From Pseudooceanicola sediminis (GTDB lineage Bacteria; Pseudomonadota; Alphaproteobacteria; Rhodobacterales; Rhodobacteraceae): a stretch of DNA of 64,000 bases. The first letter of the stretch is position 1; every line of letters begins with the position of its first letter. Both the position numbers and the translations under genes were made by a program. The notes below the pieces were generated by a model that saw only the letters and a list, made by a program, of their open reading frames with translations, searched no databases and was not told the DNA's origin. The DNA lies in the NCBI RefSeq assembly GCF_003575965.1, contig NZ_QWJJ01000007.1, forward strand, positions 186,838 to 250,837, read 5' to 3'. Positions 1-64,000 of the stretch are shown piece by piece.

Positions 1-1635
1 CCATTTCATGCCAGTACCGTCATGTTGATACCGGCGACTAAGGAGTGGCGCTTCTCGACGCTCCGGTGCTGCGGCCTTCTCTGGCTCGGGAGGCGTTGCC
101 GGATCTGGATCAGGCGTATCGCCGCCGGATGTTGCGCCGCCGAGGAGGCCTGGCGGAAGTTGTGCATCGCCACCAGATGTCGGTTCCTTGCCCCCAGTTG
201 CTCGTCCGCCGGCGCCGTAGAGCAACTCACGGTCAGCGGCCTCAACGAGCTCCCACCATTTACTGTCGTCCTGATAGTCAGGATTGCCATCGTGGAAGGC
301 ATTGACCATTTCGACGGCGCGAGCGTTGTCCTTGACGATCAAAATTCGTCCGTAGGCGCCTGCAGTCTTGGAGTGAGGACTCGTCCGTCGGAAAGCTTTA
401 AAAAGTCGAAAGAGCGGTGATTCATTTGGGCCATAGCCAAGATCTTTAGCTTTTTCAGGACGAAGCGGCCCCTCTCCTCGGATGACTCTATACATTTCAT
501 CCCATGTCGGATCTGCACGATCAAAACGATCTTTAGCATAGCTGACCCGGCAATGATCAATGTGGATCTCACCAACTATGCGGCCTCGGTTTCGCTGATC
601 GTCAATCGGGTACTCCCGCTCTTCATTTTCCCCATCGCTCCAGGAAAAAAGGTCCTTGTTCCCAATCTCAATTTTTCGCCCATTGCGAACAAAATCGATA
701 CCGAACTCGGACTGGTCGAGATATCTCTGAATTCCCAGCCACCCCGTAACCTTGCGTTTACGTTCGACTACAGACTTAGCGGTTTCGCAATTCGGACATG
801 TTCCGCCCACTTCCGCATCTACGAGCCAACTCATGCAATTGATGCAGTACAATCTGGCTGCGAGTTCATGATTGATACTGATAACTGCCGGAATATTTGT
901 TCCACCGGGCCCGGGAACAACCCGATCTTCATTCCACAGGCAATGACGTCGCGCCTCGACGCGCTTGTGGTTCACATAGAGCTCGAAACTGATTGGAATT
1001 CCGTTCGGCCGAAGCATCGAAGAGTAAGCTTGCGAGAGCCGTTTGCGTATTGCCGTTTGATTCGCGTTTTTTGCGAGCCATTTTCTTTGCTCTGGCTTGA
1101 GTTGCTTGATCGTAATCTCGGTACCATGTTGATCGGGATCGGCCTTTGCGCGCGACAAACGCGGCGTCCGAAAGTGACGCTGCAGACGCAACTTGTCGAA
1201 ATCGATCAGGAGTCCGTGCCACTCACGCTCACCCTTACGCGTAGTCCAAACTTCGGTGACCGAACCAAGACGAGCCGTGGCGATGTTGAAGCCCATGCCA
1301 AACAGCCCAAGGCTATCGATTGGATTATTGCCTGACCAACCGGCGCGTACGGCGCGTTCCAGCATATCTGGTGTCATGCCGGGACCATTATCGATAATCC
1401 GAAGTGTCGCTCCAGGTGAGTCCGCTTGCGGCAAGTGGACATCGACCTTTGCACCAGCGACCGAGTTTCCAGCACGTCCTTCTTTCAAAAAGCCGTCAAC
1501 TGCGTTGTCGACGAGTTCTGCAACGCAGCGCCACTGATCGATGTTGATCTCGCCGAGCATCGGCAATACGCGCGGATCAGGCTCGAGATTGAATTCGCTC
1601 GCCGGCCGCAGATCGTTCACATTGATGCTCGCCAT
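1..1635 (-). CDS. GHKL-family ATPase (MORC/MutL/Hsp90-like), partial
   Basis: The reading frame is open from an ATG at 1635 to the window edge (545 codons, no stop), so the C-terminus lies outside. The N-terminal 110 residues carry a textbook GHKL ATP-binding site: N-box ELVDNAVDGF, G1 box DNGPGM and G2 box GLFGMGF. Around residues 275-300 is a four-cysteine motif, CINC followed about 13 residues later by CPNC, which should bind zinc. The visible C-terminal part is rich in Gly, Pro and Glu. ATPases of this type power DNA transactions in mismatch repair, in topoisomerases and in several bacterial defence loci. The gene is divergent from the 1727-2428 gene with about 90 bp between them. The biochemical role is not established here; a DNA-defence role is inferred from the island context. 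Confidence 0.75.
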   Translation of the reverse strand, partial: MASINVNDLRPASEFNLEPDPRVLPMLGEINIDQWRCVAELVDNAVDGFLKEGRAGNSVAGAKVDVHLPQADSPGATLRIIDNGPGMTPDMLERAVRAGWSGNNPIDSLGLFGMGFNIATARLGSVTEVWTTRKGEREWHGLLIDFDKLRLQRHFRTPRLSRAKADPDQHGTEITIKQLKPEQRKWLAKNANQTAIRKRLSQAYSSMLRPNGIPISFELYVNHKRVEARRHCLWNEDRVVPGPGGTNIPAVISINHELAARLYCINCMSWLVDAEVGGTCPNCETAKSVVERKRKVTGWLGIQRYLDQSEFGIDFVRNGRKIEIGNKDLFSWSDGENEEREYPIDDQRNRGRIVGEIHIDHCRVSYAKDRFDRADPTWDEMYRVIRGEGPLRPEKAKDLGYGPNESPLFRLFKAFRRTSPHSKTAGAYGRILIVKDNARAVEMVNAFHDGNPDYQDDSKWWELVEAADRELLYGAGGRATGGKEPTSGGDAQLPPGLLGGATSGGDTPDPDPATPPEPEKAAAPERREAPLLSRRYQHDGTGMKW

Positions 1636-1726
1636 TACACTGATTCCCCATTAACCTCAGGATATTCATTCAATATCTCCGTACGATATGGAGGCCTCAG
1701 GTTGAACACAAGCGAAGGAAGAAGAT

Positions 1727-2428
1727 TTGACTGTAGGTACTCCAGTTCCCACGACTTCGGAACTCGAAGACTACCTCGAGCGCCTGCGGCCGACAGTAGA
1801 CGAGACGATCGACAGGCTAGGTGCAACCCGCTTCCGGGAAGATCCCATCGCGGGTAGAAAGTACTCCCGTGCGACCTCGATTATCAGCTCAGCCTACAAA
1901 AGACATGGCGCCATCCTTCAAAGGGCCCTACTTGAGCGGCTTAAGGACTGCGCAAGGTTGCGCGTTTGGACAGAGGACGACTTCAAGCTTTCACATGACA
2001 CACTCCGGGAGGTCCGGATCGCGGAGCGGCTAGACTCCTTGTTGCAAGCGCACCTTCCGTATGGAGATCGTGAACGCTCCGTGCGCGTCGACATCTTGGT
2101 ATTCGACGAGGTAAGTCGCTCCCTAAACGCCTACAATGTCAAACGCGGCAACGGCTCATACGATGGAGGAAAGCGGCGCCTTATTCACGAAGAGCTCGTC
2201 CGCACCCAGATGCTTCTCAGCGATTACGGCCGCGGGCTTGGGCTCTGGTCGGAGACGAGCAATGCTCACGTCATCTTCTACTACGGCCTTCTATCGCTAC
2301 CACCGCCACTTGCGATCTCTGGTTACGATCTCGACGAGCATTTCCAATTTCCTGTCCATGAGGCAATCGAACTCGTTAACGCCTATTTCGTTGCGCGGTT
2401 ATCAGCGCTCATCGAGCAGGAAGACTAG
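1727..2428 (+). CDS. Hypothetical protein, possible degenerate PD-(D/E)XK nuclease
   Basis: A 233-residue protein starting at TTG 1727; an AAGGAAGAAG ribosome-binding site lies just upstream and supports this start. I do not recognise a named family. The central stretch VDILVFDE followed by LNAYNVKRG has the spacing of the core strands of a PD-(D/E)XK nuclease (Asp, then x-x-K), but the usual Glu/Gln before the Lys is replaced (NVK), so catalysis is uncertain. There is no signal peptide and no membrane segment. It is divergently paired with the GHKL ATPase, and a shared regulatory region would let the two be co-expressed. The nuclease reading is inference. Confidence 0.6.
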   Translation: MTVGTPVPTTSELEDYLERLRPTVDETIDRLGATRFREDPIAGRKYSRATSIISSAYKRHGAILQRALLERLKDCARLRVWTEDDFKLSHDTLREVRIAERLDSLLQAHLPYGDRERSVRVDILVFDEVSRSLNAYNVKRGNGSYDGGKRRLIHEELVRTQMLLSDYGRGLGLWSETSNAHVIFYYGLLSLPPPLAISGYDLDEHFQFPVHEAIELVNAYFVARLSALIEQED

Positions 2429-2620
2429 CCCCACCAATGTTATAGGTAGCTCCGTGCGCACGTTGCTCGGTCCCCGATTGCGGTTCGATCCCAGTCCTAT
2501 TTGAATAGGTGGGACCAAGATCGGAAACATTTCTTGCCGCACTCTTTTCCCGTTTTCTTTCAATGTCTTGGAAGAAATTCACCAAACCAATGCAGTTAAC
2601 AGGTCCGGAGAATTTCGGGC

Positions 2621-2733
2621 CGAGAGAACGCTTTCGGGTCTCCTGACACCTGTGGCGGTGCCTAGCCTGCCCCGCAAACCCCTTTGAAAACACGAAAAAA
2701 TCCAGCCGCAGCCGAATCGAGAGAACGCTTTCG
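2621..2733. repeat. 16-bp direct repeat pair just outside attL
   Basis: CGAGAGAACGCTTTCG occurs at 2621-2636 and again at 2718-2733, 97 bp apart. It is nearly self-complementary (CGAGAG/CTTTCG around AACG). It lies on the chromosomal/older-island side of attL, so it may be a recombinase or regulator site of the neighbouring island. Confidence 0.55.
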
Positions 2734-2743
2734 CGGGGGCAAG

Positions 2744-2762
2744 TGGCGGAGGAGGTGGGATT
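2744..2762. repeat. attL core (copy of tRNA-Ser 3' end)
   Basis: TGGCGGAGGAGGTGGGATT is identical to 39506-39524. After it the sequence diverges (TCGCGCC here, CGAACCC in the tRNA). It begins with the complement of the tRNA CCA end. It is what remains of the original 3' end of the target tRNA gene after integration. Confidence 0.92.
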
Positions 2763-2818
2763 TCGCGCCCTCGATAGACCCTTTATTTGCAAGACATGAA
2801 ATAGAGGTGTGCGCCATT

Positions 2819-2841
2819 TTGTGACCCAATTTGTGATCCAA
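2819..2841 (+). promoter_or_regulatory. Candidate integrase arm-type sites, left
   Basis: Two tandem copies, TTGTGACCCAA (2819-2829) and TTGTGATCCAA (2831-2841), with a 12-bp period, lie 57 bp inside attL. Matching copies lie near attR (39381-39415). Short direct repeats flanking the core are the usual arm sites of lambda-type integrases. Confidence 0.65.
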
Positions 2842-3142
2842 TTCTGATACCTTTATGTTACGGCACCTCACATAATCTGCAGGACATTCATCTCTATCCG
2901 TCAGCACCTCGCGCGCGTTCAGGTTCTCACGCCCTACAGGCGTCGATGGGCTGCTTGAGCGAAATTCGACATTCGATCATTTGCCTCTTTACTGCGCAGC
3001 GCCAGCAGACCGGGCGGAGAGCAGAAGTTCGCTGCAATGCAGCCGAAAGACTGGATGTTTCACCAAAGCGGACATTTAGGCTTCCTCTTGAAAGCGTATC
3101 GTAGAAAGCAGATACTCAATCGACAGATGAGGTTGAGCGATA

Positions 3143-4219
3143 GTGTTTCATGCGAGTGAGGATAGTCTAGACGACCTATTGAGGGCCGTTTTCAAGCAGC
3201 TGCTCACAGGGCGCGGGAATTTTGAAGTCGAATCCAGCAAAGGTAGAAGCACTGAGGTCTTCGGTGCGCTCTTAGAGCTCAAGAACCCGCGCGCGCGACT
3301 AAGCAGATCGTTTTCGAAAGCTAAAGCCTTTAGTCCACTTGGCGAGTTGTTTTGGTACTTGGCGGGCAGCGATAGCGTCGATTTCATCAAACACTACATC
3401 CCCAACTATCCAAAACTGATAAAAGACGAAGTTACTGCAAATGGGGCCTACGGACCGCGAATATTCGGAAAAGGGGCACTAGAAAAGCGTGACGAAGTTA
3501 GCGAGTGGGATCGGGTGATCCGTACTTTGCGTGAGCGAGAGGGCTCGCGCAACGCAATAATACAGATTTACGCTAACTCCGATGCTAGGCCCGAGAACGG
3601 CGACAAGCCTTGTACCTGCACCATTCAATTTGCGGTTAGGAATGGGCAGTTGTTGATGCACACGCATATGCGGTCCAATGACGCATTCTTCGGCCTCCCG
3701 CACGACATTTTCACTTTTACTATGCTTCAGGAGGTTGCGGCTCGTGAACTTGGGTTTGGGCTGGGTAAGTATACCCATTCTGTGACAAGCCTACACTTGT
3801 ACCATGACTATGCGGCAACTGAGGGTCGCCCAGCGAACACTTCAACATCTGGCGCCAAAGCGTACTACAGGGAGGGTTTCCATGATTTCTCGCCAATGCC
3901 TGAAATGCCATCAGGAGACCCATGGCCGAGCATAGAAAAGGTAAAAATGGCAGAGCAAGAAATCCGATCTGGCAACATCGAGTACATCGCTCCAACAGAC
4001 CTTGATCCGTACTGGCGCGACTTCATTGAGCTTTTCAGAATCCACAAAATATTTGAGGAAATGAAGAAGCGCGGAGATGGCCTTAGAACCGAGAGGCCCG
4101 AGCTGCGCAGAGTTGTGAAGGTCATGAAAGAAACTTCACCGACCTATCGGATCTACATCCTCGGTAGGCTCGAAAGAAAACAATCCCCCGTTAGGGATCT
4201 ATTTGAGAATGTAAGTTGA
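3143..4219 (+). CDS. Thymidylate-synthase-fold pyrimidine hydroxymethylase-like protein
   Basis: 358 residues from GTG 3143. It belongs to the ThyA fold: an N-terminal phosphate-loop region GRSTEVFG (34-41), ELFWYLAGS (68-76), a PC motif with candidate catalytic Cys157, RSND (177-180) and HLY (218-220). In ThyA the motif after RSxD reads GLPFN; here it is GLPHD (184-188), so Asp188 replaces the Asn that selects uracil. In the family this Asn-to-Asp change marks dCMP hydroxymethylases (phage T4 gp42 type). The His after the catalytic Cys is Thr. It is about 95 residues longer than ThyA, with a basic C-terminal tail. The next gene starts 10 bp downstream, so the two form one unit. It is not the housekeeping thyA. 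Substrate assignment is inference from one residue plus context. Confidence 0.8.
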   Translation: MFHASEDSLDDLLRAVFKQLLTGRGNFEVESSKGRSTEVFGALLELKNPRARLSRSFSKAKAFSPLGELFWYLAGSDSVDFIKHYIPNYPKLIKDEVTANGAYGPRIFGKGALEKRDEVSEWDRVIRTLREREGSRNAIIQIYANSDARPENGDKPCTCTIQFAVRNGQLLMHTHMRSNDAFFGLPHDIFTFTMLQEVAARELGFGLGKYTHSVTSLHLYHDYAATEGRPANTSTSGAKAYYREGFHDFSPMPEMPSGDPWPSIEKVKMAEQEIRSGNIEYIAPTDLDPYWRDFIELFRIHKIFEEMKKRGDGLRTERPELRRVVKVMKETSPTYRIYILGRLERKQSPVRDLFENVS

Positions 4220-4229
4220 GAGGTGGGTC

Positions 4230-5168
4230 ATGAACGGTGTCCACAAAGACAGAATAGACGAGTTCCTCGGAAAGATTGGCCAGATTGACGCGCAATTTGG
4301 CCCACTCCCCAGTATTGCAACAGCCCAGCGGAGACGTTGCTGGGCGCAACAAATCGTGTCCAGCCTACGTCGAATTTCATATACAGACACGTTGTTGATG
4401 CGTAGAGTGAATGCGGCGAGGTGTGATCCGCATTCCGGTATTTTCGACCCGGTACGAGGGGCGCTTCACTTTCAGAGAAGCGGACAACTCGATGAAGCGG
4501 TCTGGTTAACTTTCGTCCTCACCCATTTTGGAAAACACGCGGTAGATGAATGGAAGCTGGCTGCAAATGTCTATGGTTCGTTTAGCGTGGGACCAGTTTG
4601 GACGTTCGCACAGTATACTGCAGACCGTGCAGGGTTCGAGAACATGTTGGCCGCAAACTCTGGCCGGTTGGCGGACGCCAACATTTCGGGTAGTTTTTCT
4701 AACCACCGCAAATTTCAGAGCAAGAAACATCAAGCCATAGCGAAGACGTTTCGCACGTACTATGAGTGGCAGACTGAGTTCGGCGGATTTCGTGATCGAA
4801 TGATCGCGACACATGCAAGTTTCGGTCAGGAACCCGAAGCGGCTTTCGATGCTCTCTACAAGTCCATGAAGGGGGTTTTTGGCTTCGGTGGAGGACGCCT
4901 CGGAAGGTTCGATTTCCTTACGATGCTCGGCAAACTTCAGCTTGCTCCGATTACACCAGGCAGCGTCTACTTGGATAAGGCAACAGGACCTCTTGCAGGG
5001 GCACGGCTTCTGTTTTTCGGTGATCGCGACCATCACATTACCGGTAGAGCCTTGGAGCCTCACGTTGATGCCTTGGACGGGGTTCTTGGCGTGGGAAAAC
5101 AGGTGATCGAAGACAGCCTTTGCAATTGGCAAAAAAGCCCTGATGTTTACGAGTATTTCCGAGGTTGA
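4230..5168 (+). CDS. aGPT-pyrophosphorylase-like (clade 3) protein
   Basis: 312 residues, ATG 4230 preceded by GAGAGGTGG. It matches my memory of the helical family named alpha-glutamyl/putrescinyl thymine pyrophosphorylase clade 3, which was predicted computationally to act on hydroxymethylated bases in DNA. Diagnostic stretches are FDPVRGALHFQRSG (72-85), DEAVWLTFVLTHFGKH (88-103), AFDALYKSM (205-213), RFDFLTMLGKLQLA (226-239), GPLAGARLLF (253-262) and EDSLCNWQKSP (294-304). No signal peptide or membrane segment. It follows the hydroxymethylase-like gene by 10 bp and converges on the antitoxin gene, overlapping it by 22 bp. Family relatives attach amino acids or amines to activated hydroxymethylpyrimidines; the reaction here is unproven. 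The identification is from motif recall without a database search. Confidence 0.7.
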   Translation: MNGVHKDRIDEFLGKIGQIDAQFGPLPSIATAQRRRCWAQQIVSSLRRISYTDTLLMRRVNAARCDPHSGIFDPVRGALHFQRSGQLDEAVWLTFVLTHFGKHAVDEWKLAANVYGSFSVGPVWTFAQYTADRAGFENMLAANSGRLADANISGSFSNHRKFQSKKHQAIAKTFRTYYEWQTEFGGFRDRMIATHASFGQEPEAAFDALYKSMKGVFGFGGGRLGRFDFLTMLGKLQLAPITPGSVYLDKATGPLAGARLLFFGDRDHHITGRALEPHVDALDGVLGVGKQVIEDSLCNWQKSPDVYEYFRG

Positions 5169-6271
5169 GAAGGGACCGGCAGTTTAGTGCTCCCTTCCCA
5201 TTTGTAACGGCGCTTTAGATCATTAAATTGGTGGGGCTGGAGCGCCCCAGCTTTTTGAAGCTGTCCGACAATAATTCCCGGTGTGACCCCGGCTTTTCGA
5301 GCGATTCTCCGTACATGAGGACGGGTCGGCATTGCGTTTAACATCTCATCTCGCAAGTCAGCCGAAACAAGCGTATCTTGAGCGAAAATGTCAGCTTCGC
5401 CTTCGAATACAGACGCTCCTAGCGGTGACGGATCAGCGCCATCCACCGAAATGTGGTCAGTGCCATGCAGAACCACGTGTGCGGCCTCGTGGAAAAAAGT
5501 GAACCAAAAATGGTCTTCACTTAAATAGCGAAAGCTTAGCAAGATAATCGGGTTGCCGTTTGGGGATGTCCAAGTGGCACCGCTTGCTCTACAACCTTTC
5601 GGGGCCTTCGAGCTTACCAGGCCAACACCTTCCTCAGCGCAAGCTTGCTGCAGTTTTGGAAAGAATAACTCCGGGCGCTTGAGCGCACATAGCTTCTTCA
5701 ACTCAGTCAGACGTTTCTTGAAATTGCTCGCGGAAAACTTCGCCAAGGTCAGGTTTTCAGCTTGCATCTCTCCGATACGCAGCCAGGCCAAAGTCGCCAT
5801 CTCGTCGGCCTCAAAGGCAAAAGATGTTCGAAATGCAACTTGGCCTATCCCAGCGGAGTACCGCTGGTTCCAACCGCTGATGCTATCGCATCCAAAAAAG
5901 TTCAGGATGTCCTCGGATAGACGCTCACCGCGAGAGCCTTTCGGCAGCCAACCGAGTTCTCGGAGGGCTCGAACTGGAAACGACTGCCCCCACCTAGACA
6001 ACTCTTCGGTTGGCGCAGAACCTGCAAGCCGCGCTCTATCTCCCAGAAACTGGTTATAGCGTTCAATCCAGAACTGGCGTGATGCACCAAGCTCCGAAGA
6101 TAGGGCGTCTGCGATTTCTTCGGAAATCACAACGCGCCCTTCCATTATTCCAGAAAACAAGTCTTCTTCGAACCCGATGCGTTCGGCCAAATCGTGAATT
6201 GATTTTTTTCCAGCCGCAGCCAGCCTTGCGATTGTGTCGCCCGGTGGGGAAGCCCAGTTTGGTTCAAACAT
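5147..6271 (-). CDS. HTH / ImmA-IrrE metallopeptidase-domain antitoxin
   Basis: 374 residues. I chose ATG 6271, which overlaps the stop of the preceding gene as TGATG; the frame also opens with TTG at 6274. Residues ~10-75 form an XRE/HigA-type helix-turn-helix (RLAAAGKKSIHDLAERIGF). Near residue 261 is HEAAH inside FTFFHEAAHVVLHG, the zinc signature of ImmA/IrrE peptidases. Such fusions act as antitoxin and autorepressor of a RelE-like toxin encoded just upstream, or as a protease that removes a repressor. Translational coupling to the upstream 116-codon gene supports the antitoxin reading. The 3' end overlaps the convergent aGPT-like gene. Confidence 0.8.
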   Translation of the reverse strand: MFEPNWASPPGDTIARLAAAGKKSIHDLAERIGFEEDLFSGIMEGRVVISEEIADALSSELGASRQFWIERYNQFLGDRARLAGSAPTEELSRWGQSFPVRALRELGWLPKGSRGERLSEDILNFFGCDSISGWNQRYSAGIGQVAFRTSFAFEADEMATLAWLRIGEMQAENLTLAKFSASNFKKRLTELKKLCALKRPELFFPKLQQACAEEGVGLVSSKAPKGCRASGATWTSPNGNPIILLSFRYLSEDHFWFTFFHEAAHVVLHGTDHISVDGADPSPLGASVFEGEADIFAQDTLVSADLRDEMLNAMPTRPHVRRIARKAGVTPGIIVGQLQKAGALQPHQFNDLKRRYKWEGSTKLPVPSQPRKYS

Positions 6272-6621
6272 CAAGCAAACACCTCCCCTTCAATTACGAT
6301 AGCTTTCAGGTGGATTCGATGAGCATCTTTCCACGCTTCGTCTCCAACGCCGGATGCAGCTATCACCGTCTTCAGTGTGCAGCCAGTGGATACGAACCAG
6401 TCCAGCTCAAAGGTGCCTTCTACTTTCGTCGCCGAAAGCGGTCCCATAGGTACGTCACCGGCAAAGAACGCCGCCCTGAAATCCGCCACCAAACCAATGA
6501 ACGCCTGACCGTCCTCACTTCCGAGGTGACGGTAGGCTTTCTTGCGTTCTGTTGCCAAGTCCCTCATGAGCTTGCTCGAAAAAGTCGGTTCCAAGGATCC
6601 AGCATCCCAAAAGTTGCACAA
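6271..6621 (-). CDS. Putative RelE/HigB-like toxin
   Basis: 116 residues, opened by TTG 6621; the true start could be slightly downstream, since the ribosome-binding site is weak. The N-terminal part SSKLMRDLATERKKAYRHLG resembles the start of killer/HigB proteins of the RelE superfamily (basic helix, then a helix containing the FRAAF run). The downstream antitoxin-like gene overlaps by TGATG, the arrangement seen in higBA-type modules. If correct, the product is a ribosome-dependent mRNA interferase. The assignment rests on order and weak motif similarity. The pair would help keep the prophage in the host. Confidence 0.55.
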   Translation of the reverse strand: MCNFWDAGSLEPTFSSKLMRDLATERKKAYRHLGSEDGQAFIGLVADFRAAFFAGDVPMGPLSATKVEGTFELDWFVSTGCTLKTVIAASGVGDEAWKDAHRIHLKAIVIEGEVFA

Positions 6622-7158
6622 AATGGAGCCTTGGAAGGCACGTCGCTTACAATATCTTCCCAGCAGTCATACATGCAGCGGGTGTAGCGGGCGTGGTCGC
6701 GAAAGTCACTAGCGAACTGTCGTGCGGATAGGACCCGCTGGCAACATCTGCCACACTGATCTGTTTGGGAACGATGCGCAGAGTGGCTCAATGCCGATGC
6801 TGACCAAGGAAAGGGGCTCGATGCGCGAGCGCCTCCGGATGTACCTGATGGACTATCAGCTCTATGCGGGCCTCTTCAGTTGCAGGGCGTGCCGCGCTTC
6901 CTTCTCGGCGGCTGTATCCTTCACCCTGTACAAGGCGCGCGAGGTTTCTGCGCCGTCGCCAATTCTGGGTAATGCTGCGCAGTGTCTATACGACTGCTAT
7001 AGAGGAGCTGGAGCGCAGCATTATGATCCTCCGCGAAGGTCAGCTCTGGGCCGGTCGTGTCGTTCAGCCACGATAAGGCTCTGCCGATCAGCGCACCCGC
7101 TCCCTGTGTATTCGGAGCGTGTCGTCAAGTTAGGCGGGGCGTTTCCGCCCCGCTCAAG
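6622..7158. other. Intergenic gap between toxin module and lysis cassette
   Basis: About 540 bp. The frames here are short or antisense to Rz1, and none has a convincing start signal. The stretch 6960-7076 (+) reads like the end of a degraded gene (a frame ending YTTAIEELER...VVQPR) but has no recognisable relative. I see no promoter or repeat I would defend. Confidence 0.4.
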
Positions 7159-7347
7159 CTACCGGCAAGCGCCGGTCATGGCTGCATCGGTGACAGCAAC
7201 CCAAGCGCCGAGGGACGTGTCGGGCAGCGGGCGGGGCATATGGCTGCGCTCGGCGCCATAGGTCTGGCATCCGGCCCCGCTCGGGATCTCCGGCGCACAG
7301 GCGGCAAGCGCCAGAACGATCAGCACCGCACCGCACCTCATTTCCAA
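7159..7347 (-). CDS. Rz1-like outer-membrane spanin lipoprotein
   Basis: 62 residues with a short hydrophobic signal and the lipobox LAAC, so the mature protein is an acylated, Pro-rich outer-membrane lipoprotein. Its start lies inside the 3' end of the inner-membrane spanin gene in another frame, the nested Rz/Rz1 layout. With its partner it would fuse inner and outer membranes at the last step of lysis. It is the last gene of the late operon. Small size and out-of-frame overlap make it easy to miss. Confidence 0.75.
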   Translation of the reverse strand: MEMRCGAVLIVLALAACAPEIPSGAGCQTYGAERSHMPRPLPDTSLGAWVAVTDAAMTGACR

Positions 7348-7565
7348 GCCTCATCATTCTGGCGTGCGATCTGTTCGGGCGACTGATCGGAGCGCAGAGC
7401 GTCGGCTGCTGCCGCCCTGCCCCGATCCGCCCGGTGATCTGCCTCGCGCGCCTGGTCGAGCCGCGCCGAGCGGCGGCCGCCCCGGCGCGCGGCGACCACG
7501 GCCGCCATCACCAGGGCCACGCCCGCCACCAGCTTCAGCCAGATCCGCGACAGCAGCGCGCTCAT
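7338..7565 (-). CDS. Rz-like inner-membrane spanin
   Basis: 75 residues from ATG 7565, which overlaps the stop of the holin gene (ATGA). It has one N-terminal membrane segment (LVAGVALVMAAVVAA) followed by an Arg/Ala/Glu-rich helix likely to be coiled coil in the periplasm. Overlap with the Rz1-like lipoprotein gene supports the spanin role. A longer upstream frame start at 7700 is rejected because it would run through the holin gene. Confidence 0.7.
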   Translation of the reverse strand: MSALLSRIWLKLVAGVALVMAAVVAARRGGRRSARLDQAREADHRADRGRAAAADALRSDQSPEQIARQNDEAWK

Positions 7566-7771
7566 GTCGTGCCGCCCTTCTTCTTCACGATGCGACTGGC
7601 GGCAAAGGTGCCACCAAAGACCGACAGCCCCGCCAGCACCTCGACCAGCGGTTCGATCTGAATGGTCAGCGTCCCGGCCTCGGGATTGAACGTCGCCCAT
7701 CCCTGCCCGGCCACGAAGGCCCCGCCGAGGTAAAGCGCCATGCGAATGAACAGGCCAATGCTTCCAGCCAT
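7562..7771 (-). CDS. Putative holin, two membrane segments
   Basis: 69 residues, ATG 7771 with AAAGGAG upstream. Two hydrophobic stretches (IGLFIRMALYLGGAFVAG and VLAGLSVFGGTFAAS) and a charged C-terminus KKKGG are typical of small phage holins. It lies between the endolysin and the spanins. It would form the inner-membrane lesions that release endolysin. Confidence 0.7.
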   Translation of the reverse strand: MAGSIGLFIRMALYLGGAFVAGQGWATFNPEAGTLTIQIEPLVEVLAGLSVFGGTFAASRIVKKKGGTT

Positions 7772-7801
7772 GTGAGTGTCTCCTTTCTGAAGGTGTTGAG
7801 A

Positions 7802-8464
7802 TCAGGCGACGGCGCGCACGCCGAACAGCTGCGCCAGGAACGCGGCAAGGGGCGAGCGATCCGCCGGGCGGGCTTTGGCCGGGGCGCTTTGCATCGGCGC
7901 CGGGATGATCACGGCCGCGCGCGCCAGACGGGTCGCACGATCAAGTACGCCGCAGTCATCGGCTTGCGCGCCCGCGTTCTTGCCGATGACCCGCACCGAC
8001 CAGCCCGCGCCGAAGGTGCGCCAGGTCCGCAGCCCACGCAGGAAGCGCATGCGCCGGGCACAGAGCGCGGCAATCACCGCCTCGACGTCGGCGCCATTGG
8101 CGGCCGCCAGCGTCTGCGCGCCGACAATCCCGTCGACCGAGACCCCCAGCACCCGCTGCAGCTCCCTGGCCGCGTGCCCCACGCCGGAGTTCACCGCGTA
8201 GTCGCCAACGCAGTAATCAAGCCCAGTAGGCAGCAGATCCGCCCCCACCTTGTCGAGGTATTGGTGCGCGATGATCGCCTCGGCCTCGGCCTTCGGGATC
8301 CCGCGCACCGGGCGCAGACGCTGGCCGTGCATCCGGTTCCAGGCATCAAAGGTGCCTTGGGTGATGCCGCGATCCGTCGCGCCGCCAGGATCGTCGGGAT
8401 GATGCACATAGCCCCCCTCCGACAGGCCGATCCAGGATTGGATAAGCTGATAGTTCTTCCGCAT
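7802..8464 (-). CDS. Endolysin, glycosyl hydrolase 108 family
   Basis: 220 residues. ATG 8464 was chosen because AAGGAG precedes it closely; an in-frame ATG at 8479 is less well placed. The N-terminus has the GH108 hallmark EGGYVHHPDDPGGATDRGIT, with the catalytic Glu in EGG. Further in is a region resembling a peptidoglycan-binding repeat (LGVSVDGIVGAQTLAAA). The C-terminus is Ala/Pro-rich. It degrades peptidoglycan at lysis. There is no signal peptide, so it depends on the holin. An 11-bp GC hairpin followed by T residues sits just upstream. Confidence 0.9.
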   Translation of the reverse strand: MRKNYQLIQSWIGLSEGGYVHHPDDPGGATDRGITQGTFDAWNRMHGQRLRPVRGIPKAEAEAIIAHQYLDKVGADLLPTGLDYCVGDYAVNSGVGHAARELQRVLGVSVDGIVGAQTLAAANGADVEAVIAALCARRMRFLRGLRTWRTFGAGWSVRVIGKNAGAQADDCGVLDRATRLARAAVIIPAPMQSAPAKARPADRSPLAAFLAQLFGVRAVA

Positions 8465-8480
8465 TTCTGTCTCCTTCAAA

Positions 8481-8509
8481 GCAAAAGGCCCCGGAGTTTC
8501 CGGGGCCTT
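8481..8509 (-). terminator. Rho-independent-terminator-like hairpin upstream of endolysin
   Basis: AAGGCCCCGGA (8485-8495) and TCCGGGGCCTT (8499-8509) form a perfect 11-bp stem with a 3-nt loop; read on the minus strand it is followed by TTTTGC. It lies within the late operon, between the gene at 8539-8850 and the endolysin, so it could attenuate lysis-gene expression until antitermination. Confidence 0.75.
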
Positions 8510-8538
8510 GGGTCAGGGTGTTGCGCGGGCGGGGTGTA

Positions 8539-8850
8539 TCAGGGCGGTCGGTCCAGGAGCGTCGCTGCCGCCGCGACCAGACAGCCCGCGATCAGCCAGA
8601 TCGCCTTGTCGAGCGCGCGAAAGAAGATCCCGCGTCCGATGCTGAGACGTTCCAGCAGCACCACTTTCTCCGTGAGGATCGCCTGATCGTGCTCATGCTT
8701 GCGGGCCAGCAGGCCCTGGTCCCGGTCATAGCGCTCCATCCGCTTGAACAGCGTCACCAGCTGTTCCTGCATCCGGGCCTGCTGGACCACCACGTCAGAC
8801 AGCTTGTCGAGCGTCTGTTCGATCCGTTCCAGCCTCTGCTGATCTGACAT
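8539..8850 (-). CDS. Small coiled-coil / C-terminal membrane protein, lysis-associated
   Basis: 103 residues from ATG 8850 (in-frame ATG also at 8856; GGGGGC lies upstream). The N-terminal two thirds is a charged, heptad-rich helix (RLERIEQTLDKLSDVVVQQARMQ) and the end is a single membrane segment (AIWLIAGCLVAAAATLL). This layout recalls XhlA/hemolysin-type phage proteins that partner with holins. It lies just before the endolysin. Function inferred only from topology and position. Confidence 0.65.
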   Translation of the reverse strand: MSDQQRLERIEQTLDKLSDVVVQQARMQEQLVTLFKRMERYDRDQGLLARKHEHDQAILTEKVVLLERLSIGRGIFFRALDKAIWLIAGCLVAAAATLLDRPP

Positions 8851-8903
8851 GCACATGCCCCCAAGTGTCTGCTGAGTGTCTGCCCCCCTGCCCCGAACGG
8901 CTG

Positions 8904-9329
8904 TCAGGCAATGCCGGGGCGCATGAGTGTGGCCTGCACGGTGAGGCTTGAACCATCCTCCCCGCTGGATTGATACGCGGGCCGCGCGGCGACCTCGGTA
9001 TAGGCCTGCCAATCGTCAGGTCGGGACTGCACGTCGGCATAGACCGCATCTACCGTATCGAGACCCGTGTAGGGCGCGCGGCCGAGGACCCGAACACCTT
9101 CAAGTGTTTCCCATGCGGGCACCTCATCTTCCCGCAAGTGAACGTAGCAGATGAAGGCCTCGCCGCCTGGCTGGTAGACAGCGGGCGTTCGCGCAAGACC
9201 GACGACCCGCGGTGTTTCGAACCCGTTTTCGTCGCTGGGAAGGGCCACGTATTGGGGCATGGAAGAGAGGAGACCCGCGAGGAAGGTGGCTTCGTTTTCG
9301 CCGCGCACGAGAGCTGCTGTGAGGGTCAT
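8904..9329 (-). CDS. Hypothetical phage tail-end protein
   Basis: 141 residues. ATG overlaps the stop of the fibre gene (ATGA at 9326-9329), so the two are translationally coupled. No named domain recognised; composition is that of a soluble globular protein. Position after the fibre suggests a fibre assembly or accessory tail protein, but this is not shown. Confidence 0.7.
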   Translation of the reverse strand: MTLTAALVRGENEATFLAGLLSSMPQYVALPSDENGFETPRVVGLARTPAVYQPGGEAFICYVHLREDEVPAWETLEGVRVLGRAPYTGLDTVDAVYADVQSRPDDWQAYTEVAARPAYQSSGEDGSSLTVQATLMRPGIA

Positions 9330-10561
9330 TGGGCAGTCCTCGCCTTCATGGCTTCAACTGGCACGGAGGCAGGATAAAGACCAAGCCCCAAGACGCTCGT
9401 GTTCCGGACAGATAACTGACCGGGGAACGCATCTGCAATCCGCAGCGTGGTGGGAGCTGCGTATCCTGACGGGACGTTGGCGTCCCATAGGGTGCCGTTG
9501 AGGACGAGCGACAGGTTGCCCGGAGAGAAGCGGCACGCTATCGAATACTCTGCGGGTAGGCTATAAGGGCTGACAGCAGAAGCGTAGCCCCCACTATAGA
9601 ACTGACGTGCTTGAGTGCTGGAGCCAGATAGCACCGTAATGAGACGGTTGACCTCTTCGGACCCTCCGTCGAGCTCGAACAACCTGTCACCCGAGAGTAA
9701 TTCACCCCACAAGAGCCCGTCCAGAACGAGCCAAAGCCCATCGTCCAGGTCAAACTCGGATATGTCTGAGAGCGGGTGGTCACCGGCGCGAGTAACTGCC
9801 CCACTGGTCGTGTCGATGTAAGAGGACGCCGCGTTGTTTTCTTCCAGCTGGGCACCCCACACCGCCACCGAACCGTAGGAAGCTGGAACTCCGATGAACG
9901 ATCTGTGTGGGTAAACACGCACGTTCTCGCATCCCTCGGGTACTACAAAGGTGCACGCCACGCGTGCCCACCCGTTAGCCAACGTCTGCGTTACGTATGC
10001 GTCAGATACAACGGGATGGACAATGAAGGACGCGTCGGTGTTGTTGTACACAGCCAGATAGTTGATCGAAGTCCCTTTCTTGACGTAGTAGCTGAACGTA
10101 AGGGTCGTCCCAGCTACCACAGACAGGGATTGTTGATACAGGATGCCGGTGGAAGACCCGGTTACATTCAGGCTATCCGCCAGTGTAACGCCATCAGGGG
10201 AGACAACCGAATTAGGGGTCACGGTCATGCCGTTAGCCTTTTCCCATATATCGTTGGTGTAGTCCTTAGAGTACAGCACAGTGTTGGTAGCGGTATTCTC
10301 GACCAAAAGGCGGCGCTTTCCAGTCCGCCAGTCGAACCTGGGCTCGTTGATAGGAGCTGTACCTACAGTCAAATCCTCGGCCACGTACCGAGCAGCCCCG
10401 GCTCGCGTGAACGAGAGGTTCTTGAACTGCGTGACCGGCTGTCCGTTACGAGCATATCGTCCATTCTCGAAGTCGGCGTACCACAAGGGGGCCACGCCGT
10501 TGATGGCGCCAAACCCGTTTCGCAGCGCGGTCATCCCGAAGTTATTCGCGGCGAAGAGCAT
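9326..10561 (-). CDS. Tail fibre / receptor-binding protein
   Basis: 411 residues from ATG 10561, which overlaps the upstream stop as TGATG (an in-frame ATG at 10570 would add three residues). It contains the stretch LLVENTATNTVLYS followed by a jelly-roll-like beta-rich region (LSVVAGTTLTFSYYVKKG) often seen in phage fibre and carbohydrate-binding modules. Its DNA is visibly poorer in GC than the tail genes around it, as expected for receptor-binding genes that recombine often. Likely determines host attachment. Confidence 0.75.
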   Translation of the reverse strand: MLFAANNFGMTALRNGFGAINGVAPLWYADFENGRYARNGQPVTQFKNLSFTRAGAARYVAEDLTVGTAPINEPRFDWRTGKRRLLVENTATNTVLYSKDYTNDIWEKANGMTVTPNSVVSPDGVTLADSLNVTGSSTGILYQQSLSVVAGTTLTFSYYVKKGTSINYLAVYNNTDASFIVHPVVSDAYVTQTLANGWARVACTFVVPEGCENVRVYPHRSFIGVPASYGSVAVWGAQLEENNAASSYIDTTSGAVTRAGDHPLSDISEFDLDDGLWLVLDGLLWGELLSGDRLFELDGGSEEVNRLITVLSGSSTQARQFYSGGYASAVSPYSLPAEYSIACRFSPGNLSLVLNGTLWDANVPSGYAAPTTLRIADAFPGQLSVRNTSVLGLGLYPASVPVEAMKARTAQ

Positions 10562-10818
10562 CAGACCCATCCCACGACAGTGGCAGTCGTGCCCGTGGCC
10601 TCGATGCCGACCGGCGAGAAGTAGATCGTTTCACAGGCGAGCACGGTCAGTGTGACCACAACGCCATTAATGTCGCGCATCGAGAGATCGCCCCCCGTCA
10701 GCACGCGGAGCATGCGAGGCCGGTCCGGGAGATCAACGCCGTCTGCAGGCACGATCAGGAAGTGCTGTTGCGCCGGGCTTTCGAGACCGCGCGCATAGGT
10801 GCGATACTGGTCAGTCAT
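10561..10818 (-). CDS. Spike base protein, RCAP_rcc01079-like
   Basis: 85 residues from ATG 10818. The sequence MTDQYRTYARGLESPAQQHF and the later PRMLRVLTGGDLSMRD resemble the small spike base protein family described from the Rhodobacter gene transfer agent. The family sits at the base of head or tail spikes and anchors them. The ATG overlaps the stop of a 20-codon leader frame that carries the only good ribosome-binding site here. Confidence 0.65.
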   Translation of the reverse strand: MTDQYRTYARGLESPAQQHFLIVPADGVDLPDRPRMLRVLTGGDLSMRDINGVVVTLTVLACETIYFSPVGIEATGTTATVVGWV

Positions 10819-10873
10819 GGGGGCACCCGCGAGGGGTCGAGGCCCGCATGCAGAGGGCAAAGGTGTCGGACAT
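10811..10873 (-). CDS. 20-codon leader ORF coupled to spike base gene
   Basis: ATG 10873 is preceded by AGGAG at ideal spacing and encodes MSDTFALCMRASTPRGCPHD before a TGA that overlaps the next gene's ATG. Without it the spike base gene has no ribosome-binding site. It is either a short structural peptide or a leader that feeds ribosomes into the downstream gene by re-initiation. Confidence 0.5.
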   Translation of the reverse strand: MSDTFALCMRASTPRGCPHD

Positions 10874-10918
10874 GGAGATCTCCTGGTTTGGTCAGTGACG
10901 TGGGGGGCGGATCGCGCG

Positions 10919-11536
10919 TCAGGCGGCTTCCAGTGCGGCGATCCGATCTGTCAGGGCGATGATCGCGGCATTGAGATCGGCCATCGTGGGCCGATCTGTG
11001 CGGTACCAGAGGCCGGCACTGCCCTGCCCGCCCCAGCCGGGGATCCAGATGTGGACCCCGGAGCGCGGGACCAGCACCCCGTTATAACCGGTCGGGGTTG
11101 CCTGGTTCTTGGTACCGACCGCAGCGGGTCCGACCTCGAAGGCCTGGTAGATGAAGGCGCCGACCTCATAGACCAGTCCGCTCGCACCATCGTCCCATTG
11201 CTCGACATACCCGGCGACCCGCTGCGCATTTTCGCTGGCGGCGACGGAGATGTCTCGCGCCGCTTCCGCCGCCACCCGCGCGGCAACGGCGATCCCCTTT
11301 GAGGAATCTGCACCCTGCCGGGCAAACTGGGCGGCACCGCTGGCCTCATTTGTCTGCGTCAGCGTCGCGGACATCTCCCCCAGGGCAGCAGCAATCTCGG
11401 TGGCCATCGCTGCCAGCTGCGGCGCGCCGGTGGCGGTGAACCACTCGAACAGCGCCTGGGCGCGCGGTGAGAAGGTCGCCGGGTCACCCTCGGAGGGTAG
11501 CAGTCCCTCAAAGGGGGTAAACTCGGGAACGGGCAT
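10919..11536 (-). CDS. Phage tail protein, hypothetical
   Basis: 205 residues; its ATG shares one base with the upstream stop (TGATG). The middle is a long Ala-rich helix (residues ~50-110, likely coiled coil), then a Gly/Pro-rich stretch (GVLVPRSGVHIWIPGWGGQG) and a C-terminal heptad helix ending in DRIAALEAA. Such a shaft-and-tip design is common in tail-tip or fibre-connector proteins. No family name can be given. Confidence 0.7.
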   Translation of the reverse strand: MPVPEFTPFEGLLPSEGDPATFSPRAQALFEWFTATGAPQLAAMATEIAAALGEMSATLTQTNEASGAAQFARQGADSSKGIAVAARVAAEAARDISVAASENAQRVAGYVEQWDDGASGLVYEVGAFIYQAFEVGPAAVGTKNQATPTGYNGVLVPRSGVHIWIPGWGGQGSAGLWYRTDRPTMADLNAAIIALTDRIAALEAA

Positions 11537-12489
11537 CAGGCCACTCCTGTGATGGTGAAGGAATATTCGTACTCATCCGGCAGATCCTCGCCCCACTTGA
11601 CGGGCCCGAGGATGCCGAACTGCACGCTGGAGGCGCGCGTGGGGGAGCCGATGGCGGCCACCAGAGACCCGGAGTTGCGGTCCAGCTCGGGCTTGATCTG
11701 ATCCCAGAGGGCTTTCGAGGCGACGACGCGATAATCCATCTCGACCCGCGTCGGCCCCTTGGCCAGCGTCAGACTGCCATAGTCGTTGAAGCTGTAGCGG
11801 CTACCGCTGATCGAGCGTCCTTCGGTGCTGCCCACCTGCGCCGCGCCAATCGAGAGGCTGGCGCCCAGGAACAGCTCGCCCAAACTCACCCGACTGCCCC
11901 GCAGCGCCACGATCACGCGGCGTGTCGTACCCGGAATATCCAGCACCACCAGCTTGTCGGAATAGGCCCCGAAGGGGGTGGAGAACCAGGCCCACCAGTC
12001 CCGCACCTGCCGACCGGACAAGTTGGTGTCCCGGTCCAGCAGCACCTTGTCGTTGATGTCGAGACAGATCAGCCGGGCGCTGCTGGCCCGCACCCCGAAC
12101 AGGATCAGCGTATCGACCCCCGACAGCCCCGGCATGTCGAGGATGATCGGTGCACTCGCCGGATCAATCCCGAAGCTGGGATCGAGCCAGGGCACCTCGG
12201 CGTCGGGTTCCTCGAAGGCCACCGTGGCATTGCTCAGCACCCCGTCGAAGCAGGCAAAGGCGTTGGTGTAGCGATCAAACACCCAGCGTGCCGCCACCAC
12301 CGACTGATCCTCGACCAGCGGATCGAGGCCGAGGTTGTCCGGGATCGCCGACTGATAGATCCGGTGATCGCGCACCACCCGCGCGTTGAGCGGATAGGTC
12401 ACGCCCGCAGCCCACGCCGGGGCATCCTCCTCGGGGATCGAACAGCGCACCTGCCCCAGGTCCGGAGCAAACTTGCGTGAGATGAACAT
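11536..12489 (-). CDS. Phage distal tail protein, hypothetical
   Basis: 317 residues directly after the tape measure gene, where distal-tail or baseplate hub genes lie in siphophages. The sequence is beta-rich, with an early PAWAAGVTYPLNARVVRDHRIYQS segment resembling small carbohydrate-binding modules. No catalytic motif is visible. The assignment rests on order. Confidence 0.7.
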   Translation of the reverse strand: MFISRKFAPDLGQVRCSIPEEDAPAWAAGVTYPLNARVVRDHRIYQSAIPDNLGLDPLVEDQSVVAARWVFDRYTNAFACFDGVLSNATVAFEEPDAEVPWLDPSFGIDPASAPIILDMPGLSGVDTLILFGVRASSARLICLDINDKVLLDRDTNLSGRQVRDWWAWFSTPFGAYSDKLVVLDIPGTTRRVIVALRGSRVSLGELFLGASLSIGAAQVGSTEGRSISGSRYSFNDYGSLTLAKGPTRVEMDYRVVASKALWDQIKPELDRNSGSLVAAIGSPTRASSVQFGILGPVKWGEDLPDEYEYSFTITGVA

Positions 12490-12492
12490 GGC

Positions 12493-15400
12493 TCAGAACT
12501 CCCTTTCAACAGGCATGCCGATTGTTTCCCAGCCCTCGATCAGATCGACCAGGCGGCGCAGGGCGTTGGTTTGCGCGGTGTCGCCCTCACTCAGCCGTCC
12601 GAGGCTGGCGGCCAGCGTCACACCGGCGTCGCCTGCCGCATGCACATCCGCCGCATAGCCGCGCGCCTCGGCAATCGAGGCGATCCGGGCGTCGAACTCC
12701 GAGGCGTAGTAGCTGCCGAGGTCATATCCGCCGGAGAGATCCGGCAGCCCCACCTCGGCCAGATCGGACACGCCGCCCTTCACCTTGACGAAGAGGTCCG
12801 AGAGCGACAGCAGCGCGGCATAGGTCTTGCGCCCCGCCTCGGTCATCAGATCCTGCCCGGTCACCAGGTCGCGGAACTGACGCGCCGTCTGCGGTACCGC
12901 CAGCCCGAGGGCGCCAAGACGCCGCCCCAGCTCCTCGCTGGCCATGCCGAGCTGCTCGCTTTCCGAGTAGAAGGTGTTGGTGAAGCTGGCGATCTGGCCC
13001 GACAGGCTGGAGAGGCCGCCCGCCGCGTTGATCAGCTCATCGGACGCCCAGACCATGGCCTGCGCCGTGCCTGCAAAGCCCTGTCCCAGCGGCGTCAGCA
13101 TCGCGCTCACATCCGCGAAGGCCGACCACAGGCCCCTGGTCCCGGCATCGAACTCCAGGAACTGATCAGAGAGCGCCAGCAGGGTGGCATAGGTCTTCTG
13201 GCCCGCCGTGGTCATCAGGTCCTGCCCGGTGACCAGGTTGCGGAACTCTTCCGTGGTCTTCGGCACCGCCAGCCCAAGCTCGGCGAACTGGCCATGCACC
13301 GAGGCGCTGACCATGCGGAAGCGCTCGGCGTCGGTGTAAAAGCCCTGCGTGAAGCTGGAGATCCGGCTTGCCAGCGTGTCGATGCCGCCCGCGATATCGG
13401 CCAGGGCATCCGCTGACAGGGCCATGTTCTGCAGCGTGCCGACAAAGCTGTGCCCGATGGGATCCAGCAGGGTCTTCAGCGTGGCAAAGTTCTGCAGGGC
13501 ATCATAGCCAACCCCGGCAAAGGCCTGCGTGACCGTGTCGGCATAGCCCGCGAACCACGCCTCGACCTTGGCCTGCACCTCGGCCTCCGACATCCCCTTC
13601 GTGTCGATCTGGTCCAGGGCGACATCGACCCCGGCCACCATGGATGTGGTGACGCCCGTGCCCGCCAACTTGAAGGCCTGGGCGACCGAGGCCTGCACCT
13701 CGCCCAGCTGATCGTCAAGCATGGCCTGCGTCGCCGCGTCAAAGCCCGCGAGGCTGGTCGAGGTGCGTTTCTTCAGACCCCACCAGCTGCTCTTGCGGGT
13801 GGTCTCGAAGGTGCCGCCCGCCAGACCGCCGCCCTGCACGCCAAGCTGCAGGCCGGAGCCGATCAGCTTCCTGGAGGAAAAGCTCTTGATCAGCCCGATC
13901 CCGGCGGTCACCGCGCCGATGATCGGCATGGCGGCCGAGAGCGCGCTGCCGATCCCCGCCATCGACAGGCCACCGGCGAGTTCCGAGGTAACCGCGCCGA
14001 AGGCCGACGACAGGCCGCCGGTGATCGCGCCGATGCCCGCACCATCCTTGCCAAGCGAGGCCTGAAGCAGATCACCGAAGCCTTGCGAAGCGGCATTGCC
14101 CACGCCGGACTTGAGATCCCCGAGCGCCCCGGCAATGTCACCGGAGGCGAAGGAGGCCATGGTGCCCTGCACCGCCCGACCGAGATCGGTAACCTCCTCC
14201 TTCAAGTCCTTGATCGGGCTTTTGCCATTGCGGCCCAAGGTGCTGAGGTTCCTGTCGAGGTCGGAGACCGCATCGCCGCTCTCTTCCAGTGCCTTCGTCA
14301 CGCCGACCGTGGCCGCCTCGACCTCCCCGGCCCCCGCCTCGCCGGTCTTGGAGGTTTCGGCCAGTGCCGCCTTCAGGGCGGCCACCGACTTGAGCGGTGC
14401 CTTGATACCCTCCGCCAGCTTGGCGTTCTCGGCCTGCATGTTGCCGATGCTGCCCTGCAGCTCGTCAATCGCTGCCTGCGTGGCATAGACCTTTGCGCCT
14501 GCCGAGATCGCGGCATTGCCGACCGCGAGGTAGGCGTCATCCATGAACGGCACATCGCGCAGCTGGTCTTTGATCCCATGCAGGAAATCAGCCCATTTTG
14601 TCTGCACCGCCACCAGCATCTTCAGCGCGCCGATCTCGATGGTCTGCCAGATCTCCGCCATGCGGTTCTGCAGGATCTGTCCCGCGTCAGCGATGCGCGC
14701 GAAGGCTTCCGAGGCGACATCCTTGGCCAGGGCCAGCGCCGTGCCAAAGCCGCCAACGCGCTCCATCGCGCCCTTCAGCTTTACCCCGACATAGACGGCA
14801 CCGGCGGCCAGTGCCGCAAAGCCTCCGACCATCAGACCGATAGGCGAGGCAATGGCGACCACCACGGGCAAGAGTGCCGAGGCCGCCGCCGCCATGCCGC
14901 CGAGCGCCAGCAGCGCCGGGCCGAGGCTGGCCGCCACCGCGCCGCCGATCACCACGAAGCGTTTCGTCTCCGGCGACAACCCCTGGAACGCGACGGCCAT
15001 GTCGGAAACGCGCCCGGCGATGTCCGCCGCCACCGGCAGGACAATCGCCCCGACCTGTTCCATGGCATCGCCGATATCCATCATCGCGGCCTGGATCTGT
15101 CCCGAGGGCAGATCACGCAGCGCCTGCGCCTGACCGGCGTATTGCTGGCGCAGCGCCTCCAGGATCTTTTCCTGCGCGCCCGAGACATCCCCCAGCTCGA
15201 CCATCGTCTTGATGGTGGCCTTCTGCTGCTCCGAGAAGGACACGCCGACCCGACTCAGCGCCGACAGGCCTTTCACCGGATCGTTCAACGCCTTGCCCAG
15301 CATGATCGCCGAGCTTTGCAGGTCCTGCCCAAGCGCCGCCGACATGTCGAGCGCCGCCTGCTGCGCCCCGACGAAGACCTCGCCGGTGACATTGCCGAAG

Positions 15401-15780
15401 GTCAGCATGGTGGAGGTCACGCGGCCGAGGATATCCTCATCGCCGAACAGCGACGTGCCCTGCAGCCCGCTCGCCATGCTCTGCAACTGCTCGGAGGTGA
15501 AGCCCGCCGTCTGGCCCATCGAGGCCAGCGCCGCATCGACCTGTGCCACCGCATTGGCCTGCACCCCCTGCAGGTTCATCGACTGCTTGGCAATCGCCAC
15601 CAGCGGCGCCGTCAGCCCGAGCGACATCCGCCCGCCAATCTTGCCGAAGTCCTTCGCCAGCCCGGAGAAGTCCTTTTGCATGCGGCGCATGCTCAGCGTC
15701 GCCTCGGATGCCCCCTTGTGGAACTGCGCCGAGTTCATGCCGAGATCGACGCGCAGCGCGCCGATGATGCCCTTGAACAT
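12493..15780 (-). CDS. Tail tape measure protein
   Basis: 1095 residues, the longest gene of the phage. The N-terminus (MFKGIIGALRVDLGMNSAQFHKG) is of the TP901-type tape measure class. The central part has hydrophobic, Gly/Ala-rich segments (about residues 265-330 and 590-650), and the C-terminal third contains two related copies of a block ending EEFRNLVTGQDLMTTAGQKT / ARQFRDLVTGQDLMTEAGRK. The internal duplication probably reflects tail-length evolution. It sets tail length and may assist DNA entry. It follows the tail chaperone frameshift ORF by 3 bp, as expected. Confidence 0.92.
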   Translation of the reverse strand: MFKGIIGALRVDLGMNSAQFHKGASEATLSMRRMQKDFSGLAKDFGKIGGRMSLGLTAPLVAIAKQSMNLQGVQANAVAQVDAALASMGQTAGFTSEQLQSMASGLQGTSLFGDEDILGRVTSTMLTFGNVTGEVFVGAQQAALDMSAALGQDLQSSAIMLGKALNDPVKGLSALSRVGVSFSEQQKATIKTMVELGDVSGAQEKILEALRQQYAGQAQALRDLPSGQIQAAMMDIGDAMEQVGAIVLPVAADIAGRVSDMAVAFQGLSPETKRFVVIGGAVAASLGPALLALGGMAAAASALLPVVVAIASPIGLMVGGFAALAAGAVYVGVKLKGAMERVGGFGTALALAKDVASEAFARIADAGQILQNRMAEIWQTIEIGALKMLVAVQTKWADFLHGIKDQLRDVPFMDDAYLAVGNAAISAGAKVYATQAAIDELQGSIGNMQAENAKLAEGIKAPLKSVAALKAALAETSKTGEAGAGEVEAATVGVTKALEESGDAVSDLDRNLSTLGRNGKSPIKDLKEEVTDLGRAVQGTMASFASGDIAGALGDLKSGVGNAASQGFGDLLQASLGKDGAGIGAITGGLSSAFGAVTSELAGGLSMAGIGSALSAAMPIIGAVTAGIGLIKSFSSRKLIGSGLQLGVQGGGLAGGTFETTRKSSWWGLKKRTSTSLAGFDAATQAMLDDQLGEVQASVAQAFKLAGTGVTTSMVAGVDVALDQIDTKGMSEAEVQAKVEAWFAGYADTVTQAFAGVGYDALQNFATLKTLLDPIGHSFVGTLQNMALSADALADIAGGIDTLASRISSFTQGFYTDAERFRMVSASVHGQFAELGLAVPKTTEEFRNLVTGQDLMTTAGQKTYATLLALSDQFLEFDAGTRGLWSAFADVSAMLTPLGQGFAGTAQAMVWASDELINAAGGLSSLSGQIASFTNTFYSESEQLGMASEELGRRLGALGLAVPQTARQFRDLVTGQDLMTEAGRKTYAALLSLSDLFVKVKGGVSDLAEVGLPDLSGGYDLGSYYASEFDARIASIAEARGYAADVHAAGDAGVTLAASLGRLSEGDTAQTNALRRLVDLIEGWETIGMPVEREF

Positions 15781-15783
15781 GGA

Positions 15784-16149
15784 TCAGGCTCCTTTCTGCT
15801 TGGCGGCCTGCCGTTGCGCGACCCGGCCCGCGAAGTAGGCGCTCAGCTCGGCGTCGCTCGATCCACGATGGCGACGGCCATCGAGGAACGCGGTGGGTTT
15901 GGGGAACTGTTTCGGGGCATGGGTGGCGATCATCATCAGCTGGCCGAGGCTGTAGATCTCGCCCCGGCGCTGCCGCATCGCACGCTCCTGCCCGAGCAAG
16001 ACCCCGGACAGGATCAGATCGACTTCCCGCAACGTCAGCCGCCCGAACAGCGCATAGGACTGTCCGGCGGCGATCCATTGGCGGATCAGCTCTTGCCAGT
16101 CGATACCGGTTCGGCTTTGGCCCTGGCGGGGGGATCGGCCTTCTCGGCC
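15784..16149 (-). CDS. Tail chaperone T-domain, reached by -1 frameshift
   Basis: A frame in the -1 register relative to the chaperone gene, without a credible start of its own where the conserved part begins (GIDWQELIRQWIAAGQSYALFG). It ends at 15784, just before the tape measure gene. In lambda (G/GT) and most siphophages the T part is made only as a fusion after ribosomal slippage. The slip site is probably the run of six C at 16133-16128, read CCC CCC in the upstream frame. The start given is approximate and marks the overlap zone. Confidence 0.75.
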   Translation of the reverse strand, partial: GREGRSPRQGQSRTGIDWQELIRQWIAAGQSYALFGRLTLREVDLILSGVLLGQERAMRQRRGEIYSLGQLMMIATHAPKQFPKPTAFLDGRRHRGSSDAELSAYFAGRVAQRQAAKQKGA

Positions 16150-16505
16150 TGCGGCTTTCCCGCCGATCCGTCCTCCGGCCCGGCAAACGCCAGGCTGACG
16201 GCACTGCCCACGGCGGCGACGGAGGCGTTGATGCCGCAGGCATCGATGACCGCCCCGGCTTCGCGCTCGGTGATGCCGTCGTGATGGGTCATCAACCCGC
16301 ACCATACAAGGCGGCGCAGCACCGACGGGTTGAGCTTGCCGCCCTGCACCTCTTCAAAATAATCCTGCACGGATTGGAATTCCTTCCCCGTCAGGGTCTC
16401 GTATTCGATCATCGCGTTGATCGAATAGGCCAGTTTCCAGCCAGTGCCAGTGCCTGGGCCGCTGCCGGTTTTCGGTTTCAGGGGCACGTGGTTTTGCATC
16501 GTCAT
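16086..16505 (-). CDS. Tail assembly chaperone (G-like)
   Basis: 139 residues, ATG 16505. Position between the tail tube and the tape measure genes, and the overlapping -1 frame, identify the G-type chaperone. The C-terminal 45 residues are Pro/Ala/Lys-rich and hold the C6 slip site at codons for PP in ADPPARAKAEP. It would chaperone the tape measure protein during tail assembly, with a minority of product extended into the T domain. Confidence 0.8.
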   Translation of the reverse strand: MTMQNHVPLKPKTGSGPGTGTGWKLAYSINAMIEYETLTGKEFQSVQDYFEEVQGGKLNPSVLRRLVWCGLMTHHDGITEREAGAVIDACGINASVAAVGSAVSLAFAGPEDGSAGKPQAEKADPPARAKAEPVSTGKS

Positions 16506-16570
16506 GTCGGGATCCTTTCAGGGCGCGTGGGGCGTCATGCCGCCACGGCAACAAAGAGATCGCCGCCGCA

Positions 16571-16990
16571 TCACGCGGCGGCAGTGAACTCGGTTTCGCC
16601 GGAGGTCTTGCCGGAGATGGTGAAGGTTGCATCGGCGTCGAGCTGATCGAGACCCGCCACCTCGACCACCGGGGTGATCATCCGGCAATCAAAGGCATCG
16701 CCATTGGCCAGCGTGATCCGGTAATAGGTGCCGCCCGGATTGGCCTCATCCGCCTTGGCCGCCGTGAAGCCTTCGGAGGTGTAGAGGCAGGAGATCGACA
16801 GATCGCCGGGTTCGGCAAAGCCGGTCCCGTATTCATGGATCTTGGCCGGGCTATCCAGCGTCGTTCGCTGGCGGGTGTTTTTGGTCAGCGTCGGCACGCT
16901 GACCCCCGTGACCTTGGCGACAGGGGTATAGGTCAGGCCATCGGGCGAGCGTTCGACTTTGCCGCCCCAAAGCTCGGTTTCACCGGACAT
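16571..16990 (-). CDS. Major tail tube protein
   Basis: 139 residues, ATG 16990 with AAAGGAAA upstream. Beta-rich sequence typical of the tail tube fold, with an early SVPTLTKNTRQRTTLDSPAK stretch and a C-terminal ITPVVEVAGLDQLDADATF. It lies in the canonical place before the tail chaperones. It polymerises into the tail tube. Confidence 0.8.
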   Translation of the reverse strand: MSGETELWGGKVERSPDGLTYTPVAKVTGVSVPTLTKNTRQRTTLDSPAKIHEYGTGFAEPGDLSISCLYTSEGFTAAKADEANPGGTYYRITLANGDAFDCRMITPVVEVAGLDQLDADATFTISGKTSGETEFTAAA

Positions 16991-17025
16991 GGAGTTTCCT
17001 TTCTGTGATGTGGTGTGGTGTTGGA

Positions 17026-17478
17026 TCAGGGTTTGCGCGCAGCGCGGGCGGCCTTGCGCTCGGCCCGCGCCACGGATTTGGCGACTTCCGTCGTCATGTC
17101 GTTCCGGATCTGCTCGAAGATCGGCTGCTGCGTCTCGTCCCAGGCGGGACGTGCATGCGGCTGTGCGCCGTGCCGCGCGTTGCCGAACTCCTGCTGCAGC
17201 CCCGCCGGATCATTGGTGCCCGCGTACATGAACACGTCATCGCGCCCTTCGCGGCGGGCCTGTCTGGCTTGGCTTTTATTGAGCTTCGTGCCCGCGCCAT
17301 AGCTTTGCTCCAGCGCGCCCTGCGCCCCCTCCGGGGCCAGGGCATTGGCACGATCCGCAAAGAGCTGCGCGGCGCGCTTCAGCACCCGCCGAGCGACGCT
17401 CTTGCGCGCGGTGTGTTTGGGCAGCGCCTTCAGCGCCTCTTCCAGATCGCGCCCGCCCTTGAACGCCATCTTGATCAT
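17026..17478 (-). CDS. HK97 gp10-like tail-completion protein
   Basis: 150 residues. The N-terminus MIKMAFKGGRDLEEALKALP, followed by basic helices (RRVLKRAAQLFADRANALAPEG), is the gp10/minor tail protein pattern. Its ATG overlaps the preceding stop (ATGA). It takes part in joining the head to the tail. The very basic C-terminus is a normal feature of the family. Confidence 0.8.
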   Translation of the reverse strand: MIKMAFKGGRDLEEALKALPKHTARKSVARRVLKRAAQLFADRANALAPEGAQGALEQSYGAGTKLNKSQARQARREGRDDVFMYAGTNDPAGLQQEFGNARHGAQPHARPAWDETQQPIFEQIRNDMTTEVAKSVARAERKAARAARKP

Positions 17479-17876
17479 GGCACTCTCCAGCGGATGGTGA
17501 CGTCCATCGAGGCCCCGAACAGCGCCGAGAGGTCGCCGAGGTCACGCCCCGAGAGATCGCGCGATCCGGACACGAAGATCCGGGCAAAGGTGACACCGGC
17601 CCGCGTGCCGCGATAGCCCGAGAGACAGGCGCGCACATCCCATCGCAGCTGCTCGGCCTCCAGCGCCGTGCTCGCCCAGGCATCGATCTGCACAGTGCTG
17701 GTCGAGGTCGCCGCCTCCCCGTCGAGCGTGTAGTCCACCGGCGCGCTGACCAGCGTCAGGTTGAGGTAGGGCAGTGCCGCCGCATGCGCCGGCAGCACGC
17801 CCCAATGGATCCGCGACCCTACCCGCGCGCCCAGATCGGGATCGGCCAGCAGCAGCGCCGTCAAAGCCGCCTTCAT
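17475..17876 (-). CDS. DUF3168-type tail completion protein
   Basis: 133 residues. The start (MKAALTALLLADPDLGARVGSRIHWGVLPA) and the central LPYLNLTLVS and QIDAWA motifs are typical of DUF3168 (gp17-like) proteins. ATG overlaps the upstream stop (ATGA). It completes the tail end that docks on the head. Confidence 0.85.
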   Translation of the reverse strand: MKAALTALLLADPDLGARVGSRIHWGVLPAHAAALPYLNLTLVSAPVDYTLDGEAATSTSTVQIDAWASTALEAEQLRWDVRACLSGYRGTRAGVTFARIFVSGSRDLSGRDLGDLSALFGASMDVTIRWRVP

Positions 17877-18259
17877 GGCGCACCGTCTGAGGCGTCATAG
17901 CGCGCGCCGACAAAGGCATAGATGCCGCGCCGGGTGCTGTGCGGCCCCCGCCCCACCAGATCCCAGGTCTGCCCGAGGATCCGCAGCCGGTCAGCCAGCG
18001 TGATGCTGCGCGCCTGCGGCGTGTCCAGCACCAGCACCCGGATCGCGGCAACCGCGCCCTCGACCCCCTTGGCCGCAACCTCGCCCTCGCCCACCTCTTC
18101 CACCGCCGCCCAGGAGGTGCCAATCGGCTGCCACTGGTAGATCGGTTCGTTCAGCGGATTGCGCCCGGTCTCGGCGCGGCGTTCGAACACCGCCTTGCGG
18201 TCGCGGATGATGATGACTTCCTTGCCGCGCGACAGCGGCGCGCCCTGTGTCTGCGCCAT
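17873..18259 (-). CDS. Head-tail closure protein
   Basis: 128 residues; small beta-barrel pattern (VFERRAETGRNPLNEPIYQW ... LRILGQTWDLVG) of the SPP1 gp16-type head closure family. It sits between the connector and the DUF3168 protein, the conserved order. It would plug or stabilise the connector channel. Confidence 0.8.
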   Translation of the reverse strand: MAQTQGAPLSRGKEVIIIRDRKAVFERRAETGRNPLNEPIYQWQPIGTSWAAVEEVGEGEVAAKGVEGAVAAIRVLVLDTPQARSITLADRLRILGQTWDLVGRGPHSTRRGIYAFVGARYDASDGAP

Positions 18260-18260
18260 C

Positions 18261-18830
18261 TCAGCCTTCCTCCGTCACCAGGGGCCGCGTGTAGCGCGCC
18301 TGTTTCATCAGGGCCCGGCAGCCGAAGCTGGCGCGGGTGTATTCTGTCTGATCGATGGCGATATTGGCTTCGCGCCAATCCTTCACGATCAGGATGATGG
18401 CCTGCGCCAGGCGCGGATCGGGCACGGCGCTGCCGACCCTGGCCTCGACCTCCAGCACACCGCTGCCGCCCGCCGGGATCACACCCGCCGGGAACAGGAG
18501 CTGCGGTTCGTCATGCAGCATGCGTGGCGCGACATCAGCGGGCGCAATCGCGATCGCCGCCGCACCACGCAGAAACCGCAGCGCCGTGATCTCGGCCACC
18601 GGGGCGCAAGGAAACCACCAGCGCCGCAGGCGCGGGCTGACCTCGGCCGAGAACCGAACATCGCGAAGCCCCAGAGGCCGGTTTGTCCCGGCCTCGACGA
18701 CATCCTGCGCGGCGCGCAGATAGCTCTCGACCAGCAGATCCGCCTCTGCATCCGGCTCGATGAAGCCGGTGGCGCGGCGATACTCTGCCACGCTCACCGC
18801 CAGCGCCGGGGCCTCTCCGATCCCCTGCAT
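18261..18830 (-). CDS. Head-tail connector, gp6-like
   Basis: 189 residues. The early EYRRATGFIEPDAEADLLVE and following helix LRAAQDVVEAGTNRPL are characteristic of phage gp6-like (phiE125 gp8) connectors. It follows the capsid region and precedes the closure gene. It forms the ring under the portal. Confidence 0.85.
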   Translation of the reverse strand: MQGIGEAPALAVSVAEYRRATGFIEPDAEADLLVESYLRAAQDVVEAGTNRPLGLRDVRFSAEVSPRLRRWWFPCAPVAEITALRFLRGAAAIAIAPADVAPRMLHDEPQLLFPAGVIPAGGSGVLEVEARVGSAVPDPRLAQAIILIVKDWREANIAIDQTEYTRASFGCRALMKQARYTRPLVTEEG

Positions 18831-18839
18831 GGCGCGCCC

Positions 18840-19214
18840 TTACGCCTTTGGCTCGGGCTTGGCAGCGGTCTTGCCGCCCTGCGCGGGTGGGCTTCCAGCC
18901 TCGCTGCCGGTCACCGGTTTGGTGGCGGCGTCGGTCTTGCCAGTGTCGGCAGGCTTGGCCAGCGCGGACTCGCGTGCGGCCAGCGCCGCCTCACGGGCAT
19001 CGAGGTCAGCCGCCCGGCGCGCCACATCCTGCGCCGCCTGTGCCAACGCCATCGCCTCGGGATCGGCGCTGGCCGCTACGGCCTTGGTCGGGGCGCGATA
19101 GGCCACGGCCACGCCGCTGGCGATCAGCTGCGCGGCGCGCTGCGGCAGGAAGCCCGCCACCTCGCCACGGTTATATTTGCCGGAGTGCTGGCGGAATTGA
19201 ACGGGGGTCATCAT
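18840..19214 (-). CDS. Hypothetical head-associated protein
   Basis: 124 residues starting ATG ATG at 19214/19211 after AGGAG. The first 45 residues are a compact domain (QFRQHSGKYNRGEVAGFLPQ); the rest is a low-complexity Ala/Lys/Pro tail with a heptad stretch (RRAADLDAREAALAARESALA). Position after the capsid suggests a decoration or structural role. No named family. Confidence 0.65.
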   Translation of the reverse strand: MMTPVQFRQHSGKYNRGEVAGFLPQRAAQLIASGVAVAYRAPTKAVAASADPEAMALAQAAQDVARRAADLDAREAALAARESALAKPADTGKTDAATKPVTGSEAGSPPAQGGKTAAKPEPKA

Positions 19215-19282
19215 CTCGGGATCTCCTGAGAAAGGGGAAAGGAAAGCCCGCGCCGGGTGTACCGGCGAGGGCGTAGGGTCAC

Positions 19283-19337
19283 GCCGCTTGCAGCGGATCA
19301 GGCCGCTTGCAGCGGTCAGGCCGCTTGGAGCGACCAG
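19283..19337 (-). repeat. Three tandem ~18-bp repeats over the capsid stop codon
   Basis: GCCGCTTGCAGCGG-type units begin at 19283, 19302 and 19320. The last encodes the capsid C-terminus LQAA; the next copy repeats LQAA and a stop in frame after the real stop, and the third is out of register by one base. Confidence 0.7.
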
Positions 19338-20659
19338 TCGGCGGCATTGAAGCCCGCAATCGCCTCGTCATGCTCGGGCGCGAAGTCGTGTTCCGTGATC
19401 GCGCGGAACAGCGTCAGGTCGTTCTGGAAGGCCGACTGCGTGTCGCCGCTGGCATCGACAAAGGCCGCCTCGGTCGACTGCGCGATCCGCATCTCGCCGC
19501 CTTCGCCGATCATCATCTCCGAGAAGTCGGCAAAGGTGATCTCGGTCTCATTGCCACCCACCCCAAGGTTGTTCGGGATCTGCGACGTGGTGTAGATCGG
19601 AAAGCCCTTCAGCGTGCCCTTGGCGTCGATCTCCGGATACAGCAGGTTGCCGTTGGCATCGCGCAGGCTGGCCAGCCAGGACTTGGCCCCGGCGCGCATC
19701 GTCCAGCCGGGCGTGATCATCGAGACATTGGCATCCTCGACCAGCGAGACCGCGCGCCGGATCGCCAGATCGGCGGCATTGGCGGTCGCCGCCACCGGCC
19801 CGGCGTCCCAATGTGCGGGCAGCGCCCAGTAGCGCAGACCTTTCGGCAGATCGCCCGAGCCGTCATTGCGCAGAAACGCCAGATCCTCGCGCAGCGCCAT
19901 GACCTTCAGCATGTCGTCGCGCACCACCGTCGCCGTGCCGATGGTGGCCCGGTTCAGCAGCGTATTGGACACCGGCACCAGGGCGCGCAGCTTCTTCAGC
20001 GTGCGGTCGATCTTGTCGAAGCTCGGCTCACTGGGTTCAATCGGATCCATCTCGCCGCCGTAGCTCGCCGTCGCGCCGCCGGTCTGCTTGGCATGGCGCA
20101 GCTCGCCCGCCGACATCGGCACCGTGCGCGCCCCCGCCTTGCGCACCACGACGCGCGGGCGCAGCAGCTCGATCATCTGCGCCGCCATCGGGCGCGGCAC
20201 CAGCACGCCGCCCGCGCTCTCCGAGGTGCTGTTCAGCGCGGCACCGATCCCCGAGTGGCCATCGCGCTCCAGCTGCGCCACCGCGCGCGTCACGTCGCCC
20301 CGGTTCGCCGCCAGGGCCAGCGCCATGAAGCCGACCTCCAGCCCCTGGTGCGCCGGGTTCTGCGCCTGCGCCGGGGCCGTCTGGCCACCCTGACCGCCCG
20401 CGCCCTGCCCCGCGGTGCCCTGACCGGCGTCGCCGGTCGCCGCTGCGGCCTGCGCCGCTTCAACAGCCTCCATGCGCTTCACGGCACGGTCAGCGGCCTG
20501 GAAGTCGGTCTCGGCGGTGTCGAACTCGGTCTGCGCGGTGGCAAGCGCCGCGTCGTCAGTATCGGTTGCGCCTTCCAGCTCGCCGAGCGTCACTGCCATT
20601 TGCTGCATTTTCTGGGCCGCTGCTTGGCGAGCGCGGCGCAGGTCATCGAGGTTCTTCAT
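19316..20659 (-). CDS. HK97-type major capsid protein
   Basis: 447 residues, ATG 20659 with AAAGGAAA upstream. Residues 1-75 are a charged helical scaffold (delta-like) region, followed by a Gly/Gln/Ala-rich linker (75-105) near which the prohead protease probably cuts. The remainder is the HK97 fold (LVPRPMAAQMIELLRPR, FPIYTTSQIPNNLG). It assembles the icosahedral head. It is separated from the protease gene by an AT-rich insertion, which is unusual for this module. Confidence 0.93.
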   Translation of the reverse strand: MKNLDDLRRARQAAAQKMQQMAVTLGELEGATDTDDAALATAQTEFDTAETDFQAADRAVKRMEAVEAAQAAAATGDAGQGTAGQGAGGQGGQTAPAQAQNPAHQGLEVGFMALALAANRGDVTRAVAQLERDGHSGIGAALNSTSESAGGVLVPRPMAAQMIELLRPRVVVRKAGARTVPMSAGELRHAKQTGGATASYGGEMDPIEPSEPSFDKIDRTLKKLRALVPVSNTLLNRATIGTATVVRDDMLKVMALREDLAFLRNDGSGDLPKGLRYWALPAHWDAGPVAATANAADLAIRRAVSLVEDANVSMITPGWTMRAGAKSWLASLRDANGNLLYPEIDAKGTLKGFPIYTTSQIPNNLGVGGNETEITFADFSEMMIGEGGEMRIAQSTEAAFVDASGDTQSAFQNDLTLFRAITEHDFAPEHDEAIAGFNAADWSLQAA

Positions 20660-20701
20660 GGGGGTTTCCTTTCAAAGAGCTGCGCGCACGCAGCAGTGCA
20701 G

Positions 20702-20726
20702 CCCCGGCCGCAAGCTGCGGCCGGGG
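20702..20726 (-). promoter_or_regulatory. Strong GC hairpin upstream of capsid gene
   Basis: CCCCGGCCGCA (20702-20712) pairs with TGCGGCCGGGG (20716-20726) around a 3-nt loop. On the minus strand it precedes the capsid ribosome-binding site by about 30 bases and lacks a T-run, so it is more likely an mRNA-stabilising or processing element than a terminator. Confidence 0.6.
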
Positions 20727-20933
20727 TGTGGGGTGAAGAAAATTTTGGAGTCGATCAGAACGCTGTACGTGCGCGGCTGGCATGCGCCAGTTCACTGAGA
20801 GATGGATGGGGACCGAAACGTACCTTCAAGCAGCGAGACGCAAATGGCTGACTCGAACCGTTCTGCCAGAGGCTGCGCCCCTACTGTCCCCCGCCTCCGA
20901 CAACTTCTCGTCGCATGCCAATGGACGGAAGAT

Positions 20934-21452
20934 CTATAAACTATCTCGCGCAGCCCGCGAAATCCTCCAACCATTCGGAAGCCGTTTGTCGAGAGTCGTT
21001 TTTTCTAATTCAAAACACAACCATTCAAATTGCTCATACACTCGGTCGGATTTCGCTATCTCGCGGCGAACCTGAATATATGGCACCAATTCTATATAGT
21101 TGTTTCGAAGTGACTTCGAAACTGCTCGATTAACAACATCAAAATTGTAGACGCATTGGCGAACTCCGACGGAAAGCCGCTCGCAAACCGTAAGATATCT
21201 CGTGATGATGATGAGGTCTTCTGGTTCAAGGTTCTCAGGAGTTGCCAAGCGTACCCTATTGTCTCCGTGCCTCAACCACTCCATGAATTTCCTGACGTCC
21301 TCATGGTATGTCGCCAGAGCATTCAAGGTTTCGAGTTTCGACGATTGCACCCGTTGAATCTTTGTTTCGCGTGCCACCCGATAAACTTCATAGGCTACAA
21401 TGATCGTCGCTACGATTTGAACCGCGTCGCTTAACTCAATATTCAGTTCCAA
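20934..21452 (-). CDS. Membrane-anchored DUF4760-like protein, inserted moron
   Basis: 172 residues opened by TTG 21452 (GGAG about 10 bases upstream). One N-terminal membrane segment (VQIVATIIVAYEVYRVA) is followed by a helical cytoplasmic domain with IIITRYLTVCERLSVGV and a C-terminal YEQFEWLCFELEK, which recall DUF4760 proteins. It is much poorer in GC than the structural genes and splits the protease and capsid genes, which are normally adjacent. It looks like a moron, a gene acquired by the phage that is not needed for virion assembly, such as a superinfection-exclusion or defence protein. Function unknown. Confidence 0.65.
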   Translation of the reverse strand: MELNIELSDAVQIVATIIVAYEVYRVARETKIQRVQSSKLETLNALATYHEDVRKFMEWLRHGDNRVRLATPENLEPEDLIIITRYLTVCERLSVGVRQCVYNFDVVNRAVSKSLRNNYIELVPYIQVRREIAKSDRVYEQFEWLCFELEKTTLDKRLPNGWRISRAARDSL

Positions 21453-21660
21453 TAGGGTTTCTCCAAGGAGCAGATGTCTTTGTCAACTAATGCCAAAGAT
21501 CTAGACTGTGGATCACTGAATGTCTATCGGAGAGGATTGTGGGCAAGAGCTTGCAAGCTCTCGGCACAATTCATCTCAATCACCTTTGGCGTAGCAGCAA
21601 GGAACCTTCTCTCCGCCTACGCCTTCAGAAGATCGGAATGCGTCCGTCTCTCGCGCAAGA

Positions 21661-22581
21661 TCACATTGCCGCCCGCGCCACCGCAACCCGCGCCCGCGCC
21701 ATGGCACTCCGCGACATACCGCGCGTGCCGCTGCGCGGTGCGGGCGCATAGGCCCCGAGTATCCGCCCATAAAACGCCATGCGGCTTTCCTCGCGATCTG
21801 CCAGCCCGCGCTTCACAGCCTCCGCGCCGTCGAACAGCGCCCCGCCGTCGCGCACATCCTCCGTCACGCTGGCGCGGCTGCGCAGATCCTCCAGCGTCAT
21901 GCCACGGCCTGCCGCAGCGGCAGCGTGGAAACGCGCTTCGGCCTCGCCCAGACTGCGCAGGATCTCGGTGCGCCCCTCTTCTGTCGAAGGGTCGGGCCAT
22001 TTGGCGCGGGCATGGGGCGAGGTGAACTCAAAGAGCTGCAACCCCGATCCCTGCCCCGGCTGCACATAGGCGCCGGTCATGACACCCGCGCCGATGCTGC
22101 CGAGCGAGGCCCCCGGCGCGACCGTGATCTCGCGCGCCTGGCTAGCCAGCCAGTAGCCAGCACTCGCGGCCAGCGGATGCACCAGGGCATGCACCGGCTT
22201 GATCTGGCCCAGCTCGGCAATCGCCGCCGCCGCACCCGCGCAGCCCAGCACCATGCCGCCCGGCGTGTCGAACTCCAGAACGATGGCCGCGACGGCTTCA
22301 TCCGTGGCCAGCGCGGCGCAGGTTTCTGTCAGGCCCTGGTATGTGGCCCAGCCCATGTAGCGCTCCAGCATCATCGAATTGGCGGTCAGCACGCCGCGCA
22401 CCGGCACCACCGCCACGCCGCGTTCGATCACGAACCGCTCGGGCGTTTGTGGCCCCGCCATCTGGACGGGATCACCCGCCACCGGCTGTGGCATCGGCTG
22501 CGCCAGCAAGGGCTGCGCCGCGGCCTCATTCAGGGCCATGATGCCACCGCCAAGCATGGCGCGCAGAGTTGGGATTGTCAT
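21661..22581 (-). CDS. S49-family prohead protease
   Basis: 306 residues; ATG overlaps the portal stop (ATGA). The SppA/ClpP-like crotonase fold is visible: AIVLEFDTPGGMVLG (oxyanion loop), HPLAASAGYWLASQA with the nucleophile Ser in AASAGY, and PGASLGSIGAGVMTG. In this phage group the enzyme replaces the U35 prohead protease and cleaves the scaffold part of the capsid protein. The C-terminus is Arg/Ala-rich. Confidence 0.9.
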   Translation of the reverse strand: MTIPTLRAMLGGGIMALNEAAAQPLLAQPMPQPVAGDPVQMAGPQTPERFVIERGVAVVPVRGVLTANSMMLERYMGWATYQGLTETCAALATDEAVAAIVLEFDTPGGMVLGCAGAAAAIAELGQIKPVHALVHPLAASAGYWLASQAREITVAPGASLGSIGAGVMTGAYVQPGQGSGLQLFEFTSPHARAKWPDPSTEEGRTEILRSLGEAEARFHAAAAAGRGMTLEDLRSRASVTEDVRDGGALFDGAEAVKRGLADREESRMAFYGRILGAYAPAPRSGTRGMSRSAMARARVAVARAAM

Positions 22582-23861
22582 TCCTCGGTCTCCTTCGGAT
22601 CGGGTGCGGTGTCGTCGCGGGTCATGTTCGAGGGCGGATAAACGCGGTCACCGCCCGTGACATCGTCCAGACCCTCTTCGCGGCGGGCTTCGTTCATCGC
22701 CATCCATGGCCCGCCGACCGCCTTGTTCAGCGCCTCGTAGCGTTCCTTCGTCGTCGCCCGCAGCAGCGCATCGAAGTTGTGACGCAGGAACAGACCGGCG
22801 CGGCGCTCGGCCTCGGTCAGCAGGCCAAGCCCCAGCTGGGTTTCGATGAAGCCGCCCCAATGGCTCAGACAATCGGCCTTGTAGTCGATGGCCTGCTGCT
22901 GCCCGTTCGCCTTCACGCCGTATTCCAGCATCTGCAGCTTGCTCGGCGGCACCCGGTAGATCGCCGCGATCTGTTCCCGGTCAAACTTGCGGTTCTCCAG
23001 CAACTGCTGATCCGCAGCCGACAGGTCCAGGCTCTTGATGTCATCATCCGGCCCGATCAGGGTCACGCCGCCAAGGCTGTTCTCATTGCGCAGCGCCTCG
23101 CGCAGCCGCACCTTCGAGCGCTGATAGGTCTCGTCATCCGCATCAAAGGCGCTGACCTTGGCCACTGCCTTCATGAAGGTACCCGAGGCCGCCCGCGCCG
23201 CCGCCTCCTGACCGGCCAGCGCAATGCCAAAGCTCTCCGCCGCGACCGAGATCGGGCTGCGCCCTGTCCAGCCATCCTCGGCCATGTAGCGCATGTGCAC
23301 CATGGCCCGGCCCGGCACCCGGCGCTGGATCCGGTCGCCGTCCTCGAAGTCATAGAACCGCGCCCGCCCGTTGCGCAACACCGTGCAGAGATCGGGATGA
23401 ATGCCGTCGATCATCGTCAGCTCACCCGCGCCGTCACGCGGCGCATAGGCGTAGCCGGTACCGCGCAACGCGAAGGCATAGGCGAGGTTGAACCGGGTCA
23501 GCATCGCGGTCACGCCCGGTGCGGCCTCGACATTCAGCAGGTAGTTCGCCGCGTGATCGCGCACCCGCACCTCGCGCCCCGAGGCGTCGCGCTGCCAGAC
23601 CTGCACCGGCAGCTTGGAGAGATCCCCGGCGATGATGGTGCAGCAGGCGGTCACCGTGGCATGGCGCTGCGCCAGCACCGGCGAGACAGGCGGCAAGGTG
23701 GCAACCCGGCTACGACTGCCCGAGAAGCCGATCTCCTGCATCCAGCCTTGCGGCGACGCCGTGCCGCTGGGGATCCCGGCGCTGATCACCGGCTCGGCGC
23801 GTGCCGGGGCCGGTGCCTCCGCAGAGCGAAAGGGTCTGGTGATCACATCGATCAGGCTCAT
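22578..23861 (-). CDS. HK97-type portal protein
   Basis: 427 residues; ATG 23861 overlaps the terminase stop. Typical portal stretches are TACCTIIAGDLSKLPVQVW, FALRGTGYAY and FDREQIAAIYRVPPSKLQML. The dodecameric portal is the DNA channel of the head. Genes before and after are in the expected order. Confidence 0.93.
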   Translation of the reverse strand: MSLIDVITRPFRSAEAPAPARAEPVISAGIPSGTASPQGWMQEIGFSGSRSRVATLPPVSPVLAQRHATVTACCTIIAGDLSKLPVQVWQRDASGREVRVRDHAANYLLNVEAAPGVTAMLTRFNLAYAFALRGTGYAYAPRDGAGELTMIDGIHPDLCTVLRNGRARFYDFEDGDRIQRRVPGRAMVHMRYMAEDGWTGRSPISVAAESFGIALAGQEAAARAASGTFMKAVAKVSAFDADDETYQRSKVRLREALRNENSLGGVTLIGPDDDIKSLDLSAADQQLLENRKFDREQIAAIYRVPPSKLQMLEYGVKANGQQQAIDYKADCLSHWGGFIETQLGLGLLTEAERRAGLFLRHNFDALLRATTKERYEALNKAVGGPWMAMNEARREEGLDDVTGGDRVYPPSNMTRDDTAPDPKETEE

Positions 23862-25525
23862 AGCGTTTCGATCTCCCGCTGTTTCTTCTTGCCCTGCCCG
23901 GCCACTGCCCGGCCCACGGCCATGATCATCGCCACCGCGCCGTCGATCCGGCCCGTGCTCTTCTTCTTGTTCGGCTTGACGTTCTCCGAGGCATCCTCGT
24001 CGCGGTGCACATTGCCGACCTGCCAGGCCAGCACCGGATTGCCGCCGTGCCGGATCCGCTTTTGCGCCACCAGCTCCTCGACCCGCTTCATCGGGTTCGA
24101 CATGCTGGCAAAGCCCTGCCGATGCTCGACCATGGGAAAGCCCTCCTTTTCCAGCCGCTCGGCCAGGTACTTCATGCCCCAGGGGTCATAGGCGACCTCC
24201 TGGACATCGAAGAACCCCTTCAGCCAGTGCAGGCGCGCCCGGATCTCTTCCTCATCGACCGAGCCGCCCCGGCAGATCTCCAGCCAGCCCGCCTGTTGCC
24301 AGCCGACATATTCCCGCTTCTCCGTCTGGGCGCGGTGGATGAAGCCCTTCGGCCCCTCCGGCAGGAAGATGTAGGAGATCACCACGACCGCCTCTCCGTC
24401 CGGGATCGCCACGACAATGGCCGTGGTGTCAACCTTGTTGGACAGATCGAGGCCGATCCACGCCCGCTTGCCGCGCAGGCGCGCCAGGTCAATCGGCTGT
24501 TTCGCGTCGCCCTGGTCCCAGACATCGCGGGCAATCCATGCCTCGGCGCCCTCGGTCCAGAGATTGAGGTGAAAGCGGCGAAAGTTCGGCATCTTGGCCG
24601 CGATGATCGTCGCCAGCGTCGCCGCCGCCTTGATGTCGGCCTGCGGCTTGGAGACATCGAGGTTCGGGTTGCCCATTGCCCAGGCCACCGGGTCCAGCGG
24701 GTCGCAATCCACCGGCGGCTCGGCGACATAGGCAAAGAACCGGTCATCCTCGACATCGCCGCGCAGCACGCTCTCGGCATAGTCGCGCAGCTCGCCGCAG
24801 AGCGAGGCGCGGTCATGCCCCGCCGTGGTGATCACCCAGTCAATCGGCTGCGTGCGCGCGATCATGGATTCCGTGATCGTCTCGGCCAGTTCGCGATCCG
24901 TCCAGCGGTGCATCTCGTCGCGCGCCAGAAAGTGCGGGTTGATCCCATCCGAGCTGTTCCCGTCGCGCGACAGGCACGCGATCATGCCATCGGTGTCCGG
25001 GGTTTCGATCTGGGTGCGATACACATCCATGCCCCGCGTCAGCACCGGCGAATGCTTGATCATCCGCTTGACGCCCTTGAACAGCAGCCCCGCCTGGTCC
25101 CGCGTCGTCGCCGCGCAATAGGCCTGCGGCGCGGCCTCGCCGTCCATCAGCTGCGAGTACAGCATCGGCACCGCCGTGTCGGTCGTCTTGCCGTTCTTCT
25201 TGCCGACCTGGTGATAGGTATTGCGGAACCGGCGCAGGCCCGTGGCCTCGCGCTTCCAGCCAAACACCGACCCCATGCGGAACACCTGCCAGGGCTGCAG
25301 CTGGAAACTCTGCCCGGCCAGCGCGCCCTCGGTATGGCGCAGGATCCTGGCGAAGTTCAGGATGCGATCCGCGCCCTCGGGATCGAAGTAGAGGCCCCGG
25401 TCGCGCCCGGTTTCCAGATCGCTCAGGTGACGCTGGCATGCCCGCTGCACCAGATCGCCCGCGATAACCCGTCCCTCGGTGACATCGCGGGCATATGCGC
25501 TCACCGGGTGATCAACTGGATCCAT
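23858..25525 (-). CDS. terL: Terminase large subunit
   Basis: 555 residues, HK97/P27-type. The N-terminal ATPase has LQPWQVFRMGSVFGWKR and the Walker-A-like QVGKKNGKT, then a Walker B region (LARDEMHRW). The C-terminal nuclease domain starts near IGLDLSNKVDTTA, whose Asp binds metal, and continues to GRIDGAVAM. It packages phage DNA into proheads. It overlaps the small-subunit gene by 14 bp. Confidence 0.95.
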   Translation of the reverse strand: MDPVDHPVSAYARDVTEGRVIAGDLVQRACQRHLSDLETGRDRGLYFDPEGADRILNFARILRHTEGALAGQSFQLQPWQVFRMGSVFGWKREATGLRRFRNTYHQVGKKNGKTTDTAVPMLYSQLMDGEAAPQAYCAATTRDQAGLLFKGVKRMIKHSPVLTRGMDVYRTQIETPDTDGMIACLSRDGNSSDGINPHFLARDEMHRWTDRELAETITESMIARTQPIDWVITTAGHDRASLCGELRDYAESVLRGDVEDDRFFAYVAEPPVDCDPLDPVAWAMGNPNLDVSKPQADIKAAATLATIIAAKMPNFRRFHLNLWTEGAEAWIARDVWDQGDAKQPIDLARLRGKRAWIGLDLSNKVDTTAIVVAIPDGEAVVVISYIFLPEGPKGFIHRAQTEKREYVGWQQAGWLEICRGGSVDEEEIRARLHWLKGFFDVQEVAYDPWGMKYLAERLEKEGFPMVEHRQGFASMSNPMKRVEELVAQKRIRHGGNPVLAWQVGNVHRDEDASENVKPNKKKSTGRIDGAVAMIMAVGRAVAGQGKKKQREIETL

Positions 25526-25958
25526 TGCCCTTCATCGCCTTCTCCAGTTCATCCAGGAAGCTGCCCTGACCCGCCGCGCCGAGGCGACCTTCATCCACCG
25601 GCGTCAGGCCGAACAGCGCGCCGATCCGCTGCATGCTGGCCAGCGCGTCCTGCCGCTGGCCCCATGCCGCCCGTTTCTTTTCCTGCGTCCCGTTGCGGGT
25701 CTCGGTCAGGTAGTAGTTCCCCATGATCGCGAGGTCCCCGGTGCAGCGCACGAAGTCGCCGACCGAGACGCAATAGGCCGCAAACAGATCCTCGAAGTGC
25801 GGCTCCAGCCGCCCCTTGGCAATCATCACCGGTGCCAGCCGATCCCAGGCCTCGACCGCCTCTTCGCTCGGCATGAAGTCGGGCGCGGGCGGCGTCGGCC
25901 TGACGCCGTCGCCCTTCATCCGCACCACGTTGTCGAGCTTTGGCTTGCTGCCCTTCAT
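25512..25958 (-). CDS. terS: Terminase small subunit, P27-like
   Basis: 148 residues from ATG 25958 with GAGAGG upstream; a longer frame to 26006 lacks this signal. The pattern MPSEEAVEAWDRLAPVMIAKGRL, then FAAYCVSVGDFVRC, is that of P27-family small terminases, which recognise the packaging start. It is directly upstream of terL and downstream of an HNH gene, the usual trio. Confidence 0.88.
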   Translation of the reverse strand: MKGSKPKLDNVVRMKGDGVRPTPPAPDFMPSEEAVEAWDRLAPVMIAKGRLEPHFEDLFAAYCVSVGDFVRCTGDLAIMGNYYLTETRNGTQEKKRAAWGQRQDALASMQRIGALFGLTPVDEGRLGAAGQGSFLDELEKAMKGNGSS

Positions 25959-26068
25959 CTCGTAACCCTCTCTCAAATGGGCTTTTTTTCTCAAATCCGG
26001 CCGCACGAAAACAACTGTTTACATACCGGTCAACGTCGCGTGCCCCGGATTTTTGAGGTACCCCCCCG

Positions 26069-26446
26069 TCAGCGGTGGAACACCTCGCGCGCCGTCTTGC
26101 GCGAATGGCAGGACTTGCAGAGCGGTTGCCAATTGGCCCGGCTCCAGAACTTCGCCCGGTCACCCTTGTGCGGATCGATGTGGTCGACCTCGCTGGCGGG
26201 CACGACCAGGTCGAGACCGGCGCAATCGGCACAGAGTGGATGCTTGGCAAGGAACCCCTTCGCCGCCTTCTTCCAGGCGGCAGAGGCATAGAGGCGGCGG
26301 TGCGCCTGCGCATCCTCGCCCCGCTGCGCCTGCGCCTTGCGTTCGGCAATCCGCGCCTGCCGCTGCTCCCAATGGTCAGGGCAGTGCGACCGCCCCGCGA
26401 TTGCGAGGTCGTCACAGCCGCCGGTCACGCAAATCTTGCGGGGCAT
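26069..26446 (-). CDS. HNH endonuclease, packaging-associated
   Basis: 125 residues from ATG 26446. The HNH motif reads EVDHIDPHKGDRAKFWSRAN..PLCKSCHSRKT with zinc-binding CADC and CKSC pairs. An additional cysteine pair lies at the N-terminus (CVTGGCDD, CPDHW). HNH proteins next to terminase genes in cos-type phages assist terminase cleavage. It is the first gene after the terminator at 26475-26505, so it begins the late operon. Confidence 0.88.
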   Translation of the reverse strand: MPRKICVTGGCDDLAIAGRSHCPDHWEQRQARIAERKAQAQRGEDAQAHRRLYASAAWKKAAKGFLAKHPLCADCAGLDLVVPASEVDHIDPHKGDRAKFWSRANWQPLCKSCHSRKTAREVFHR

Positions 26447-26470
26447 GGCAGAACCTCGATGTCGGGAATG

Positions 26471-26505
26471 AAAACGCCCGGCAGCTGATAGCTCAGCTCC
26501 GGGCG
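26471..26505 (-). terminator. Intrinsic terminator between early and late regions
   Basis: CGCCCGG (26475-26481) and CCGGGCG (26499-26505), with inner AGCT/AGCT pairing, form a hairpin; on the minus strand it is followed by TTTT (26474-26471). It lies between the 26552-27436 gene and the HNH-terminase genes. Confidence 0.75.
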
Positions 26506-26551
26506 CAATTTGTGATGATGACAGAGTTGATGCCACCGGAAGAGATAGGCG

Positions 26552-27436
26552 TCAATCCCCTTTCGTCGGGGTCACCAGATCATGGCCCTGCATACGGTCC
26601 AGCGCCGCGCACAGCGCCAACCGCAGTCCTTCGCGTGTCTTTGCGTCATTGCACCAGCCGCAGGCGCTCAGCACACCCGCCAGAGACATCCCACCGAGAC
26701 ACACCTGATCGACCAGATAGCGCGCGCGGATCGCGGATCGTTTTGCCCCACCCGGACGGATCCGGCGCACCTCTTTCGCCAGGCCGTCGCCGATCCGGCG
26801 GTGATAGACCCGCAGCCGCTCAAAGTCGCGAAACACCGCAGCCTCGCGATCCCCCGCCCTACCGCCCGATGCCCGCTGCGCTTCCAGCGAGGAACACTTC
26901 ACCCCCGCGCAGGCGCAGCGTTCGGTCAGCGCCGCATAGTCGCGCCCGACCGCGACCTGTCCAATCGAGAACGGCGGCGCGAAGGCGGGCGGCACGAAGT
27001 CGGGCACCGGGCCGGTCGCGGCGGCGCTGCGCGTGTCATGCGCCTCCTTCGCCGCAGCAACCCGCTTGGGATGTGCCCGCCGCGCCTGATCCGTCATCAG
27101 GTCAAACGCATCGGCACGGCGCGCGGCATCCCGTCCGAGGTAGCCAGCATGGTACTGTTCGAAGGTCCCTTCCCTGGTCTTGCGCCCTTCGACCGGCGTA
27201 AAGGCCACCATCGGGCCGCGCGCCGGGGCGACCGGGATCTCCGGCCCGCAGGACACAGGCGGCGTCGCGCGGGCCAGCACCTCGGCGCAGGCCACGTCCG
27301 AGGCCCGCAGCACCGCCGTGGCAAAACCCACCGGCCAGCGATCCACGTGCACGACGCCACCCGGCGCGATGTAGGCGACGCAGTCGCGGCCAATGCCCGG
27401 ACGGCAGAGAGGTTTCCGGATCGGGGCCATCATCAT
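26552..27436 (-). CDS. Phage protein, candidate late regulator
   Basis: 294 residues; the first of three ATG-like starts overlaps the preceding stop. No family is recognised. A cysteine cluster (CACAGVKC) lies around residue 175, and the C-terminal 60 residues (YLVDQVCLGGMSLAGVLSACGWCNDAKTREGLRLAL) look like a helix-turn-helix. It is the last gene before the terminator that separates early from late genes, the position of lambda Q. An antiterminator or late activator role is inferred from position only. Confidence 0.55.
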   Translation of the reverse strand: MMMAPIRKPLCRPGIGRDCVAYIAPGGVVHVDRWPVGFATAVLRASDVACAEVLARATPPVSCGPEIPVAPARGPMVAFTPVEGRKTREGTFEQYHAGYLGRDAARRADAFDLMTDQARRAHPKRVAAAKEAHDTRSAAATGPVPDFVPPAFAPPFSIGQVAVGRDYAALTERCACAGVKCSSLEAQRASGGRAGDREAAVFRDFERLRVYHRRIGDGLAKEVRRIRPGGAKRSAIRARYLVDQVCLGGMSLAGVLSACGWCNDAKTREGLRLALCAALDRMQGHDLVTPTKGD

Positions 27437-28023
27437 GCTACGGCACCCCGCCGCGCATCGACCAGCGCCATCGCCCGCGCCTCGCAGGCGTTGAACTCCA
27501 CCAGCCAGCCGCGATCAATGGCGTCCACCGCCAGGTTATGGCCCAGGCGTTCGCGGATCCGCATGGCGCGGCTTTCATCCTCGAGGCCCTGCGCCGCCAC
27601 CCGCCGTTTCTCGGCCTCGCCCTGCGGCGGGCGGTTCTTCTCCTGCCAGAACCGGAACTCGGCCACCAGGCGTCCCCCGTCCAGCGCCTGCTGCCCGGCG
27701 ACGCTGCCGAACCAGCTGGCAATGCCGGGCATCTCGCTCAGCGGGCGCGGCTGGGCGATCTGTGCGTAGGCGATGAAGGTCGCGTGGTCCGGCCAGAAAT
27801 TGCGCGCGCTGCCCTGCCCCTTGGTGCGCAATGTCGGCAACATCCGCTCGCGCAGCCGATCCTCCGCCATATAGGCCAGATCGTCGGCGATCCGGTCCAG
27901 CTTGCGCTGGCCCTCCTCGGCGCTGATCCCCTTGGGAAACCGAAAGCCCAACTGGGCCATCGGGGTCAGCAACAGGCGACGTACCCGGTCGCGCTTCGTT
28001 TCGGCTTGTTCGGTACCGTCCAT
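27433..28023 (-). CDS. Hypothetical phage early protein
   Basis: 196 residues from ATG 28023 (GGGAAG upstream, good spacing). The frame also extends to 28062 without a better start. It has RKLDRIADDLAYMAEDRLRERM and a Trp-containing block (RNFWPDHATFIAYAQIAQPRPL), plus a C-terminal AVDAIDRGWLVEFNACEARAMALV. The pattern is helical and soluble. It follows the repeat cluster at 28142-28222, so a replication-related role is possible. No name can be given. Confidence 0.6.
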   Translation of the reverse strand: MDGTEQAETKRDRVRRLLLTPMAQLGFRFPKGISAEEGQRKLDRIADDLAYMAEDRLRERMLPTLRTKGQGSARNFWPDHATFIAYAQIAQPRPLSEMPGIASWFGSVAGQQALDGGRLVAEFRFWQEKNRPPQGEAEKRRVAAQGLEDESRAMRIRERLGHNLAVDAIDRGWLVEFNACEARAMALVDARRGAVA

Positions 28024-28141
28024 CGGTCTTCCCTCTTTTCTAGGCCAGTCCTGACCTGCCAACCTTTTGCCCGCCGGATCCCCTCGCGCTGTGCAACAAG
28101 GGTGTTCTATTTGGTTTTTTCTTGTGTTGTCCTGTAGGGCA

Positions 28142-28222
28142 ATTTCAGTAATCGAGATGAAATCGACTGAAATGTTTCAGTAAGATTTCAGTTCATTTCA
28201 GTAAGATTTCACTTAGATTTCA
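28142..28222. repeat. Iteron-like repeats, 21-bp spacing
   Basis: TTTCAGTAAGATTTCA occurs at 28175-28190 and 28196-28211, 21 bp apart (two helical turns). A partial copy (ACTTAGATTTCA) follows at 28211-28222 and an outlying TTTCAGTAA lies at 28143-28151. AT-rich compared with its surroundings. Good candidate for a phage replication origin or a multimeric operator. Confidence 0.65.
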
Positions 28223-28872
28223 CCGCCCGCCATTTGCCCCGAGCGTCCGGGGAAATGGGCGACTTCGCCGGTGTAGCCGAGCACCTCGATCATCGCGGCC
28301 CGCAGGTTTTCATGCGTCGCGTAGAGGTCCGAGTGCTCGAAATATTCCGCCAGGGCAAAGATGGCGCGATCATCGGAGATGATGTGCTTCTGCACCCGCA
28401 TCTCTTCCAGCTTCTTGCGGATGCGCGACTTGCGCACGGCCAGGCGCTGCGCCTCGCGCGCGCCGTCACGCCCCCGCTTACGCTTGTACATCTCGCTGAC
28501 GATGCCTTGCAGGAAGCCTGGGTGCCCGAGGCGCAGAAACGGCTCGGCGGCCGTGTCATCCTCGACCAGCACCGGCACCCAGCCATGCAGCACACCGTCA
28601 CGCACGGCGCGCCATTCCTCGACCGTGGAAAACCGGGCGAGGCTGGCAAGCTCCATATCGCAATCCGGCAGCGTGCCGCCGGGGTCCTGGATCATCGCCT
28701 GTGACCACAGGATCAGGGCCGTGCCGATGTCTTCGCGGCGCTGCTTCATCAGGCAGCTGCTGAGGAACTTGGACCCAAGAAACCGGTGCCCGTAGAACGG
28801 AAACCAGTCGTGGTTTGACAGCGTCTCGCCGCGCTTGAGCGGCCAGGGGTCAGGCTGGCTGGCGAACGCCAT
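28213..28872 (-). CDS. Phage early protein, possible replication initiator
   Basis: 219 residues from ATG 28872, sharing one base with the upstream stop (TGATG). It starts DPWPLKRGETLSNHDWFPFYGHRF and continues SSCLMKQRREDIGTALILWSQAMIQDPGGTLPDCDMELASLARF, which resembles DUF1376-type phage replication proteins. Strongly basic helix in the middle (RRKRGRDGAREAQRLAVRKSRIRKKLEEM in part). Its 3' end runs into the iteron-like repeats, as is common for initiators with an origin at the end of the gene. Function inferred. Confidence 0.55.
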   Translation of the reverse strand: MAFASQPDPWPLKRGETLSNHDWFPFYGHRFLGSKFLSSCLMKQRREDIGTALILWSQAMIQDPGGTLPDCDMELASLARFSTVEEWRAVRDGVLHGWVPVLVEDDTAAEPFLRLGHPGFLQGIVSEMYKRKRGRDGAREAQRLAVRKSRIRKKLEEMRVQKHIISDDRAIFALAEYFEHSDLYATHENLRAAMIEVLGYTGEVAHFPGRSGQMAGGEI

Positions 28873-29498
28873 CACTTGACCCTCGACAACAGGCGCGGAC
28901 CGACCGCGCCCTCGATCCCGGCGAGGCGCTTGCGAAGCTGTTCGACCCGCGCGATCTCGGTCGCCAGCGCCTGCGCCTTCTGCTCGCACTCCGATTGCGC
29001 CGCCTTGGCCGAGGTCAGGAAGCTCTCGAGGTCACCGGCCAGCGCCGTCATTTCCTCATTGCCGCCCCCGTCGCCAAAGAACTCCTTGCGCAGCGCCGTG
29101 ACCCAGCCGGGCATGACCTCAAGGACACTGGCGACCGTCTCATCCGTATCATTGCGCCGATAGCATTCCTTCCCGGCGTCGTAGACGTCGTGCAGCAGCT
29201 CGATGATTTCGCGCTTCTGCGCCTTGGTCGGCGCGCGCGGCGGCTGTGCCGGCACAACGGCCTTCCTCTTTCCAGTATTCACTTTGACCACCTTTCTCCT
29301 TGCTTCGCAGGCAGGGCACCGAAGCCGCTTGCCAATGAATGACCATCCCAAACGCTGGACCTTTGCCGCCGCCTGGTCGTCGCTGTCCGACCCGCGCCTG
29401 CCATGGGGGGCCGCAACGATTTCCGAGCGCAGGCATTCGTCACAGATGCAGCTCACGCGCGGCGCACCCTGGCGCGCACGGATCGCTTCAAAAGCCAC
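28872..29498 (-). CDS. Zinc-finger-like phage early protein
   Basis: About 208 residues if it starts at GTG 29498, inside the end of the preceding gene; in-frame ATG codons upstream are also possible. It has two cysteine pairs (CICDEC and, about 40 residues on, CPAC), likely a zinc ribbon. The C-terminal half is a long coiled-coil helix (SFLTSAKAAQSECEQKAQA). Early-region gene, role unknown. Confidence 0.55.
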   Translation of the reverse strand: MAFEAIRARQGAPRVSCICDECLRSEIVAAPHGRRGSDSDDQAAAKVQRLGWSFIGKRLRCPACEARRKVVKVNTGKRKAVVPAQPPRAPTKAQKREIIELLHDVYDAGKECYRRNDTDETVASVLEVMPGWVTALRKEFFGDGGGNEEMTALAGDLESFLTSAKAAQSECEQKAQALATEIARVEQLRKRLAGIEGAVGPRLLSRVK

Positions 29499-29748
29499 GA
29501 CGCACCGCCCGTTCCATCCGCTGGATTTCCGCATGCAACGCCGCCTCGACGCTGCCGTGCCGCGCCAACAATTCGCGAAGACCCGCGCAGCGATCCCGCC
29601 CCCTGACGCTGCAGGCACAGCGACCGTTCGAGGACAGGCGCGCGCAAAGGACATAGATGTCGGAGACGGGAAGCCTCGCTGCACTGCTCATGTGCTGGAT
29701 CGTCTGCTGGTCCCTGTCTGCGGGATTTGCGGACCTGTCGCGCATCAT
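29488..29748 (-). CDS. Small Cys-rich phage early protein
   Basis: 86 residues from ATG 29748, which overlaps the previous stop (ATGA). It contains CACSVRGRDRC and ends in a basic helix (HAEIQRMERAVRR). No family recognised. It belongs to the tightly packed early operon. Confidence 0.6.
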   Translation of the reverse strand: MMRDRSANPADRDQQTIQHMSSAARLPVSDIYVLCARLSSNGRCACSVRGRDRCAGLRELLARHGSVEAALHAEIQRMERAVRRGF

Positions 29749-30212
29749 GCCCGCCCCCGCGCTTTGAGTGGAACGGCACCTTGCGGGACCCTGCCGGAAC
29801 ACTGATCGGACAGGGTCGCGACGAAGTGGTTCACCAAGTCAGCCACGTCTTGCGTCTCTTTCAGCGCCCGCGCGAGAACCTGCGGATCATCGCTGCGTTC
29901 GGCGCCCGCCAGGGCCAGCACCATCTCGGAGCTTTCCCGCAGCGCATCGAGATGGCTGATCACGGCAGAGGATGCCTTTTGCTGCCCGAGCTGGCGCGCC
30001 CGCATCTTGCTGAAGGGCGCCTGCCCCGCGGCATCCTCAAGTGCCACCACCCAGGCCCAGACCGGCTCGGCATTGGCGTTCTGCATCCGAGAGATCGAGG
30101 CAATCGAGATGTCATGCCCGACGCTCGCCTCAATGACGGCCCGGGCCGCTTCGACACCGCCGACGGCATCCACCAGAGATTTGAACATGGCAGCGCGCGC
30201 ACGGATCAGCAT
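29745..30212 (-). CDS. Phage early regulatory-like protein
   Basis: 155 residues from ATG 30212 (AAGGAAA upstream). The N-terminal part MFKSLVDAVGGVEAARAVIE ... ISIASISRMQNANAEPVW fits a helix-turn-helix of the CII/Cro type, followed by helices. It comes second after the Cro-like gene, the place of cII in lambda. Role inferred from position and the predicted helix-turn-helix. Confidence 0.55.
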   Translation of the reverse strand: MLIRARAAMFKSLVDAVGGVEAARAVIEASVGHDISIASISRMQNANAEPVWAWVVALEDAAGQAPFSKMRARQLGQQKASSAVISHLDALRESSEMVLALAGAERSDDPQVLARALKETQDVADLVNHFVATLSDQCSGRVPQGAVPLKARGRA

Positions 30213-30273
30213 GGAAGGAGTTTTCCTTTCAAGCGAGACAGTGGCGCGGCATCTTGAGAGTACAGGCCAGCCA

Positions 30274-30510
30274 TCAGCCGACACGCAAGTGCTGCGGCAT
30301 GTGGTTGCCTGCGGACTTAAAATTGAAAATCATACGAGGGCAGTCGATGCCAGCCGATGCGCACATCGCCTCAATTTCATGAAACCAAGACGCCGGAAAT
30401 CTCCGCGCGACCCTAGCATGGCGTATGGAATGTTCTGAGACGCCAAAGGCCGCTTGGATGGCCTCTGACCCTAGTGTGTCGATAATAACTTGGACTGGAT
30501 GCTTGCTCAT
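30274..30510 (-). CDS. Cro-like repressor
   Basis: 78 residues, ATG 30510. The first 40 residues form a YdaS/Cro-like helix-turn-helix (IDTLGSEAIQAAFGVSEHSIRHARVARRFP). It is divergent from the XRE-type repressor gene, with operator-like 15-bp palindromes between them. It starts the early leftward operon and would counter the repressor during lytic growth. Confidence 0.75.
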   Translation of the reverse strand: MSKHPVQVIIDTLGSEAIQAAFGVSEHSIRHARVARRFPASWFHEIEAMCASAGIDCPRMIFNFKSAGNHMPQHLRVG

Positions 30511-30525
30511 GATGGCACATCAGGT

Positions 30526-30584
30526 GACAAATAATCTGTCAATGGTCAAGACAAACGTTCCTGACTATCGGCAAAAAACTTGTC
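30526..30584. promoter_or_regulatory. Operator pair in cI-cro intergenic region
   Basis: GACAAATAATCTGTC (30526-30540) and GGCAAAAAACTTGTC (30570-30584) fit the pattern GACAA-N5-TTGTC with small deviations. Two better copies lie at 31079-31093 and 31110-31124. This is the likely binding site of the prophage repressor and Cro. Confidence 0.65.
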
Positions 30585-30592
30585 GTGCGAAA

Positions 30593-30889
30593 ATGCTCAG
30601 CATGACAACAGACGCCAGACCATTTAGCGATATAGCAGAGCGGATACGCTGGCACAGATCCCTAGAGGGACTGACCCAAGATGAGTACGCCCAGAAGGCA
30701 GGCCTCAAGCGTGCTCAGCTCAATAACTGGGAAACAGGGAAGTTACGACTATCGCTTGATGGTGCCTTGGCATTGCGCCGCACATACGGGCTTTCACTAG
30801 ACTTCATGTATGAGGGCATAGCCGATGCATTGCCTATGACCCTCAGAGTCGCCTGGAGAGACAGGCCAGCAGTAAGCGCCTCCAAATAA
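30593..30889 (+). CDS. Prophage repressor, XRE family (CI-like)
   Basis: 98 residues from ATG 30593 (ATG 30602 is also possible). A clear XRE helix-turn-helix: DIAERIRWHRSLEGLTQDEYAQKAGLKRAQLNNWETGKLRLSLD. There is no C-terminal LexA/S24 peptidase domain, so induction would not be by RecA-driven self-cleavage; another route such as an antirepressor or the ImmA/IrrE protein would be needed. Divergent from the Cro-like gene. Confidence 0.8.
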   Translation: MLSMTTDARPFSDIAERIRWHRSLEGLTQDEYAQKAGLKRAQLNNWETGKLRLSLDGALALRRTYGLSLDFMYEGIADALPMTLRVAWRDRPAVSASK

Positions 30890-31078
30890 TCGATAGTGAA
30901 CCCGGTCTTTCTGGCCGCTTCGATAAGCAGCTGCACCCGATCAAATCCCAGCATGCGAAACCCTCCTAGTATATAAATTATGACCGGAACTCCCCCTAAA
31001 CGGCGCTACCGATCCACGTCCACGACGTCGTAACGCGGCCCCATCGCCATCTCTCGACAACTTTCTGCCGCATCATAT

Positions 31079-31124
31079 GACAAATTTCTTGTCTTATAAA
31101 ACTCAATATGACAATTAAATTGTC
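31079..31124 (+). promoter_or_regulatory. Operators flanking the promoter of the methylase operon
   Basis: GACAAATTTCTTGTC (31079-31093) and GACAATTAAATTGTC (31110-31124; extended ATATGACAATT/AATTGTCATAT around one A) are 31 bp apart, three helical turns, with a TATAAA between them. They match the cI-cro operators. The next gene starts at 31159. Confidence 0.75.
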
Positions 31125-31158
31125 ATATCCTGATTGCACTGATCAGAAGGAGTTCAGA

Positions 31159-31479
31159 ATGCCAAGACAAGATCCTCCCACCTGCCACACCCATATCGCC
31201 GCACCCGAAACCTTCGTGCGCATCCCGGCCGCTCTGCAATTCAACTGGGCACAGGCAAAGCAAATCCAGGGCCATCCGATCTCTGCTGATCGCATGGCGT
31301 TGCTGCTGCCCGGCCACCTCATGAGCGGCCCCGGACATGAGCGTTCTCCAGCCCTTGGGATGGCGGCACAGGGGACGGTTGCGCAGCAGATCGAACCCTA
31401 TCACCAGCGCACCCAGGCCAAATTGGCAGCCCTCGTCGCCCGCTACAAAGCACGCCAGGGCGCGGACAGCGCCCCATGA
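31159..31479 (+). CDS. Small phage protein, first gene of repressor-controlled operon
   Basis: 106 residues, ATG 31159 with AAGGAG 6 bases upstream. No named family. The last third is a basic helix (RTQAKLAALVARYKARQ). Its stop overlaps the start of the methylase-like gene (ATGA). Expression is probably kept off in the lysogen by the operators at 31079-31124. Confidence 0.7.
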   Translation: MPRQDPPTCHTHIAAPETFVRIPAALQFNWAQAKQIQGHPISADRMALLLPGHLMSGPGHERSPALGMAAQGTVAQQIEPYHQRTQAKLAALVARYKARQGADSAP

Positions 31480-32231
31480 TCAACGCGTCCAGTGAAACCC
31501 TCTCATCAGCTCATGGAGCCGAGACAACGCGGCGGCGGGCGCACCCACCGCGAAGGCAGCTGCGCGTCCTGATCGGCTGTGCCACGTCCTGCGTCACGCT
31601 GGAGGCGTTTCTCGCCCGAGGCCACGACGCCTGGCAATGTGACCTGCTGCCGGCCGACGAACCGACCAACCGCCACATCCAGGACGATATCCGCAACGTG
31701 CTGTCGTGGGGCTGGGATCTGCTGATCGTGTCGAACCCGCCCTGCACCCGCCTGTGCCGGTCCGGCCAGCGATGGCTCTACGGCCCGGGCAAATCCCATC
31801 CCAGGAAACTGCCCAACGGGCGGACCCATGCCAGCATGATCGAGGAGTTCGACCTCGGCGTCGAGATCTTTGGCGCCTGCTACAACGCCCCCGTCCCGCA
31901 TATCGCCGTCGAGAACCCCGAGATGAACATCCACGCCCGGCAGGCCATGCCCGACCTGCCGCGACCGCAGATCGTTCAACCGTGGTGGTTCGGTGATCCG
32001 GCCCTCAAGGCAACCGGCCTCTACCTGCGCAACCTGCCCGAGCTGACGGCCACCAACCGCCTCGAGCCACCGGCAAAGGGCACGGCCGAGCGCAAGGAAT
32101 GGGAAATGATCTGGCGCGCCCCACCCGGCCCGGATCGCTGGAAGATCCGTAGCAAGACATTCCCCGGAATGGCAGAGGCCTGGGCCGATCAATGGGGCGA
32201 GCACGCATCCACCACGGCGCTAACAGCATGA
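31476..32231 (+). CDS. Phage DNA methylase-like protein
   Basis: 251 residues. After a variable N-terminus it has RVLIGCATSCVTLEAFLARGHDAWQCDL (in the style of a SAM-binding motif I), DLLIVSNPPCTRLC, PHIAVENPE and IVQPWWFGDP. This pattern is common in roseophage proteins annotated as DNA cytosine methyltransferase; the PPC resembles the cytosine-C5 catalytic motif and ENP replaces ENV. It may modify phage DNA or be a related nucleotide-modifying enzyme. It is translationally coupled to both neighbours. Activity inferred. Confidence 0.65.
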   Translation: MINASSETLSSAHGAETTRRRAHPPRRQLRVLIGCATSCVTLEAFLARGHDAWQCDLLPADEPTNRHIQDDIRNVLSWGWDLLIVSNPPCTRLCRSGQRWLYGPGKSHPRKLPNGRTHASMIEEFDLGVEIFGACYNAPVPHIAVENPEMNIHARQAMPDLPRPQIVQPWWFGDPALKATGLYLRNLPELTATNRLEPPAKGTAERKEWEMIWRAPPGPDRWKIRSKTFPGMAEAWADQWGEHASTTALTA

Positions 32232-32389
32232 CCGCCAAGCCTCGCCACCCGTCGACTATGTCCACGGATGAACGCATCGCAGCGGCGATCGAAAAGCTTG
32301 AGAAACTATGCCAGCCGATTCCGGGGGACCCACACCATGACCCCCTGCAGTATCATGTGATCCTTCAGCGCCTGCGCTCCCTCGCCTGA
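32228..32389 (+). CDS. Small hypothetical phage protein
   Basis: 53 residues; ATG overlaps the methylase-like stop (ATGA), so it is the third gene of the repressor-controlled operon. It contains one amphipathic helix (DERIAAAIEKLEKLCQPI) and a His-rich stretch. Function unknown. Confidence 0.55.
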   Translation: MTAKPRHPSTMSTDERIAAAIEKLEKLCQPIPGDPHHDPLQYHVILQRLRSLA

Positions 32390-32443
32390 TCCTTTCTCCT
32401 GATCTTCAGCCACTCGGATCAGGCGCAGCGGTCGCGGCCTTCC

Positions 32444-32785
32444 TCACTTCCGACCGTTCCCGTCAGCGACACCCAGCTTGGCGTCATACCACGTCTGGAT
32501 GACACGGCCCGGTCTGCGGATCGTCAAGTAGCCATACTCTTCCAGCTGCGGTATGCGGAGACGGGTCGTTACCCACTCGCCGGTTTTGCACCACGTGCAA
32601 TTGAACACAGGCTCATGCGCGTTGTGATACGCCCCGATGATCGGCACCAAGTCTATCGCCAGGAAATTGACCGTTCTCCGGCAGCGGTTGCACCGCAGCA
32701 CGACGATCTGACCGTCGCGCGCGGCATCTCCTAGCGTGCGATATCTGCCTGGCGGGGCACCAATAGGTGGCGGTCTGGTGGGCAT
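32444..32785 (-). CDS. Hypothetical zinc-finger phage protein
   Basis: 113 residues, ATG 32785. Two cysteine pairs, CNRC and CTWC about 32 residues apart, suggest a zinc ribbon. A similar short protein beginning PPxGxYRTLGDAARDG is frequent in roseophages. It is divergent from the SRAP gene and convergent with the methylase operon. DNA-binding role inferred. Confidence 0.6.
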   Translation of the reverse strand: MPTRPPPIGAPPGRYRTLGDAARDGQIVVLRCNRCRRTVNFLAIDLVPIIGAYHNAHEPVFNCTWCKTGEWVTTRLRIPQLEEYGYLTIRRPGRVIQTWYDAKLGVADGNGRK

Positions 32786-32878
32786 GGCGACTCCGTTCTT
32801 GCCCGCAAGATAAACTAGAACGGATAGAGAACAAGTGTAACCTTGCCGGAAGGAGGAACCGAGGCTAGCGTTCGCTCC

Positions 32879-33517
32879 ATGTGCAACCTCTACAGCAACA
32901 CCTCAGCCGCCCAGGCGATGATCTACATCACGCGCGCCATGACCACCGATCCGACAATCGGGAACATGGCGCCGATGCCCGAGATTTACCCCGACTACGC
33001 CGCCCCCATCGTCAAAAATGGTCCTGACGGCCGCATATTGTCACGCGCCCGCTGGGGCATGCCGAAACCAGCGGTCGCCCTGGAGGGCAAGCGGGTTGAT
33101 TCCGGTGTCACCAATATCCGCAACACCAACTCACCCCACTGGCGCAGATGGCTGGCGCCAGAGCACCGCTGCCTGGTGCCCTTCAACGCTTTCTCGGAGC
33201 CAGGGAAAGGCAGCGATGGAAAATACAAGCCGGTGTGGTTTGCTCTGTCAGAGGATCGCCCCCTGGCCTGTTTCGCCGGGATCTGGGTGAACTGGACGTC
33301 CGTCCGAAAGCTGAAAGAGGGCGAGGTGAATGCCGACCTCTACGGATTTCTCACGACCACCCCCAACGCCGAGGTCGCCGCGGTGCATCCAAAAGCCATG
33401 CCGGTTATCCTGATCACGTCAGAGGAGATGGACGTCTGGATGCGGGCACCATGGGGAGAGGCTAAGGAACTGCAGAGGCCGTTGCAAGATGGTGACCTTG
33501 CAAACCTATCGAAGTAG
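32879..33517 (+). CDS. SRAP/HMCES-like (YedK) peptidase-fold protein
   Basis: 212 residues from ATG 32879, because the family requires Met-Cys at the N-terminus (MCNLYS) so that the processed Cys can attack abasic sites. Other family features are present: ARWGMPKP, GVTNIRNTNSPHWRRWL, RCLVPFNAFSEPG, FAGIW and the late AVHPKAMPVIL. The family forms DNA-protein crosslinks that protect abasic sites in single-stranded DNA. In a phage that may modify its bases this could guard against glycosylase attack; that link is inference. Confidence 0.9.
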   Translation: MCNLYSNTSAAQAMIYITRAMTTDPTIGNMAPMPEIYPDYAAPIVKNGPDGRILSRARWGMPKPAVALEGKRVDSGVTNIRNTNSPHWRRWLAPEHRCLVPFNAFSEPGKGSDGKYKPVWFALSEDRPLACFAGIWVNWTSVRKLKEGEVNADLYGFLTTTPNAEVAAVHPKAMPVILITSEEMDVWMRAPWGEAKELQRPLQDGDLANLSK

Positions 33518-33817
33518 ATAGCAGACATTCGGCGCCAGTCGTGCAGGATTTTGCATCGCCTTGAGGCTCGACCGTTGGGGGCGGAGAGCTGCCGTTCGCT
33601 GCACTCCGCACCGATGACCGCTGTGCGCAGGAACCGGACGGTGCGAATTTGGCCTGTGTACCGGACAAGCTCATATTTCGCGCTGCGCCAACTTTAAGAA
33701 GAGCGGACGCTGGACGCGGGTGCAGTATTTTTGCCGGACCAACCGTTGGCATAACCGATGGAGCCGGCACTCACAGTGCCAGCGTCCCTTCAAGCTGACT
33801 CGATATGCTACCGGCAA
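33518..33817. other. 300-bp gap, no gene seen
   Basis: Between the SRAP gene and the membrane coiled-coil gene. I find no frame with a start signal and no repeat. Marks the boundary between phage genes and right-end cargo. Confidence 0.4.
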
Positions 33818-34435
33818 CTACGCCGGAGCGAGTAGAAGTGCCAAGTCGACCATTCTTTGGATGACAGATTGAGTGGGGTCTTTCTTTCTTGATCGATGAG
33901 AGGCCCAGATTTGGGCAGCCTCAAGAAATTGCGGCCCCTTTTCCCCGAGTTCGTCGTCCCTATTCAACGACGCAACAAGATCCGCATACTTTCTGCGGTC
34001 GATACGGGAGTATTTTGCTGCCGTCCGGCCGTCAATCTGAGAGTCTGATGCGATTTCTTCGAGGCGATCTCGTATCCTAAGCCAGTTGGATGCCAAGTCC
34101 TCGAAGCTCAGCTCAGGTATCTCATCTTGCCCTTCAGGTTCGCTAGCCAATTCTTCATCAAGTGCTTGCCTGTCAGATACATCCGCTCTGATTTGCGCCG
34201 TGCTCGCGGTCAGGCTACTAAGCTTCTCCTCGATGTCTGCAAGTGACAGCTGAACGCGAGATTGATGGTCGGTTAACAGTCGATCGGTTGTGTCGAGCGC
34301 AGACTTAATGTCCCGCACTTTTCCGCTGAACAGCCACCAACCTAGTAGGACTGCAGCTATCGCACCAAAAAAAGTCATAATGCCAGCCCCAAGCGTGGCT
34401 TGAGGCTGACTTAAATCCAACAGCCATTGCGGCAC
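33818..34435 (-). CDS. Membrane-anchored coiled-coil protein, cargo gene
   Basis: 205 residues if started at GTG 34435, which has GGGGGAG seven bases upstream; the longer ATG start at 34516 has no such signal. An N-terminal membrane segment (AGIMTFFGAIAAVLLGWWLF) leads into a long coiled coil (ALDTTDRLLTDHQSRVQLSL) and a C-terminal helical domain. No family recognised. The layout resembles membrane-sensor or effector proteins of phage-exclusion systems, but no catalytic motif is visible. Confidence 0.6.
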   Translation of the reverse strand: MPQWLLDLSQPQATLGAGIMTFFGAIAAVLLGWWLFSGKVRDIKSALDTTDRLLTDHQSRVQLSLADIEEKLSSLTASTAQIRADVSDRQALDEELASEPEGQDEIPELSFEDLASNWLRIRDRLEEIASDSQIDGRTAAKYSRIDRRKYADLVASLNRDDELGEKGPQFLEAAQIWASHRSRKKDPTQSVIQRMVDLALLLAPA

Positions 34436-34834
34436 TAACTTGCTCCCCCGTATTACAATATTTCGAAGCGAAAGGATTAACGAACTTGAGTGTGCGATCA
34501 AGTTTATAACGCGCATTAGCTGTGATGATATCCCTGCGAGGCTTGCACAACCGATTTGGACTCAGATGGAGTCGTCGGTGGCGCAGTATTAGGTCGTCGG
34601 CTTCAAACCACTTAATGCATCGGCCGAGTGGGTAGCAGCCAGCGCGAGTCTGTCGGTCGTGCTCGCCGCGGCATACGAAATGGCGCACCAAGAGGGAGAA
34701 GGACAGTTAGGCCGTTCGCTGAGCTTGGCTCTAAAGACCTGAAAGCAAAGACCAAGTCGTCAATCGACAGATCGACTCCCGGTTAGGAGGACAGTAGGCT
34801 TGACCAGATCGGATTCGTTTAGGGTTAAAGATCG
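34436..34834. other. Gap between membrane protein and restriction gene
   Basis: About 400 bp without a convincing gene. It must hold the divergent promoters of the membrane protein and the PLD nuclease genes. Confidence 0.4.
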
Positions 34835-35986
34835 ATGGCAAAGGTTCGGGCAATCTTTCAACCGCTTGCAGGCAAGCAGCAACACGCACCACTAATAATA
34901 TCGCTGGCAGGAGAAGCTTGGTCGACTCGACTTATCGTCTCGTCCGCGTTTTCGAATTCTGCTGGCGTTGCGGCGGTATCGCAAGCTATCGCTCCCATCT
35001 CTGGAGCTTGCCGCGCCTTCATCGGAGTTAGGAATGGTTCAACGACCGCACAAGCTATCGCCGCTTTATTCAAGCTGGGTGTGGAACTCTATGTGATTGA
35101 CACCGCCACCAGGAGTCGGATTTTCCATCCGAAGGTTTATCTTGCCGTAGGTGTGGGTCAGGCGCGTGCGATTGTCGGAAGTGCTAACCTGACCCATGCA
35201 GGCTTGTTCAACAACATCGAAGTAGGGTCTGATATCGACTTGGACCTAGCGGACGCTACCGACAAGGCGTTCGTTGACACATTGATAGATTGCTTCGACG
35301 ATCTCATCAAAAATCATCCGCAGCACTGCTTCAAAATAAATAGTATTCGCCAAATCGTTGATTTGATGAAACAAGGCATTCTCGAAGACGAGCGTAGCCC
35401 AAAGACGCAAACTGCCTTTGGTTCGGGCCATCAAGGCAGTGTTACGACCAAGCCACGCATCAACCTTCCGTTCAAGTATTCACAAACTAAATCTAAAACC
35501 AAAAAACCAAAGATCAGTCCAACCATACCCGTTAGCGGTCAGCTTAGTGCCCCTCAAATTTATGGACAAATGGTATGGTTCAAACCAAGCCTTCCACGCT
35601 CGGACCTCCAGCTTAATCCCGGTCATGCTCCGGGCGTGCTGCGACTCACGCAAGCGAAATACAGGGTCGGCGGCAATGTAATTGATCAAACAACATATTT
35701 CCGAAATCAGGTGTTTGGTCCGCTGAGTTGGAAATACAATCCCACGGCACAAAAGGACGAGGCGGAGGCGCAGGTATCACTCGTTATTGCGGGTGTCTAT
35801 GTCGGTGACTTCGATATGCGGTTGAGCCACAAGCTTGCTTGGGCGGCTGGACAGGGCAACTACACTACTGGATTGCATTGGGACGAAGCAACTAGTCACA
35901 TCAAGCAACCTGGCTTGGTTGGTCGCACCCTCAAACTGTATCTGCCTGCATCAGCAGGGGCGCGCTACGTCATTGAGATTGACTAA
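34835..35986 (+). CDS. PLD-family restriction endonuclease (NgoFVII/BfiI-like)
   Basis: 383 residues. The N-terminal ~190 residues carry one HKD motif: FHPKVYLA (His and Lys) followed by GSANLTHAGL (Ser/Asn). Type II enzymes BfiI and NgoFVII use a dimer of such half-sites and need no metal. Residues ~200-240 are a basic linker; the rest is beta-rich and probably reads the recognition sequence. It converges on a DNA methylase gene, overlapping by 4 bp. Together they make a type II restriction-modification system. Confidence 0.8.
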   Translation: MAKVRAIFQPLAGKQQHAPLIISLAGEAWSTRLIVSSAFSNSAGVAAVSQAIAPISGACRAFIGVRNGSTTAQAIAALFKLGVELYVIDTATRSRIFHPKVYLAVGVGQARAIVGSANLTHAGLFNNIEVGSDIDLDLADATDKAFVDTLIDCFDDLIKNHPQHCFKINSIRQIVDLMKQGILEDERSPKTQTAFGSGHQGSVTTKPRINLPFKYSQTKSKTKKPKISPTIPVSGQLSAPQIYGQMVWFKPSLPRSDLQLNPGHAPGVLRLTQAKYRVGGNVIDQTTYFRNQVFGPLSWKYNPTAQKDEAEAQVSLVIAGVYVGDFDMRLSHKLAWAAGQGNYTTGLHWDEATSHIKQPGLVGRTLKLYLPASAGARYVIEID

Positions 35987-37572
35987 ATCGGTAGCCGATG
36001 TCGCCGATCTCTTAGTGTTGCCCAAGCGGCAAGTAAGTCCATCTGTTCCGATTTAGTAAGCGCGCCCAAAACCGCCTCAGATTGCACTTCGAGCGTATCG
36101 GCTACCGAATTTTCACGCACCATTCGGTCCAGCCTCTCAACGTCGGGCACAATCGCTTCTGGGGCAGGCAATAGCAATTTCTCAATTTCGCTCGGTACTA
36201 GCTCCAAAACACCCCCGCCATAGTGCCGCCCTTCCAGTTCAGCGCTAAGGGCGGTTAGACTGTTGTAGAAGCCATAGACCAAAGCATCCGCCGTGCCGCG
36301 TAGAGCACGGATGCGATAAGCCGTGTCGGTAGTGTAAGCACCTGCACGATTGAGGATCAAACGGGGAGTGTCGTGGCTACGCTTGAGCATACCAACCTCG
36401 GTCGCGTGAACCGAAGGGACCGTGTACCAAGGGCTGCGGATTCGGCATTTGTATCGATTGTGCAAGCTTTCGCGCTCTCCCGAAGCGATGTAGGCGCGAC
36501 CCTCGGCACTGTTCTCGACTGAACGATCCAACCAAAGGAAGTTGGTCGGCTTGCCGGTGGCCGCGTTACGGGAGTGCTGTGCATCGTCGTAGATAACTCC
36601 CGGGCAGTGATCACTGCGCCCGAACATGGGGTGTGCCCACTTTTCCAAACCGTTTTGTTTCACTACTTCGTCAGTCACTAGGAAGAACTTGTTGGCGCCT
36701 GTGACGATGCCCACATCGACCTTCGCTGCCTCAGAAAAGACGCAGAATCGAGTGTCAGCTTCTACCGCGTCGAGTATGGCTAATGTCGCGGCGGGAACCA
36801 GCGCGCGCGTCCATTTGCCTTGAACTGTCTTGCCGTTGATCGCTTGAGGCTTATTGAAAACCGCTTCCGGGTCTTCTTGGAGGAAGTCACGGCCCGAAAC
36901 GCGTTGAATGCCTAGACCTTCGCCATGGGCATTCAGTGTCGCCTTCTTCTCGGCCATAAGCAGGACGGCGCCTTGTAACGTTCCTTCAAACCAAATTTCC
37001 TGCGGGTCCACGATCACGACACGGCGGCACACTTGCCCAAGATAGGTCCTTAACGACTGTGCATGCATTACGTGGACAATCTCCGAAGGGACAACCATCG
37101 CAAGCCGCCCACCGGGCCGAAGCAATTCCATCGAAGCAAGGATAAACGGCACCCAAGCGTTCGTGTGTTTGGTAAATTTGCATCCGAGGCGATCAAACAC
37201 TCGCTCTGCGTTAGCTTGGAAGTCGGAAGGAAGATACTGGTATCGAATGAAAGGCGGGTTGCCGATCACCGCATCGAACTGTCCTGGCTTTGCCTCCAAC
37301 GCCCAACTCAGAAAGTCTTGGTTGTTAACGATGCAGTTGGACAGCCCGCGCGCAGCCGCCTTGGCCGCCTCCTCGGGCGCCAGCTCGAACGCAGTTACTG
37401 CTGCTTCTTTGCCGAACAGGCTTGGGAAAAACGCACCGTCACCACAGCTAGGTTCTAGTATGCGCATGCCGGTCACAGGCGCCACCCAGCGTGTCAGGAA
37501 ACGGGCGAGGTCCCCAGGCGTGTAGTAACCACCGCGAAGCTTCTGCTCTGTTTCTAACGCGATGAAATTCAT
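35983..37572 (-). CDS. Type II DNA methyltransferase, N6-adenine class
   Basis: 529 residues, ATG 37572. Motif X (GGYYTPGDLARFL), motif I LEPSCGDGAFFP and catalytic motif IV NPPFIRYQYL are present in gamma-class order; the C-terminal half, with KVDVGIVTGANKFFL and RIRALRGT, is a TaqI-like target-recognition domain. The NPPF form points to N6-adenine, though N4-cytosine cannot be excluded. It protects DNA from the convergent PLD nuclease. No controller gene is seen nearby. Confidence 0.88.
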   Translation of the reverse strand: MNFIALETEQKLRGGYYTPGDLARFLTRWVAPVTGMRILEPSCGDGAFFPSLFGKEAAVTAFELAPEEAAKAAARGLSNCIVNNQDFLSWALEAKPGQFDAVIGNPPFIRYQYLPSDFQANAERVFDRLGCKFTKHTNAWVPFILASMELLRPGGRLAMVVPSEIVHVMHAQSLRTYLGQVCRRVVIVDPQEIWFEGTLQGAVLLMAEKKATLNAHGEGLGIQRVSGRDFLQEDPEAVFNKPQAINGKTVQGKWTRALVPAATLAILDAVEADTRFCVFSEAAKVDVGIVTGANKFFLVTDEVVKQNGLEKWAHPMFGRSDHCPGVIYDDAQHSRNAATGKPTNFLWLDRSVENSAEGRAYIASGERESLHNRYKCRIRSPWYTVPSVHATEVGMLKRSHDTPRLILNRAGAYTTDTAYRIRALRGTADALVYGFYNSLTALSAELEGRHYGGGVLELVPSEIEKLLLPAPEAIVPDVERLDRMVRENSVADTLEVQSEAVLGALTKSEQMDLLAAWATLRDRRHRLPI

Positions 37573-38084
37573 GGTGTCTGCCCTTGCCGTTATGTTCTTA
37601 CTGCGTTCCCAAAGTTGGTGAATGGTAAACCGCTAATTTTCCTACCGCAAACCACTGCCTATCGCCATCCATATTTAGTAGCCTATTTTCGCTTCAATGC
37701 CGTATGTCGGGCCCGTGATGTGCGATTTCACAGAAAACACGTACGTTTCTTGAGGCGCAAATATCCGCCGCTTGTTGCGACTAGCACGATCTTAGGCCGC
37801 AAGGTTCGGCTATCTTGATGAGAGAGGTACCTCATCAGGCGTTTCCTCGTCCTGCGCATCGCTACCAGTTGAACAGCCTACAGCATCATCGAGAGCTGCG
37901 GGGCTCCGAGTGTCCGCTTTCGGGAAGTTGGCCTCGTGCTCTCGCACCAGCAGCATTCACTTCGCTGCGCTAGGCACGAAGGTCGCGTCAGGGCTTCAAC
38001 CGGTCATGCGCTGCGTCTTGCACGAATGGCGGCTTTGGGCCGTCATTGAGCCAGGTTGTTGGGTTCGGACAGCAGCGAGGCAAC
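37573..38084. other. 512-bp gap between methylase and integrase
   Basis: Short frames only, none with a credible start or recognisable product. The right half (37860-38080) has a mixed, degraded look and may be the remains of an earlier gene. Confidence 0.4.
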
Positions 38085-39338
38085 CTACAGCGCGACCAGC
38101 TGGACCGCCGCAAGCTTAGCGGGCAGGCCGCCACCCTCGCCGTAGCGCTGACGCCCCAAAGCGTGCCCCATCAAATCACGGCGCACCCTCTCATCGACAC
38201 CTGCCGTCAGCAAGCGATCCTCAAACGAATGGCGCAGCCCATAGATCGTATGATCGGGCGTCTCCTGCAGGCCGTTCTGGGACAGGAATTTGTTGATCGT
38301 CGCCGACAGGCCCGGCTTGTCGTGATACCGCGACAGGCCGCCCTCGCGCAGCGCCTCCAGAGACACGCCCGCCAGCGGGATTTCGCGCTCGCTCGTGTGG
38401 CTTTTCAACTGTCGACCCTCGCCTCTGATCAGCACATGCGGCACGTTAGCTGTCAGATCAATGTGGTGTGGATGCAGCGCCGCGGCCTCGCTCAGACGCA
38501 TCCCGGTATTGACCATGGATAGAACAATCCGTCGGGCGTCTGCATTCAGCCCCGCGAGGCCCGGCAGAAGGCGCGTGCGGATCCACTCGGTTGAATACGG
38601 TGGGCGCGTTCCAGGCTTGCCTTCCTTGAACGCAAGGCCTGCCACCGGTGGCACAAACCCCAGCCGCTTGCGCGACGCAACCGTGCGCAGGACCGTTGCA
38701 ATATAGGTGAAATCCTTGTTCGCCGAATGCGGCTTGATGCCGTCATCGGCAATCCTGTCCAGCCACCATTCGCGAAAGTCCTGCATGTCATCATGACTGA
38801 TCTGATCGATCGGCACATCACCGATCACCCCGATCAGATTGTTGATCGCCTTGATATGCGGATTGCGCCAGCGCCGGATCTGATCCGGTGATTTCTCCAG
38901 CGTCTTTTCGCGCGCCAGAGACCAGTACAGTTCCAAGGCGCTGCTGATCGTCATCTGCGGCGGCTGGGCACCGCCAAGCACAGCCCGCGCTTCCAGCGGA
39001 TCCGGCACGCCGTCGCGCACCGGCACGGCCTCTACCCGCGACAACAACTGATCAACCGGCAGCTTGGCCACATCCTCTGCCTGCCGGAATCGGAACCCCC
39101 GCGCGGCGGCCAGATCGCGCGCCGCTGACCATGCCGCATCGGCATCGCCGTCCGCGCCAGCCCTGCGCGCTTCCCAGCTGTCGATCAGCTCAGCCCAGAC
39201 GCGCGCCGCCTTTTCACGTGCGATCATTTCGCTGTCGGTATGCAGCGACAGCTTGACGAACGTGCGCGCCTCGATCGCCGCATAGCGCGACGGCACACGC
39301 CGACGGAGGAGGAAAGTTTTACCGCGCTTGATGATCAT
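38085..39338 (-). CDS. int: Tyrosine integrase
   Basis: 417 residues from ATG 39338 (MIIKRGKTFLLRRRVP); the frame also opens at 39362. Domain order is N-terminal arm-binding, core-binding (LELYWSLAREKTLEKSPDQI), then catalytic. Catalytic residues: Arg in NTGMRLSEA, the second-box Arg in YGLRHSFEDR, His in MGH and Tyr in RQRYGEGG; the usual His of the HxxR box is Tyr. It integrates the prophage at tRNA-Ser, 145 bp away. Related to roseobacter DUF6538-type integrases by its N-terminal layout. Confidence 0.93.
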   Translation of the reverse strand: MIIKRGKTFLLRRRVPSRYAAIEARTFVKLSLHTDSEMIAREKAARVWAELIDSWEARRAGADGDADAAWSAARDLAAARGFRFRQAEDVAKLPVDQLLSRVEAVPVRDGVPDPLEARAVLGGAQPPQMTISSALELYWSLAREKTLEKSPDQIRRWRNPHIKAINNLIGVIGDVPIDQISHDDMQDFREWWLDRIADDGIKPHSANKDFTYIATVLRTVASRKRLGFVPPVAGLAFKEGKPGTRPPYSTEWIRTRLLPGLAGLNADARRIVLSMVNTGMRLSEAAALHPHHIDLTANVPHVLIRGEGRQLKSHTSEREIPLAGVSLEALREGGLSRYHDKPGLSATINKFLSQNGLQETPDHTIYGLRHSFEDRLLTAGVDERVRRDLMGHALGRQRYGEGGGLPAKLAAVQLVAL

Positions 39339-39380
39339 GGCCGCGAAATGGCACGTCAGCACCTAAGCAATCAAGAGGCC

Positions 39381-39415
39381 ATGTGACCTAAATTGTGCCC
39401 CAAAACGTGACCCAA
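39381..39415 (+). promoter_or_regulatory. Candidate integrase arm-type sites, right
   Basis: ATGTGACCTAA (39381-39391), TTGTGCCCCAA (39393-39403) and ACGTGACCCAA (39405-39415) repeat with a 12-bp period, matching the pair at 2819-2841. They lie between int and attR. Confidence 0.65.
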
Positions 39416-39505
39416 AGTTAAAAAACCGGCGGAAAGAGAAGGCCGTGAACACCATTTAAGCCCATGTAAATACAGGTTTAATCGGCAATTTTGATTTAGA
39501 GAAAT

Positions 39506-39524
39506 TGGCGGAGGAGGTGGGATT
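39506..39524. repeat. attR core inside tRNA-Ser
   Basis: TGGCGGAGGAGGTGGGATT, identical to 2744-2762. It covers the CCA end, acceptor stem and part of the T-arm, so integration restores a complete tRNA. Confidence 0.92.
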
Positions 39525-39595
39525 CGAACCCACGGTACGCTCTCACGCACGCCGGTTTTCAAGACCGGTGCATTAGACCACTCTGCCACTCCTCC
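39506..39595 (-). tRNA. tRNA-Ser(TGA)
   Basis: 90 nt including the encoded CCA. Acceptor stem GGAGGAG pairs with CTCCTCC; anticodon loop CTTGAAA gives TGA; a long variable arm (GCGTGCGTGAGAGCGTACC region) is typical of serine tRNA; T-loop GGTTCGAATCC is intact. The 3' end is the prophage integration site and its sequence is supplied by the phage on this side. Confidence 0.97.
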
Positions 39596-39929
39596 GGCCC
39601 GGAGGCATGTAACCCCACGAATCTGATTCTGAAAGCGCTTCGACGCACTTAGGCCCGACGACGTGACGGCGGACCTGTCGGTGCCGCCTTTCCGCCGCAT
39701 CGACCAAGGCGAATGCGCCATGCGGGCGATGTCACCGGCCCTGCCTCCCCTGTCCGGCCCTCTGGCACGGGCTTGCTGGCGAACGAACGCTCAGCTCCAT
39801 GGAAAACGCACGGGCGGCTGGCTTTTCTGCCGGCAATGCAGTTACGAACCGGCCCGGTTATGCTAAGAAAAGCCGCGCGTCCCGCTGAGCGAGCCCGCAA
39901 CCAGAATGCCAAGCAGGAGTGAATCGTCC
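39596..39929. other. Intergenic region, tRNA to dacC
   Basis: About 330 bp. No gene is convincing. It should hold the divergent promoters of the tRNA and the dacC operon; I cannot assign clear -35/-10 boxes. Confidence 0.4.
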
Positions 39930-41138
39930 ATGCAGCTGTCCCCTCTGCGCCCCGGATCGGGCGTTCTTGCCGCCGCTTTCCTGGCGCTGACGTGCCTGCC
40001 AGCGCAGGCCTTCGATACCAGTGCCCGCGCGGCTTATATCGTTGATATCACGACCGAAACCGTATTGCTGGCGAAACAGGCCGATGAACCGATCCCGCCG
40101 GCGTCAATGTCGAAACTGATGACGCTCTACGTCGCGTTCGAGGCAATCCGCGATGGCCGCCTGCGCATGGACGAGGAGCTGCCGGTCTCGCAACACGCGA
40201 TGGACTACGGCGGCTCGACGATGTTCCTCGACACCACCGATCACGTAAAAGTGCAGGATTTGCTTCAGGGCATCATCGTGCTGTCGGGCAACGACGCCTG
40301 CGCCGTGATCGCCGAGGCCCTGTCGCCCGACGGCACCGAGGCCGGGTTCGCCCGTTTCATGACCAAGCGCGCGCAGGAACTGGGCATGACCAGCTCGACC
40401 TTCGCCAATTCCAATGGCTGGCCCGATCCGATGCAACGCATGTCGGTGCGCGACCTGGCGCTGCTGGCGACCCACATCATCAATGACTTTCCCGACTTCT
40501 ACCCACTGTTTTCCGAAACTGAATATGCCTTTGACGGGCGCGCGCCGCAGAACGTGCACAACCGCAATCCCCTGCTGGGGCTGGGGATCGGTGCGGACGG
40601 CCTGAAAACCGGCCACACCAGCGAAGCAGGCTACGGCCTGGTCGGCAGCGCGAAACAGGACGGGCGCCGGATCGTCTTCGTCGTCTCGGGCCTCGATTCC
40701 GTTCAGGCGCGGGCCGAGGAAAGCCGCTCCATCGTCAACTGGGCCTTTCGCCAGTTCAAGGAAAGCACCGTGATTCCGCAGGGCGAGGTGATCACCCGCG
40801 CCGCCGTATTCCAGGGCGACCAGCCAGATGTCGGGTTGACCGTTGCCAAGGACCTCGTGACGCTGGTGCCGTTCCTGTCGTCGCAGGGCATCCCCTCCGA
40901 AGTGGTCTATGACAGCCCCCTCGCCGCGCCGATCGCGCGCGGGCAGGAGGTAGGGCACCTGCTGATGAAACCCGAAGGCCTGCCGGAGATGCGCGTGCCC
41001 CTCGTTGCCGCCGAGGCGGTTTCCTACGGCGGGTTCATGGCCAAGGTGCAAAGCGCCGCGCGCTATCTGATGCGCCGCATGAACGAAGGCCCAACGGATA
41101 CCGCCGCGCCAGAGACCGCCCCCGAGGCGACCTCCTGA
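39930..41138 (+). CDS. dacC: D-alanyl-D-alanine carboxypeptidase (PBP5/6 type)
   Basis: 402 residues from ATG 39930 (AGGAG upstream; an in-frame ATG at 39906 is less likely). Signal peptide ending ACLPAQA-like (LTCLPAQA). Active site triad of S11 peptidases: SMSK, SGN and KTG. The C-terminal PBP5 domain ends in a helix (RYLMRRMNEG) that can anchor it to the membrane. It trims pentapeptides of peptidoglycan in the periplasm. First gene of a run with tmk and holB. Confidence 0.93.
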   Translation: MQLSPLRPGSGVLAAAFLALTCLPAQAFDTSARAAYIVDITTETVLLAKQADEPIPPASMSKLMTLYVAFEAIRDGRLRMDEELPVSQHAMDYGGSTMFLDTTDHVKVQDLLQGIIVLSGNDACAVIAEALSPDGTEAGFARFMTKRAQELGMTSSTFANSNGWPDPMQRMSVRDLALLATHIINDFPDFYPLFSETEYAFDGRAPQNVHNRNPLLGLGIGADGLKTGHTSEAGYGLVGSAKQDGRRIVFVVSGLDSVQARAEESRSIVNWAFRQFKESTVIPQGEVITRAAVFQGDQPDVGLTVAKDLVTLVPFLSSQGIPSEVVYDSPLAAPIARGQEVGHLLMKPEGLPEMRVPLVAAEAVSYGGFMAKVQSAARYLMRRMNEGPTDTAAPETAPEATS

Positions 41139-41140
41139 GC

Positions 41141-41782
41141 ATGACCGGAGGAGTGTTCCTGTCGTTCGAGGGTATCGACGGCTCTGGCAAATCCACCCAG
41201 GCACGCACGCTGGCAAATGCCCTGCGCGGGCTTGGCCGTGACGTCGTGCTGACGCGTGAGCCGGGCGGCTCACCGGGGGCCGAGGAAATTCGCGCCCTGG
41301 TGCTTCAGGGCGATCCTGACCGCTGGTCGGCCGAGACCGAGATCCTGCTGTTCACCGCGGCACGCCGCGACCACCTCGAACGCACGATCCAGCCCGCGCT
41401 GGAACGCGGCGCGGTGGTGATCTGCGACCGCTTTGCCGACAGCACGCGCGTCTACCAGGGCCTGTCACGCGGCGATCTGCGCGACACCGTCGACCAATTG
41501 CACACGCTGATGATCGGACGCGAGCCGGACATCACGATCCTGATCGACATGGACCCCGAAATCGGGCTGTCGCGGGCCCTGTCACGCCGGGGAGCCGAGG
41601 AACGCTTCGAAGACTTCGGCGCCGATCTTCAACGGGCAATGCGCAAGGGGTTCCTCGCGCTGGCCGCCGGCGCGCCTGATCGTTTTCGCGTCATTGACGG
41701 CACCGGCACCACGGACGAGGTGTTTTCCCGGCTGCAAGCGGACCTTCCCGAACTCTTCACCACCGGGCCGACGGCAGCATGA
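41141..41782 (+). CDS. tmk: Thymidylate kinase
   Basis: 213 residues. P-loop FEGIDGSGKSTQ, DRFADSTRVYQG (the DRY-like motif) and TREPGG are all present. Phosphorylates dTMP to dTDP. It starts 2 bp after dacC and overlaps holB (ATGA), so the three are one operon. Confidence 0.97.
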   Translation: MTGGVFLSFEGIDGSGKSTQARTLANALRGLGRDVVLTREPGGSPGAEEIRALVLQGDPDRWSAETEILLFTAARRDHLERTIQPALERGAVVICDRFADSTRVYQGLSRGDLRDTVDQLHTLMIGREPDITILIDMDPEIGLSRALSRRGAEERFEDFGADLQRAMRKGFLALAAGAPDRFRVIDGTGTTDEVFSRLQADLPELFTTGPTAA

Positions 41783-42906
41783 GCGACGACGCCCTTCCGG
41801 AACCCGACCGCGTCGACGGTGCGCCGCATCCGCGCGACACCCCCCGTCTGATCGGCCAGGACGCCGCCCAACAAGAGTTTCTCGAGGCCTTCAACTCCGA
41901 ACGCCTTCACCACGGCTGGATGATCACCGGCCCGCGCGGCTCGGGCAAGGCGACGCTGGCATGGTCCATCGCGCGTTTTCTGCTTGCCACGCCGCTACCC
42001 GAGACCGGCGGCATGTTCGGCGACAGCGCCCCTGTCCATGCCGACACCCTCGCCATTGCGCCGGATCACCCGGTGGTGCGACGCATGGCGGCCGGCTCTG
42101 AACAGGGCCTGTTCGTGCTGCGGCGCGGCTACAACGACAAGACCAAGCGTCTGAAGGATCAGATCACGGTCGACGAGGCGCGCAAACTCAAGGGGTTCTT
42201 CTCGCTCTCCTCCGCCGACGGCGGCCGCCGCGTCGTCATCGTCGATGCCGCGGATGAGCTGAACACCTCTGCCGCAAATGCCCTGCTCAAGCTGCTCGAA
42301 GAACCCCCGGCGCGCACCACGCTGTTGCTGGTCACGCACCAGCCCTCGGGGCTGCTGCCGACGATCCGGTCGCGCTGCCGGGTGCTGCGGCTGAAACCCC
42401 TGGAACCGGACCAGATGCAGCAGGCACTGGATCAGGCCGGGGTGCAGGTCGAGGCGCCCGATCGACTTGCCGCCCTTGCCGAGGGCTCGGTCGGGGCGGC
42501 GGTACGCCTGGCAAACCTGAACGGCCTTGCCCTCTATGCTGAATGGATCGGCATCCTCGGCTCGCTGCCGCGTCTCGACCGCACGCGCGCGCAGGCCCTG
42601 GCCGAAGCCGCCGCGATGCGCGGTGCCGAGGAACGCCGCGCGCTGATGGTTGCCCTGCTCGATCAGGCGCTTGGCCGTCTGGCAAAAACCGGCGCCACGG
42701 GCCAGCCCCCCGCCCCCCAAGCCGCCCGAGACGAGGCCGAGGTGCTGATGCGCCTGGCCCCCGGCCCCGACGCTGCGCGACTTTGGGCAGCACAGGCACA
42801 AGAGATCGGCGCGCGTCTGCGTCATGGGCTGGCGGTCAACCTTGACCCTGCCGCACTCATCCTAGATACGGTTTTCAGGCTACAAAAGGCCGCTGCCGGA
42901 GGCTAG
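41779..42906 (+). CDS. holB: DNA polymerase III delta' subunit
   Basis: 375 residues. AAA+ module: Walker A GPRGSGKAT, DAADELNTSAANALLKLLEEP and the SRC motif (TIRSRCRVL). It is the clamp-loader subunit. The tmk-holB-tatD order is widely conserved. Confidence 0.95.
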   Translation: MSDDALPEPDRVDGAPHPRDTPRLIGQDAAQQEFLEAFNSERLHHGWMITGPRGSGKATLAWSIARFLLATPLPETGGMFGDSAPVHADTLAIAPDHPVVRRMAAGSEQGLFVLRRGYNDKTKRLKDQITVDEARKLKGFFSLSSADGGRRVVIVDAADELNTSAANALLKLLEEPPARTTLLLVTHQPSGLLPTIRSRCRVLRLKPLEPDQMQQALDQAGVQVEAPDRLAALAEGSVGAAVRLANLNGLALYAEWIGILGSLPRLDRTRAQALAEAAAMRGAEERRALMVALLDQALGRLAKTGATGQPPAPQAARDEAEVLMRLAPGPDAARLWAAQAQEIGARLRHGLAVNLDPAALILDTVFRLQKAAAGG

Positions 42907-42955
42907 GCACCACAGGTAAGGTGCTGTCCGGCAAGAAATGCCAAGCAGGACCGAC

Positions 42956-43762
42956 ATGACCCATACCCCGCAGATCACCGACAGCCATTGCCACCTCGAC
43001 TTTCCCGATTTCGACGGTGAGCTGGACCAGGTGATCGCGCGCGCGACCGAGGCGGGCGTGTCCCGGATGGTTTCCATCTGCACCAAGGTCGAGGGCGAGG
43101 CCAAGGTCCGCGCCATCGCCGAGGCGCACGCCCCCGTCTTCTATGCCGCTGCCACGCATCCGATGTCGGTGGGCAAGGGGGCGATGTTCACCTTCGACAT
43201 GCTGGTTGCGCTGGCACAGCACCCTAAATTCGTCGGCATCGGGGAAACCGGGCTGGACTACCACTATACTGCGGAAACCGCCGTGGCCCAGCAGGACAGC
43301 CTGCGCATTCATTGTGCCGCGGCCCATGCCACCGGCCTGCCGCTGATCATCCATTCGCGCGACGCCGACGACGACATGGCCCGCATCCTGGCCGAGGAAC
43401 ATGCAAACGGTGCCTTCGATTGCGTCATGCACTGTTTTTCGTCCTCCGCCGAACTGGCCCGCGCGGCCCTCGACCTCGGCTTTTACCTGTCGATGTCGGG
43501 CATTGCGGCCTTCCCCCGCTCAAAAGACCTGCGCGACATCTTCGCCGCCGCCCCCATCGATCGTATCCTGGTGGAAACCGACAGCCCCTACCTCGCGCCG
43601 CCGCCGCACCGCGGCAAACGCAACGAACCCGCCTTCACCGCCCATACCGCCCGCGTCGGGGCCGAGGTGTTCGGCCTCGACTACGCCGATTTCGCCGCCC
43701 GCACGCAGGAAAACTTCGACCGCCTCTTCGCCAAGGCGGCACAGTGGCAGGAGGCCGCATGA
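42956..43762 (+). CDS. tatD: TatD-family DNase
   Basis: 268 residues from ATG 42956 (AGGACC upstream). Metal ligands: DSHCHLDF, GETGLDY, HSRDADDD, HCFSS and ETDSPYLAP. 3'-5' exonuclease or quality-control hydrolase of the metal-dependent amidohydrolase fold. Overlaps the next gene (ATGATG). Confidence 0.93.
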   Translation: MTHTPQITDSHCHLDFPDFDGELDQVIARATEAGVSRMVSICTKVEGEAKVRAIAEAHAPVFYAAATHPMSVGKGAMFTFDMLVALAQHPKFVGIGETGLDYHYTAETAVAQQDSLRIHCAAAHATGLPLIIHSRDADDDMARILAEEHANGAFDCVMHCFSSSAELARAALDLGFYLSMSGIAAFPRSKDLRDIFAAAPIDRILVETDSPYLAPPPHRGKRNEPAFTAHTARVGAEVFGLDYADFAARTQENFDRLFAKAAQWQEAA

Positions 43763-44559
43763 TGGGCACGCTGCGCTTCACGATCCTGGGCTGCGGCTCC
43801 TCCGGCGGTGTGCCGCGCCTTGGTGGACACTGGGGCGATTGCGACCCGGCCAATCCAAAGAACATGCGCCGCCGCTGCTCGATCCTGATCGAACAGGAAC
43901 GCGACGGCGGAACAACGCGCGTGCTGGTCGACACCTCGCCCGACATGCGCGCCCAGCTGATCGACGCCGGCATCGGCGAGCTTGACGCCGTCGCCTTCAC
44001 GCATTCCCACGCCGACCACGTCCACGGCATCGACGACCTGCGCCAGATCGTGTTCAACACGCGCAAGCGTCTGCCCGTCTGGGCCGACGGCGACACGCAA
44101 GAGGCGCTGTTTTCCCGCTTTGGCTATGCCTTCGTGCAACCCGAAGGCTCGCCCTATCCGCCGATCCTCGAAATGAAGACGATCACCAGCGCCTTCACCA
44201 TCGACGGCGCGGGCGGCTCGATCACCCTGCTGCCCTTCCGCGTCAATCACGGTTCGATCGACGCGCTCGGCTTCCGGGTGCGCGATCTCGCCTACCTGCC
44301 CGACGTGGCCGAGATGAGCCATGAGGCATGGGAGGCCTGCTCGGGTCTGGACTGCTGGATCCTCGACACCCTGCGGCGCACCCCGCACCCGACGCATTCG
44401 CACCTTGAACAATCGCTCGCCTGGATCGAACGTGCCGCGCCCGAACGCGCCGTGCTGACCAACATGCACATCGATCTCGACTACGATACGCTCGAGGCGG
44501 AAACCCCGGCGCATATCACCCCGGCCTTCGACGGGATGCAGATCACCTATGCCATCTGA
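43759..44559 (+). CDS. MBL-fold metallo-hydrolase (PhnP-like)
   Basis: 266 residues. The metallo-beta-lactamase signature reads THSHADHVHGIDDL, with further His/Asp ligands at VNHGS and LDTLRRTPHPTHSHLEQSL. The N-terminus ILGCGSSGGVPR is typical of the PhnP/lipoate-associated hydrolases that follow tatD in many alphaproteobacteria. Likely a phosphodiesterase; substrate unknown. Confidence 0.9.
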   Translation: MMGTLRFTILGCGSSGGVPRLGGHWGDCDPANPKNMRRRCSILIEQERDGGTTRVLVDTSPDMRAQLIDAGIGELDAVAFTHSHADHVHGIDDLRQIVFNTRKRLPVWADGDTQEALFSRFGYAFVQPEGSPYPPILEMKTITSAFTIDGAGGSITLLPFRVNHGSIDALGFRVRDLAYLPDVAEMSHEAWEACSGLDCWILDTLRRTPHPTHSHLEQSLAWIERAAPERAVLTNMHIDLDYDTLEAETPAHITPAFDGMQITYAI

Positions 44560-44580
44560 TCCGCGTCGCGGCCGTCGCGG

Positions 44581-45513
44581 ATGAGCGCGCTTTTCAACAT
44601 CGTCCTGCCGGTCTTCCTGATCATCGGCGCCGGCTACGTCACCACCCGGATGCGCCTGCTCGGGATGTCGGCGGTCGAAGGCGTGCTGTCCTTCACCCAG
44701 AACTTCGCCTTTCCCTGCCTGCTGTTTCGCGCCATCAGCACCTTCGACATCGGCGAACAGTTTCACGCGCCCCTGCTGCTCAGCTTCTATGCCGCCGCAA
44801 CGATCTGTTTCGTGCTGGGGCTGGTGGGCGCGCGCCTGCTGGGGCGCGACGCGCAGGACAGCGTGGTCATCGGCTTTTGTTGCCTGTTCTCCAACTCGAT
44901 GATGCTGGGCGTGCCGATCACCGAACGCGCCTTCGGACCCGGGGCCCTTGGCGCCAACTTCGCCATCATTTCGGTTCATGCGCCCTATTGCTATGTCATC
45001 GGCATCGTGGCGATGGAATACGTGCGCGCCGGTGGCACCGGTCTGCCGGTGTTTGCGCTGATCCGGCGGATCGTCCGGCAAATCCTGTCCAATCCGCTGG
45101 TCATCGCGCTGATCCTTGGCTTTGTCGTCAACCTGACCCACCTGGCCATTCCCGGCCCGGTGATCGAAGCGCTGGACATGATCGCCCGCGCCGCCCTGCC
45201 AAGCGCGCTGTTCGCCGTCGGCGGCGTGCTGGTGCAATACAAGCTTGAGGGCGACTGGCGCCTGATCGGCATGATCTGCCTGATCACCCTGCTTGTGCAC
45301 CCCGCGCTGACATGGGTCTTCGGCAGCCTCGGCGGGCTTGATCGTGACGCCTTCCGCTCTGCGGTCCTGACCGCCTCGGTCGCGCCGGGCATCAATACCT
45401 ACGTGTTCGCCAACCTCTATGACCGTGGCAAACGCTCTGCCGCCTCCTCTCTGCTGATCGCGACGGGGGTGTGCCTGTTCACCGTGTGGTTCTGGCTCAG
45501 CGTCCTGCCCTAG
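44581..45513 (+). CDS. AEC-family transporter
   Basis: 310 residues with about ten membrane segments in two halves, the auxin-efflux-carrier fold. NFAFPCLLFRAIS and the later PGINTYVFANLY are typical. Transports an organic acid or related metabolite; substrate not predictable. Follows the hydrolase by 21 bp. Confidence 0.88.
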   Translation: MSALFNIVLPVFLIIGAGYVTTRMRLLGMSAVEGVLSFTQNFAFPCLLFRAISTFDIGEQFHAPLLLSFYAAATICFVLGLVGARLLGRDAQDSVVIGFCCLFSNSMMLGVPITERAFGPGALGANFAIISVHAPYCYVIGIVAMEYVRAGGTGLPVFALIRRIVRQILSNPLVIALILGFVVNLTHLAIPGPVIEALDMIARAALPSALFAVGGVLVQYKLEGDWRLIGMICLITLLVHPALTWVFGSLGGLDRDAFRSAVLTASVAPGINTYVFANLYDRGKRSAASSLLIATGVCLFTVWFWLSVLP

Positions 45514-45656
45514 CTGTCCTTTGCCCGGGCGCCGCGCGACCAGGTATCGACAAGTCTAGGCAACGCCTTGCGCGATCGGGGCCTGGGGCGTAGGCCTGAA
45601 GCAGTTGCACAGCTCATGACTGCGCCGTCACGGGAACCGCGATATGCAGACCGGCC

Positions 45657-47771
45657 TTGCCTGCCGCCCCGCCGCCCCCTTGCCCCGTCGCGCCAGTCGG
45701 GCCAACCGCCGATGAGGCGCGCCGCCCCCCCTGCCGCCACTTCGGACCGGGACAGCGTCACGGGCACCGCGCACGCCCCCGGCCTGCCCAACGTCCCGCC
45801 CGCCGAAACCTCCCCCTCCGCGCAACCCTCCCCGGCACCAGCCCCCCCCCGGACACGGCCCTTGCGGCCAGGATCGACACGGCCCGCACACAGTTCAGCG
45901 TCGGACAGATATCGGCCTGCTGGCAGGGGATCGCCCCCCTGCTTCAGCCGTCATACCTTGCGGCCCTGCCACGCCCCCGGCGCGAGGCGTTGCAATACCT
46001 GCAACTGGGCTGCGCCCTGTTCCAGCAGGGCGATCTGGCCGCCGCACGCCACCTCAACGCGACCCTGCCGGTCACGCTCTGGACGCCGATGCGCTATCGG
46101 TTGTCGCTGCGTCTGCGCGACCCCGCCACGGCACGCCGCCTGCGCAAGGCTCCTGGCAATGGCCCGCGCGAACTGGCCGATTTTCGCACCTCTGCCGGAC
46201 TCCATGCGCTTTGGGCGCACCGCTATGCCCAGGGTTTTCCGCTCTATGCCCATCGTCACGCCGCGATCAACTTTCCCCGCGTGCTGCCCGCGAACGTCAC
46301 CCATGTGCCCCTGCCCGCAGACCCCGGTGACGATGCCGACATGATCGTCCTGGAACAGGGCCTCGGCGACGTGCTGTTCCACCTCGCGCACATCAAGGCC
46401 CAGGGGACACACCAGCGCGCAATCTTTACCGGCATGGCCAAGTATGGCCCCCTGATCCGGCGCTATTTTCCGCAGGCGACCTTTCTGCGCGCCGACCGAC
46501 TGCCCGCCACCACGCCCCTGCCCCGTGCGCATCTGGCGGCGGATTTCCTGGCCCGCACCTACGGCGCCACCCACGGCCTTTCCCCCGGCGTGACGCTGGA
46601 CACACCGACCCGCCATGCCTTTGACGGGCCCGTTTTCGGCATCTGCTGGCGTGGCGGCTCGGGGCAGAACCGGCGCGAGGAACGCCATATCGCCCTGCCC
46701 TTTCTGCTGGACATGCTGCCCGAGAATGCCCGCTACCTTGCCCTGCAATTCGACATCACCCCGGCCGAACGCGCGCAACTGACCGCCGATGGGCGCTGCG
46801 CCGTGCCACTGACCGACATCACCCGCAACCCCGCCGAGACCATCGACATGATCCGCCCGCTGGCCGGCATGATCTCGGTCGACAGCGCGAACTGGCACAT
46901 GGCAGGGTTTTCCGGCGTGCCCCTGCTGGCGATCATGAACCGGACCGCGCATTGGTTCTGGGGGCCGAACGCCGATGCGGCCACGGTTTTCGCCAATGCG
47001 CAGACTCTGCCCAAGGCCGACCTGTCGCCACAGACGCTGCGCAACTGGATCACCGCCCGCACACACGACTGGCAGCGGCGCGTCCCGGCCCCCCTGCCGG
47101 CGCCCAACCTGCATCAGCCCGCATCGCTCCGGCCACTGTTCGTCTGCGGCCTGCCGCGCGCACGGACCTCCATGGTCATGCGCGTGCTGGCCGCACAGGG
47201 CCTCTGGCTGGGGCACACCATCCCCGGCAACCCCGACAACCCCCAGGGCTTCTACGAAAACCGCGACCTGCGAGAGACGCACCTAAAGGGCATCCTGAGC
47301 GACCTTGGTGCCGATCCGCGCGGCGTCGCCCCGCTGCCACGCACCTCTGCGCTGCCGCCCTGCCCCGATCTCGCCCGCCGCATTGCCGCCACCCTGCGCG
47401 ACCAGGGCCATGACGGCACGCAGCCCTGGGGGTTCAAGGATCCCAAGCTCACCCTGCTCTGGCCACTGTTCGCCCGCGCCTATCCCCATGCCACCTGGCT
47501 GATCGTGCGGCGGCCGCGCAAAGATGTGCTGCGTTCTCTCGCCCGGGCCCACTTCATGCAGCGGCATCCGGCCACCACCGAATTCTGGCAACCGTTCTGC
47601 GCCGCCTATGACGGGCGCCTGCACGATCTCGTCCATTCCGGTGCGCAGGTCCTTCAGGCCGACAGTGACGCCATCGCGAACGGCGATTTCCGCGACCTGG
47701 AGGCCGTCTGCGCCGCCCTCGGCCTGCCGTTCGACGCCGACCTTGCCCACGATGCCCTGCGCCGCCCATGA
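45657..47771 (+). CDS. TPR-glycosyltransferase (GT9-like) / sulfotransferase fusion
   Basis: 704 codons as read. Residues ~75-210 are TPR-like helices; ~225-440 resemble the heptosyltransferase-like domain of TPR proteins (DMIVLEQGLGDVLFHLAHI, FGICWRGGSGQNRREERHI, ISVDSANWHMAGFSGVP); ~495-700 form a sulfotransferase domain with phosphosulfate-binding FVCGLPRARTSMVM. Such fusions modify surface glycans. The first ~65 codons in this frame are implausible (Arg/Pro-rich, no start signal). A neighbouring frame beginning near ATG 45712 has more G/C third positions and would join the main frame if the C9 tract at 45842-45850 had ten C. Start uncertain. Confidence 0.75.
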   Translation: MPAAPPPPCPVAPVGPTADEARRPPCRHFGPGQRHGHRARPRPAQRPARRNLPLRATLPGTSPPPDTALAARIDTARTQFSVGQISACWQGIAPLLQPSYLAALPRPRREALQYLQLGCALFQQGDLAAARHLNATLPVTLWTPMRYRLSLRLRDPATARRLRKAPGNGPRELADFRTSAGLHALWAHRYAQGFPLYAHRHAAINFPRVLPANVTHVPLPADPGDDADMIVLEQGLGDVLFHLAHIKAQGTHQRAIFTGMAKYGPLIRRYFPQATFLRADRLPATTPLPRAHLAADFLARTYGATHGLSPGVTLDTPTRHAFDGPVFGICWRGGSGQNRREERHIALPFLLDMLPENARYLALQFDITPAERAQLTADGRCAVPLTDITRNPAETIDMIRPLAGMISVDSANWHMAGFSGVPLLAIMNRTAHWFWGPNADAATVFANAQTLPKADLSPQTLRNWITARTHDWQRRVPAPLPAPNLHQPASLRPLFVCGLPRARTSMVMRVLAAQGLWLGHTIPGNPDNPQGFYENRDLRETHLKGILSDLGADPRGVAPLPRTSALPPCPDLARRIAATLRDQGHDGTQPWGFKDPKLTLLWPLFARAYPHATWLIVRRPRKDVLRSLARAHFMQRHPATTEFWQPFCAAYDGRLHDLVHSGAQVLQADSDAIANGDFRDLEAVCAALGLPFDADLAHDALRRP
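45842..45850 (+). repeat. C9 homopolymer near the N-terminus of the fusion gene
   Basis: Nine consecutive C between two reading frames that would fuse with one more C. A candidate slipped-strand switch or a sequencing error. Confidence 0.5.
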
Positions 47772-47883
47772 TACAGCCCGTGACGCCACCCGTGACGCTG
47801 CCAGTGGTCAATCGCATTTGCGGCGACTAGACAGGGCATGACCCCGCGCGGGTCACGCATTTTCATGGCAAGCGGAGGGCGCA

Positions 47884-48324
47884 ATGACGCAGCTGATCCA
47901 GATCATCAATGGTCCCAACCTGAACCTGCTCGGCAAACGGCAGCCAGCGATCTACGGACATGAAACCCTTGATGACGTGGCCGCCGCCTGCACCGCGATG
48001 GCCGGCCCGCTCGGGTTGTCCTGCGCCTTTTTCCAGTCCAACCACGAAGGCGGCATCATCGACTGCATCCATGCCGCGCGTGAAACCGCCGCCGGGATCG
48101 TCATCAACCCCGGCGCCTACACGCATACATCGGTCGCGATCCTGGATGCGCTGAACGCGTTCGAAGGGCTGGTGTTCGAGGTGCATATCTCCAACGTGCA
48201 CAAACGCGAAAGCTTTCGCCACCATTCCTATGTCTCGTTGCGCGCCGATGGCGTGATCGCGGGCTTCGGCACCGAAGGCTATACCCTTGCCCTGCGTCGC
48301 CTCGGCACGCTGCTGGCGAAATAA
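47884..48324 (+). CDS. aroQ: 3-dehydroquinate dehydratase, type II
   Basis: 146 residues. [16 protein letters not shown] (active-site Tyr), [22 protein letters not shown] and [18 protein letters not shown] are diagnostic. Third step of shikimate synthesis. AAGCGGAGG lies just before the ATG. Confidence 0.97.
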
Positions 48325-48360
48325 CCCCAACGCCGGCCCGCCGGCCCCGGGGACGCGCCA

Positions 48361-49239
48361 TCAGGTAAAGTTGCGAAAGACACGCGTGGTTGAAAACATC
48401 GACTCCAGCTCTTGCAGGCGGCCCTGCGTGTCGTCCCAGCGTTTGGCCTGCACCTCGGCGATCAGGGCCTCGACCACGGCCATGATCGCGATGGTGCTGT
48501 CCCAGTTCGACGGCGCCTCGACCTGAAGGTTGAACACGTTTTCCGCCACCTGGGCGATCGGCGACCCCCATTGATCGGTGAACAGCACGATGGTCGCGCC
48601 CCGTTCATGCGCCAGCTCGGCCAGCTTTTGCAGATCCTTTTCGTAGCGGCGGATGTCGAACACGATCAGGACCGACCGTTCGTTCATGTCCAGCAGGTAG
48701 TGCGGCCAGACGTTCGGCGTCTGGCTCAGCAGCGTGACATTGGCGCGGATGATCTGGATGTGGTTGTGAAAATAGCTCGCGTTCGACCGGGTGATCCGAC
48801 CGCCCACGAAATAGGCAGGCCGGGCCGTGTCGGCCAGCAGGTCGGCCACACGATCAAAGACAACCGGGTCCAGCCGGTCCAGCGATCCGTTCAGATTGCG
48901 GATCACCGCTTCGGTGAAACGATGCAGCACGTGCCCCGTGCCCTCGCCCGCCGCCGCCCGGGCATCCCGCTTCAGCGATGGCGCCTTGATACGGTCCGCC
49001 ACCTCGCCGCGCAGCGCCGTCTGCAATTCGGGGAACCCCTCGAACCCCAGCTTGCGGGCCATGCGTATAACGGTCGGGGTCGATACGGCGGCCAGTTCGG
49101 CCAGCTTGGTGACGGACTGCATTCCCGCCATCGGATAGTCCTTCAGGATCACCTCTCCGACACGCTTTTCGCTGGCCGTCAGGCGTGTCGTGGCGGCATG
49201 TATCAGCGCCTTGACCTGGTCTGCGCCTGCATCTGCCAC
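48361..49239 (-). CDS. MurR/RpiR-family transcriptional regulator
   Basis: 292 residues from GTG 49239 (AAGGGAG upstream). The ATG at 49293 lies inside an operator palindrome and is less likely. N-terminal RpiR helix-turn-helix (RVGEVILKDYPMAGMQSVTKLAELAAVSTPTVIRMARKLGF in part), C-terminal SIS domain (ARPAYFVGGRITRSNASYFH). These regulators bind a phosphosugar or metabolite. It is divergent from the amidohydrolase-TRAP operon and flanks two 16-bp operators, so it very likely controls that operon and itself. Confidence 0.9.
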   Translation of the reverse strand: MADAGADQVKALIHAATTRLTASEKRVGEVILKDYPMAGMQSVTKLAELAAVSTPTVIRMARKLGFEGFPELQTALRGEVADRIKAPSLKRDARAAAGEGTGHVLHRFTEAVIRNLNGSLDRLDPVVFDRVADLLADTARPAYFVGGRITRSNASYFHNHIQIIRANVTLLSQTPNVWPHYLLDMNERSVLIVFDIRRYEKDLQKLAELAHERGATIVLFTDQWGSPIAQVAENVFNLQVEAPSNWDSTIAIMAVVEALIAEVQAKRWDDTQGRLQELESMFSTTRVFRNFT

Positions 49240-49254
49240 GATCTGCACTCCCTT

Positions 49255-49300
49255 TGTAAGAATGACTACAAAATATTCTCTGGCTGTAGTCATGTCTACA
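49255..49300. promoter_or_regulatory. Tandem RpiR operators
   Basis: TGTAAGAATGACTACA (49255-49270) and TGTAGTCATGTCTACA (49285-49300) both fit TGTA(A/G)-N6-CTACA and are 30 bp apart, about three helical turns. They lie between the divergent regulator and amidohydrolase genes. Confidence 0.8.
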
Positions 49301-49344
49301 AAAATGCGTTGACTTCACACCCGCCGCCGTTCTCTTCTGCGGCC

Positions 49345-50142
49345 ATGACAGCCAGTGACTCACATATTCTCGCCCCCGGCGAACAGCCCGCTGTTGCGGT
49401 GGCGAACCCTGGTGGCACCGGCCCCGTGGTGCTGGTGTGCGAACATGCCAGCGCGGCGATCCCGGCATCGCTCGGCGGTCTGGGCCTGTCGCAGGCCGAC
49501 CGGCTCAGCCACGCGGTCTGGGATCCCGGCGCGCTGGATCTGGCCACGGCCATGTCGGAACGGCTGCATGCGCCTCTGGTGGCCGGGCGTGTGTCCCGCC
49601 TCGTCTACGACTGCAACCGCCCCCCCGACGTGCCCAGCGCCATGCCGGTGCGCAGCGAAACGATCGACGTTCCGGGCAATGCCGCGCTGACCCCTGCCCA
49701 GCGCGCCGCCCGTACCGATGCGATCTACCGCCCCTTCCAGGCCGCGCTCTCTGCCGTGCTGGAACGCCACGGCGGTGCGGTGGTCACGGTGCATTCGTTT
49801 ACGCCCCTCTGGCACGGCACCCGGCGCGATACCGAAATCGGCCTGCTGCACGACAGCGATGCCCGCCTCGCAACCGCAATGATGACAAACTGGAGCGGCC
49901 CTTTGAAAGCCGAGCTGAACGCCCCCTATTCCGCCACCGACGGCGTCACGCATACGCTGGCCGAACATGCCATCCCGCGCGGCCGCCTGAACGTGATGAT
50001 CGAGGTCCGCAACGACCTGCTGACCGATGCCGCCGCCGTGGCCGAGGTTGCCGAACAGCTCTGTGGTGCCCTCAGCCGCTCGCTGGCGCAACTGGCCACC
50101 CGCTGCACCGGCAAACAGCTGACGACAGGTGGCGCGGCATGA
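49345..50142 (+). CDS. N-formylglutamate amidohydrolase-family protein
   Basis: 265 residues from ATG 49345. Family signature VLVCEHASAAIPASLGGLGL, DPGALDLA, SRLVYDCNRPP and VHSFTPLWHG (zinc ligands). Classical members (HutG) release formate from N-formylglutamate. No histidine-degradation genes are near; instead it heads an operon with a TRAP transporter, a glutamine-synthetase-like enzyme and two dehydrogenases, so it may cleave an N-glutamyl or other amide made there. It overlaps the next gene by ATGA. Confidence 0.88.
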   Translation: MTASDSHILAPGEQPAVAVANPGGTGPVVLVCEHASAAIPASLGGLGLSQADRLSHAVWDPGALDLATAMSERLHAPLVAGRVSRLVYDCNRPPDVPSAMPVRSETIDVPGNAALTPAQRAARTDAIYRPFQAALSAVLERHGGAVVTVHSFTPLWHGTRRDTEIGLLHDSDARLATAMMTNWSGPLKAELNAPYSATDGVTHTLAEHAIPRGRLNVMIEVRNDLLTDAAAVAEVAEQLCGALSRSLAQLATRCTGKQLTTGGAA

Positions 50143-50732
50143 AGGTTCTGCGCGGCTACATCCGCTTTGTCGATCTGTTCAACTATGGCCTTGGGCGGCT
50201 GGTGATGTTCGGCCTGTTCGGGCTGATGGGCATCCTGCTCTGGTCCACCGTCTCCAAGGTCTTCTATTCCCCGGCCATGTGGACACTGGAAACCGCGCAA
50301 TTCGTCATGGTCGCCTATTACATCCTCGGCGGGCCGTATTCGATCCAGCTCGGCAGCAACGTCCGCATGGACCTGTTCTATGCCGAGCTTTCGGACCACC
50401 GGAAGGCCTGCCTCGACGCGCTGACGGTGTTCTGCCTGATCTTCTACCTCGCGGTGCTGATCTGGGGCGGCCTCGCCTCGCTGGCTTATTCGCTCGGCAA
50501 TTTCATGGGCTCGCCCTTTGCCTTTTTCGGCAGGCTGATCGGCGCGTTCTTCACCGGCGGCCCCGACGCGGCCTCCGAGGTGCTGGGCTATATCGAGGTC
50601 TCGTCTTCCTCGTGGCGGCCCGTCATGTGGCCGATCAAGCTGATCACCTGCATCGGGCTGTTTCTGATGCTGTTGCAGGTACTGTCGGAATTCTTCAAGG
50701 ATATCCTGCGCATTCGCGGGGAAGCGGTCTGA
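50139..50732 (+). CDS. dctQ: TRAP transporter small permease (DctQ)
   Basis: 197 residues with four membrane segments; YYILGGPYSIQLGSNVRMDLFY is the conserved DctQ loop. It forms the membrane complex with the large permease, whose gene begins one base later. The extra loop between segments 3 and 4 (about 35 residues) is typical of one marine subgroup. Confidence 0.93.
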   Translation: MKVLRGYIRFVDLFNYGLGRLVMFGLFGLMGILLWSTVSKVFYSPAMWTLETAQFVMVAYYILGGPYSIQLGSNVRMDLFYAELSDHRKACLDALTVFCLIFYLAVLIWGGLASLAYSLGNFMGSPFAFFGRLIGAFFTGGPDAASEVLGYIEVSSSSWRPVMWPIKLITCIGLFLMLLQVLSEFFKDILRIRGEAV

Positions 50733-50733
50733 T

Positions 50734-52059
50734 ATGTCTTATGAACTGATCGCCCTGCTTATGTTCAGCTCGATGATGCTGATGCTGCTGACCGGCCAGC
50801 GCGTCTTTGGCGCCATCGGTTTTGTCGCGGTCGTCGCGGCCCTCTGCCTCTGGGGCGACAAGGGCGGATACGACCTCGGCTACGGCGCGCTGATGAAGCT
50901 GATGAAATGGTACCCCATGCTGACGCTGCCCATGTTCGTCTTCATGGGCTACGTCCTGTCCGAGAGCAAGATTGCCGACGACCTCTACCGCATGTTCCAC
51001 GTCTGGATGGGCGGCATTCGCGGCGGCCTCGCCATCGGCACCATCGGGTTGATGGTGCTGGTCTCGGCGATGAACGGTCTGTCGGTGGCGGGCATGGCCA
51101 TCGGCTCAACCATCGCGCTGCCCGAACTGCTGAAACGCGGCTACGACAAGAAGATGGTCACCGGCGTCATTCAGGCCGGATCCTCCCTCGGCATCCTCGT
51201 GCCGCCCTCCGTCGTTCTGGTGCTTTATGCCATGATCGCGCGCCAGCCGGTCGGCCAGCTCTGGCTGGCGGGCATCGGGCCGGGCTTTCTCATGGCGGGG
51301 ATGTTCATCCTCTACATCGTCATCCGCTGCGCCCTGAACCCCGCGCTCGGCCCCGCCCTCAGCGCCGAGGATCGCGACATTCCCATGGCCGAGAAACTGC
51401 GCCTGCTGTGGGCCGGCACCCTGCCGCTGGGTATCTTTCTGGTGATGATGGTGCCCTTCGTCATGGGCTATACCTCGCTGGTCGAAGCTTCGGCCATCGG
51501 CGCCCTCGCCGCCTTCACCGCCGCCCTGCTGAAAGGCCGGATGAGCTGGCGCGTGTTCGAAACCGCCACCCGCCAGACCCTCGCCATTTCCTGCATGTTC
51601 ATGTGGATCATCCTGGCCGCCCTGGCGTTCGGTGCGGTGTTCGACGGCCTCGGCGCGGTCAAGGCAATCGAAAACCTCTTCACCGAAAAGCTCGGCCTGT
51701 CACCATGGATGATCCTCATCCTCATGCAGCTCAGTTTTCTCGTCATGGGCAGCTTTCTCGATGACACGGCAATGCTGGTCATCGTCGCCCCGCTCTACGT
51801 GCCGCTGGTCGGTGCGCTCGGCTTCGACCTGGTGTGGTACGGGGTGCTCTATACGATCACCTGCCAGATCGCCTACATGACCCCGCCCTTCGGCTACAAC
51901 CTGTTCCTGATGCGCGCCATGGCGCCGCCGGAAATCACCCTGCGCGACATCTATGGCTCGATCTTTCCCTTCGTCGCCGTGATGATCCTGGCCCTGATCG
52001 TCGTCATGGTGTTTCCCGGCATCGCCACATGGCTGCCAGACACGGTCTACGCGAAATAA
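50734..52059 (+). CDS. dctM: TRAP transporter large permease (DctM)
   Basis: 441 residues with about 12 membrane segments. Typical motifs: ALMKLMKWYPMLTLPMFVFMG, VTGVIQAGSSLGILVPPSVVLVLYA and GSFLDDTAMLVIVAPLY. Sodium-driven import of the ligand delivered by the binding protein encoded next. Confidence 0.95.
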   Translation: MSYELIALLMFSSMMLMLLTGQRVFGAIGFVAVVAALCLWGDKGGYDLGYGALMKLMKWYPMLTLPMFVFMGYVLSESKIADDLYRMFHVWMGGIRGGLAIGTIGLMVLVSAMNGLSVAGMAIGSTIALPELLKRGYDKKMVTGVIQAGSSLGILVPPSVVLVLYAMIARQPVGQLWLAGIGPGFLMAGMFILYIVIRCALNPALGPALSAEDRDIPMAEKLRLLWAGTLPLGIFLVMMVPFVMGYTSLVEASAIGALAAFTAALLKGRMSWRVFETATRQTLAISCMFMWIILAALAFGAVFDGLGAVKAIENLFTEKLGLSPWMILILMQLSFLVMGSFLDDTAMLVIVAPLYVPLVGALGFDLVWYGVLYTITCQIAYMTPPFGYNLFLMRAMAPPEITLRDIYGSIFPFVAVMILALIVVMVFPGIATWLPDTVYAK

Positions 52060-52116
52060 CCAAGAGAACCCTGTCGCAAGCAGGGCAACGACAACCGCAA
52101 CATGGGAGTTACCTCA

Positions 52117-53163
52117 ATGACCACCAAACCAACCAACAGACGGTCCTTTCTGAAGGGGGCCGCGATGGCCGCCCCCGCTGCCCTCGCCGCCCCCGGCATC
52201 GCCCGCGCACAAGAGGCGATCAAATGGCGGTTCCAGACCTACGCCGGCTCCGCCCTGGGGCAGGAAGTCACCAAACCCGCCATCGACGCGATCAACGCCG
52301 CGGCGCAGGGCGAACTGGAAATCGAACTGTACTATGCCGACCAGATCGTCCCCACCGGCGAGTTGTTTCAGGCCCTGCAACGCGGCACCCTCGATGGCGT
52401 GCACTCGGACGACGACTCGATGGCCTCGCCCACCCCGGTGCGCAACTTCGGCGGGTACTTCCCGCTCGCGACCAAGCATTCGCTCGACGTGCCGGTGCTG
52501 TTCAACCAGTACGGCCTGGCCGAGATCTGGGAAGAGGAATACGCCAAGGTCGGCGTCAAATGGCTGTCTGCCGCGGGCCAGGACCCCTGCAACTTCAACA
52601 CCGTCAACCCGATCAACTCGCTGGCCGACATGGACGGGCTGAAGCTGTACACCTTCCCGACCGCAGGCCGCTTCCTGTCGCAGTTCGGCGTCGTTCCGGT
52701 GAACATTCCTTATGAGGACGCGCAGGTCGCCGTGCAGACCGGCGAACTTGACGGCATGGCATGGTCCGGCATCACCGAAGACTACACCGTCGGCTGGGCG
52801 GATGTGACCAACCACTTCCTGACCAACAACATCTCCGGTGCATGGATCGGGTCGTTCTTCGTCAACCAGCAACGCTGGGCCGACCTGCCCGAGCATCTGA
52901 AAACCATCGTCTCCTCCGCGATCGAGGCCAGCCACACCTACCGCAACCAGTGGTACTGGGGCGGCGAGGCACGCCTGCGCGCGCAGGGCGACAAGCTGGC
53001 GCTGACCACGATCCCGGCAGACGAATGGAAGACCGTCGAAGACGCCGCCGTCAAGTTCTGGGACGAGATGGCAGAAGAAGGCGAAACCGCGGCCAAGATC
53101 GTGCAGATCTTCCGCGATTACAACGACGTCGTATCCAAGGCTGGCCCGCCCTACACCTTCTGA
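52117..53163 (+). CDS. dctP: TRAP transporter substrate-binding protein (DctP)
   Basis: 348 residues from ATG 52117 (GGGAG upstream; ATG 52102 also in frame). Twin-arginine signal RRSFLKGAAMAAPAALAAPG, cleaved near ARA-QEA. DctP fold with GRFLSQFGVVPVNIPYEDAQVAVQTGELDG in part. It belongs to the mannitol/chloroaromatic-like class, often specific for carboxylates or amides. The ligand is likely the substrate of the downstream enzymes. Confidence 0.93.
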   Translation: MTTKPTNRRSFLKGAAMAAPAALAAPGIARAQEAIKWRFQTYAGSALGQEVTKPAIDAINAAAQGELEIELYYADQIVPTGELFQALQRGTLDGVHSDDDSMASPTPVRNFGGYFPLATKHSLDVPVLFNQYGLAEIWEEEYAKVGVKWLSAAGQDPCNFNTVNPINSLADMDGLKLYTFPTAGRFLSQFGVVPVNIPYEDAQVAVQTGELDGMAWSGITEDYTVGWADVTNHFLTNNISGAWIGSFFVNQQRWADLPEHLKTIVSSAIEASHTYRNQWYWGGEARLRAQGDKLALTTIPADEWKTVEDAAVKFWDEMAEEGETAAKIVQIFRDYNDVVSKAGPPYTF

Positions 53164-53256
53164 TAGGCTCGCCGCGAAACACCTGTACGGGGCGGCCACT
53201 CGGTCGCCCCCTTATGCTGAAAGGCCCCTATGCTGAAAGGCAGGAAGAAAGACGCC

Positions 53257-54618
53257 ATGGCACAACTGACATTTGACGCTTTGAAACAACAGGTCGCGGA
53301 CGGCACCGTCGATACGGTTCTGGCCTGCATCGTCGACATGCAGGGCCGCCTGATGGGCAAACGCTTCAATGCCGCCCACTTCGTCGACAGCGCCTGGGAA
53401 GAAAGCCATTGCTGCAACTACCTGCTGGCCACCGACCTGGAAATGTACACGGTCGAGGGCTATAAATCGACCTCCTGGCAAGCGGGCTATGGCGATTACA
53501 TCATGCGTCCCGACCTCTCGACCCTGCGCCCCGTGCCCTGGATCGACGGGACCGCGATGGTGCTCTGCGATGTGCTGGACCACCACCATCACGCGCCGGT
53601 GCCGCATTCGCCGCGCGCCATGCTCAAAGGCCAGATCGCCCGCCTCACCGACATGGGTCTGACCCCGATGATGGCGACCGAGCTTGAGTTTTTCCTGTTC
53701 GAGAAATCCTTTGATGAAATCCGCAAATCCGGCTTCACCGCCCTCGACACCCTTGCCCCCTATAACGAAGATTACTCGATCCAGATGACCCTGCGGGACG
53801 AGGTCGTGATGCGCCCGGTGCGCAATGCCCTCTACGCCGCCGGCATCCCGATCGAGAATTCCAAGGGCGAGGCCGAGGCCGGTCAGGAAGAGCTGAACAT
53901 CAAATACGCCGAGGCGCTGGCCTGCGCCGATTACCACACCATCGCCAAGCTCGCGATCAAGGACATCGCGCTGATGAAGGGACACGCCGCGTCGTTCCTG
54001 CCGAAATGGCACCGCGACCGCGTCGGCAGCTCCTCGCATGTGCACCAGTCCATGTGGGCCGATGGCAAGAACGCCTTTTACGACGCCTCCGACGACCTCG
54101 GCATGTCCGCGATGATGAAAAGCTACTGCGCCGGCCTGATCAAGTATGCGCCCGATTACACCTACTTCCTCGCGCCCAACATCAACTCGTACAAACGCTT
54201 TCAGGCAGGCAGCTTTGCCCCCACCAAATCCGTCTGGTCGGTCGACAACCGCACTGCCGGGTTCCGCCTCTGCGGTGCGAATTCCAAGTCCGTGCGCATG
54301 GAATGCCGCATCGGCGGCTCGGACCTGAACCCCTACCTCGCCATGGCCGTGCAGATCGCCGCCGGCATCAAGGGGATCGAGGACGGCCTCACCCTTGACG
54401 CGCCGATCACCGGCGACATCTACGAACAGGGCACGATGCCCGAAGTGCCCTCCACCCTGCGCGCGGCCCGTGACACCCTGACCAACTCCACCTTCCTGCG
54501 CGACACCTTCGGCGATGACGTGGTCGACCACTACACCCGCGCCGCCGACTGGGAACAGGAAGCCTACGACGCAGTCGTCACCGACTGGGAACTGCAACGC
54601 GGATTCGAAAGAGCCTGA
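53257..54618 (+). CDS. Glutamine-synthetase-family gamma-glutamyl ligase
   Basis: 453 residues from ATG 53257 (AGGAAG upstream). GS fold: ATELEFFLF, EAEAGQEELNIKYAEAL (metal Glu), HASFLPKWHRDRVGSSSHVH and VDNRTAGFRLCG. Length and sequence fit GlnT/PuuA/GlnA3-GlnA4-type enzymes that couple glutamate to amines instead of ammonia. The neighbours (Fe-alcohol and aldehyde dehydrogenases, amidohydrolase) suggest an amino alcohol such as ethanolamine as amine. Substrate is inference. Confidence 0.85.
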   Translation: MAQLTFDALKQQVADGTVDTVLACIVDMQGRLMGKRFNAAHFVDSAWEESHCCNYLLATDLEMYTVEGYKSTSWQAGYGDYIMRPDLSTLRPVPWIDGTAMVLCDVLDHHHHAPVPHSPRAMLKGQIARLTDMGLTPMMATELEFFLFEKSFDEIRKSGFTALDTLAPYNEDYSIQMTLRDEVVMRPVRNALYAAGIPIENSKGEAEAGQEELNIKYAEALACADYHTIAKLAIKDIALMKGHAASFLPKWHRDRVGSSSHVHQSMWADGKNAFYDASDDLGMSAMMKSYCAGLIKYAPDYTYFLAPNINSYKRFQAGSFAPTKSVWSVDNRTAGFRLCGANSKSVRMECRIGGSDLNPYLAMAVQIAAGIKGIEDGLTLDAPITGDIYEQGTMPEVPSTLRAARDTLTNSTFLRDTFGDDVVDHYTRAADWEQEAYDAVVTDWELQRGFERA

Positions 54619-54620
54619 GA

Positions 54621-55997
54621 ATGCCCAAAACCGTTAAACTCATCTCGCCCATCGACGGCTCCACCTATCTTGAGCGCGAGGTCATGGACCCCGCCGCCGC
54701 AGGCATGGCCGTCGACAATGCCCGCGCCGCGCAATTCGACTGGGCCGCGCGCCCGATGGCCGACCGCATCGCGATGGTGCGCGCCGCCATCGCCCATATC
54801 GGCGGCGAAACCGACCGCATGACCACCGAGCTGGCGCACCAGATGGGCCGCCCCATCCGCTATGGCGGCGAATTCGGCGGTTTCAACGAACGCGCCAGCT
54901 ACATGGCCGACATCGCGGAAACCACCCTCGCCCCCATGGTGATCGAGGAGAGCGCCGCCTTTACCCGCAAGATCACCCGCGAGGCGCACGGTGTCGTGCT
55001 GGTCGTCGCGCCCTGGAACTATCCCTACATGACGGCGATCAACACCATCGCCCCGGCGCTGATCGCGGGCAATGCCGTGGTGCTGAAACACGCCTCCCAG
55101 ACCCTCAAGGTCGGCGAACACCTGGCCGAGGCGTTCGAGGCCGCGGGCCTGCCCGCCGATGTCTTCCAGAACCTCGTGCTGGATCATGACACCACGTCCA
55201 ACCTGATCGCCGCCCGCGCCTTCGATTTCGTCAACTTCACCGGCTCCGTTGCCGGGGGCCGCGCGATGGAGCAGGCCGCCGCGGGCACCTTCACCCCCGT
55301 CGCCACCGAACTGGGCGGCAAGGATCCGGGCTATGTGCGCGCCGACGCCGATCTGGATGCCGCCGTCGACGGGCTGATGGACGGCGCGATGTTCAACGCC
55401 GGGCAGTGCTGCTGCGGCATCGAACGGATCTATGTGCACGAAAGCCTCTATGACGCCTTCGTCGAAAAGGCCGTCGCATGGGTCTCGGCCCAGAAACTCG
55501 GGGATCCGCTCGATCCCGAAACCACGATCGGCCCGATGGCCAACGTGCGCTTTGCGGGCACCGTGCGGGCCCAGATCCAATGGGCTATCGCCCAGGGCGC
55601 AACCGCCCATATCGAGGAGATGGAGGGCGACGATGGCGGTGCCTACCTGACGCCGCAGATCCTGACCGGCGTCAATCACGAGATGGAAGTGATGACCGAG
55701 GAAAGCTTTGGCCCCGTCGTCGGCATCATGCCCGTGTCGGATGACGATCAGGCCATCGCCCTGATGAACGATTGCAAGTATGGCCTGACGGCCGCCGTCT
55801 TTACCCGCGACGCCGCCGCGATGGATTACATCGCCCCGCAGCTGGAAACCGGCACCGTCTTCATGAACCGCTGCGACTACCTCGACCCGGCGCTGTGCTG
55901 GACGGGCTGCAAGGACACCGGGCATGGCGCGGGCCTCTCGGCGCTCGGCTTCCTCGCCCTGACGCGGCCCAAGTCGCACCACTACCGCAAATCCTGA
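54621..55997 (+). CDS. Aldehyde dehydrogenase
   Basis: 458 residues. NAD-dependent ALDH fold: VVAPWNYPYMTAI, FTGSVAGGRAM, catalytic Glu in ATELGGKDPGY and Cys in NAGQCCCGIERIYV. It starts 2 bp after the ligase gene. Likely oxidises the aldehyde made by the adjacent Fe-ADH. The double Cys (CCC) around the nucleophile is within the range of the family. Confidence 0.93.
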   Translation: MPKTVKLISPIDGSTYLEREVMDPAAAGMAVDNARAAQFDWAARPMADRIAMVRAAIAHIGGETDRMTTELAHQMGRPIRYGGEFGGFNERASYMADIAETTLAPMVIEESAAFTRKITREAHGVVLVVAPWNYPYMTAINTIAPALIAGNAVVLKHASQTLKVGEHLAEAFEAAGLPADVFQNLVLDHDTTSNLIAARAFDFVNFTGSVAGGRAMEQAAAGTFTPVATELGGKDPGYVRADADLDAAVDGLMDGAMFNAGQCCCGIERIYVHESLYDAFVEKAVAWVSAQKLGDPLDPETTIGPMANVRFAGTVRAQIQWAIAQGATAHIEEMEGDDGGAYLTPQILTGVNHEMEVMTEESFGPVVGIMPVSDDDQAIALMNDCKYGLTAAVFTRDAAAMDYIAPQLETGTVFMNRCDYLDPALCWTGCKDTGHGAGLSALGFLALTRPKSHHYRKS

Positions 55998-56008
55998 GAG
56001 AATATCCC

Positions 56009-57154
56009 ATGAGCCTGACCGCAAACTGGTCCTACCCCACCGCGATCCGCTTTGGTGCCGGTCGCATCGCCGAAATCGCTGCCGCCTGCGGCGCGGCCAA
56101 TATCCGCAAACCGCTGCTGGTCACCGACCGCGGGCTGGCCGACATGGCGATCACCCAATCCACCCTCGACCTGATGGTCGCGGGGGGCCTGGGCCGCGCC
56201 ATGTTCAGCGGCGTCGACGCCAACCCGACGGAAAAGAACCTGGCCGAAGGCCTGCGCGTCTACCACGAGGGCGGCCATGACGGTGTCATCGCCTTCGGCG
56301 GCGGCTCCGGCCTCGACCTGGCCAAGATGATCGCCTTCATGTCCGGCCAGACCCGCCCCGTCTGGGAATATGAGGATATCGGCGATTGGTGGACCCGCGC
56401 CGACCCCGACGGCATCGCCCCCATCGTGGCCGTGCCGACAACCGCAGGCACCGGTTCCGAAGTGGGCCGCGCCAGCGTGATCACCAATTCCGAAACCCAC
56501 GTGAAAAAGATCATCTTCCACCCGAAGGTGCTGCCGACGGTCGTCATCTGCGACCCCGAGCTGACCGTGGGGATGCCGAAATTCATCACCGCAGGCACCG
56601 GCCTCGATGCCTTCGCCCATTGCGTCGAGGCGTTCAGCAGCCCCCACTACCACCCGATGTCCCAAGGCATCGCGCTTGAGGGGATGCGCCTGGTCATCGA
56701 CAACCTGCCCCGCGCCTACAACACCCCCGACGACATCGACGCGCGCGCGCAGATGATGTCGGCCGCCATGATGGGCGCGACGGCGTTTCAAAAGGGCCTC
56801 GGCGCGATCCATGCGCTGTCTCACCCCATCGGGGCGGTTTACAACACCCACCACGGCACCACCAACGCCGTGTTCATGCCCGCCGTGCTGAAACTGAATG
56901 CCGACGCGATCCGCGCCCGCTTCGACCTCGCCACGCCCTATCTGGGGATCGAGGGCGGCTTTGACGGTTTCTGTGCCTTCGTGCAGGACTTCAACGATCA
57001 GCTCGGCATCCCGCGCAAGCTCTCGGCGCTCGGCGTTGCGGACGACCGTGTCGACGACATCGTCGCCATGGCGCTCGAGGATCCCTCCTGCGGCGGCAAC
57101 CCGGTGACGCTGACGGCCGAAAACCTCAGGCCCGTCCTGCTCGACGCACTCTGA
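56009..57154 (+). CDS. Iron-containing alcohol dehydrogenase
   Basis: 381 residues. GGGSGLDLAKMIA (nucleotide loop), PTTAGTGSEVGRASVI, and metal ligands in DAFAHCVEAFSS and HALSHPIGAVYNTHHGTTNA. It belongs to class III alcohol dehydrogenases. Last gene of the operon, 11 bp after the ALDH. Substrate could be a gamma-glutamyl amino alcohol. Confidence 0.93.
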   Translation: MSLTANWSYPTAIRFGAGRIAEIAAACGAANIRKPLLVTDRGLADMAITQSTLDLMVAGGLGRAMFSGVDANPTEKNLAEGLRVYHEGGHDGVIAFGGGSGLDLAKMIAFMSGQTRPVWEYEDIGDWWTRADPDGIAPIVAVPTTAGTGSEVGRASVITNSETHVKKIIFHPKVLPTVVICDPELTVGMPKFITAGTGLDAFAHCVEAFSSPHYHPMSQGIALEGMRLVIDNLPRAYNTPDDIDARAQMMSAAMMGATAFQKGLGAIHALSHPIGAVYNTHHGTTNAVFMPAVLKLNADAIRARFDLATPYLGIEGGFDGFCAFVQDFNDQLGIPRKLSALGVADDRVDDIVAMALEDPSCGGNPVTLTAENLRPVLLDAL

Positions 57155-57347
57155 GGCACCGGGCGGCACGGCGTCGCCCGCACCTCCCGCTTTGGCCGCT
57201 CTGTCTTGGCCCAAACGCCCCGCCCGCCGCGACCAGCACCGACCAGGTCCGCGGCGGGCCTTTGACTGCCCGCGACCCTCCGCTAGATTAAAGGCAAGTA
57301 CACGCTGTGGCCCCGCCGACAGATGGCCCCCAGCGAAGGAGGTTCCC

Positions 57348-57989
57348 ATGCGGCTTGTCCCTGTCCTGTTCTGCGTCCTTGCCCTGCTGGGCCTGAATGC
57401 CTGTTCGATGGTGACCACCAGCGTTGCGGCAAATTCCGCCATCCCTGCCGACATCACGCCCCGCACGGTCTATATCACCCCCGGCGATGGTGCCGATGCG
57501 GCCTCGCTCGGCTGGCAGACCAATGCCCGCACATTGGCCGGGGTGTTGCTGGCGCATGGCTTTGCCACCGTGCCGCGCCGCGCCGATGCCCGCCTGATCG
57601 CCAGTTTCGCCTATTCCGTCGATGACGGGCGGCAGGTGACCAGCGAATACCGGGTGCCAGAACGTGACATCATCGGTTATCGCACCGTCCCCGCGCGCCG
57701 GCCCGGCCCTGACGGTACAACCGGAACACGGCGGGTACCGGTCTTTGGCGTCGTCGGCTACGAAATGCGCACCAAGGTCGAAACCGTGTTCACCCGCCGC
57801 GTCACGCTCGACATGACCGACGCCCGCACCGGGCGGCAGGTGTTCGAGGCGCGCGGCATCAGCCGGGGCCCCTGCGCCGCCTTCACCACCGAGGCCGACG
57901 CGATCTTCGGTGCCCTGCTCAAGGATTTCCCGCAGGCGCGCACCGGCAATATCACGATCAAATCCGAAAACGGCTGCACCAGGCTCTGA
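57348..57989 (+). CDS. Lipoprotein, DUF4136-like
   Basis: 213 residues from ATG 57348 with GAAGGAGG upstream. Signal and lipobox LNAC. The region DARLIASFAYSVDDGRQVTSEYRVPE and FTRRVTLDMTDARTGRQVFEARG resemble DUF4136-type envelope lipoproteins. Function unknown; probably outer membrane. Confidence 0.75.
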   Translation: MRLVPVLFCVLALLGLNACSMVTTSVAANSAIPADITPRTVYITPGDGADAASLGWQTNARTLAGVLLAHGFATVPRRADARLIASFAYSVDDGRQVTSEYRVPERDIIGYRTVPARRPGPDGTTGTRRVPVFGVVGYEMRTKVETVFTRRVTLDMTDARTGRQVFEARGISRGPCAAFTTEADAIFGALLKDFPQARTGNITIKSENGCTRL

Positions 57990-58040
57990 GCGCCCCGCCC
58001 CCCCCCCAAAGCGCTGCTCGCCAAGGTAGTCTCGCTCCCG

Positions 58041-58104
58041 GTCAAACCAGCGCCCAGTCGAACCAGCGCCCAGTCAAACCAGCCCCCGGTCGAACCAGCG
58101 CCCG
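58041..58104. repeat. Four 16-bp tandem repeats (VNTR)
   Basis: Units begin at 58041, 58057, 58073 and 58089 and follow GTC(A/G)AACCAGCGCCC(A/G). Located between the lipoprotein gene and ubiK. Confidence 0.85.
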
Positions 58105-58147
58105 TTCTCATCGCCCCCGGTCCGACCTATACCCTCCGAGAACAGCA

Positions 58148-58183
58148 AAAAAGCGCCCGACCCTCTCCAGGGCAGGCGCTTTG
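58148..58183 (-). terminator. Terminator of ubiK
   Basis: Outer stem AAGCGCC/GGCGCTT (58153-58159 / 58177-58183), inner CCCT/AGGG; on the minus strand followed by a run of T. It lies about 30 bp after the ubiK stop. Confidence 0.8.
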
Positions 58184-58209
58184 CGCATCTTGTATCGCTG
58201 GCAGGTGGC

Positions 58210-58458
58210 TCAGCCTTTCGGCGTGGCCTCCATCGCATCCAGGCGGGCCTTCAGCGCCGCATTCTCTTCGCGGGCTTTCTGCGCCATCAGGCGCACGGCA
58301 TCGAATTCTTCCCGCGTGACGAAATCGCGGTCGGCCAACCAGCGGTCGATGCGCGATTTGAAGGCCGTTTCGGCCTCGTCCTTGGCGCCCTGGGCCACAC
58401 CCATGGCGTTCGTCATCAGCTGGGACATGTCGTCGAAGAACTTTGAACGGGTCTGCAT
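58210..58458 (-). CDS. ubiK: Ubiquinone biosynthesis accessory factor UbiK (BMFP)
   Basis: 82 residues from ATG 58458. Single BMFP domain: TRSKFFDDMSQLMTNAMGVAQG and VTREEFDAVRLMAQKAREENAAL, a trimeric coiled coil. Supports the Ubi complex, as shown for E. coli UbiK. Divergent from lgt. A strong terminator follows. Confidence 0.88.
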   Translation of the reverse strand: MQTRSKFFDDMSQLMTNAMGVAQGAKDEAETAFKSRIDRWLADRDFVTREEFDAVRLMAQKAREENAALKARLDAMEATPKG

Positions 58459-58658
58459 CGGCTCTCTCACACGCAAGTGTTACGGTTGCTTCCTATATGG
58501 GCCGGGTCGGCCGCCGGCTCAACCCCTCGGCCGTTTTGCGCCGAAACCGCCGCCCCGCTCCCGCCACACGCGCCCCACAGCCGCCCCGCAACCGCACATC
58601 ACACAAGGCCCGACGCCCCCGCTTGACTTTGCGCCGCCCCCGCAGGCAGATACCCCCG

Positions 58659-59558
58659 ATGAAAGCCGCAATCCCCTTCCCCGACATCTCGCCCGAGATC
58701 TTCACGCTGTCGCTCGGCGGGTTCTCGTTCTCGCTGCGCTGGTACGCCCTGGCCTACCTTGTGGGGATCGTGCTGGGCTGGCTGCTGGCGCGCGCCGCCA
58801 TCGACCGTGCCCGCCTCTGGCCCGCCAATGCCGCGCCGATGACCCGCACCCAGCTGGACGATTTCCTGACCTGGCTGATCGTCGGTGTCATCCTCGGCGG
58901 GCGGCTGGGCTTCGTGCTGTTCTACCAGCCCGAGTACTACTTCGCCCACCCGGCCGAGATCCCGATGATCTGGCAGGGCGGCATGGCCTTTCACGGCGGG
59001 CTGATCGGCGTCGCCATCGCCATCACCCTCTTTTGCTACCGCCAGTCGATCCCGCTGCTGCCCGCCTTCGACATGCTGGCGCTGGCGACGCCGCCGGGGC
59101 TGCTGCTGGGCCGCATCGCCAACTTCATCAACGCCGAGCTGTGGGGACGCCCCACCGACGCGCCCTGGGGCGTGATCTTTCCCGGTGAGGCCGCGCAGAG
59201 CTGTGCCACCGCCGCCGCCCCCTGCGCCCGCCACCCCTCGCAACTCTACGAGGCGGGGATGGAGGGGCTGATCCTCGGCGCGATCCTGATCACGCTGGCC
59301 TTCACCACGACCATCCTGAAACGCCCGGGCCGCCTGACCGGCATCTTCATCGCCGGCTACGGTGTGGCGCGTTTCATCGTCGAATTCTTCCGCCTTGCCG
59401 ATGCGCAGTTCATCACGCCGACCAACCCGCATGGCCATGTCCTCCAGTTCAGCGAAACGGCGGGGCTGACGATGGGCCAGGTGCTGTCGCTGCCGATGGT
59501 CCTGATCGGCCTTGCCCTTGTCGCATGGTCGTGCCGCCCCCGTGCCGCCACGCCGTGA
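58659..59558 (+). CDS. lgt: Prolipoprotein diacylglyceryl transferase
   Basis: 299 residues from ATG 58659. Seven membrane segments; essential motifs HGGLIG and GRIANFINAELWGRPT, plus RHPSQLYEA. First step of lipoprotein maturation. The next gene starts 2 bp downstream. Cys-rich ATAAAPCARHP loop is species-specific. Confidence 0.96.
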   Translation: MKAAIPFPDISPEIFTLSLGGFSFSLRWYALAYLVGIVLGWLLARAAIDRARLWPANAAPMTRTQLDDFLTWLIVGVILGGRLGFVLFYQPEYYFAHPAEIPMIWQGGMAFHGGLIGVAIAITLFCYRQSIPLLPAFDMLALATPPGLLLGRIANFINAELWGRPTDAPWGVIFPGEAAQSCATAAAPCARHPSQLYEAGMEGLILGAILITLAFTTTILKRPGRLTGIFIAGYGVARFIVEFFRLADAQFITPTNPHGHVLQFSETAGLTMGQVLSLPMVLIGLALVAWSCRPRAATP

Positions 59559-59560
59559 CC

Positions 59561-60724
59561 ATGCCCGACAACAGACCCGATACCAGCCCAGAAACTGGCC
59601 CAGACACTGGCCCCGATAACGGTCCCGACAACGGCCCCATCCCCCCGCTGACCCGGCACCTGCTGGACCGCATCGCACAGGACGGCCCGCTGCGCCTGTC
59701 CGATTACATGGCCGATTGCCTGCTGCACCCGCGCTATGGCTACTATACCACCCGCGATCCGCTGGGGGCGGCGGGCGACTTCACCACAGCCCCCGAAATC
59801 AGCCAGATGTTCGGTGAACTGATCGGCCTGTCGCTGGCGCAAAGCTGGCTGGATCAGGGCGCGCCCAGCCCCTTCACCCTTGCCGAACTCGGCCCCGGTC
59901 GCGGCACCCTGATGGCCGACATCCTGCGCGCCACCCGTGGCGTGCCCGGCTTTCACGCCGCCATGACCCTGCTGCTGGTCGAGGTTTCGCCCACCCTGCG
60001 CCGCGCCCAGAAAGCCACGCTCAAAGGCCAAGACGTCGCATGGCGCGACCGCCTTGGCGATATGCCCGACGCACCGCTGTTCCTTGTCGCAAACGAATTC
60101 TTCGATGCCCTGCCGATCCGGCAGTTCGTGCGCGCCGATGACATCCTGTGGCAGGAACGCCGCGTCACCGCGCAGGGCACCACGCTGACCCTCGGCCTGA
60201 CCGGCGCCGCCCCCGAACCCGCCCTCGCGCATCGACTGGGCGATACCAAGCCCGGCGACATCGTCGAAACCTGCCCTGCGGCCTCGGCCATCGCCGCCCA
60301 GATCGGTGACCATATCGCGCGCCATGGCGGCGCGGCACTGATCGTGGATTATGGCGACTGGCGCAGCCAGGGCGACACGCTTCAGGCGCTGCGCAACCAC
60401 GCCTATGCCGATCCCCTTGCCGATCCCGGCCAGTCCGACCTGACCGCCCATGTCGATTTCGAAGATATCGCCACCGCCGCCGCCCCGGCCTGCCACAGCC
60501 TGCTGACCCCCCAGGGGGTCTTTCTCGAACGTCTTGGCATCACGGCGCGCGCGCAGGCGCTGGCGGCGCGGCTGACCGATGACGCGCTTTCCGCACATGT
60601 CGCGGCACATCGCCGCTTGACCCACCCACAGGAAATGGGAACGCTCTTCAAGACCCTCGCGTTGTATCCCAAAGGCCACCGACCGCCGCCCGGCCTCGAA
60701 CCCGCGAAACACGACTCCGCGTAA
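59561..60724 (+). CDS. MidA/NDUFAF7-like SAM-dependent methyltransferase
   Basis: 387 residues from ATG 59561. After a Pro/Gly/Asp repeat tail (about residues 5-30: GPDTGPDNGPDNGP) comes the family core: YMADCLLHPRYGYYTTRDPLGAAGDF, ELGPGRGTLMADILR (SAM motif I) and LVANEFFDALPIRQF. The family methylates an arginine of a complex I subunit in mitochondria. The lgt-methyltransferase-pgeF order is common in alphaproteobacteria. The repeat tail looks recently expanded. Confidence 0.9.
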   Translation: MPDNRPDTSPETGPDTGPDNGPDNGPIPPLTRHLLDRIAQDGPLRLSDYMADCLLHPRYGYYTTRDPLGAAGDFTTAPEISQMFGELIGLSLAQSWLDQGAPSPFTLAELGPGRGTLMADILRATRGVPGFHAAMTLLLVEVSPTLRRAQKATLKGQDVAWRDRLGDMPDAPLFLVANEFFDALPIRQFVRADDILWQERRVTAQGTTLTLGLTGAAPEPALAHRLGDTKPGDIVETCPAASAIAAQIGDHIARHGGAALIVDYGDWRSQGDTLQALRNHAYADPLADPGQSDLTAHVDFEDIATAAAPACHSLLTPQGVFLERLGITARAQALAARLTDDALSAHVAAHRRLTHPQEMGTLFKTLALYPKGHRPPPGLEPAKHDSA

Positions 60725-60763
60725 CACGACTCCGCGTAACACTGACACCTCAGCAAGGATCGC

Positions 60764-61519
60764 ATGGCACTGGAAATTCTCACCTCATCGGCACTCGCGC
60801 CCATCCGCCACGGCTTCTTCACCCGCAAGGGCGGGGCCTCCTCGGGTATCTTTTCCGGGCTGAACTGCGGCATGGAGTCCTCCGATCAGGCCGAGATCGT
60901 GTCGATCAACCGTGCCCGCGTCGCCACCGCGATGGATGTCGAACCCGGCGCGCTGACCTATGTGCACCAGGTGCATTCGGCCCGCGCCCTGCCCGCCACG
61001 GGCCCCTTCGACACCCCGCCCGAGGCCGATGGCATCGTCACCGCCACCCCCGGCGTCGCCCTGTCGATCCTGACCGCCGATTGCCAGCCGGTGCTGCTGG
61101 CCGACCCACAGGCCCAGGTCATCGGCGCGGCGCACGCCGGATGGCGCGGCGCCATCGACGGCGTGCTGGAATCCACCATCGACGCGATGGTCGACCTCGG
61201 CGCGGACCGCGCCCGCATCACCGCCGCCATCGGCCCGTCGATCAGCCAGCGCGCCTACGAGGTCGGCCCAGAATTCCTCGATGATTTCATGGTCGACGAT
61301 CCCGACAACACCCGCTTTTTCGCCAATGGCGAAGGCGACAGGTATCTGTTCGACCTGCCCGCCTACGGGCTGCACCGCCTGCGCAGTGCCGGAATCGCCC
61401 AGGCGGAATGGATCGGCCATTGCACCTATTCCGACCCCGACCGGTTCTTTTCCTATCGCCGCACGACCCATGAAGGCCAGGCCGACTATGGCCGCCTGAT
61501 CTCGGTCATCCGCCTGTAA
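60764..61519 (+). CDS. pgeF: Peptidoglycan editing factor PgeF (YfiH/DUF152)
   Basis: 251 residues. Copper-oxidase-like fold: RHGFFTRKGGASSG, HQVHS, ILTADCQPVLLADPQ and GAAHAGWRGA, with the zinc/copper Cys/His ligands. In E. coli it prevents L-Ala/L-Ser errors in peptidoglycan. It follows the methyltransferase gene by about 40 bp. Confidence 0.93.
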   Translation: MALEILTSSALAPIRHGFFTRKGGASSGIFSGLNCGMESSDQAEIVSINRARVATAMDVEPGALTYVHQVHSARALPATGPFDTPPEADGIVTATPGVALSILTADCQPVLLADPQAQVIGAAHAGWRGAIDGVLESTIDAMVDLGADRARITAAIGPSISQRAYEVGPEFLDDFMVDDPDNTRFFANGEGDRYLFDLPAYGLHRLRSAGIAQAEWIGHCTYSDPDRFFSYRRTTHEGQADYGRLISVIRL

Positions 61520-61856
61520 GGGCGACGGCTGCGGGCGACGGCCCGTCGCGCCCCCACTCGCCATATCTGACTGTAGCCATCCCTGACTGTCGCCATCCCT
61601 GACCGACGCCGGCCCTGACCCCACCCCTGACCCGGGCCCTGGCCGCTGGATGTTCGGGCCCCGGAACGCGCTGACTCAGCGCCGCAATCCGTACCTTCCC
61701 CCGGCATTGCCCGACAGGAACGGCCCGCAAAAACGGCTGCAAAACACCGTTCACTTACCGCTCGGATACCGTTCAGATACCGACGTTCGAATTCAGCGTT
61801 TTCAATGACTTGGCGGGGTCACGCCCCGCAATACCGACAGCCGCGCGAAAATCGCC
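61520..61856. other. Intergenic region with 16-bp repeats
   Basis: No gene. Contains a tandem array of CTGACTGTCGCCATCC-like units starting at 61567, 61583, 61599 and 61615, then a shorter one at 61627. The rest is AT/GC mixed without a clear terminator. Confidence 0.6.
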
Positions 61857-62357
61857 TCAGGCGTCGCGCGCCAAACGCTCTTCCAGCACCTCGAACGGCA
61901 CACCCGGCTGGTCCTTGGCACAGCGGATCACCAGCGACGTCTTGACGCTCGCGACGTTCTCGGCCGAGGTCAGCTTGCCAGTCAGAAAGCTCTGAAAGGT
62001 CGACAGGTCCGGCGCCACGCACTTCAGGATGAAATCGACCTCGCCGTTCAGCATATGGCACTCGCGCACCAGCGGCCATTCCCGGCACAGCGTTTCAAAG
62101 GCGACCAGGTCGGCCTCCGCCTGGCTGACCAGCCCGACCGAAGCAAAGACCTGCACCTCGAATCCCAGCTCGCGCGAATCGACCTCGGCGTGATAGCCGC
62201 GAATGAACCCGGATTCCTCCAGCGTGCGCACCCGCCGCAGACACGGCGGCGCCGAAATCCCGACCCGCTTGGCAAGTTCGACATTGGTCATCCGCCCATC
62301 CGCCTGAAGCTCCGCAAGGATCTTCCTGTCAATTGGATCTAGTCGTGTACCAGGCAT
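61857..62357 (-). CDS. Lrp/AsnC-family transcriptional regulator
   Basis: 166 residues from ATG 62357 (in-frame ATG at 62399 less likely). Helix-turn-helix LDPIDRKILAELQADGRMTNVELAKRVG with APPCLRRVRTLEESG, then the RAM ligand domain. It is divergent from trxB with an inverted repeat between them. Regulates amino-acid metabolism or its neighbour. Confidence 0.93.
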   Translation of the reverse strand: MPGTRLDPIDRKILAELQADGRMTNVELAKRVGISAPPCLRRVRTLEESGFIRGYHAEVDSRELGFEVQVFASVGLVSQAEADLVAFETLCREWPLVRECHMLNGEVDFILKCVAPDLSTFQSFLTGKLTSAENVASVKTSLVIRCAKDQPGVPFEVLEERLARDA

Positions 62358-62402
62358 ATCTGCGCTCCCCAGAATTGCGTTTCTTATAGCAGGCGCCATA
62401 CC

Positions 62403-62476
62403 TTGCGCAATAATGTTTCACAATCACGCAACATATCATCATGCCTGCCGGGGTGAATGCGGCGATTTATTGCGCA
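62403..62476. promoter_or_regulatory. Inverted repeat in lrp-trxB region
   Basis: TGCGCAATAA (62404-62413) and TTATTGCGCA (62467-62476) are exact inverted copies 53 bp apart. Widely spaced sites fit looping by an Lrp-type octamer. Confidence 0.55.
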
Positions 62477-62547
62477 GGGCGGCGCGCCTTGCACCTATGC
62501 CCCGGCACGATTAGATATGCAAAACTCTGATATCAGGAGAGGCTGAC

Positions 62548-63555
62548 ATGGCTGAGACGCGCAAGACCAAGGTACTGATCATCGGCTCCGGCCCCGCAGG
62601 CTACACCGCAGGCGTCTACGCCAGCCGCGCCATGCTGGACCCCATCCTCGTGCAGGGGATCGAACCCGGCGGCCAGCTGACCACCACGACCGAAGTCGAA
62701 AACTGGCCCGGCGCGACCGAGATTCAGGGCCCCGATCTGATGATCAACATGGAGGCCCACGCCAAGGCGATGGGGACCGAGATCATCGGCGACATCATCA
62801 CCGATCTCGACCTCTCCACCCGCCCTTTCGTCGCCAAGGGTGATTCCGGCACCGAATACATCGCGGATGCCGTGATCCTGGCGACCGGCGCGCGCGCCAA
62901 GTGGCTGGGCCTTGAAACCGAGGACGCCTTCAAGGGCTTCGGCGTTTCGGCCTGCGCGACCTGCGATGGCTTCTTCTATCGCGGGCAGGAAATCGTGGTT
63001 ATCGGCGGCGGCAATACGGCCGTCGAAGAGGCACTGTTCCTGACCAACTTCGCCTCCAAGGTCACCCTGATCCACCGCCGCGACGAACTGCGCGCCGAAA
63101 AGATCCTGCAAGACCGGTTGGAAAAGAACCCCAAGATTGAAACCCTTTGGTTTCATGAGCTTGTCGAGGTTGTTGGCGAAGACAGCCCCAGGGGCGTCAC
63201 CGGAATCAAGGTGCGTGATGTGCGCAGCGGTGCCGAATCCGAGCTTTCGGCCAAGGGCGTTTTCATCGCGATCGGCCACGCGCCCGCCTCCGAACTGGTC
63301 AAGGATCAGCTTGAGTTGCACCACGGCGGCTACGTCAAGGTAAAGCCGGGTTCGACCGAAACCTCCGTGCCCGGCGTGTTTGCCGCCGGTGACCTGACCG
63401 ATCACAAATATCGCCAGGCCGTGACCTCCGCCGGCATGGGCTGCATGGCCGCGCTGGACGCCGAACGCTTTCTTGCTGAAACCGGCGTCGCCGAGGATCG
63501 CGACACCACCTTGCCGCTCGGCCATGGCGCCCCGGAGAGCGAAGGCGCCGCCTGA
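62548..63555 (+). CDS. trxB: Thioredoxin-disulfide reductase
   Basis: 335 residues, AGGAGAGG upstream. FAD motif [10 protein letters not shown], redox-active CATC ([13 protein letters not shown]), NADPH motif [10 protein letters not shown] and C-terminal [16 protein letters not shown]. Reduces thioredoxin with NADPH. Divergent from the Lrp gene, which may regulate it. Confidence 0.97.
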
Positions 63556-64000
63556 TCGGCGCCACGTCCCGTCACAAAACTGGCGCGGCCTCGCTTCCCG
63601 GCCGCGCCCCCGCGGCTAGGGTTCCTGGCCGCACCCTCGGGGCCTCGCTTCCCGCCCGCGCGACCCGTCCAGCGCAGGCCGCAATGGCGGATCAGTGCGC
63701 AATTTTCAGCTGACCCGCCATCGTTGCGACAGAATTTTCAGCCGCGTTTTGCCACCTTTTCGCAGGTCACGCGACGCGCATATCCCGATCCTGCGCATTT
63801 TCGGGCAAAATCGGCCTTATTCTTGGCCGTTTCGGGGAAAAATGACCTGACCGCTGCTGCGGCGCAGCAAGTCTGTTCCGAAATTCGTTTTCAAACCGCG
63901 AAAGCTTGAATTTTTGTTTCCATCCGGTCTAGGTCGCATCTGAGCCGCTGGCCGTCCGGGCCTCTTCGGTCATTTTAAGAACAAGGTTTAAGTGATGCCC
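63556..64000. other. Intergenic to window end
   Basis: 445 bp without a convincing gene. Two similar stretches with CCTCGCTTCCCG occur near 63588 and 63643. The last bases may precede a gene beyond the window. Confidence 0.4.

Follow-up and report, generated by a model that had tools for sequence, protein, structure and literature searches.

The window, which is the whole stretch of 64,000 nucleotides analysed here, carries near its left end a cluster of four genes that we call TS, AG, B and S (Table 1). The first-pass annotation had described TS and AG as a possible minimal two-gene pathway with no other partner visible. Both open reading frames are present where it had placed them, separated by a spacer of 10 bp, yet two conserved genes, B and S, lie directly downstream on the opposite strand and the unit is made of four genes. 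The cluster is found within a prophage spanning about 2744–39524, which is flanked by copies of a 19-bp repeat, one of them in the 3′ end of a tRNA-Ser, and which has its integrase near the right end. The direct repeat at both ends, together with the Phage_integrase match, upholds the earlier placement of TS and AG at a prophage edge; in fact, only 380 bp separate attL from TS, with the cassette on the prophage side. A restriction-type helicase-nuclease gene lies to the left of attL. The upstream ORF at 1727–2428 was considered as a further member and rejected, being outside attL and outside the shared cassette, with no family above cut-off. An Rfam search of positions 2000–8000 gave no match, and the promoter and terminator scans gave results near chance.

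Table 1. Features of the cassette and of its prophage, in positions of the window
Feature	Position	Strand	Description
attL core	2744..2762	+	19-bp direct repeat
Transferred cassette, outer limits	3077..6970	.	blastn similarity edges against eight relatives
TS	3143..4219	+	358 aa, GTG start; PF00303
AG	4230..5168	+	312 aa, ATG start; PF18746, PF18724
B	5147..6274	-	375 aa; Xre/HigA-like helix-turn-helix fused to ImmA/IrrE (M78) metallopeptidase, PD-lambda-2B-like
S	6271..6621	-	HigB/RelE-like small protein; HigB by profile-profile comparison
Phage_integrase domain, prophage integrase	38160..38537	-	PF00589 6.8e-9, 37.1 bits, above cut-off
attR core	39506..39524	+	repeat copy within 3′ end of tRNA-Ser
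tRNA-Ser	39506-39595	-	3′ end overlaps attR core

The Pfam search agreed with the family first proposed for TS (PF00303, 8.1e-21), and the solved chains closest to it are the MilA-type CMP 5-hydroxymethylases 5b6d/5jnh (1e-43). According to the work on MilA (PMC5175136), Asp186 marks cytosine users where uracil users have Asn, and ribose users carry Ala176 and Lys133 where deoxyribose users carry Ser and Arg; for the T4 dCMP enzyme, Asp179 and Cys148 are described as determinants (PMC6400193). In the aligned TS rows, the catalytic residues C157 and E68, the cytosine-type D188, as well as S178, H218 and Y220, are present in 28/28, and R136 in 27/28. Since D188, S178 and R136 are the cytosine and deoxyribose forms, TS is very probably a dCMP 5-hydroxymethylase, as predicted from these conserved residues. 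It resembles MilA in fold, in the catalytic Cys and Glu and in the cytosine-type Asp, but differs from it in having Ser and Arg in place of the ribose-type Ala176 and Lys133 (PMC5175136). The thymine/uracil pathway suggested earlier does not fit this pattern, given the cytosine-type Asp in all 28 rows as opposed to the Asn at position 188 in gp58 of phage M6. We take M6 gp58 to be a dUMP hydroxymethylase. TS is the only PF00303 match in the host genome and the host carries ThyX, thus TS is not the housekeeping thymidylate synthase of its host.

For AG, the proposed family was recovered with a match to PF18746 (aGPT-Pplase3) at 6.3e-85 and 285 bits (cut-off 25) over residues 35–312, accompanied by a match to PF18724 (ADDT) at 8.6e-80 and 268 bits (cut-off 26.2) over residues 67–307. 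The motif CNWQKSP is present in 28/28 aligned rows. The AlphaFold2 model is nearly all helical (mean pLDDT 92.2), and the search for solved relatives of this fold returned none by sequence and no meaningful one by profile. The ADDT model is also matched by M6 gp51 (1.4e-46). Direct comparison of AG with the M6-type profile gives a weak match (hhalign E 0.0058, 97 columns; the four decoys score 0.098 or more), with an E-x-x-LC-x-W motif common to both at the end of the aligned 97 columns. In the work of Lee et al. from 2018 and 2022, gp51 is reportedly a glycine transferase. The studied family members act on hydroxymethyluracil. By analogy with its family, AG would join a hydroxymethyl pyrimidine to an amino acid or amine. 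For PF18746 itself, predictions but no tested function were found in the literature searched. A similarity of AG to HhH-GPD glycosylases (E 0.0047) was set aside, as it covered only 44 columns with mismatched ends. Among the conserved cassette genes, we found no nucleotide kinase, base kinase or 5-hydroxymethyl-dU DNA kinase.

The other arm of the cassette is toxin-antitoxin-like. The peptidase family PF06114 (9e-8) is the sole Pfam match above cut-off in B, whose Xre/HigA-like domain scores below cut-off with HTH_31 (1.6e-4) and with the HigA model (0.0017), and HExxH is present in 26/26 aligned B rows. B matches the PADLOC model PD-Lambda-2_B at 2.9e-27, while PADLOC gave no match on TS, AG or S. 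Two further PADLOC models, CapP and RosmerTA RmrA, represent M78 peptidases tied to defence systems and are weaker matches of B and its relatives, with scores far below that of PD-Lambda-2_B; the partners of CapP and RmrA differ from those of B. S has no Pfam match of its own, and its second TTG start at 6594 is a better fit to the start of its relatives. In profile-profile comparison, S matched the PF05015 HigB set at E 2.7e-4 over 115 columns, against 0.0047 for AG/HhH-GPD, 0.023 for B/HigB and 0.25 or more for the remaining twenty of 22 other pairs. The S profile, in which S of L052–L054 was already included, also picks up annotated RelE/ParE toxins from beyond its own members: L068, L069, L073 and L167 score 4e-15 to 5e-7, and L170 (0.002) and L172 (0.009) are weaker. 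Of the nine such toxins that stand upstream of B and are not part of the profile, three are missed (L166, L169 and L171). The AlphaFold2 model of S has a mean pLDDT of 87.7 and the order b-aaa-bbb-a-bb, and the profile search for a solved relative of this fold returned none.

The resemblance to PD-lambda-2 extends to the arrangement, as in both a HigB-like protein stands in tandem with a HigA-like Xre protein fused to an ImmA/IrrE peptidase (PMC9519451). As described by Vassallo et al. (2022, PMC9519451), B of PD-lambda-2 is toxic alone, an effect that A rescues, and defence requires a third gene, C, which is P4-antitoxin-related. The PD-lambda-2 described there has no TS or AG (PMC9519451), whereas S and B of the cassette are convergent with an enzyme pair. 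Beyond S and B, the cassette continues on the other strand with AG and TS and has no further conserved gene. We do not class the cassette as PD-lambda-2, the comparison on gene C covering the conserved gene content of the cassette.

To follow the four genes across genomes, contigs were scanned with AG of the window alone, and the 36 loci so selected were scored with profiles that had been iterated over the available loci. TS was found in 33/36, which bears out the pairing of TS and AG in other genomes, B and S were each found in 34/36, and all four genes in 32/36. The 36 loci are not all independent, because about seven of them (L008–L014, AG 87–94% identical) are close relatives of the window. 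The arrangement is convergent in 31 of the 32 complete genome loci, L029 being the exception, and the stop codons of AG and B are −22 to +7 bp apart in 42/44 loci. Two incomplete loci, L033 and L039, end at contig ends, and in L040 AG is reduced to its last 45 residues. AG stands without TS, B or S at two loci, L034, where it is alone, and L058. On plasmids, AG is present in 8 of 72,556 records. The eight best of 159 plasmid TS records are the same eight, and all eight are among the nine best of 62 plasmid B records. All six of these eight regions that were opened contain the four genes, with a broken AG in L048. The profile scan of viral contigs gave 26 loci, of which 25 have TS, 25 have B and 23 have S, with misses at contig ends; these loci are partly copies (L213 and the window are identical, L218/L219 are copies, and L223/L224 lie on one contig), and L005 was scored in this tally from the genome-locus profile run.

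The cassette was found in Pseudomonadota, Chloroflexota, Acidobacteriota, Bacteroidota, Myxococcota and Actinomycetota, and in a seventh phylum, Spirochaetota, with a broken AG; the Planctomycetota locus L033 shows TS, a gene X and AG before its contig end. Gene X lies between TS and AG in some lineages. A UDG-like motif was seen in it by eye but found no support in a UDG profile (E 0.79), in Pfam or in a PDB profile search, and X is left unassigned. In an even draw of genomes PF18746 is rare, with three of 299 in the phylum, counting in the source genome; in G074, one of these three, AG occurs apart from the other cassette genes. In the class, the A3 profile matched one of 385 genomes, which is the source genome itself.

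Several lines of evidence point to transfer as a unit. In blastn comparisons (E up to 1e-10) of the window with L008–L015, whose TS or AG are 67–94% identical to those of the window, similarity starts at 3077–3125 and stops at 6709–6970. In L016 the DNA match lies inside the cassette only, and L003 is identical to the window throughout. The genes at 3143–6621 have a G+C content of 51.9%, compared to 63.0% for the window. Among the 47 B proteins placed in a tree, a branch with 100/99 support sets apart the 29 module members together with a single non-module row, L054, a remnant on a plasmid where S and a short B are present but TS and AG are missing. The tree is unrooted, and the four-gene set seems to have arisen once. 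DNA similarity that ends at the cassette edges, together with a module B of one clade, indicates that the four genes move as a unit of about 3.6 kb, and we consider it almost certain that they belong together as a four-gene unit. Pairwise protein distances were also correlated for all six gene pairs in 28 hand-picked loci (r 0.61–0.77, with 0/2000 permutations as high). These correlations show joint inheritance and by themselves are not proof of joint function. Comparing the TS and S promoters in 22 loci, no shared operator scored above the highest of 30 shuffles, which L050 equalled; control of TS-AG by B is thus unsupported, as no shared operator was found in these loci.

Relatives of B are also found outside the cassette, since 54 of the 62 plasmid records with B relatives have no AG. 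Eighteen of these 54 regions, chosen from the rows listed and not at random, were opened. By annotation, six lie beside multiubiquitin-ThiF operons (L069, L071, L072, L164, L168 and L170). Four are near restriction genes (L053, L073, L166 and L171). TIR, E2 and cyclase genes adjoin the B relative in L070, a DNA methyltransferase adjoins it in L165, and an MqsR toxin gene and a PD-(D/E)XK nuclease gene are nearby in L172. Four have no evident defence neighbour (L052, L068, L167 and L169), and L054 is unannotated. A small gene stands directly upstream of B in most of the 18 regions, with none annotated in L070 and L164. Around the cassettes themselves, 97 flanking proteins from 30 loci were surveyed; the survey covered cassette loci only, and the counts are no measure of enrichment. 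Among the first 25 of 219 matching PADLOC families, Shedu SduA matched four flanking proteins, in L008 and, by identity to L008, in L009, L010 and L012, where these SduA-type genes lie within about 100 bp of TS; the GajA, type I restriction and type III restriction models gave single matches each among the matches listed. Phage integrases account for 6 of the 97 flanking proteins.

Taken together, the cassette is probably antiviral, as judged from sequence. The reading we favour, with some reserve, is that the four genes are a mobile anti-phage cassette which would join deoxycytidine modification to a PD-lambda-2-like toxin-antitoxin arm, and which is prophage cargo here. It builds on family membership, tight linkage, one common origin of the gene combination, transfer as a unit, carriage on prophages and plasmids, and defence genes in some flanks, all of them read from the sequences. 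From its conserved residues, TS would add a hydroxymethyl group to dCMP, and the family of AG suggests that it would load the hydroxymethyl pyrimidine with an amino acid or amine. By the precedent of PD-lambda-2, the Xre-peptidase B would be the component that acts, with the HigB-like S restraining it, and the S-B arm would shut the cell down or alter its state on infection. The two arms may be tied by a signal, by a poison plus guard, or by simple addiction. With neither a nucleotide kinase nor a base kinase in the cassette, modified DNA would be a less economical product than a free modified deoxycytidylate, and such a free nucleotide is a tentative proposal that we consider possible but doubtful. 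Perhaps TS and AG produce an amino-acid-modified 5-hydroxymethyl-deoxycytidylate when the dCMP pool rises under phage attack, as a novel type of infection signal, with B as both receptor and effector, restrained by S; this would follow a logic like that of CBASS, with a single modified nucleotide replacing the cyclic one, and we consider it very unlikely. Points against the anti-phage reading are the two loci where AG stands alone, the weak direct profile match of AG to the M6 type, the hydroxymethyluracil substrates of the studied family members and the commonness of TS relatives in phages. The occurrence of cassettes in prophages and viral contigs is what a phage-protective role predicts and counts against this reading too.

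That occurrence is best weighed with the idea that TS-AG protects the prophage from host restriction by hypermodifying its DNA, in the manner of phages with hydroxymethyl pyrimidines. The position in a prophage 380 bp from attL, the helicase-nuclease gene beyond attL, relatives on viral contigs and the membership of a phage M6 protein in the ADDT family all agree with it, as does an Acinetobacter phage with two aGPT-Pplase3-domain proteins (PMC8878043). Yet in tblastn searches (E up to 1e-5) a close AG relative was found in 0 of 50,697 phage records, an absence valid for close relatives only, given the aGPT-Pplase3 domains reported from that Acinetobacter phage (PMC8878043). The cassettes also lie on plasmids and chromosomes, partly beside defence genes, TS-AG is tied to a toxin-antitoxin-like pair, and the kinases are absent from the cassette, so that protection of phage DNA appears quite unlikely. 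Of the two readings first offered, a modification of virion DNA is disfavoured by the absence of close AG from phage records and by the plasmid and chromosomal cassettes, and the defence alternative is the likelier one.

Toxin-antitoxin pairs are known to keep other defence systems in their hosts, and S-B may likewise be an addiction or guard pair that stabilises a defence operon, with TS-AG as the sole effector that hypermodifies or poisons phage DNA synthesis. Relatives of B beside unrelated defence-type genes speak for such an arrangement, and convergent genes with no shared operator found are in line with it. Nonetheless, the module B forms its own clade and tracks TS and AG, which suggests specialisation rather than free exchange of guards, and we regard this explanation as rather unlikely. 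An account with no antiviral role, in which the genes serve the selfish maintenance of mobile elements or make a mildiomycin-type nucleoside, is highly improbable. MilA, an enzyme of an antibiotic pathway, is indeed the closest solved relative of TS, and the toxin-antitoxin-like pair and plasmid carriage suit selfish maintenance; against this, TS has the deoxyribose-type Ser178 and Arg136, the reverse of MilA, the cassette has no further biosynthesis or export gene, and some flanks contain defence genes.

Enzymes of DNA hypermodification are known mainly from phages, where they serve as shields, and phage M6 (NC_007809) is like the cassette in having a TS-fold protein (gp58) and an ADDT-family protein (gp51). 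Nevertheless, gp58 has the uracil-type Asn where TS has the cytosine-type Asp, and gp51 and gp58 lie apart among phage genes whereas the cassette consists of four adjoining genes. The thymidine hypermodification pathway of M6 is said to have further genes (again in the work of Lee et al. from 2018 and 2022). The DefensePredictor study (PMC13092281, 2026) describes units with a TS domain and a 5-hydroxymethyluracil kinase whose action on phages was validated in E. coli, and it lists aGPT-Pplase as a defence domain predicted but not validated; its main text, figures and tables aside, contains neither “HigB” nor “ImmA”. Two other published systems were compared and set aside, as PMC12923530 describes a one-component endonuclease and PMC13160076 a 5-hydroxymethylcytosine glycosylase, described with no mention of aGPT. 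We could not find the four-gene cassette described in the literature searched, though the surveys that Iyer, Burroughs and Aravind published in 2013 and 2015, which lie outside that set, may mention it. The protein families and the type of toxin-antitoxin-like arm are already known, in a combination for which we found no description. A discrete cassette that ties a cytosine-type hydroxymethylase and an ADDT-family enzyme to an Xre-peptidase toxin-antitoxin pair, and that occurs in seven phyla, suggests that related chemistry serves bacteria in their conflict with phages. In addition, PF18746 gains defined partners and a substrate that can be tested, and the recurrent HigA-ImmA proteins gain one more defence-type partner. 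Phages commonly carry TS relatives when these are taken in the wide sense (2134 of 50,697 records), and two TS genes from E. coli plasmids that were opened lie in other gene contexts.

The prophage TS gene, which encodes a thymidylate-synthase homologue, is the sole ThyA-family gene of the host genome, where a ThyX gene is present as well. Immediately outside attL lies a helicase gene with a nuclease domain and, farther left, two genes assigned by eye (table).

Between TS and AG, the gene for the aGPT-Pplase3/ADDT family protein, some lineages carry a conserved third gene, X, of about 264-286 aa, found in Chloroflexota, Acidobacteriota, Bacteroidota, Myxococcota, Planctomycetota, Spirochaetota and some viral contigs. 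The motif LGLNPSNREFVD is present in most X proteins, and neither of the two members scanned gave a family match.

Coordinates of features in the compared loci and host genome
Feature	Position	Remark
DEAD/ResIII helicase with Mrr nuclease domain	L055:16410-18083, left of window	immediately outside attL
Cytosine methyltransferase	L055:14260-15501	by eye; farther left of attL than helicase-Mrr gene
Serine recombinase	L055:11599-12909	by eye; farther left of attL than helicase-Mrr gene
Nucleoside deoxyribosyltransferase-like ORF	L029:9555-10019	between AG and S; PF05014 E 0.0021, below cut-off
X	L023:7129-7926	also L026-L030, L033, L048, L218, L219, L222, L226
ThyX	G000:C28:224268-224879	host genome
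Entire cassette	L047:7033-10457	Pantoea agglomerans plasmid
Lone AG relatives	L034:7941-8852; L058:1651-2559	without TS, B or S

The Pantoea agglomerans plasmid (L047), which bears the entire four-gene cassette, carries phage genes (portal, lysis, tail fibre assembly) and is, by our reading, P1-like; there the cassette adjoins a gene annotated as a restriction endonuclease. In Sorangium (L029), AG is followed by S (HigB/RelE-like) and B (HigA-ImmA), all on one strand. The lone AG of L034 adjoins a large helicase-like and a DNA methylase-like gene, both recognized by eye.

HigA-ImmA proteins also occur without TS or AG, as divergent neighbours of multiubiquitin-ThiF operons at six plasmid loci (L069, L071, L072, L164, L168, L170) from Actinomycetota and Pseudomonadota, a placement that points to a repeated association between these proteins and ubiquitin-like systems. 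Upstream of most of these HigA-ImmA genes lies a small gene, of HigB type or other.
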